Part shown: positions 1 to 20,218 of the stretch, piece after piece | Position numbering within the stretch: the first letter of the stretch is position 1 | How the letters are laid out: each line of letters opens with the position of its first letter | Made by a program: the position numbers and the translations under genes | The notes under the pieces: generated by a model | What the model was told of the DNA's origin: nothing | The model's database searches: none | The model's input: the letters and a program-made list of their open reading frames with translations, nothing else | Source of the DNA: a virus | Virus record (IMG/VR): IMGVR_UViG_3300046656_000274 | Coordinates: 1 to 20,218 of that record | DNA length: 20,218 nucleotides | Direction: 5' to 3' (one strand)

Positions 1-549
1 TATTTGATCATTGAGAATATTAACATTTATGTTATAATCTACTGTTTTATCTGCCATTCCCTCAACTAATTTTTTATATTGCCCTAAAAGTAAAATTTGC
101 TGATCAATAAATTTTCTTAATTCGTGATCGGCTTTTGCTGGAACACCCTCTCCACTTTTACCTAAATTGTAATAATACTCAATACGCTCACCTACAACGG
201 CATCTAATTGTATTATTTTTTGAGAAACATCTAAATGCGAACTTGCTATTTTATTTATTTTTTCTTGATAAGCATTAGTTGCCTGTAATTGACTTTGTAA
301 TAACTTTTCTTCTATTTGTCTTTTTTGAACCTTTGTCGCTTCTTGTATATCTTTTAATACTTGTCCGTCAAGATTTAAATTATTTTTTCTAAAATCTTGG
401 AGCGTCACGGTTGAAAGCCACAGGTGCTTGCTTCTCGGATACTTCTTTTTTAAATGAGCGTTTATATTTCTAACAGATTCCCCATCATTCAACATTCTAA
501 TGATTTCTTCTTTATCTACATGATTTAGTATTTTTTTACCAGTTGCCAT
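1..549 (-). CDS. Probable phage terminase small subunit, C-terminus off the window
   Basis: An open frame runs from ATG at 549 to the left edge without a stop (183 codons), so the gene is cut at its 3' end. Residues about 12-35 (KEEIIRMLNDGESVRNINAH) look like a helix-turn-helix. The rest is strongly helical and charged, with a 'VNINVNILNDQ'-type strand near the edge. This layout, an N-terminal HTH followed by a helical oligomerisation region, is what small terminase subunits have; they bind the packaging site and load the large subunit. No unique signature is visible, so the call rests on overall pattern and on the surrounding virion-like genes. The ribosome binding site is weak (AGAAAG). 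It begins 17 nt after the upstream gene. It could instead be another phage HTH protein; a large terminase gene just beyond the edge would settle it. Confidence 0.5.
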   Translation of the reverse strand, partial: MATGKKILNHVDKEEIIRMLNDGESVRNINAHLKKKYPRSKHLWLSTVTLQDFRKNNLNLDGQVLKDIQEATKVQKRQIEEKLLQSQLQATNAYQEKINKIASSHLDVSQKIIQLDAVVGERIEYYYNLGKSGEGVPAKADHELRKFIDQQILLLGQYKKLVEGMADKTVDYNINVNILNDQI

Positions 550-566
550 ATCTTTCTATTCCCATA

Positions 567-1100
567 TTATTTGTTCATTAAATGTTCAAATTTTTTATAT
601 TTTTCGCTGTCGTCTTTTCGTTTTCCGTTTTGCCACATTTTAACTTTTTCTTGTATCTTTTTTAATTTCTTTTGATTGGCATCAAGATCTAAACCAAGTT
701 TTCTTTTTTCTTCTGGATTTTGTTCTGCTTCAAGCATTGATTTAAGTTGTTCTACTGATTTATTTAATTCTTTTGTTTCTTCGAAGGTTGTTAATACTTC
801 ATCACTCAATTCCTTGACTGACTCTTGTGATATTGTTGGATTTGGGAAACTGCCCTTGTCTGCCAAAGTGTCTATTACCAATAATATAATGTCCAAATTA
901 TCTTTATTTATACTTGGAACACTTGGATTGTTCGCTACTAAAACAAACATTTTTTTAAGTTCTTTAATAAAATCCTCAACTGCACTTGTTCTTTCACCTG
1001 CTAATGAAACAAAATTATCTATTTCATCTGCCAGTTCAAAAGCACCATGTTGATCTAATTTATTAGCAAACTTAACTAAATGGATTAGTAGTTTTTCCAT
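567..1100 (-). CDS. Helical protein with N-terminal LDxxG motif, unknown function
   Basis: This is a 177-residue protein of unrecognised function. The frame is open further, to 1211, but the upstream stretch lies inside the preceding gene. ATG at 1100 falls just after that gene's TAA (TAATATG), and from there the protein begins with a motif shared with its neighbour, so 1100 is the better start. Residues 3-30 read as LLIHLVKFANKLDQHGAFEL then ADEIDN, the same helical motif found twice in the gene upstream. Residues about 105-165 are very rich in Glu, Lys and Leu and probably form a coiled coil (ETKELNKSVEQLKSMLEAEQ), and the C-terminus is basic. No catalytic or metal site is visible. Its position beside the probable small terminase suggests a virion or assembly role; this is inference. 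Confidence 0.75.
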   Translation of the reverse strand: MEKLLIHLVKFANKLDQHGAFELADEIDNFVSLAGERTSAVEDFIKELKKMFVLVANNPSVPSINKDNLDIILLVIDTLADKGSFPNPTISQESVKELSDEVLTTFEETKELNKSVEQLKSMLEAEQNPEEKRKLGLDLDANQKKLKKIQEKVKMWQNGKRKDDSEKYKKFEHLMNK

Positions 1101-1101
1101 A

Positions 1102-1755
1102 TTAACTTGCTCTGCTCTCGCGCGAATCAAAGACGCGATGTGGAACGGCATAATCGCTAGAACCTGGAGTCTGTCCAGCCACACTGCCACCGGGATGCTT
1201 ATTTCCAGCATAATCAGTCCAGCCAGCTTCCCAATTATAAAGGGCGCCGTCTAACGAACACTGAAATATCCCCTCGCCAACCCTAACTAATGAACAACCT
1301 ATGTGCTCTGGACAATAACGAGTGCTCAATGCAACTGCATTAGTTTGTTGATAAGTTTTTACATGATGCTCTTTTCTACCCTCTCTATCTACCCTTTCCT
1401 GTTCTTTTTTGGGCTCTCTAATTTGCTGTTCATGATGATACTTTGTGTCATATCTTTTTGATTGTTCTGTTTTATTATTTTCCTCTTTCCATTTCATCAC
1501 ATCTTCAGCTGTTTTCTTAATAAAGTCGTCCAACATATTTGCTGCTTCTACAACTCCAGCACCATCAAGTCTGTCAGCAAGATTAGATAATTGATTTAAA
1601 ACCGTATTGACGCCCGGCTCAATAGCTACTACCGCCTGATCGACTTTACTTCTCATGGTAATAACTTCTTTTAGCATATTGTCTATTAAATCTGCCTCTT
1701 CTCTTGCCCCATGTTCATCTAATAAATTTGCTAATTTTAATAATATATCAATCAT
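1102..1755 (-). CDS. Two LDxxG helical motifs plus Cys-containing C-terminal domain, unknown
   Basis: A 217-residue protein in three parts. Residues 4-29 and 52-80 are two copies of a helical motif (L-A-x-x-L-D-x-x-G-x-x-E-x-A-D-x-I-D). Residues 85-140 are a charged, low-complexity linker rich in Lys, Glu, Gln and His. Residues 146-217 form a compact domain with C148-P-E-H-x-x-C154 and C166, aromatic residues (YNWEAGWTDYAGN) and a PGGSVAGQTP turn, ending in a PHRVFDSRE motif. Three cysteines plus H151 could bind zinc, but this is not proven. The DNA for the last domain looks richer in G and C than its surroundings. It starts at ATG 1755, 12 nt after the upstream gene, behind GGGGAATAAAA. The function is unknown; the layout suggests a small domain tethered by a linker to a helical anchor. 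Confidence 0.8.
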   Translation of the reverse strand: MIDILLKLANLLDEHGAREEADLIDNMLKEVITMRSKVDQAVVAIEPGVNTVLNQLSNLADRLDGAGVVEAANMLDDFIKKTAEDVMKWKEENNKTEQSKRYDTKYHHEQQIREPKKEQERVDREGRKEHHVKTYQQTNAVALSTRYCPEHIGCSLVRVGEGIFQCSLDGALYNWEAGWTDYAGNKHPGGSVAGQTPGSSDYAVPHRVFDSRESRAS

Positions 1756-1767
1756 TTTTATTCCCCA

Positions 1768-3366
1768 TTATGTAAAATTGATTTTTGAGTTAGAAATTAA
1801 AACACCAGACTGATCTAGGGGATTTAATTTTTGTCTTTCTACCGCTGATTTTAATATACAATTACCATGATCATCAGCAACAACTTTATTCATTGGAACA
1901 TTATAGCACCCGCAGTAGTCGTATATGCTTGTTTTTCCTGCTGGGATCATTCTTCGACAAACATGCTGTTCTTTTGATGCTATTTTTGTCTTGGTCATTA
2001 ACAAATATTGATAATCTGCTATTGAATTTCTATGATCTTCTTCGCTAAACTTGTCTTCTATATATTGAAGTATAGTTTCGCAAGTTGGATAGTCATTTTC
2101 GCTTGCTGCTTTTAGTATTTCATCTTTCAATTCTGGCAATAACATATAGTTATAAGCCGAGGAGCAGACCACATTTTTTGTTGATGGTGCTGGCAAACTA
2201 ATAGCAAATCTTTGTAGTTTTGCTGCGGTAAAGTCCTCAACCAACCCGTCATAAGCAAAATAAGTTGGAAGTAAGGGAACATATGTATTAGATACCACCT
2301 TCATTTCCACTGGAACCTCTATTTCTACCGCACCTTTTGGAGTATTAATTGAGGCTAAATATATTACAGAGTCTGTATTTTCTGAACCAAATTTAACTTG
2401 GGCATTCTTAAAGCCTGCGGCTACTAATTCGCGGATTACTACTTGCTTGCCCTTATTGATTATATTTTTACCAAATGCACTCGCTGCTTCTAAAATACTA
2501 TCATCAAAGTCTCTTGATAGATGCACCAATTCTTTTGGCATCTCTACTTTTTGTTCTGTGCCTGCTATTTGAATATCTGTATCAAAGGCTATATCTGAAT
2601 GTAAATTGCCAGCTCTATTATTAATATTTGGATTGCGTTCTTGGGCAACCTTATTGACAAAATTATTAATATTTGCGGCAGTTAAACTTTCTATGCGGTC
2701 TTCGGCTATAAAAGTGCTGGGGAATATCAATTGCTTATTGTGTAAATCAATTGGGATCTTAACATCTACCAAACCCTTTTCCGTGTCAAATGAGGCGGTA
2801 TATATTAAAGTGTCTTCATTTCCTCCGAGTATTTTAACTCTCGGGTTATTGAAACCTAATGAAACAAGTTCCACCTTGACATATTCTGCGCCCTTTTCTG
2901 CCGTTTTTTGGTCAAATGGCTTAATAGTTCCGTTGCCATTCAATGCAACATCAAAATTGCCAACTAAATTTTGATCAACCAAATCTTCAAAGTTTATACT
3001 TGAATTTTCGGCATCAAGACGGTTCAGCCTCACAAAGTCTTGGCCATTTGGTGTAGAGGCATTGGTATTAATCAAAAGATGTCCCAAAACCATCTTAAAC
3101 TTTGAATTTTCCGATAAACGGGCAAATTCGTTGTGTATTTTGGATACTTGTGCTTGATTAATAATAGTGCCCGATTTTGCCTTTTCGGTCATTTTTTCCA
3201 CTACGAAGGCAACCTGTCGTATAACAGGATCTTCTGGGAAACGCTCGTATGCTTCTCTTGTTTGCTTATAAACATCTAAAAGCATGAATTCTTGTCCATT
3301 TTGTTGCTCATTTAATAAATTTTGAGCCAATTTAACAAAATCTCCGATATTGAGTGATTTGGTCAT
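1768..3366 (-). CDS. Unknown 532-residue protein with internal domain duplication
   Basis: I do not recognise the family. Two segments are clearly related: residues about 160-238 and 307-388 share the order ELVxxGFxNxxVK, a xxIYxAS strand, KGxVxxxxP, a P-x-x-F/Y-x-A-x-D turn and an LTAAxIxxF/FTAAKLQRF helix. So the core is a tandem repeat of an alpha/beta domain of about 80 residues. The N-terminus (DFVKLAQNLLNEQ) resembles that of the next gene upstream (DWVKLASEM). The last 130 residues hold six cysteines (401, 429, 470, 485, 487, 503), including a CGC and HGNC, which could bind a metal. The start has a strong Shine-Dalgarno site (GGAGG, 6 nt before ATG). The size and the neighbouring small terminase fit a virion-associated or portal-proximal protein, but nothing proves that. 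Confidence 0.85.
   Translation of the reverse strand: MTKSLNIGDFVKLAQNLLNEQQNGQEFMLLDVYKQTREAYERFPEDPVIRQVAFVVEKMTEKAKSGTIINQAQVSKIHNEFARLSENSKFKMVLGHLLINTNASTPNGQDFVRLNRLDAENSSINFEDLVDQNLVGNFDVALNGNGTIKPFDQKTAEKGAEYVKVELVSLGFNNPRVKILGGNEDTLIYTASFDTEKGLVDVKIPIDLHNKQLIFPSTFIAEDRIESLTAANINNFVNKVAQERNPNINNRAGNLHSDIAFDTDIQIAGTEQKVEMPKELVHLSRDFDDSILEAASAFGKNIINKGKQVVIRELVAAGFKNAQVKFGSENTDSVIYLASINTPKGAVEIEVPVEMKVVSNTYVPLLPTYFAYDGLVEDFTAAKLQRFAISLPAPSTKNVVCSSAYNYMLLPELKDEILKAASENDYPTCETILQYIEDKFSEEDHRNSIADYQYLLMTKTKIASKEQHVCRRMIPAGKTSIYDYCGCYNVPMNKVVADDHGNCILKSAVERQKLNPLDQSGVLISNSKINFT
2203..2889 (-). repeat. Protein-level tandem duplication inside the 532-residue gene
   Basis: Two copies of an approximately 80-residue unit are encoded at about 2653-2889 and 2203-2448. 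They match in the order of secondary-structure elements and in spaced identities (ELV-x-x-GF-x-N, IY-x-AS, KG-x-V, TAA). The DNA copies have diverged, so this is an old duplication rather than a recent repeat. Confidence 0.7.
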
Positions 3367-3379
3367 TGTATGCCTCCGC

Positions 3380-3847
3380 TTACGCTAATTCTGGGAATGT
3401 ATTTAAAAGATGGGATTTAACCTGTTCGTTTTGGGCGCGAACAAGTTTTTGACTAAATTCTTTGTCTGAATTTAATTTACTAACAAGAGCATTCTGGAAC
3501 ACATGGGCATCTTCATTATTAAACCCGTATTCAACAGAGGCAAATCTTTGGATGGGAGTGTCCTTGTAAAACAGAGTGATATTTTGCCCATTTTTGTCAG
3601 ACAGGGCGCTCCAATTGCTTGTAGAAACAATTTTATCGCCTTCCTGCTCATCGTCATACATAGCCACCAAAAACTGTTTTCCATCTTCGTCGTTTTCAAG
3701 TTTCCATAGAGATTCGACAGAAGAGCCATTTAATTGAAAAACATCAAAAGCGACTTTTGTAAATAAATGCTTATTTGTATCATAAGGGACTTTGCCAGAA
3801 TCTTTTGTCATTTCGCTGGCTAATTTAACCCAATCAAGATTTTCCAT
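3380..3847 (-). CDS. Unknown 155-residue protein, first gene of the left block
   Basis: The function is not recognised. The start at 3847 is well supported by AGGAG seven bases upstream. The N-terminus ENLDWVKLASEMTKD resembles the start of the gene that follows it. The middle (LWKLENDEDGKQFLVAMYDD, then ITLFYKDTPIQRFAS) reads as short beta-strands broken by acidic turns, and the C-terminal third is helical. There are no cysteines, signal peptide or membrane segment. It is the first gene after the 153-base spacer and lies 13 nt before the 532-residue gene, so the two are almost certainly co-transcribed and may act together. I have no evidence for a particular activity. Confidence 0.8.
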   Translation of the reverse strand: MENLDWVKLASEMTKDSGKVPYDTNKHLFTKVAFDVFQLNGSSVESLWKLENDEDGKQFLVAMYDDEQEGDKIVSTSNWSALSDKNGQNITLFYKDTPIQRFASVEYGFNNEDAHVFQNALVSKLNSDKEFSQKLVRAQNEQVKSHLLNTFPELA

Positions 3848-3880
3848 TGTTCAACTCCTATTAAAAAACAATTAAGGGCG

Positions 3881-3896
3881 GATCTGTAGATAGATC
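3881..3896. repeat. Inverted repeat GATCT / AGATC
   Basis: Five-base arms with a 6-base loop, overlapping the palindrome AGATCT at 3892-3897. It lies 34 bases upstream of the start codon at 3847. An arm this short may arise by chance; it is recorded because two stronger inverted repeats lie within 90 bases. Confidence 0.3.
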
Positions 3897-3930
3897 TCAC
3901 CATACATATAAAACATTATTATTAATAGAA

Positions 3931-3947
3931 ATCGAAGACTTTTCGAT
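3931..3947. repeat. Inverted repeat ATCGAA / TTCGAT
   Basis: Six-base perfect arms around a 5-base loop (GACTT on the plus strand), 12 bases left of the AT-rich inverted repeat. It could be an operator half-site pair or a weak RNA hairpin in the leader of the left block. Confidence 0.45.
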
Positions 3948-3959
3948 AATTTTATTGAT

Positions 3960-3983
3960 TTTTTATACAGAAATGTATAAAAA
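3960..3983. repeat. AT-rich inverted repeat, 9-bp arms
   Basis: TTTTTATAC and GTATAAAAA are perfect inverted arms around a 6-base loop. No T-run follows the second arm on the minus strand, so it is not a standard terminator for the IF-3 gene. A DNA operator or cruciform-like site is as likely as an RNA hairpin. Confidence 0.6.
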
Positions 3984-4000
3984 GATGAGGCATTTGGATG

Positions 4001-4468
4001 CTATTTGGATATTAAATATGCTATTATATCCCTACCGTCTTGCTTTACTTGACCATCTACCGTGGCTATTCCTTCATTAATAAGAGTGGATATAAATTTT
4101 TCGAGCTTTTCCATAGCCAAATCACCAAAAACCACCTGTCTTCCCTTTAACATCATGGTGATTTTTGTTTTGAACCCCTTATTTAGGAACTCACGAGCAT
4201 GTGAAATTTTTGTGTTCAGGTCGTTAATATCTATATTCGGGGATAATTGTATTTCTTTAACCTTGTGCGTTCGCTTCTGGGCTCGTTGTTGTCGTTCTTT
4301 TTGTTTTTGTTCGTATTTAAGTTTCCCAGCATCGGCTATTCTATAAATATTACTTTTAGCGTTAATCATTATCAAGTCTTTGCCCGACGCCTTCGCCATT
4401 GATCTTGCCTGTTCTAAACTAACATTTCCTACCAATTTACCATCTTCTCCAATTAAAGTTATATTCAT
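4001..4468 (-). CDS. infC: Translation initiation factor IF-3
   Basis: IF-3 binds the 30S subunit, keeps it apart from 50S and checks the start codon and initiator tRNA. The 155 residues align along their length with bacterial IF-3: an N-domain (LIGEDGKLVGNVSLEQARSM, then KASGKDLIMINAKS), the hallmark YEQKQKERQQ linker helix at 52-61, the KVKEIQLSPNIDINDLNTKI strand-helix at 69-88, AREFLNKG at 91-98 and the GR of the C-domain at 109-110. Compared with the roughly 180-residue bacterial factor it lacks about the first 20 residues, and the usual PPVCR loop is reduced to SNIYR. An in-frame TAA directly precedes the ATG at 4468, so no longer start is possible. AGGAG lies 14 nt upstream, rather far. 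It is the last gene of the block, 21 nt after the sigma-like gene. The gene uses a plain ATG and not the rare AUU of host infC, so the classic IF-3 autoregulation should not apply. Confidence 0.92.
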   Translation of the reverse strand: MNITLIGEDGKLVGNVSLEQARSMAKASGKDLIMINAKSNIYRIADAGKLKYEQKQKERQQRAQKRTHKVKEIQLSPNIDINDLNTKISHAREFLNKGFKTKITMMLKGRQVVFGDLAMEKLEKFISTLINEGIATVDGQVKQDGRDIIAYLISK

Positions 4469-4489
4469 TTATACTGTTTTTTCTCCTTT

Positions 4490-4957
4490 TTATTCTACTT
4501 CTTTATATTCTTCTTGCTTTTCTTTCATTTTAGCCAAGATTTCATTTATTTTCTTATTACTGGCACATAATTTTCTTATCTTTTTGAGAGCTCCACCGTA
4601 TCGTTTCTTGTCGTTATTATAGTCTATATTGCCAGTTAAAGCCTTATGTATTGATGTCTGATGTTTCCCCAAGAGTATAGAAATCTCGTGCTGTGTTTTT
4701 CCTTCAATATAAGTCATTCTAATTACTTCTTTTTGTTTTTTAGTTAAACAACTGTCAATAATAGACATAATTTCCTGTATCAATTCTGTTTTTAATTTTT
4801 GAAACTCTTCCGAAAAAGCATAATTTCCAAAATAAGCAGACATACTCTCTTCATTAGAAAAATTATTAAGCAAACTCGGGTCTATGCTAATTTCTATAAA
4901 ATTATTTGGAGATATATCTAAATTTCCAGAATTGCTATAAGTAAGATGTTTAGACAT
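4490..4957 (-). CDS. Sigma region-4-like helix-turn-helix protein
   Basis: A 155-residue protein whose central part (67-130) matches sigma-70 region 4: a helix LTKKQKEVIRMTYIEGKTQ followed by the HTH HEISILLGKHQTSIHKAL at 90-107, then a basic helix KKIRKL. Region 4 normally contacts the -35 box and the beta-flap of RNA polymerase. There is no region 2 (the -10 reader), so it cannot be a complete sigma factor. It may be a repressor, an anti- or co-sigma protein analogous to T4 gp33, or a transcription activator. The ATG directly abuts the TAG of the primase gene (TAGATG), which suggests translational coupling. The first 50 residues show no known domain. The region-4 resemblance is clear; the role is inference. 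Confidence 0.72.
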   Translation of the reverse strand: MSKHLTYSNSGNLDISPNNFIEISIDPSLLNNFSNEESMSAYFGNYAFSEEFQKLKTELIQEIMSIIDSCLTKKQKEVIRMTYIEGKTQHEISILLGKHQTSIHKALTGNIDYNNDKKRYGGALKKIRKLCASNKKINEILAKMKEKQEEYKEVE

Positions 4958-5692
4958 CTATTTTTTATTGGAATTTGATAAAAACTCCAAGTCTCCGCCC
5001 TTAAATAAATATTCGTCTAAATCTTTGAACCCCATTGGAGTAAATTTACAATCCAAATTAATGCCCGTATTAATAGAATTAAATTTGTCCATAACTCTTT
5101 TGGCACTCGTTCTACCAGCGTTGTCATTGTCAAACAACAAGCATACATTGTCAGTGTATCTTCCCAATATAGACAATTGCTTCATAGAAAACATAGTTCC
5201 ACAAGTAGCCACCACATTTAGCATATCATTTTGGTGGGCAGTTATAACATCAAAATAACCTTCAACCACGAAGACTTGATTTTTCTCGCGTATGGCTGAA
5301 TAGGCTTTATCTAAACCAAATAAGTAAGATGTTTTAGAATAATTGCTATTTCTATATTTTGGTATGCCAAGTTCATCTCGTTTTGTATCATCCAATAAAG
5401 TTCTACAACCTATGGCTATTGACTGCCCCTCTATATTTCTTATTGGAATGACAACTGGAAATAATTTAAAGGGGCTTTTGTCTGCCTGCCATATAATGTT
5501 TTGTTTTTTTAATTCTTCTGGATGAACATATTGAAAGAGGTGGCGCAGGTCTTTTGGAAATGCACCCAATTTATACGATTTAATAGTATTTTCTCTTAAA
5601 CCACGATTTTGTAGATAAGAATAAATATTGCCGTCCTTTAATAAAAGTTCATGACACGCATTGGTTAATTTTTCAAAGAATAAAGAATTCAA
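4958..5692 (-). CDS. dnaG: DnaG-type DNA primase core (TOPRIM), TTG start
   Basis: This enzyme should make RNA primers for lagging-strand synthesis. Residues 26-46 match the DnaG segment YLQNRGLRENTIKSYKLGAF. The TOPRIM metal site follows: VVEGYFDVI with E144, LLFDNDNAG with D188 and D190, and FKDLDEYL with D224 and D226. At 244 residues it is only the catalytic core: the N-terminal CHC2 zinc domain and the C-terminal helicase-binding domain of bacterial DnaG are absent. The start is TTG at 5692. GAGG lies seven bases before it, an in-frame TAG lies just upstream, and no in-frame ATG occurs before residue 157. The gene upstream encodes a zinc-ribbon protein that might replace the missing zinc domain. 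The motifs leave little doubt about the primase core; a stand-alone TOPRIM accessory protein is the only alternative. Confidence 0.88.
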   Translation of the reverse strand: MNSLFFEKLTNACHELLLKDGNIYSYLQNRGLRENTIKSYKLGAFPKDLRHLFQYVHPEELKKQNIIWQADKSPFKLFPVVIPIRNIEGQSIAIGCRTLLDDTKRDELGIPKYRNSNYSKTSYLFGLDKAYSAIREKNQVFVVEGYFDVITAHQNDMLNVVATCGTMFSMKQLSILGRYTDNVCLLFDNDNAGRTSAKRVMDKFNSINTGINLDCKFTPMGFKDLDEYLFKGGDLEFLSNSNKK

Positions 5693-5707
5693 AATAAAAC
5701 CTCGCTA

Positions 5708-6118
5708 TTATTGATTTTTCTTGCTCTTTTTTACTTTCTTTGGCTTATCTGCTGTATTTTCAACTTCCGTATCTTGCTCTTCGCTGTCTATGGCATCGAG
5801 TTTTTTACCAACTTGAAGAATTGCTTGCTTCATGGCACTATGAACTTTAATTTCACCCTTGCATACTCTACAAACAGTATTGTTTTTGTCATCTAATAAT
5901 ACTTCACGATTTGCATTACAATTTTTGCATGCCATCATAAACGCTTTTCGCTCGTCAAGTCTTAATACTTGTCCAAAACTTTTTAGTGTTCTTTTCATTG
6001 GCTCTGAAACGCCCTTAATTGCCTTACCGCACTCTTGACAAATAACTTCGTGTGTTTCGGGGTTTAATAGGGCATTATTTTGTTGAAGACACCCTTTATT
6101 ATCACAATTTATTAACAT
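5708..6118 (-). CDS. Double zinc-ribbon protein, unknown role
   Basis: A 136-residue protein made of two related units. Each has a zinc ribbon: C5/C10 with C27/C30, and C64/C67 with C83/C86. Each ribbon is followed by a helical stretch (VSEPMKRTLKSFGQ and VHSAMKQAILQVGK), so it arose by internal duplication. The tail is acidic and then very basic (KPKKVKKSKKNQ). The gene has the best ribosome binding site in the window (AAGGAGGAT, four bases before ATG). It sits 15 nt before the primase core and 33 nt after recA. The ribbons are C-x2-C type and not the CHC2 type of DnaG. A nucleic-acid-binding partner of primase or polymerase is plausible from context but not shown by the sequence. Confidence 0.75.
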   Translation of the reverse strand: MLINCDNKGCLQQNNALLNPETHEVICQECGKAIKGVSEPMKRTLKSFGQVLRLDERKAFMMACKNCNANREVLLDDKNNTVCRVCKGEIKVHSAMKQAILQVGKKLDAIDSEEQDTEVENTADKPKKVKKSKKNQ

Positions 6119-6132
6119 TTATCCTCCTTGGA

Positions 6133-6146
6133 TATTATATATAATA
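6133..6146. repeat. Perfect 14-base AT palindrome before the zinc-ribbon gene
   Basis: TATTATATATAATA is its own reverse complement and lies in the 33-base gap after recA, just upstream of the AAGGAGGAT site. It includes a TATAAT on the minus strand, with ATGATA 17 bases before it, so a promoter is possible. A start from that -10 would fall inside the ribosome binding site, which weakens the idea. An operator or chance AT run are alternatives. Confidence 0.3.
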
Positions 6147-6151
6147 CACTA

Positions 6152-7237
6152 TTAACTATCATTTTCCTCTACTGCGACACTAATATTATTTGCTTTTGCT
6201 TCCTTAACTCTTTCAAGAACCGATAATTGGAGTTTTTCATCTAATAGGGCATCCGCTATTGCATCTTTGCCATTATACTTGACGCCATCCAATTCATAGG
6301 TTTTATTATTTGGGCGTTGAATTACACCATATCTACAACCTAACTCGCGCATTTCTACATTCTTGTGAGTTATTCCTTTTGCAAAATCTATTGCAACTTC
6401 GGCAGTTCTAAAAGGTGGTGCTTTTTTATTTTTATCTATACGCGCCTTAATGTGCAAACCAGAAGTTTGCCCATCTTCTCCTTCAATTTTCGAGTCCTTT
6501 CCTGCCATCTTTGCTAAATGAACCATCTGCGCACAAGCATGTTTCAGTGTTGCGCCGCCTGGACTTTCTTCTGGGTTTCCATACATTACGCCAGGCTTCA
6601 TTCTTAATTGATTTATACATATTAAACTAACACCAGTTTGAGATAGGATCGGGGTTATTTTTCTCAATTCTGGCGGTAAAAATCTCGCCATCAATGCCAT
6701 ATTTGCTTTGCCTACCTCACTCGTTTCTTCTTGCGGTGGTTGCATTGCCGCGATACTATCTATAACTATTAGCCCTAAACCAGTTCCGCCAGTTTCAAGC
6801 TCCAAATCTAATATGCCCTTTTTAACCTTGGGCGATCCAGGCTTTGCACCAGGAGCACCAACAAGACGCTCGAACACCTTTATACCACTATTTTCACGAT
6901 AAACTAAAAGTCTATCTAAATCAACTCCCAATCCTCTTGTCCAATTAGCGTCAAAAGTAAATTCACAATCTATGAACATTGCCCAATTATTTGGATCTTT
7001 CTTTTGCCATTCCGCTATTGTTGTCAAACTTAAAAATGTTTTTCCACTACTCTCGAACCCAGCATATTGAATGACATGTCCTCGAGGAATACCCCAAATA
7101 CCCAAAGCGTCGTCCAACAAATAACTGCCCGTGCTTATAACATCACTATAAGTGGTCATGCTTTCATTTCCAGCAAAAAGTCCTTCATCGCCGTGTTGCT
7201 TTTCTATCTGATCCCATATTTGTTGCATTTTCTTCAT
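6152..7237 (-). CDS. recA: RecA/UvsX-family recombinase
   Basis: RecA forms filaments on single-stranded DNA and carries out strand exchange, which in phages feeds recombination-dependent replication and repair. Seen here: Walker A GFESSGKT at 60-67, the catalytic E92 in FIDCE, Walker B LIVID at 156-160, and the L2 DNA-binding segment INQLRMKPGVMYGNPEESPG at 208-227 with its conserved glutamine. The length, 361 residues, is normal. Between E92 and the Walker B aspartate it is about 20 residues longer than E. coli RecA; the extra piece is rich in Gly, Pro and Lys (GAPGAKPGSPKVKKG). The ATG overlaps the dnaJ stop by one base (TAATG) behind AAGGAG. SSB-like and UvsY-like genes nearby complete the usual recombinase set. 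The sequence looks closer to bacterial RecA than to T4 UvsX. Confidence 0.95.
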   Translation of the reverse strand: MKKMQQIWDQIEKQHGDEGLFAGNESMTTYSDVISTGSYLLDDALGIWGIPRGHVIQYAGFESSGKTFLSLTTIAEWQKKDPNNWAMFIDCEFTFDANWTRGLGVDLDRLLVYRENSGIKVFERLVGAPGAKPGSPKVKKGILDLELETGGTGLGLIVIDSIAAMQPPQEETSEVGKANMALMARFLPPELRKITPILSQTGVSLICINQLRMKPGVMYGNPEESPGGATLKHACAQMVHLAKMAGKDSKIEGEDGQTSGLHIKARIDKNKKAPPFRTAEVAIDFAKGITHKNVEMRELGCRYGVIQRPNNKTYELDGVKYNGKDAIADALLDEKLQLSVLERVKEAKANNISVAVEENDS

Positions 7238-8265
7238 TAATTTTTCTCCTTAATTTTCATTAATAACTCTTTTTCTTCGTCTGATATTTGTTTAGGGATA
7301 TTTATTTTTACATTTACTAAATGATCTCCCCTAACATGATCTTTAAAAATACCTTTATTTTTTATTTTAATAATATTATTTGGTTGGGTGCCTGGTGGAA
7401 TATTTAGTTTCTCAACGCCATGAGTAGTTTCCACATCAATAGCTGTTCCCAAAATTGCATCTAAATAACTAATTGTTTCCTCGCTTTGTATATTTACTCC
7501 CGCTCTTTTAAATTTAGGGTGGGGTCGTATAACTAACGCTATATATAGGTCTCCATTTTCTCCACCATATTCGCTTGGCAAACCTTTTCCAGAAAGTCGC
7601 ATGGTGGTGTTTTCGTCTATACCAGCAGGGATAGTTATTTTTATATTATCCTCTTTACTAATTTCTCCGTTTCCATTACAAGATTGGCATTTGTCTATAA
7701 TTTGAAAACCACGCCCACCACAGCTATTACAACTATTTACAACTTGCATGAAGCCCTGTTTATAGCCTATTTTGCCCGAACCATTACAGACATTACAGGT
7801 TTTTACTGAATTGTCGTCTTTTGCCCCTTTACCATTACAATTTTTGCAAACTGCTGGATAATACATTTTGAAGGTTTTTACACTGCCCTTCACGGCTTCC
7901 ATGAAATTTATTGTTATTGTTTTCTTTAAGTCTTCACCGCGAACTTTTCTTGATCTTGCCGAACCAAAAATATCACCAAAATCAAAACCCCCGCCAAAAC
8001 CCATATTTCTTAAAATTTCATCAAAATTACTTGCCTGTGCTGTATTTTTTGGATTTGTGTTTCCGTATAAGTCATATTGTTTTCGTTTATCCGCATCAGA
8101 TAAAACTTCGTATGCAGCAGAGATTTCTTTAAACTTTTCTTCTGCTACTTTATTTCCTTGGTTCTTGTCGGGATGGTACTCCATTGCAAGTTTTCTATAA
8201 GCATTTTTTATTTCTTTATCATTTGCGGTTTTCTCTACCCCAAGAACTTTATATAAGTCGTTCAT
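7237..8265 (-). CDS. dnaJ: Chaperone DnaJ (type I, Hsp40)
   Basis: DnaJ delivers clients to Hsp70 (DnaK) and stimulates its ATPase. All class-A parts are present in 342 residues: J-domain with HPD at 31-33, a Gly/Phe segment at about 88-101, four CxxCxGxG zinc motifs (C140, C157, C179, C193), and the C-terminal client-binding domains with [15 protein letters not shown]. No dnaK or grpE is seen in the window, so it should work with host DnaK. It is embedded between ruvC (4-nt ATGA overlap) and recA (1-nt overlap), within the DNA-processing genes. That favours a role in loading or taking apart replication or recombination complexes, as host DnaJ does for lambda and P1, but capsid folding is equally possible. 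Confidence 0.95.
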
Positions 8266-8798
8266 TTTTTACTCTTTTTCTTCTTTTTTGGTTTGTTTTC
8301 GACTTGTAGAATTGTTTCTTTAACACCACTTTTTAATAGTTTTTCCACTGCTACACCAAGTATGAAAGCATCTATTATGTCATTGTCTTTAATAAAATCA
8401 AAACCTTTTAATTTATACTTTTTAATTGCTTCTTTAAATGCGTCATCTTTTGAGGTACTTAAATCCAATGTTGCTCGGGCCTCTACTGCCAATATACTAC
8501 ACGGATCTTTTCCCGTTTCTTCGTAAATAGTTTTGACTACAACTCCGCGATGCATACTTAATGATTTATATGCGATTAGTCCAGGTCCCTTGAAAATGGA
8601 CTCGATGCATACTAAATCTGGTTTGAGCTTTTTAATAATTTTTCTAATTTCGTCTTGGAAGAAAACTAATTTGGCACCACCTTTTAGTTTTTTAGGCGGC
8701 GAGATAGTTCCATAAGCATCTTGAATAATTTTGCCATTATAGATGAGAGCAAAACCAGTGCTTACAGTAGAAAGATCGAAAGATAGTATTTTTGTCAT
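8262..8798 (-). CDS. ruvC: RuvC-like Holliday junction resolvase
   Basis: The protein should cut four-way DNA junctions left by recombination or replication before packaging. The RNase H-fold catalytic set is complete and spaced as in E. coli RuvC (D7, E66, D138, D141): D8 in [12 protein letters not shown]66 in VCIESIF, D140 and D143 in [11 protein letters not shown]. The length of 178 residues is typical, with an added basic tail ([10 protein letters not shown]). The start at 8798 has no visible Shine-Dalgarno site and lies just after the T-rich end of the terminator that closes the SSB gene, so it depends on read-through or on an unseen promoter. Its 3' end overlaps dnaJ by four bases. Confidence 0.88.
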
Positions 8799-8836
8799 TT
8801 AAGAAAAAAGAAAAGGCAGCCATAAGACTGCCTTAC
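8799..8836 (-). terminator. Intrinsic terminator after the SSB-like gene
   Basis: On the minus strand AAGGCAG and CTGCCTT (plus 8813-8819 and 8828-8834) form a perfect 7-bp stem with an 8-base loop, followed by TTCTTTTTTCTT. This is a textbook Rho-independent terminator 17 bases past the SSB stop. The plus-strand reading also has a T-rich tail (ACTTTTATTT), so it could work both ways. It makes the SSB-like gene a single-gene unit. Confidence 0.85.
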
Positions 8837-8852
8837 TTTTATTTACTCTTGA

Positions 8853-9482
8853 TTACTCGTCATTAAAATTGAAATCATCGTCGCTGTCATCAGTAGTTGA
8901 TGCAGTTGCCACTACATTCTTTTCTGATTTTGCTGATGCTTTTGGTGTAGATGCCACTTCACCAAGTTTCTCCAAAACTTCCTCTGGACTTGGTGCTTCG
9001 GTCATTTTTACCAAATCTACTTTGGCTAAAAATTCTTTAACTAATACTTTTTCAGCATCAGTTAAAGGTTCTTTTGGCTCTGGCGAAACAACATATAGTG
9101 GCTGTGAGCCTTTTGGTTGTCTTACAATATCCACATCGTAGTCTCGTGGATTGCCCCATTTTGGTTTCTTTGATAAGGCAAGAACCTGTTTGAAGATTTG
9201 AGGCCCTATTTCTAATATTCCAGGTTGTCCTGTTTTACGATTTAATACAGCAACATACCATCTAGCTTGTGGCTTTTCGCCTCTTTGAACCAATGGACAG
9301 TCTTTTAAAGCTGTTTTAAATTTACGCTTCTGGCCTGTTGCATCTTCTGTCCAGCAAATATAGAACTGCACTGGACTTGAAACACATCTTACAACATTGC
9401 TTCCTTCTTCGAGATTGAGGAAGTCTGATCCACCTACATCACCTTCTGACCAATCAATTTTACCAATTTTTTTAACACTCAT
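8853..9482 (-). CDS. Phage single-stranded DNA-binding protein (gp32-like)
   Basis: The likely role is to coat single-stranded DNA during replication and recombination and to recruit partners. The 209 residues show a central beta-rich region of OB-fold type (RWYVAVLNRKTGQPGILEIG at 74-93, YDVDIVRQPKG at 115-125, PLYVVSPEPKEPL at 128-140), a flexible Ala/Ser/Thr linker, and an acidic aromatic tail (DDSDDDFNFNDE at 198-209). Such tails are the protein-interaction tips of SSB, T7 gp2.5 and T4 gp32. It lacks the zinc site of T4 gp32 (only three scattered cysteines). The strong promoter, the terminator and the UvsY-like, RecA and RuvC neighbours support the call. No unique signature motif is present. 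AAGGAG precedes the ATG. Confidence 0.75.
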   Translation of the reverse strand: MSVKKIGKIDWSEGDVGGSDFLNLEEGSNVVRCVSSPVQFYICWTEDATGQKRKFKTALKDCPLVQRGEKPQARWYVAVLNRKTGQPGILEIGPQIFKQVLALSKKPKWGNPRDYDVDIVRQPKGSQPLYVVSPEPKEPLTDAEKVLVKEFLAKVDLVKMTEAPSPEEVLEKLGEVASTPKASAKSEKNVVATASTTDDSDDDFNFNDE

Positions 9483-9571
9483 TTTTATTTTCTCCTTTTA
9501 AATGCCCTTTAGCATAAAAATCGCAGTCGGGCTTATTTATTATGCAACAAGCATCATTGCATAAATTTCAT
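9483..9571 (-). promoter_or_regulatory. Leader of the SSB-like mRNA with hairpin
   Basis: This is an untranslated leader of about 90 bases between the promoter and the start codon. Its 5' part holds a perfect 8-bp inverted repeat, TTATGCAA / TTGCATAA (9540-9547 and 9557-9564), around a 9-base loop. A weaker GCCC / GGGC pair encloses 21 bases (9504-9507, 9529-9532). The ribosome binding site AAGGAG follows. T4 gene 32 uses a structured leader to which gp32 binds to limit its own translation; a similar role is possible but the sequence is not the T4 one. Confidence 0.5.
9540..9564. repeat. 8-bp inverted repeat in the SSB leader
   Basis: TTATGCAA and TTGCATAA are exact inverted copies around a 9-base loop, centred about 20 bases downstream of the predicted transcription start. 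This position suits either an RNA hairpin at the 5' end of the message (stability or autoregulation) or a repressor operator. Confidence 0.7.
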
Positions 9572-9606
9572 ACTATATATTATACTCTAAAAATTCATTT
9601 TGTCAA
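9572..9606 (-). promoter_or_regulatory. Consensus sigma-70 promoter for the SSB-like gene
   Basis: On the minus strand TTGACA (9606-9601) and TATAAT (9584-9579) match the housekeeping consensus at all twelve positions with a 16-base spacer. Transcription should start near 9572. It begins four bases after the stop codon of the preceding gene and faces the SSB-like gene. A perfect host-type promoter implies strong expression by unmodified host RNA polymerase, as expected early in infection. Confidence 0.88.
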
Positions 9607-9609
9607 GTC

Positions 9610-10134
9610 TTACCACGCATTTTCTTCACTTTTTATTACTTTTTCTACATCACCATTGAAAGAGGACATTCTTTCGTGAGTATATCCTCTTTCTAATATT
9701 TTCTTTAAATGATAGTGCATTTTACTGAAACTATCCATTTTACCATCGAGCCATTTGCAAAACGCCACTGCTTCGGCATGTTTATTAGAAGCACTTATAT
9801 AGTCATCATCACAATCGGCGAACCAAGCCCTACCTTTGTCGGTTTTAATGTTCTTTTCACTTGCTTTAACCATCGCAGCATAACTATAAGCCTTTCTCTT
9901 CATAGTATCAGTTTTGGCAACATATGCGGTTGCTATTGCCAACAACTCCGAACACATATCTGCACCACGAAGATATTTAGTTGCCAATACCTCTGCATTA
10001 TTTAAGTCAATATTTCCATCTTTTGGCATAGCGTCAGACAATTCTTTTATTTCACTTGTGTCTATTTTCATTGGATTAAAGTTTTCTATATCTTTACCCA
10101 ACATATCTCCCACTGTTAATGCCACATTATTCAT
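9610..10134 (-). CDS. UvsY-like recombination mediator candidate
   Basis: A 174-residue, mostly helical protein. Residues about 105-152 recall the C-terminal half of T4 UvsY: a D-x-D region, a long helix, FC at 125-126, then D130 and D134 and a basic helix with histidine (HYHLKKILERG). The first half has a conserved-looking LRGADMCSELLAIATAYVAK segment. UvsY loads the UvsX recombinase onto SSB-coated DNA. The gene ends just before the SSB promoter, and recA is three genes beyond ssb, so the context fits well. The similarity is faint and was judged by eye; it may be another helical phage protein. ATG at 10134 has a good AGGAG site and overlaps the upstream stop by four bases (ATGA). Confidence 0.5.
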   Translation of the reverse strand: MNNVALTVGDMLGKDIENFNPMKIDTSEIKELSDAMPKDGNIDLNNAEVLATKYLRGADMCSELLAIATAYVAKTDTMKRKAYSYAAMVKASEKNIKTDKGRAWFADCDDDYISASNKHAEAVAFCKWLDGKMDSFSKMHYHLKKILERGYTHERMSSFNGDVEKVIKSEENAW

Positions 10135-10400
10135 TTTTTCTCCTGTTTATTTACAAAATCATCTATTAGTCTTAATCTTTGACTTATTTGTATTTGTTGA
10201 ACAAAATATAAAACAATCCAAGGAATACTATTTTTTGGCTTAATTATTGTTATAAATCCCCGATCATCAGTTTGGAATAACTCTCTAAAATACTCTTTCC
10301 CTTCCATTTCTTTTGTGGTTAATTTGGAAACTATTTCTTTATAGTAGTCCGCTTCTTCTTTTGAGACATCCACTTCTTGATAATCTATCGCTATTTTCAT
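10131..10400 (-). CDS. Small conserved-looking phage protein, unknown
   Basis: An 89-residue protein. The second half (DDRGFITIIKPKNSIPWIVL then YFVQQIQISQRLR) is a compact pattern of a strand, a proline turn and a helix. I have an impression of this pattern in small proteins of other large phages, but I can name no function. It has no cysteines, and the hydrophobic segment is too short and polar to be a membrane anchor. It overlaps both neighbours by four bases (ATGA at each end), so all three genes are translated as a coupled set with the zinc-ribbon protein and the UvsY-like protein. Confidence 0.75.
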   Translation of the reverse strand: MKIAIDYQEVDVSKEEADYYKEIVSKLTTKEMEGKEYFRELFQTDDRGFITIIKPKNSIPWIVLYFVQQIQISQRLRLIDDFVNKQEKK

Positions 10401-10927
10401 GTTCTTCTAAAAGCACCTTTGGCACCAGTTAATATATTTTCTTGGCTCATCGCTCTTTTTTCATTTCCCACTATTTCTCTTATACTATCCCCATCAACAA
10501 AAGCATTGGCATTTCCCAATCCCCACTGTTCTGCTGTTGCCTCATCTAATGCCTGGTCTCGCATCTGTTGTAGTATCTTTTTACTTTCAATTAGTTGTTT
10601 TTTTTTATACTCTTCATCAGAATTGTCGTCTTCATTAACTTCTTCTGCCACGAATGTATTTTCTTCAACTTTAACTATACTATCATTTTTAATTTTTGGC
10701 AACTCTTCCTTAAAAATTTGTTTAAGATCAAAATTTGCTACTATTAATGACGCCACCCTTTCAACATCCAAGCTCTCAAAATTGCCACTTAATAAACTTT
10801 TAAGACTTATTAAAGATGCTAATTTTTCGGTTGGCATTATAGTATGGTCGCAAGCAGGACACTTGTTATTTCTTATCGCCGCCTTAAACTTTTCATCTAT
10901 ATCTATTTTACAATTTTCACAATTCAT
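10397..10927 (-). CDS. Zinc-ribbon protein with acidic middle, unknown
   Basis: A 176-residue protein that opens with a zinc ribbon (C3-x2-C6 and C23-P-A-C26). Next comes a helical region with LLSGNFESLDVERVASLIVA, then an acidic stretch (EEVNEDDNSDEEYKKK). The C-terminal segment (ATAEQWGLGNANAFVDGDSI) carries Gly and Asn turns. Zinc ribbons of this sort usually bind nucleic acid or a polymerase subunit. It follows the DNA polymerase gene by 8 nt with a good AGGAG site and precedes the small protein and UvsY-like gene with a 4-nt overlap. A replication accessory role is reasonable from position only. Confidence 0.75.
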   Translation of the reverse strand: MNCENCKIDIDEKFKAAIRNNKCPACDHTIMPTEKLASLISLKSLLSGNFESLDVERVASLIVANFDLKQIFKEELPKIKNDSIVKVEENTFVAEEVNEDDNSDEEYKKKQLIESKKILQQMRDQALDEATAEQWGLGNANAFVDGDSIREIVGNEKRAMSQENILTGAKGAFRRT

Positions 10928-10935
10928 ACTAACTC

Positions 10936-13900
10936 CTACCCAGTATTTTCTATTCTATCTAACACCAATGTATTAGTGTTGTTCCAATTATTAACTCGGC
11001 ACACCGCTCTAATTGGTTTTCCTATGTCCAAAATTTCCCTATAACGCACCCATTGATCGGGCCATGCTGTGAGTTGGGCAGTGTCTCCCTTATCATCAGT
11101 TATAGTAAATTTGGCGTATGTTCTTCCTTTATTTTTACCTTTCTTTAACTTATCTTGTTTTACATCAGAAATTATAGTTTCCACTTTAATTGTAAGACCA
11201 TCTGGCATTGCTTTTAATTTAGAAAGTTCAGTTGTGCCCTTTCCAGTAAAAAACCCGCCGTATAGATCATTAATACTTCCAGAAACCGCTTCGCCCAGAG
11301 TATCCATTTCTGCTTTTATAACTTCTGGTTTAGTCCATTCGTCTAATAAATCAGGCTTATCAAAAGTAAATCCATCAAGCCTTCTGTGTTCCTCAATGCC
11401 CAGTTTTTCATTCTCTGCTCCAAATTTATTCGCCTTTGTTCTAATATCGGCATAATAATTAAAAGCAGATCTTCTGGTTATTTTAAGTTCATCAAAACAG
11501 CCTGCTTGTGCTAATGGCTGAATAACATCTTTTCTAACAACACTTGACTTTGTTCTATATAAGAAATCAGGAAATGAAACGAATTTATTTTTATTTCTTG
11601 TTTCTATAATATTAGAAACTGCTGACGAACCAACGCCCTTAATTGCTTCAAGACCAGCGATTATAGCATTGTTTCCTACCATTGAGAAGGTAGCCGCACT
11701 CTTATTAATACTCGGAGGAAATATCTTTATACCTAATTTTTTACATTCCTTTTTATATTCTCTTATATTAGCATCGCGATCTGGTGAAGAACCTTTATTA
11801 TTTTCTGCTTCTAAAACGGCAGTCATAAAAGCGGCGGGGAAATGATGCTTATAATACGCCGTGTGGTAGCCATTGATACTATATGCGATAGAATGACTTT
11901 TATTGAAACCATATTTTGAGTAGGGTAAAATAATATTAGTCCATATATCTTGTGCGTGTTCTTTTTTAATATCATTTTTGATGGCATCATTAATAAACTT
12001 TTCTTCAACGCCCTTAACTAAATGAGCACCCTTTTCTTTTAATTTAGTGATTTTTCTTAATTGATCTGCCTCATTTAAGTCCCATCCCGCAACATCTTTT
12101 GCGAGTGTCATTAATTGTTCTTCATACATACACACGCCAAGAGTTGATCCTAATGAGTTTTCCAAACATTTATATTTTAATTCTAATTTTTCTTTATTGT
12201 CCCTTCTTGATATAAATAAATCTCGTGGCGTGTATTTTTCACCATTTTCTTTTTGACCTGCGCTGGGTCTTCCTAATGCATTAACGATACTCAACTCTTC
12301 TATGCTTTTTGGCTTAACTTGCTTACATAAGGTCTTCATATGAGCACTTTCCATCTGGAACACGCACATTGTTTTACCTTTTGATATATCCTCCCAAACT
12401 GCTGCGTCGTCAAGGGGAATATCTTCTGGCTCTGGACAAGATAAACCAAGCTTTCTTATATTCTCAATTGTGTTTTTTATAATACGAAGATGTTCTAAAC
12501 CTAAAAGATCCATCTTAATTAGGCCCATTTCTTCACAACGATTTTTCTCATATTGAACAGAAACATCGCCGTTTTTATCAAGTCTTAATGGAACATAAGT
12601 TGGCAAATCTACATCGCTTATAACAATTCCAGCAGCGTGTGTGGCATATGCTTTTTCCAAACCTACCAATTTTCTTCCGTATTCTTCAAGCAGCGGGTAT
12701 TTTTTACAATACTCTCCAAACTCTTTCGATGCGGCTAAAACTTCATCGATAGTTTTTGCTGTTGCTGGAATAGTATCGGTGATTTTCTTTGCTATTTCAA
12801 AGGCTTTACTTTTGTCTCCACCCAACTCCAATGACCGCGCGATGTCCGTTATTACTACTTTTGGTGTCATTCTGCTCAAATTAGAGACATGTGCTACTTT
12901 CTCTTTGCCATATTTGTTGGTGATATACTCCATGACCCATTCGCGACCATCGGGACTAATATCAGTGTCTATATCTGGGAATGCTTTCTTTTCTTTGTTA
13001 TGAAAACGCTCAAATAATAATCCGTATTTTATTGGATCTACTGCGTGAATATCCAAAAGATTTCCAACAAGAGATCCTGCCACAGATCCGCGGCCGGGGC
13101 CAATAAATATCTTGTTTTCTTTTGCTTTTTTAATGAAGTCGGACACTATCAACATATATGAGCAAAAATTGTGTTGTTCTAGGACTTTTAATTCGTCCAT
13201 CATTCTGTCTATGTATTTCTTCTTACTCTCGCCCTTTAAGTGCCCAAATTTTTTCTTGAACCCCTGAATACAACGAAATCTCATAAAAGCGTGATCTTCT
13301 GGAATGTTATTTTTTATATTTTTTGCTTTCCAAGTTAAGAATTTATTATAGTCATCTTCAACTTTTGTATCAAATTTTGGAAATCTAACGCCCTTTGGAT
13401 CTAAATAAACCGGATCCTCGCATTGGTTTGCTATTCTAATTGTATTATCGCAAACTTCATCGGCAAACTCTTTATCGAAATATTTTACGAAATGAGCATG
13501 AATTTCTTCATAATCTTTCATATAAAATTCTTCTACTTCATATCGATGACGCATTTTATCGCTTAATGGTGCTTTTGAACTAATCGCCATAAGCATATCG
13601 TGTGCTTTTGCATCTTCTTTATTAAGATAATGAATATCAGTAGTAGCGACCACCCTAATACCAAGTATTTTTCCAACTTCTCTTAATTTGTTGTTGATGT
13701 GGTTTTGATCTACTATTACTATTTGCTTACCATTTTTTAATTTGAATTCGCCAGTCTTTTTGTCTCGTTCAAATATTTTTAGATTGTGTGGTTGAACTTC
13801 TAAATATAAATTATCTCCAAATATTCCTTTCAGTCTTTGAGCAGTTTTTAGAACATTGTCGTGGCAAGCACCCTCTAACCACTCACCATCTTCTCCATGA

Positions 13901-14361
13901 ACAAACATTTGTCTTGAAATTAAACCCGAACCACAAGCAGTTAAACAAATAATTCCCTCATTATACTTTTCGAGCAAGTTCCAATCAATACGAGGGAATA
14001 CTTTACCCATAACCGCCACATACTCGAAATTGAGAAATCCTTCATAATTTAATTGTAGAAGGTTTCTATAACCTTTTTCATTAGAGGCTATTAATACTAT
14101 ATGACGGCGTTTTTGTTTTGGTTCCTTAACATCATCAACGAAATATGCTTCTATTGCTGGCAAAAACTTTACACCATATTTAACTGATGCTTTTCTTGCG
14201 TCAAACCAAGACGCTGCGGTCCCGTGATCGGAAATCGCAAGAGCAGGTTGTCCCAACTCTGATGCCTTCTTAAACATATCATAAACATTTGTCATCGCAT
14301 CAAGCATAGAACCTTGGGCTGTATGACAATGAAGCCCAACTATGTTTTTTTCTTTATTCAT
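10936..14361 (-). CDS. dnaE: DNA polymerase III alpha subunit (C-family replicase)
   Basis: This is the main replicative polymerase. The 1141 residues match a complete DnaE. The N-terminal PHP domain keeps all nine metal ligands of proofreading-active forms such as Mycobacterium DnaE1: H11, H13, D21, H46, E71, H87, C143, D242, H244. The polymerase core has GPGRGSVAGSL at 421-431, PDIDTD with D463 and D465, and KMDLLGLEHL with the third catalytic aspartate D618. Helix-hairpin-helix DNA binding (IAGLEAIKGVGSSAVSNI) and a C-terminal OB-fold (about 1060-1115) follow. No separate epsilon exonuclease is seen, so the PHP domain may do the proofreading. It begins three bases after the preceding gene and ends with TAG. 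Most tailed phages with their own replicase use family A or B enzymes, so a C-family one is less usual. Confidence 0.96.
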   Translation of the reverse strand: MNKEKNIVGLHCHTAQGSMLDAMTNVYDMFKKASELGQPALAISDHGTAASWFDARKASVKYGVKFLPAIEAYFVDDVKEPKQKRRHIVLIASNEKGYRNLLQLNYEGFLNFEYVAVMGKVFPRIDWNLLEKYNEGIICLTACGSGLISRQMFVHGEDGEWLEGACHDNVLKTAQRLKGIFGDNLYLEVQPHNLKIFERDKKTGEFKLKNGKQIVIVDQNHINNKLREVGKILGIRVVATTDIHYLNKEDAKAHDMLMAISSKAPLSDKMRHRYEVEEFYMKDYEEIHAHFVKYFDKEFADEVCDNTIRIANQCEDPVYLDPKGVRFPKFDTKVEDDYNKFLTWKAKNIKNNIPEDHAFMRFRCIQGFKKKFGHLKGESKKKYIDRMMDELKVLEQHNFCSYMLIVSDFIKKAKENKIFIGPGRGSVAGSLVGNLLDIHAVDPIKYGLLFERFHNKEKKAFPDIDTDISPDGREWVMEYITNKYGKEKVAHVSNLSRMTPKVVITDIARSLELGGDKSKAFEIAKKITDTIPATAKTIDEVLAASKEFGEYCKKYPLLEEYGRKLVGLEKAYATHAAGIVISDVDLPTYVPLRLDKNGDVSVQYEKNRCEEMGLIKMDLLGLEHLRIIKNTIENIRKLGLSCPEPEDIPLDDAAVWEDISKGKTMCVFQMESAHMKTLCKQVKPKSIEELSIVNALGRPSAGQKENGEKYTPRDLFISRRDNKEKLELKYKCLENSLGSTLGVCMYEEQLMTLAKDVAGWDLNEADQLRKITKLKEKGAHLVKGVEEKFINDAIKNDIKKEHAQDIWTNIILPYSKYGFNKSHSIAYSINGYHTAYYKHHFPAAFMTAVLEAENNKGSSPDRDANIREYKKECKKLGIKIFPPSINKSAATFSMVGNNAIIAGLEAIKGVGSSAVSNIIETRNKNKFVSFPDFLYRTKSSVVRKDVIQPLAQAGCFDELKITRRSAFNYYADIRTKANKFGAENEKLGIEEHRRLDGFTFDKPDLLDEWTKPEVIKAEMDTLGEAVSGSINDLYGGFFTGKGTTELSKLKAMPDGLTIKVETIISDVKQDKLKKGKNKGRTYAKFTITDDKGDTAQLTAWPDQWVRYREILDIGKPIRAVCRVNNWNNTNTLVLDRIENTG
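13345..13373 (-). promoter_or_regulatory. Possible promoter inside dnaE
   Basis: TTGATA (13373-13368), 17 bases, TATAAT (13350-13345) on the minus strand: five of six and six of six matches with ideal spacing. It is within coding sequence and could be chance in AT-rich DNA, or it could boost the genes downstream of dnaE. Confidence 0.25.
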
Positions 14362-14364
14362 TAT

Positions 14365-14703
14365 TTATAACTCTATTTCTATTTCCAGTGTATCTGAAAT
14401 CCATTGAGCAAGTTTTTCCTCTATTGTGTTTTTCCAATTAATATCATCTTTCGGAACACACAATTTTAACAATCTTGTGTTGGCTCTTACTTCGATTTTA
14501 GTATTTTCATCTTTGCCTATCTTAACTAACATATTTGATTTAAATAATGTTAGGGCACTTGATAGGCTGCCTTGTGCCCCAAAAGATAGAGCCATGCCTT
14601 CAATCAAATCCGAATTAATGCGACAAGGTAAATCATACTCAAATGAAGAACATTTATCACAACAAAATGATTGCTTTATAGAAACTATATCTTTAAAAAA
14701 CAT
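14365..14703 (-). CDS. Small protein with Cys cluster, unknown
   Basis: A 112-residue protein of unknown function. The N-terminal part has CCDKC at 14-18 and another cysteine at 27 (DLPCRIN), which could bind zinc or be structural. The middle (MALSFGAQGSLSSALTLFKS) is helical with small residues, and the end is acidic with W-I-S-D. It overlaps the previous gene by one base (TAATG) and lies three bases before the DNA polymerase gene. Both small genes between trigger factor and polymerase are clearly part of the same transcript. I see no homology to name. Confidence 0.65.
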   Translation of the reverse strand: MFFKDIVSIKQSFCCDKCSSFEYDLPCRINSDLIEGMALSFGAQGSLSSALTLFKSNMLVKIGKDENTKIEVRANTRLLKLCVPKDDINWKNTIEEKLAQWISDTLEIEIEL

Positions 14704-14921
14704 TATTTCTTAATGAAGATAGACAAACCTACATCAACCTCGCCTACTTGGTGATCCAATAAGGCTTTCATAACATCACCCATATCACAATCTGCCGCGG
14801 ACACTTCATCGACTACGGCTTCCAGCACTAATTTGAGTTTTTCTGTATCTTTTGCCTTTTTAACTGAAAAGTTCAAAATTTTAAATCCCGCTATTGATTG
14901 CTTCTTGCTGTTTTCTTCCAT
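14703..14921 (-). CDS. Small acidic protein, unknown
   Basis: A 72-residue protein. The frame is open back to an ATG at 14948, but AAGGAG lies just before the ATG at 14921, and starting there avoids an overlap with the trigger factor gene, so 14921 is preferred. The sequence alternates strand-like and helical parts (GFKILNFSVKKAKDTEKLKL then LEAVVDEVSAAD) and ends in VGEVDVGLSIFIKK. The size and pattern would suit a small alpha/beta domain. Nothing identifies its role; it is encoded between trigger factor and a Cys-containing protein, ten bases after the former. Confidence 0.65.
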   Translation of the reverse strand: MEENSKKQSIAGFKILNFSVKKAKDTEKLKLVLEAVVDEVSAADCDMGDVMKALLDHQVGEVDVGLSIFIKK

Positions 14922-14931
14922 TTCTTTCTCC

Positions 14932-16185
14932 TTAATCTTTTTTCGCACTATTTATTATAAAATCTACTACTTTTTGGTTTCTCAAAATGCCCATAAAAGC
15001 ATCCATTTGATTTGAATTATATAAATTACTAACCAAATCGTCTTTATTTATATTGTTTTGATTAGCATAATTATTTAATAACTTGTCTAATTCATCTGGT
15101 GTTATTTCTATTTCGCTTTCCGCCTCATAAATGTTGTCTAATAATATTGCTCTTTTAACATTTGATCTTGCTACACCAGTCGTGGAGTTGATTGCCTGTT
15201 CAGTTAAATTTTTATTATTTCCGACGAGCCTTTTTACTTCATTCTCTATCATTGATTTTGGAACTTCAAATGTATTCAGTTCTAATAATTTTGATAGTAT
15301 CTGTCCTTCTAAATTATTTTTGGTGATTTTGTCTATATAATCACCTACATCTAAATTAATCTTGTCTAACATTTCTTCTACTGATGAATAACCAGCCATT
15401 AGTGCCAAATCATTATCCACTTCTGCCAAGTTTGTCTCTACTATCGAGTGTAATTTGATTTTAAAAGTTGCTTCTTTTCCTGCCAAGTTGGGGGCATTAT
15501 AACTAACTGGAAATACAATTTTTATATTTCTTTCTTCATTAACCAACATTCCAACTATCTGATCTTCAAATCCAGCGACAAACTTGTTATTTCCTAACTT
15601 ATCTAATGAATATCCATTTGCTTTTCCACCTTCAAATTGAACTCCGTCAATAAAACCTTCAAAATCTATAACTATTGCGTCCCCTAATTGAGCTGGTCGT
15701 TCAGTTATTTGTTTTCTTTCGGCAAATTGTGTTCTGTGTTCTAATAGTTTATTTTGAACTAACTTTTCCTTGTCATATGTCGGAACCTTTAATTCAAGAC
15801 CCTTATAACCTTCTGGTTTAAATTTTGGTAGAACTTCAACCAATAGACTGACAAAATAAGAATTGTCTGGGTTAAATTTTCCTACGGTTTCATTGCTGTT
15901 TTCAAAATTTGGAGCACCTAATGGGTTTATATTAAAATCTCTTAATGCCTTTGTATAAAATTCAGATATAATTCCTTGTGCTACTAAATTTTTTGCCTTG
16001 TGTCCATAAAACTGCTTTAATACTTTTGTTGATGCCTTGCCTTTTCTAAAACCATTTAAATTAGTTTCTTTTTTTATGCCATTAAAAAATTCATTAAATT
16101 TCTTATCCACACTATTTGATGAAACAAAAATTGATATTCTTTTTTGAACTTGACTTAAATCTTCAACATTTACTGTATCTTCCAT
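14932..16185 (-). CDS. tig: Trigger factor (ribosome-associated chaperone / prolyl isomerase)
   Basis: Trigger factor docks at the ribosome exit tunnel and shields new chains; it also carries a prolyl cis-trans isomerase domain. All three domains are present in 417 residues (432 in E. coli). The N-terminal ribosome-binding domain carries the signature GFRKGK at 45-50. The FKBP-like domain at about 160-245 includes GDAIVIDFEGFIDGVQFEGG, VAGFEDQIVGM and PVSYNAPNLAGKEATFKIKL. The C-terminal helical domain starts near 255. The proline that usually follows GFRxGKxP is missing (GKAST). The start follows a TAGGAG site in which the previous gene's stop is embedded. It could help fold capsid proteins made in bulk. 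Identification is secure from the signature and full-length domain order. Confidence 0.96.
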   Translation of the reverse strand: MEDTVNVEDLSQVQKRISIFVSSNSVDKKFNEFFNGIKKETNLNGFRKGKASTKVLKQFYGHKAKNLVAQGIISEFYTKALRDFNINPLGAPNFENSNETVGKFNPDNSYFVSLLVEVLPKFKPEGYKGLELKVPTYDKEKLVQNKLLEHRTQFAERKQITERPAQLGDAIVIDFEGFIDGVQFEGGKANGYSLDKLGNNKFVAGFEDQIVGMLVNEERNIKIVFPVSYNAPNLAGKEATFKIKLHSIVETNLAEVDNDLALMAGYSSVEEMLDKINLDVGDYIDKITKNNLEGQILSKLLELNTFEVPKSMIENEVKRLVGNNKNLTEQAINSTTGVARSNVKRAILLDNIYEAESEIEITPDELDKLLNNYANQNNINKDDLVSNLYNSNQMDAFMGILRNQKVVDFIINSAKKD

Positions 16186-16193
16186 TCTTTCTC

Positions 16194-16862
16194 CTATCTA
16201 TTTGCGTATGATTTATTCATTATTTCTTCTCTATATCTTTCGAGCCATTTTTCAAAAGAGCCACCCTGCGGAGTGCCATTATATAACGCATTGTCAAATT
16301 TATCGTTTAATAATTGGTATTTATCAGTTCTTCTCTTTAACTCTTCTAATTTATCTAAATATAACTTATATATTGTGTCCTTGTTTGGTGCCAATTGACG
16401 CAAGGTAGTATCATCTCCATCAGTTTTGGTTATTGGTTGTTCAGGACTGATATTAATTGCCTTATAATATTGTAAAAAAGCCCATTTTCGTGCCCATCTA
16501 ATTAAATCATTTTGAGTTGGGTTTGACTTGGAACTCAAAACCTGTTCTTCTTGGGCAACATCTTGTTCCAAAATATTAATAAATTGCCCAAAATTTAATT
16601 TAGAAACTGGTGATATTGATTTATTTTCAGCAGGGGCACCAGGCAGTTCTATTGCCATTTCTGCTTGCCTTACATTATACACCAATTCGCTAAATTTATC
16701 AATAGAATTTTGATCTACTTTAAAATCTAATATTCTTTTTTCGCTCGCTATGGCTTTAATTATAGTCGTTTTATCTTTAATTTCCGCCTTTTTCAGCCTC
16801 TTTGTATATTTAACTATATTTTTTCGCGATAGTATTTTTTGCTCTTTTACATAGTTATTCAT
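16194..16862 (-). CDS. Helical basic protein, unknown
   Basis: A 222-residue protein with no recognised family. Its first 50 residues are strongly basic and helical (KILSRKNIVKYTKRLKKAEI). A proline-containing linker (ELPGAPAENKSISPVSK) follows. The rest is helical with W-A-R-K-W-A-F-L-Q-Y-Y (121-131) and a C-terminal FEKWLERYREEIMNK. There are no cysteines. It starts one base after the sigma factor gene and ends eight bases before trigger factor. The basic N-terminus suggests nucleic acid or ribosome contact, but this is guesswork. Confidence 0.75.
   Translation of the reverse strand: MNNYVKEQKILSRKNIVKYTKRLKKAEIKDKTTIIKAIASEKRILDFKVDQNSIDKFSELVYNVRQAEMAIELPGAPAENKSISPVSKLNFGQFINILEQDVAQEEQVLSSKSNPTQNDLIRWARKWAFLQYYKAINISPEQPITKTDGDDTTLRQLAPNKDTIYKLYLDKLEELKRRTDKYQLLNDKFDNALYNGTPQGGSFEKWLERYREEIMNKSYANR
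16674..16702 (-). promoter_or_regulatory. Possible internal promoter upstream of trigger factor
   Basis: TTGATA (16702-16697), 17 bases, TATAAT (16679-16674) on the minus strand, about 490 bases upstream of the trigger factor start and inside the preceding gene. It resembles the site inside dnaE. Either could be a chance match. Confidence 0.25.
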
Positions 16863-16863
16863 A

Positions 16864-17691
16864 TTATTTGCCCATTATCTCCATAAATTTTTTGTCATCT
16901 TTTAATTTCTTTAATTTAGAGTTGGCACTTGAATTTGACATCCCTATTTCTTTGGCTGCACGGCTGACTGAATAATCCTTCATAACGATCAAGTTTAATA
17001 ATTTTGCTACGCTTGGATCACTTTCTGCGATCCATTCTGATATGTCGTGATCTAAAATTATACCATTTTCATCGGCATTACTTTTATTATCAACAAAAGA
17101 ACTAAAATCCCCATCTTCACTGCCGTCCGTTGGATCTACTGGATGATAATAAGCATCAAGATATACTTCCGAAAAACCCAATGAAACTTTTCTGGCACTG
17201 GTTATTGAGGCATTACACTTTTCGCAAATTCTATCAGATGTGTTTTCTTCATCTGACAAAACTAAATTAAAAGAATTTCCACAACCACATAGATAATTAT
17301 AAGAATTTATTTTTAAGAGTGTAGCGTTTTTGGAAGAATGGCTTTGATCTCTAATTTCGTTTATTAACCTTCTATTAACACGCATTTGAATAAAAGTAGA
17401 TAGTTTAACATTTCTTCTTGGATCGAACTTTGGTGTTCCTTCTATGATGCGCATTGATATATGTTGTTTTGTATCTTCTGGACTAAATCCTTTAAGTTTG
17501 TATTTAGAAGCCAAGAAGCCTACTAGTTTATTTAATTTTTTAATAACCTCGTCATATCCTTTTCCAGTTTTAGTATTGACATACATTTCCGTGTCATATA
17601 CCTGAACTTTTCCAGAAAATCCTACATATTCTTTTGTCTTTGGGTCTAAAAATATTTCTAACTCTTCTTTATTGCTATTAATTGTTCTCAT
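16864..17691 (-). CDS. gp55-like phage sigma factor with inserted zinc ribbon
   Basis: The protein should direct RNA polymerase to phage promoters. Residues about 50-117 match sigma-70 region 2, ending in KFDPRRNVKLSTFIQMRVNR then RLINEIRDQS, the core-binding and -10-reading helices. Residues about 228-268 form a region-4-like HTH (SVSRAAKEIGMSNSSANSKL). Between them lies a zinc ribbon (C135-x-C137 and C156-x2-C159), which is not part of ordinary sigma factors, and an acidic linker rich in Asp and Ser. T4 gp55, the late sigma factor, is also a reduced region-2 protein, so a late-gene role is a fair guess. The start at 17691 is seven bases after the nuclease gene with a TAGGAG site. The sigma call is firm; the timing is inference. 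Confidence 0.85.
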   Translation of the reverse strand: MRTINSNKEELEIFLDPKTKEYVGFSGKVQVYDTEMYVNTKTGKGYDEVIKKLNKLVGFLASKYKLKGFSPEDTKQHISMRIIEGTPKFDPRRNVKLSTFIQMRVNRRLINEIRDQSHSSKNATLLKINSYNYLCGCGNSFNLVLSDEENTSDRICEKCNASITSARKVSLGFSEVYLDAYYHPVDPTDGSEDGDFSSFVDNKSNADENGIILDHDISEWIAESDPSVAKLLNLIVMKDYSVSRAAKEIGMSNSSANSKLKKLKDDKKFMEIMGK

Positions 17692-17698
17692 TTTTCTC

Positions 17699-18490
17699 CT
17701 ACCACGCTTTATGGGCTGGACATATTTCTTTGAAATCGCACCAATTACATAATCCAGTTGGAACAGGAACCCATTGATTTTCTGTCTTTATCTTATTGGC
17801 ATAACTAATTATTTCTTTTTCAACTTTCTTTAAGTCTTCCAAATTAAAATCATATGCTTTTGGTTTAGAGCCGTGCCTTAATAACACATATGAGGCTTTA
17901 AATTTATTCAAGTCTTTGTATTCTTCTTTTAACCAGAGCCCATATATTAGAAGTTGAAATGGCTCTAAATATTTAACATTTTTGGTAGTCTTATAATCTA
18001 CTATTTCAAAAGTTCCATCTTTTAATATATCAAGCCTGTCTATGAAGCCTCTTATCAAGATATTGTCCCCTACCTTAAAATTGAATGGAATTTCAACACC
18101 TTTTACCATCGGCATACTATTTTCAGAGACATACTTTAAATAATCCATTAATAGTTCTTTTGCTTCTTCTACTATTTTTGGGTTTAAGTTTTCAAATTCC
18201 TCTTCTTTCTTTGCTTCGGCGAACGAAAAGGACATCAGTTTATTTAATGTTTTTCCTTTAAGCCCATCTTTCATATATGTTTCGTGAAATATTTCAAGAG
18301 CACGATGGCATAAATTTCCGAGAAAAAAGTGATCGTATTCCTTTCGTGGCTGTTTATCTATATAGGTGAAATAGTACTTACGAGGGCATTGATCAAATGT
18401 CTTCATAGAACTTGCTGATAATTTAATTAATTCTATGTTATGAAGTTCTTTATCACCGCTATTATCATTGTCTATAATTTTTAATGTCAT
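17699..18490 (-). CDS. RecB/Cas4-like PD-(D/E)XK nuclease with Fe-S cysteines
   Basis: A 263-residue nuclease of the PDDEXK_1 / RecB family. Visible parts are SASSMKTFDQCPRKYYFTYI at 25-44, GNLCHRALE with H62, GFIDRLD with D151, the catalytic VDYKT with D165 and K167, and QLLIYGL at 179-185. Four cysteines (C35 and C248-x2-C251-x5-C257) sit exactly where AddB and Cas4 hold an iron-sulfur cluster. It should be a DNA exonuclease that makes single-stranded ends for the recombinase or degrades host DNA. There is no adjacent CRISPR array or Cas1, so a CRISPR Cas4 role is not supported. It has AAGGATTTAA before the ATG and starts 12 bases after the structural-like gene. Confidence 0.9.
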   Translation of the reverse strand: MTLKIIDNDNSGDKELHNIELIKLSASSMKTFDQCPRKYYFTYIDKQPRKEYDHFFLGNLCHRALEIFHETYMKDGLKGKTLNKLMSFSFAEAKKEEEFENLNPKIVEEAKELLMDYLKYVSENSMPMVKGVEIPFNFKVGDNILIRGFIDRLDILKDGTFEIVDYKTTKNVKYLEPFQLLIYGLWLKEEYKDLNKFKASYVLLRHGSKPKAYDFNLEDLKKVEKEIISYANKIKTENQWVPVPTGLCNWCDFKEICPAHKAW

Positions 18491-18502
18491 TTAAATCCTT
18501 AA

Positions 18503-19390
18503 TTAATACGAAGACTGCTTTCCACGCTCGATCCAACGAAAAATAAGTGGCATTCCAGTCATATTACTAAAATATACATTTGGAATGTTATTTGGAAGTT
18601 CTTGTATGTTTTTTACATATCTGCTTTCATTATGGTCGAAATAATAAGAAACCATTACATTTCTCGCGGCGTCATAAAATCTTCTTACAAAGCCACCGCT
18701 AATATAGCAGGCATCGCTCGCCGCTGATCTAATTCTTTTACCACCAAACTCTCTATACACATCATTTAGCGATCCATATGGTCGCGGCATAAGTTGAATG
18801 TCATTATCAACTCTATTATCTATAAGTATCATTTTAGCATATGGGTTGAAGAGTTCTGCTTGTTCTGGCGTAGAAAATGGCTGGAAGTTGTCATCCAATA
18901 ACGACGGGGTTTCAAAAGGTGCTGGAATATTTACTTCAATTGCTACGCCACCAGTTAGTCCTTCAAATCCTCTGGTGGAATGAATAATATTGAGAGTGCT
19001 TGGATCTACATCTACGAACCTTGCCTGCGAACCATCAGCATCAAAGCCCGTTGAGTTGTCTTCTCCGAAATTAAAACGATCAATAACAAAACCTTCTGCT
19101 CCCACATTTCTTGATACGGTTATTCTTGTAGTATCTGGTGCGAAGAACTGGGTTAATATAGATCCCATTTCGTCTGTATTATCAACGCCGAACGCAGACA
19201 AGATTATTGAGTTGATGCCAGTTGGAATTTCAATGGGCTCTATATAAATTGGTGAATTAATTGTTGGGGTGGTTCCATCAAGAGTATAGTATATAGTTGA
19301 TGGAATATTGGCTTCAATTGTGATCGATCTTGGAATACCCGATGATATTTCTTCTTCCGATGCTATAAAAGTCAATACCGTTATTGCCAT
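18503..19390 (-). CDS. Probable virion structural protein with chitobiase-C-like domain
   Basis: A 295-residue protein. Residues about 20-70 carry the CHB_HEX_C-type beta-sandwich motif (STIYYTLDGTTPTINSPIYI), which in phages occurs in surface and baseplate-associated proteins. The rest is beta-rich with many Asn, Asp and Ser turns. Its C-terminal part (YFDHNESRYVKNIQELPNNI, then PLIFRWIERGK) reads as a compact end domain. There is no signal peptide. A tail, baseplate or capsid-decoration role is likely. It is the only clearly structural-looking gene in the right block, lying between a small helical gene (3 bases) and the nuclease (12 bases), so it is out of place among the expression and DNA genes. 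The domain match is visible; its exact virion location is unknown. Confidence 0.65.
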   Translation of the reverse strand: MAITVLTFIASEEEISSGIPRSITIEANIPSTIYYTLDGTTPTINSPIYIEPIEIPTGINSIILSAFGVDNTDEMGSILTQFFAPDTTRITVSRNVGAEGFVIDRFNFGEDNSTGFDADGSQARFVDVDPSTLNIIHSTRGFEGLTGGVAIEVNIPAPFETPSLLDDNFQPFSTPEQAELFNPYAKMILIDNRVDNDIQLMPRPYGSLNDVYREFGGKRIRSAASDACYISGGFVRRFYDAARNVMVSYYFDHNESRYVKNIQELPNNIPNVYFSNMTGMPLIFRWIERGKQSSY

Positions 19391-19393
19391 TTA

Positions 19394-19780
19394 TTATTTA
19401 TCCTTTTTAATTTGGAATGATGGCACGGCTTCTTTATTGTGCGAAATTAGCCTTACAAATCTTTCTCCTGTTTTTTCCTTTCCATTCTTTCTGTAAATCT
19501 TATTAACTTCGTGGGCTAAATTCCTTAACATAGAATGTAGCAGATAAAATGTATCTTTTAATTGTTTACTATTTTCGTCTTCTGCTGGTTCTATTCTTGC
19601 CCTATCCAAAAGGTCTTCACTCATATCCATGAACATTTCATCCAAGTCTTTCATTTTTTCTATGGACAAAAGAGCCTTCTCTTTCATTTTTTTATAAGTT
19701 TCTTCGGGGCCGGTCTCTATTATACCCTTTAATAGCGTTTCAATTTCTTCTACTTTTAATATATATCTTTTTCTAACCAT
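19394..19780 (-). CDS. Small helical protein, unknown
   Basis: A 128-residue protein that is almost entirely helical, with many Lys, Glu and Met residues (ETYKKMKEKALLSIEKMKDL, LDEMFMDMSEDLLDRARIEP). It has no cysteines. A second helical pair (LLHSMLRNLAHEVNKIYRKN) ends in a basic tail. Its start overlaps the end of the HAD-family gene by eight bases and its stop is three bases from the structural-like gene. A helical bundle or coiled-coil scaffold is the simplest reading. No function is assigned. Confidence 0.7.
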   Translation of the reverse strand: MVRKRYILKVEEIETLLKGIIETGPEETYKKMKEKALLSIEKMKDLDEMFMDMSEDLLDRARIEPAEDENSKQLKDTFYLLHSMLRNLAHEVNKIYRKNGKEKTGERFVRLISHNKEAVPSFQIKKDK

Positions 19781-20218
19781 TGCTTAACTTTCTGACTAAA
19801 TTAAGTGCCTCGTCATAGTTATACACTCTATAAACTTTATGCCTGTTTGGGTGCTCGTTCCACGCCCTATTCATTAATATGGAGTGTATGCCTTCTTTCG
19901 CCCCTTTAAGTGCTGTATCTAATTTATCTTCTATAAGTGTTGATATTGCGTTTTCTTTACAAAAATCTACTTTATTATGATCGAATACCACCGTATCTAT
20001 TGAAATATCGTTGTCCTTGAACCAATTGAGAGTATCTGACTTAATTTTATCCACTACTTGCTCACCGAATTTTTGTTTGAAGTCTCCAATTCTCGCGGTC
20101 ACCACAATAACATTTGCTAATTTCTTTAATTCTTCAACGAATTCTTTTGCTCCACTATAAACAGGAACCTTGCTAAATCCATGATCCATTATCCAGCTCA
20201 ACACAGCCTCATCTATAT
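19773..20218 (-). CDS. HAD-family 5'-nucleotidase-like phosphatase, N-terminus off the window
   Basis: The frame is open through the right edge (the first full codons read I-D-E-A-V-L-S-W), so the start and the DxDG nucleophile motif lie outside. What remains is HAD motif II (VIVVTAR), the motif III lysine (KVDFCKEN) and motif IV (STLIEDKLDTA). A C-terminal NRAWNEH follows, similar to the R-x-WN end of 5'(3')-deoxyribonucleotidase-like phage proteins. Such enzymes remove phosphate from nucleotides and may tune the phage dNTP pool. An apparent GTG start at 20204 is not needed. It overlaps the next gene by eight bases. The HAD fold is fairly clear; the substrate is inferred. Confidence 0.72.
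   Translation of the reverse strand, partial: IDEAVLSWIMDHGFSKVPVYSGAKEFVEELKKLANVIVVTARIGDFKQKFGEQVVDKIKSDTLNWFKDNDISIDTVVFDHNKVDFCKENAISTLIEDKLDTALKGAKEGIHSILMNRAWNEHPNRHKVYRVYNYDEALNLVRKLSNG

Follow-up and report, generated by a model that had tools for sequence, protein, structure and literature searches.

A structurally trimmed translation initiation factor IF-3 in a lineage of uncultured phages

The IF-3 gene and its surroundings

The DNA analysed here (the window) is a stretch of 20,218 nucleotides from an IMG/VR virus record, and it carries an infC-like gene for translation initiation factor IF-3 (IF3). The reading frame is intact on the minus strand, running from an ATG at 4468 to a stop at 4001. 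The features of this locus, together with two chaperone genes elsewhere in the window, are as follows.

14932..16185, minus strand: trigger factor, a nascent-chain chaperone (NCBIfam tig equivalog, 297 bits, cut-off 180)
7237..8265, minus strand: DnaJ co-chaperone (three Pfam DnaJ domains above cut-off)
5708..6118, minus strand: zinc-ribbon protein of the IF3 operon (Zn_Ribbon_TF, 25.2 bits, below the cut-off of 29; synteny)
4958..5692, minus strand: Toprim/DnaG-type primase core of the IF3 operon (Pfam Toprim_2 and DNAG_N; synteny)
4490..4957, minus strand: sigma-70 region-4-like gene directly upstream of IF3 (Pfam Sigma70_r4_2, 27.5 bits, cut-off 25.7; synteny in 7/7 phages)
4469..4489, minus strand: intergenic gap of 21 nt ahead of IF3, carrying a Shine-Dalgarno-like AAGGAG at a long spacing of 14 nt from the ATG
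4001..4468, minus strand: infC-like gene, translation initiation factor IF-3, 155 aa (Pfam, NCBIfam and PHROG profiles above cut-off)
3380..3847, minus strand: conserved 155-aa phage protein of unassigned function, downstream of IF3 and kept in relatives

Further genes in the window encode RecA, a RuvC-like resolvase, an ssb-like protein, a DnaE polymerase, a sigma-region-2 protein and an exonuclease, and no tRNA genes were found in it. The long spacing before the IF3 start codon was considered as a conserved control signal and rejected, since both spacing and overlap differ among the relatives.

Regions 4 (4490-4957, minus strand) and 2 (16864-17691, minus strand) of sigma-70 are encoded by separate genes about 12 kb apart, an arrangement also found in a relative, G003, and the two products possibly form a two-piece phage sigma factor. 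The DnaG-type Toprim core (4958-5692) has no zinc domain and adjoins the separate zinc-ribbon gene (5708-6118), and an ORF of G003 (L024 17922-18551) resembles the zinc-binding part of DnaG; the primase is possibly split over several genes. An 81-aa ORF adjoining the trigger factor gene (14703-14948, minus strand) matches YqeY weakly (18.6 bits, below the cut-off of 27) and is kept in G003.

The identity of the window gene as IF3 is confirmed by its sequence and its predicted fold. The Pfam profiles IF3_N (51.2 bits, cut-off 26.9) and IF3_C (79.8 bits, cut-off 34.8, E 1.5e-22) matched in the correct order, the NCBIfam infC equivalog TIGR00168 scored 102.4 bits (cut-off 60), and PHROG 9787, 'translation initiation factor', scored 94 bits over residues 3-152. 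Using phmmer, the same residues aligned with solved IF3 chains at a best E of 1.2e-24. A preliminary description had placed an IF-3 gene at exactly these coordinates, aligning over nearly its whole length with bacterial IF-3, with the YEQ linker helix and both domains, and had named the lack of an IF3_C profile match as one result that would refute it; the match was found and the other points were borne out, the strand being minus, the helix reading KLKYEQKQKERQQRAQKR, and the N-terminal tail of bacterial IF3 being absent from the 155-aa protein. The window copy does not match the PROSITE IF3 signature, departing from it at the [FY] position (D-A-G-K); since roughly half of the bacterial copies in the comparison do not match it either, the signature does not discriminate.

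A structure model was obtained with AlphaFold from an alignment of 14 sequences, with a mean pLDDT of 84.8 and a pTM of 0.53, the latter a value to be expected when a flexible linker joins two domains. In this model the N domain (residues 1-47) is joined by a linker helix (about 47-66) to the C domain (68-155). The C domain superimposed on 1tig over 86 residues at 1.3 A, and the N domain on 1tif over 63 residues at 1.5 A.

Relatives and their gene content

Scans of viral contigs revealed six other contigs with an IF3 that is 45-56% identical to the window copy. The gene order zinc-ribbon, primase, sigma-region-4-like, IF3 is common to all seven phages, and the 155-aa protein directly follows IF3 in all but one of them (L044), in which one gene lies between. 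No usable pattern emerged from a broad profile scan with 11 mixed IF3s, and a scan of viral contigs for trigger factor found nothing. One relative, the 162-kb G003, has genes for terminase, portal, tail sheath and baseplate, which identifies the lineage as a contractile-tailed phage. The G003 portal protein (1413 aa, L026 14492-18733) is interrupted by a LAGLIDADG domain, a candidate intein.

In addition to trigger factor and DnaJ, this relative has genes for EF-Ts and a CCA-enzyme-like protein, which makes it likely that IF3 belongs to a larger expression kit; the trigger factor, we infer, is part of that kit as well. The EF-Ts gene (L024 6449-7042) scored 131.8 bits against Pfam EF_TS; it had no matching PHROG family, and among phage records only one clear huge phage (LR756511, 595 kb) gave a distant match. 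The CCA-enzyme-like nucleotidyltransferase lies at L026 6398-7204, and G003 also encodes a cold-shock protein (L028 18222-18467), a ClpP-like protease, a cysteine desulfurase-like enzyme and an M16 peptidase (L024 12057-12644, 9419-10537 and 136-1329, respectively). Two of the seven phages have an ORF resembling a trypsin-like serine protease between DnaJ and RecA (L016 4527-5213; L043 1528-2313); there is none at this junction in the window.

Comparison with known IF-3 proteins

Phage-borne IF3 is already known; what is new here is a separate branch with clade-specific trimming. IF-3 has been described from phage CBB, and homologues of it from GAP32, 121Q, PBECO4 and RaK2 (PMC5259590); it is also on record for Atu_ph07 (PMC7824862) and, alongside IF1 and ribosomal proteins, for huge phages (PMC7162821). 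The preliminary description had called IF-3 rare in phages, which is only partly right, as the RaK2/121Q/GAP32/CBB-type phages, Atu_ph07, Phosso, Vibrio 2.275.O and several huge phages all carry it. No experimental test of any phage IF3 was found in the literature searched, coverage of which was incomplete. With the Vibrio 2.275.O IF3 as query, 71 phage records were matched, some such matches being bacterial contigs labelled as phage. In a number of 'phage' records (L010, L011, L003, L012, L013, L015, L064 and L066-L068) IF3 adjoins the gene for L35 and/or L20, and in L010 and L011 thrS also lies beside it; records with an IF3 flanked in this way are probably mislabelled pieces of bacterial chromosomes.

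The RaK2/121Q/GAP32/CBB-type jumbo phages and Vibrio 2.275.O resemble the window clade in having an intact, phage-borne IF3 gene, but their gene neighbourhoods differ: IF3 adjoins a ClpS-like gene in GAP32, XaC1 and 121Q, and S21 and L7/L12-like genes in Vibrio 2.275.O, whereas in the window clade it adjoins primase and sigma genes. The huge phages, Atu_ph07 and Phosso likewise have large genomes in which IF3 is accompanied by further expression genes (PMC7162821, PMC7824862), but their IF3s keep the N-terminal tail and a Pro-containing hairpin, and the neighbours in Atu_ph07 and Phosso are a Clp ATPase subunit and a topoisomerase.

In a tree of 50 rows, comprising bacterial and phage copies, the seven IF3 copies grouped as one long-stemmed clade (support 100/99), separate from the RaK2-type copies, which with that of Vibrio 2.275.O formed a branch of their own (100/100), and from those of Atu_ph07, Phosso and the huge phages. 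AU tests did not reject joining the window clade with the RaK2-type IF3s (p 0.468), a Bacillota-like source of the clade IF3 (p 0.294), or a single origin of all phage copies (p 0.217). As judged from the sequences, the clade IF3 would be a deeply separated, structurally trimmed branch among phage-borne IF3s in the free tree, with joint origins left unrejected by the AU tests. An affinity with Margulisbacteria/WOR-1 IF3 reached only 83/88 in the tree, from rows that had been picked for matching peptide patterns of the query, and is not claimed.

Bacterial IF3 (InfC, for example of E. coli, Geobacillus and Thermus) shares with the clade both domains, the helical linker and the main 30S-facing residues, at about 30-38% identity. 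The N-terminal tail (NxxI..xVR) is missing from 7/7 phage copies, which begin at the first beta strand, and the xPPVC (Pro-Pro-Val-Cys) hairpin of the N domain, whose Pro motif is present in the compared bacterial copies, is lost in 7/7 and 2 residues shorter. Tail and hairpin are usual in IF3 although not strictly defining. GRQ (GRH in 1/7) replaces the GRE of most bacterial copies, and 2 extra residues follow the last C-domain helix in 7/7. This clade-wide loss of tail and hairpin loop suggests that N-domain contacts are altered while the C domain is intact.

Proposed role on host ribosomes

The C domain of IF3 carried the main activities in earlier work. Between the IF3 copies, nucleotides diverge least at codon position 2 (0.22-0.32) and most at position 3 (0.56-0.72), a pattern that fits purifying selection on the protein. 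The residues K72, Y75, D106, K110, R133 and G167 (E. coli numbering) are kept in 7/7 phages, and R168 is basic in 6/7; the R99 position is Ser in the window IF3 and is variable also among the sampled bacteria. In 30S complexes of Thermus, IF3 touches h23, h24, h44 and h45 with its linker and C domain, arginines of the C domain extend to the start codon, and the N domain lies near uS11 and then on the elbow of the initiator tRNA; Y75 is a fidelity residue that contacts the platform (PMC5037330). Numbering in that paper equals our PDB-derived alignment plus 1, judging from Arg91/123/125/159 against 90/122/124/158. As the linker and C-domain contact residues are mostly conserved and the trimming falls in the N domain, most of the surface on the decoding side is retained, and it is chiefly the N domain that has changed.

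With many 30S-facing residues conserved, action of the phage protein on host 30S subunits is plausible. We consider it probable that this is a working two-domain IF3 that acts on the host 30S and, during infection, supplements host IF3 or takes its place in part. Made during infection, it would bind the platform and P site as bacterial IF3 does, keep the ribosomal subunits apart, check the initiator tRNA and the start codon, and help to recycle ribosomes. The benefit to the phage may be a sustained capacity for initiation, as part of the expression kit.

The alternative that fares best, though we think it unlikely, is that remodelling of the N domain has made the factor less discriminating or changed its preference, with the result that initiation occurs more often on phage messages than on those of the host; a shift toward phage messages had also been raised in the preliminary description. 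N-domain changes specific to the clade, the conserved link with the sigma-region-4-like gene, and a published model in which translation proteins of huge phages redirect host translation (PMC7162821) all speak for it. However, the fidelity-linked Y75 and R133 are retained, and phage messages look ordinary: Shine-Dalgarno sites precede 16/26 genes in the window against a background of 20%, and 51% of genes in G003 against 8%, and start codons in both are mostly ATG. With such sites and starts, the sequence gives no hint that a special initiation preference is needed. Slightly less likely again is the broader proposal that an IF3 lineage with a rebuilt N domain (no tail, no Pro-Pro hairpin) changes start-site selection on host ribosomes within a kit of two-piece sigma factor, trigger factor, DnaJ and, in the relative, EF-Ts. 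The branch would matter more if the trimmed N domain did alter the choice of start codon or message, and it bears on the question of whether the translation factors of phages redirect the host's ribosomes or just add to their capacity. Seven uncultured phages with fixed IF3 neighbours form a natural series in which the parts of IF3 that a phage requires could be tested.

It is quite improbable that the protein instead occupies the 30S as an inhibitor and blocks host initiation as a form of shut-off. A competitor deprived of normal N-domain contacts might stall 30S subunits, but the C domain and the two-domain architecture are intact under purifying selection, and the lineage encodes pro-translation factors such as EF-Ts. 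Lastly, a bacterial infC on a mis-binned chromosomal contig is scarcely credible: several public 'phage' IF3 records do carry thrS and/or L35/L20 beside infC, but the L35/L20 genes (rpmI/rplT), which flank infC in many bacteria, are present in none of the seven IF3 loci of the clade, where the gene lies outside any thrS-infC-rpmI-rplT operon, and the phage replication genes next to it and the virion genes of G003 refute a bacterial-chromosome origin of the window, so that the IF-3 of this virus record stands as phage-encoded, as first described.

Follow-up and report, generated by a model that had tools for sequence, protein, structure and literature searches.

The stretch of DNA analysed here, which we call the window, is a 20,218-base virus record in IMG/VR, and all of the window features given below lie on its minus strand. 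At 14932..16185 it carries a gene for a protein of 417 amino acids, which begins with an ATG and is preceded by a Shine-Dalgarno-like AGGAG (16191..16195), read from the sequence, that lies 5 bases 5' of the start codon and overlaps the stop of the preceding gene. The protein comprises a ribosome-binding domain (Trigger_N, aa 1-138, 15772..16185; Pfam match at aa 5-138, E 1e-24), an FKBP-type prolyl isomerase domain (aa 163-245, 15451..15699; FKBP_C, E 2.9e-12) and an arm domain (Trigger_C, aa 269-411, 14953..15381; E 9.3e-17), all above the curated Pfam cut-offs and in the order required of the trigger factor (TF) Tig. The NCBIfam tig equivalog TIGR00115 gives it 297 bits where 180 are required, and the ribosome signature GFRxGK is satisfied by GFRKGK at aa 45-50 (16036..16053), where sequence and alignment place the putative ribosome-docking loop. 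An AlphaFold2 model of the protein (pLDDT 85.3, pTM 0.62) finds E. coli TF, 1w26, as its top PDB match in Foldseek (TM 0.74 by query length, E 8e-24); the model is least confident where the chain approaches and enters the docking loop, with residues 40-42 scoring below 50. A complete trigger factor with the TF fold is thereby confirmed, as an earlier note on this DNA had claimed from the three domains and the GFRKGK motif, and the profile search that it had proposed recovered all three domains.

Upstream of TF lie the genes for a 222-aa protein with no function assigned (16194..16862), whose synteny is kept within the window's clade, a protein matching the profile of sigma-70 region 2 (16864..17691), and a PD-(D/E)XK/Cas4-like exonuclease (17699..18490), whose place upstream of TF is conserved in the wider clade. 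Downstream, at a distance of 570 bases, is dnaE (10936..14361), encoding a DNA polymerase III alpha identified by profile match, which is the anchor of the conserved block. Two small genes stand in between: one for a 72-aa protein (14703..14921), whose start, re-read at 14921, has a GGAG of its own and whose YqeY match is below cut-off, and one for a 112-aa protein without assigned function (14365..14703), recognised as an open reading frame and by synteny. Further profile matches identify a DnaJ co-chaperone that co-occurs with TF (7237..8265), a UvsX/RecA-like recombinase (6152..7237) and translation initiation factor IF-3 (4001..4468). Neither clpP nor clpX was found beside TF among the window genes examined. 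Considering the gene content (DnaE, UvsX/RecA, a phage RuvC, SSB, primase, exonuclease and sigma factors) and the synteny with a terminase-bearing contig, the window is phage DNA, as the earlier note had held, and TF is a phage gene and not a stray piece of host chromosome.

Distribution and ancestry of the phage gene

The terminase-bearing relative is a viral contig of 51.8 kb, fetched by a dnaE query, whose gene set and order are those of the window and which carries genes for a terminase large subunit, a head-maturation-type protease and SbcC/SbcD-like proteins. The same order recurs on further contigs of 28, 34, 63 and 105 kb, and the TFs of these five syntenic viral contigs are 48-53% identical to that of the window; the top bacterial TFs are 27-34% identical to it. 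Neither a single-sequence TF query of viral contigs nor a narrow TF alignment run against genome contigs gave matches, but broader alignments succeeded. A scan of viral contigs with a TF alignment yielded 34 loci, and the order exonuclease-TF-DnaE was seen in 13 loci besides the five close ones, at TF identities of 23-31%.

Since this first scan had used the TF motif, a second was anchored on dnaE and blind to TF. Its best 80 dnaE loci comprise 38 with TF, 12 relatives without it, five truncated where the contig ends and 25 distant loci without TF; in the 38, TF lies upstream of dnaE on the same strand, 523-3361 bases away, on contigs of up to 371,675 bases. Whole-record searches did not find TF in the 12 TF-less relatives. 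The 38 TF-bearing dnaE loci and the fetched loci of the window's clade showed no clpP or clpX near TF, and the lone weak ClpP-like match falls in a TF-less locus. The terminase family phrog_675 is present in 25 of the 30 records tested, TF-bearing and TF-less. A TF position conserved in this manner on contigs with phage hallmark genes marks TF as a gene of tailed phages. No cultured member was found among the rows listed, where the closest isolates reach at most 32% identity in DnaE and 25% in terminase.

The contigs also hold several peculiarities of their own. The 371,675-base contig (G048) has two TF genes, at 93445-93837 and 186913-187338. Behind dnaE on the 105-kb sister contig is an IS605 OrfB/Cas12f-like gene (L147:7193-8785, plus strand), and on another sister contig of the window a ThiF/E1-like gene (L005:13449-14084, minus strand) overlaps that of a JAB-like peptidase (14081-14689, minus strand), whose JAB match is below cut-off. 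Two sister phages have an extra gene between dnaJ and recA, missing there in the window (L018:19075-19839 and L020:19053-19772, both plus strand), which bears a GSSGG motif and presumably encodes a trypsin-type serine protease. At least nine loci (L178, L180, L182, L186, L192, L198, L199, L209 and L129) have the polymerase gene itself split at one place, near model column 794/795, and insert-like interruptions occur within single dnaE frames at L131, L189, L200, L201 and L021, a pattern that points to inteins or introns recurring at conserved sites of the polymerase. The terminase large subunit was matched as two pieces in open frames of 916-1337 aa on seven contigs (G052, G069, G070, G015, G019, G042 and G047), as expected of inteins.

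On a dnaE tree, the presence of TF requires two changes, where shuffling gives a mean of 13.7 (68 rows: 50 with TF, 15 without and three unknown). For this tree 93 sequences were prepared and 25 removed by hand as fragments, near-duplicates or distant rows; of those removed, only L202 has TF. A TF-less clade of 11 rows exists on it, and TF is thus dispensable for this kind of phage. Pairwise identities of TF and DnaE are strongly correlated (Mantel 0.91 over 49 loci, with 0 of 2000 permutations as high). In a careful TF tree, 18 phage rows and 25 bacterial rows fall on opposite sides of a 100/99.8 branch, a clean split that arises partly because the tree, which took 18 of the 51 phage rows, omitted L132 and L179 (phage) and L141 (bacterial). 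In a quick TF tree of 89 rows the phage label needs three changes and not one: L132 stands among bacterial rows and L179 pairs with L141, both on long branches. The bacterial sampling covered seven named phyla (Pseudomonadota, Bacillota, Campylobacterota, Bdellovibrionota, Myxococcota, Fusobacteriota and Actinomycetota), with Bacteroidota, Cyanobacteriota, Patescibacteria and others not knowingly included. The earlier note had expected that phylogeny could identify the host; the phage TFs branch outside the sampled bacteria, so the tree puts no name to one. What we have is a genuine, vertically inherited phage TF, a fixed member of the replication block in a broad group of large tailed phages: an old, syntenic gene and no sporadic pick-up.

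It could be argued that the window comes from a host chromosome, or holds a recently captured host gene, and is mislabelled as virus. Indeed, TF, IF-3, DnaJ, RecA and DnaE are all host-type functions, and virus-labelled records with a bacterial tig do exist, such as the tig-clpP-clpX arrangement in an 'Acinetobacter phage' record, with clpP and/or clpX adjoining tig in others. However, the window is syntenic with phage contigs bearing terminase, head protease and SbcCD-like genes, even the top bacterial TFs are only distantly similar, and the phage block has no clpP or clpX next to TF. The earlier note had taken a tree position inside one host species, together with host synteny, as the sign of a chromosomal segment, and the careful tree instead sets the phage TFs apart from all 25 bacterial rows by one branch. 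Synteny, terminase and TF tree rule this reading out, and we give it next to no credence.

A GenBank phage collection gave 30 TF matches; among the 10 regions inspected, six have clpP and/or clpX by tig, and in four no clp gene was seen. The phage-labelled records in which a bacterial tig is accompanied by clpP and/or clpX (CAKLQH020000005.1, OR844993.1 and faecal 'Bacteriophage sp.' records MT83xxxx) are likely bacterial chromosome contamination; CAKLQF020000005.1 was grouped with them solely by its twin TF match.

Conservation of the docking loop and the isomerase pocket

Across 36 dnaE-anchored TFs, the loop residues G45, R47 and G49 are invariant (36/36 each), K50 is kept in 32 (with R in two) and F46 in 31, the remaining five having Y, N or S in its place. 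As FRK plays a direct part in TF docking, the minority of phage TFs in which F46 is replaced may dock differently. In 30 wider-clade TFs the loop is the best conserved of the stretches compared: mean pairwise identity is 0.61 there, against 0.46 for the N domain, 0.43 for the isomerase domain and 0.37 for the C domain. Trigger_N was matched in all 42 phage TFs scanned and Trigger_C in 41, but FKBP_C in only 26.

The isomerase domain was followed at 10 positions, which we take to line the pocket of the E. coli enzyme. All 10 are canonical in 89 of the 96 comparison rows labelled bacterial; the window protein likewise has 10 of 10 and its clade 9-10, whereas phage rows outside this clade retain 0-7, with the exception of L132, which has nine. 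A model of a wider-clade TF, L166 (pLDDT 85.7), still has E. coli TF as its best match, with 1w26 first by E-value and the ribosome-bound 2vrh at TM 0.68. These conservation counts and this model together indicate that the pocket decays while the overall shape and the docking surface persist. We infer that isomerase activity has been lost in relatives of the window. With a near-invariant loop and a pocket eroded in most relatives, selection seems to act on docking and holding, and ribosome docking by the phage TFs is, at the level of sequence, well supported as a prediction.

Phage TF shares with bacterial Tig (PF05697-PF00254-PF05698, TIGR00115; 1w26) its three domains, docking loop and fold. 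The isomerase pocket is likewise common to Tig and the window's clade, yet is eroded in most phage relatives; the phage gene stands beside dnaE where the bacterial one belongs to tig-clpP-clpX, and the phage proteins, which sit on a branch of their own, share no more than 34% identity with the bacterial Tigs found.

Partners and a proposed role at the host ribosome

The partner that tracks TF is DnaJ, and not IF-3. Among the best 80 dnaE loci, DnaJ was found in 33 of the 38 TF-bearing loci or their records, and above cut-off in none of the 12 TF-less ones, although sub-cut-off matches occur in two TF-less records. Four of the five TF-bearing loci without DnaJ end before its usual place, and the fifth, L175, has no DnaJ there. 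The records lacking both TF and DnaJ are a single clade and include near-duplicate contigs (L154/L167, L158/L164 and L189/L208); the link between the two genes is essentially one phylogenetic event. DnaK was not found in 25 records, so the phage DnaJ would have to rely on that of the host. As for IF-3, it was present in 6/6 records of the window's clade, but among the wider relatives it occurs in 10 of the 26 records with TF and 2 of the 9 without, and the earlier note's idea that IF-3 and TF cover translation from both ends finds no support in these wider relatives.

TF-less records may have taken another route. All five TF-less records tested encode a GroEL-type chaperonin, four of them in duplicate, and such a gene is present in 3 of the 26 TF-bearing records, a comparison in which the TF-less records are a single clade and the contigs are fragments (the contigs concerned are G039, G042, G036, G030 and G031, and G009, G047 and G048). 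TF and GroEL look complementary on these counts, and a swap of chaperone route is possible.

The explanation that we favour, and consider probable, is that phage TF docks on the host ribosome via its loop and chaperones nascent phage proteins. Judging from gene packing and ribosome-binding sites, TF would be expressed with the polymerase operon. By analogy with bacterial TF, the GFRKGK loop would then dock on uL23 at the exit tunnel of the host ribosome, where the phage protein may compete with or supplement host TF, and nascent phage proteins, the clients suggested by the same analogy, would be held until folded or passed to DnaK. Hand-over to host DnaK could proceed through the phage-encoded DnaJ. 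Phage TF can probably do without prolyl isomerisation: the pattern of pocket residues is plain to see, and a loss of activity would follow from it.

The position of TF next to dnaE would fit a role in replication as well, and TF could instead be a ribosome-independent assembly chaperone or holdase, encoded with its clients, namely bulk or hard-to-fold phage proteins such as the 1141-aa polymerase, the replisome or virion parts. Its fixed place in the replication block and the near-universal retention of the client-binding Trigger_C would agree with this, as would the presence among the structure matches of 3gty, whose title reads 'Promiscuous Substrate Recognition in Folding and Assembly Activities'. 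Nevertheless, a free chaperone does not predict a near-invariant ribosome loop, and we consider this reading unlikely.

Somewhat less likely still is a competitor or shut-off factor, which would exclude host TF, SRP or nascent-chain enzymes from the exit tunnel and so weaken host protein biogenesis, or would hide nascent phage proteins from host surveillance. TF is non-essential in E. coli, and little would be gained by blocking it. A pure blocker has no need of the client-binding C domain, which is kept, and the co-occurrence with DnaJ indicates folding. On the other hand, retention of the docking loop as the isomerase pocket erodes would fit a competitor, and large phages have been proposed to intercept host translation (available part of PMC7162821). 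Lastly, the notion of a neutral hitch-hiker kept through linkage to dnaE, to which the 11 dnaE rows of one clade that do without TF might lend some colour, is barely credible for a gene that is full length, has retained Trigger_N and Trigger_C over deep divergence, and keeps a near-invariant loop and a constant location.

Returning to docking and chaperoning as the preferred role, we can sketch a broader scenario, although only tentatively, as we hold it to be somewhat less probable than not. A phage exit-tunnel chaperone would have arisen once, long ago, and become a core gene of this large-phage group, giving phage-specialised ribosomes early in infection; docking and holding would be under selection whilst prolyl isomerisation decays, DnaJ would serve as a phage-run front end to host DnaK, and the TF-less clade would have swapped TF and DnaJ for doubled GroEL-type chaperonins.

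Phages that commandeer chaperones have a precedent in Rki of RB43, which, as far as the available part of PMC3486835 describes it, is like phage TF a phage-encoded chaperone component and hijacks a host chaperone; unlike TF it is not ribosome-docked, being a J-domain protein that recruits DnaK and stabilises sigma-32. Huge and jumbo phages carry genes for IF1, IF3, elongation factors, peptide deformylase, DnaJ, DnaK or HSP60, and the available portions of the papers reporting them contain no trigger factor, 'trigger' being a verb or part of a reference title there (PMC7162821, PMC7824862, PMC12619734). Within similarly partial texts, Southern Ocean viral proteins are described as having no detectable TF analogs (PMC8407431), and TF is used merely as a solubility tag (PMC12697855). 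No report of a phage trigger factor was found in the literature searched, which was largely without subscription papers and without preprints. Initiation factors, elongation factors, deformylase, DnaJ and GroEL were already known from phages, and an exit-tunnel chaperone appears to be a missing step among them. As a natural series in which the loop is kept and the pocket lost, the phage TFs offer an evolutionary test of the old question as to which activity of TF is the important one, and the pattern of TF and DnaJ versus GroEL offers a comparative handle on the folding route that large phages need to control. Earlier members of the phage TF family may already sit unrecognised in phrog_26774, an unnamed family of 'unknown function', which is matched by 42/42 of the phage TFs scanned, and by the window protein over nearly its full length.
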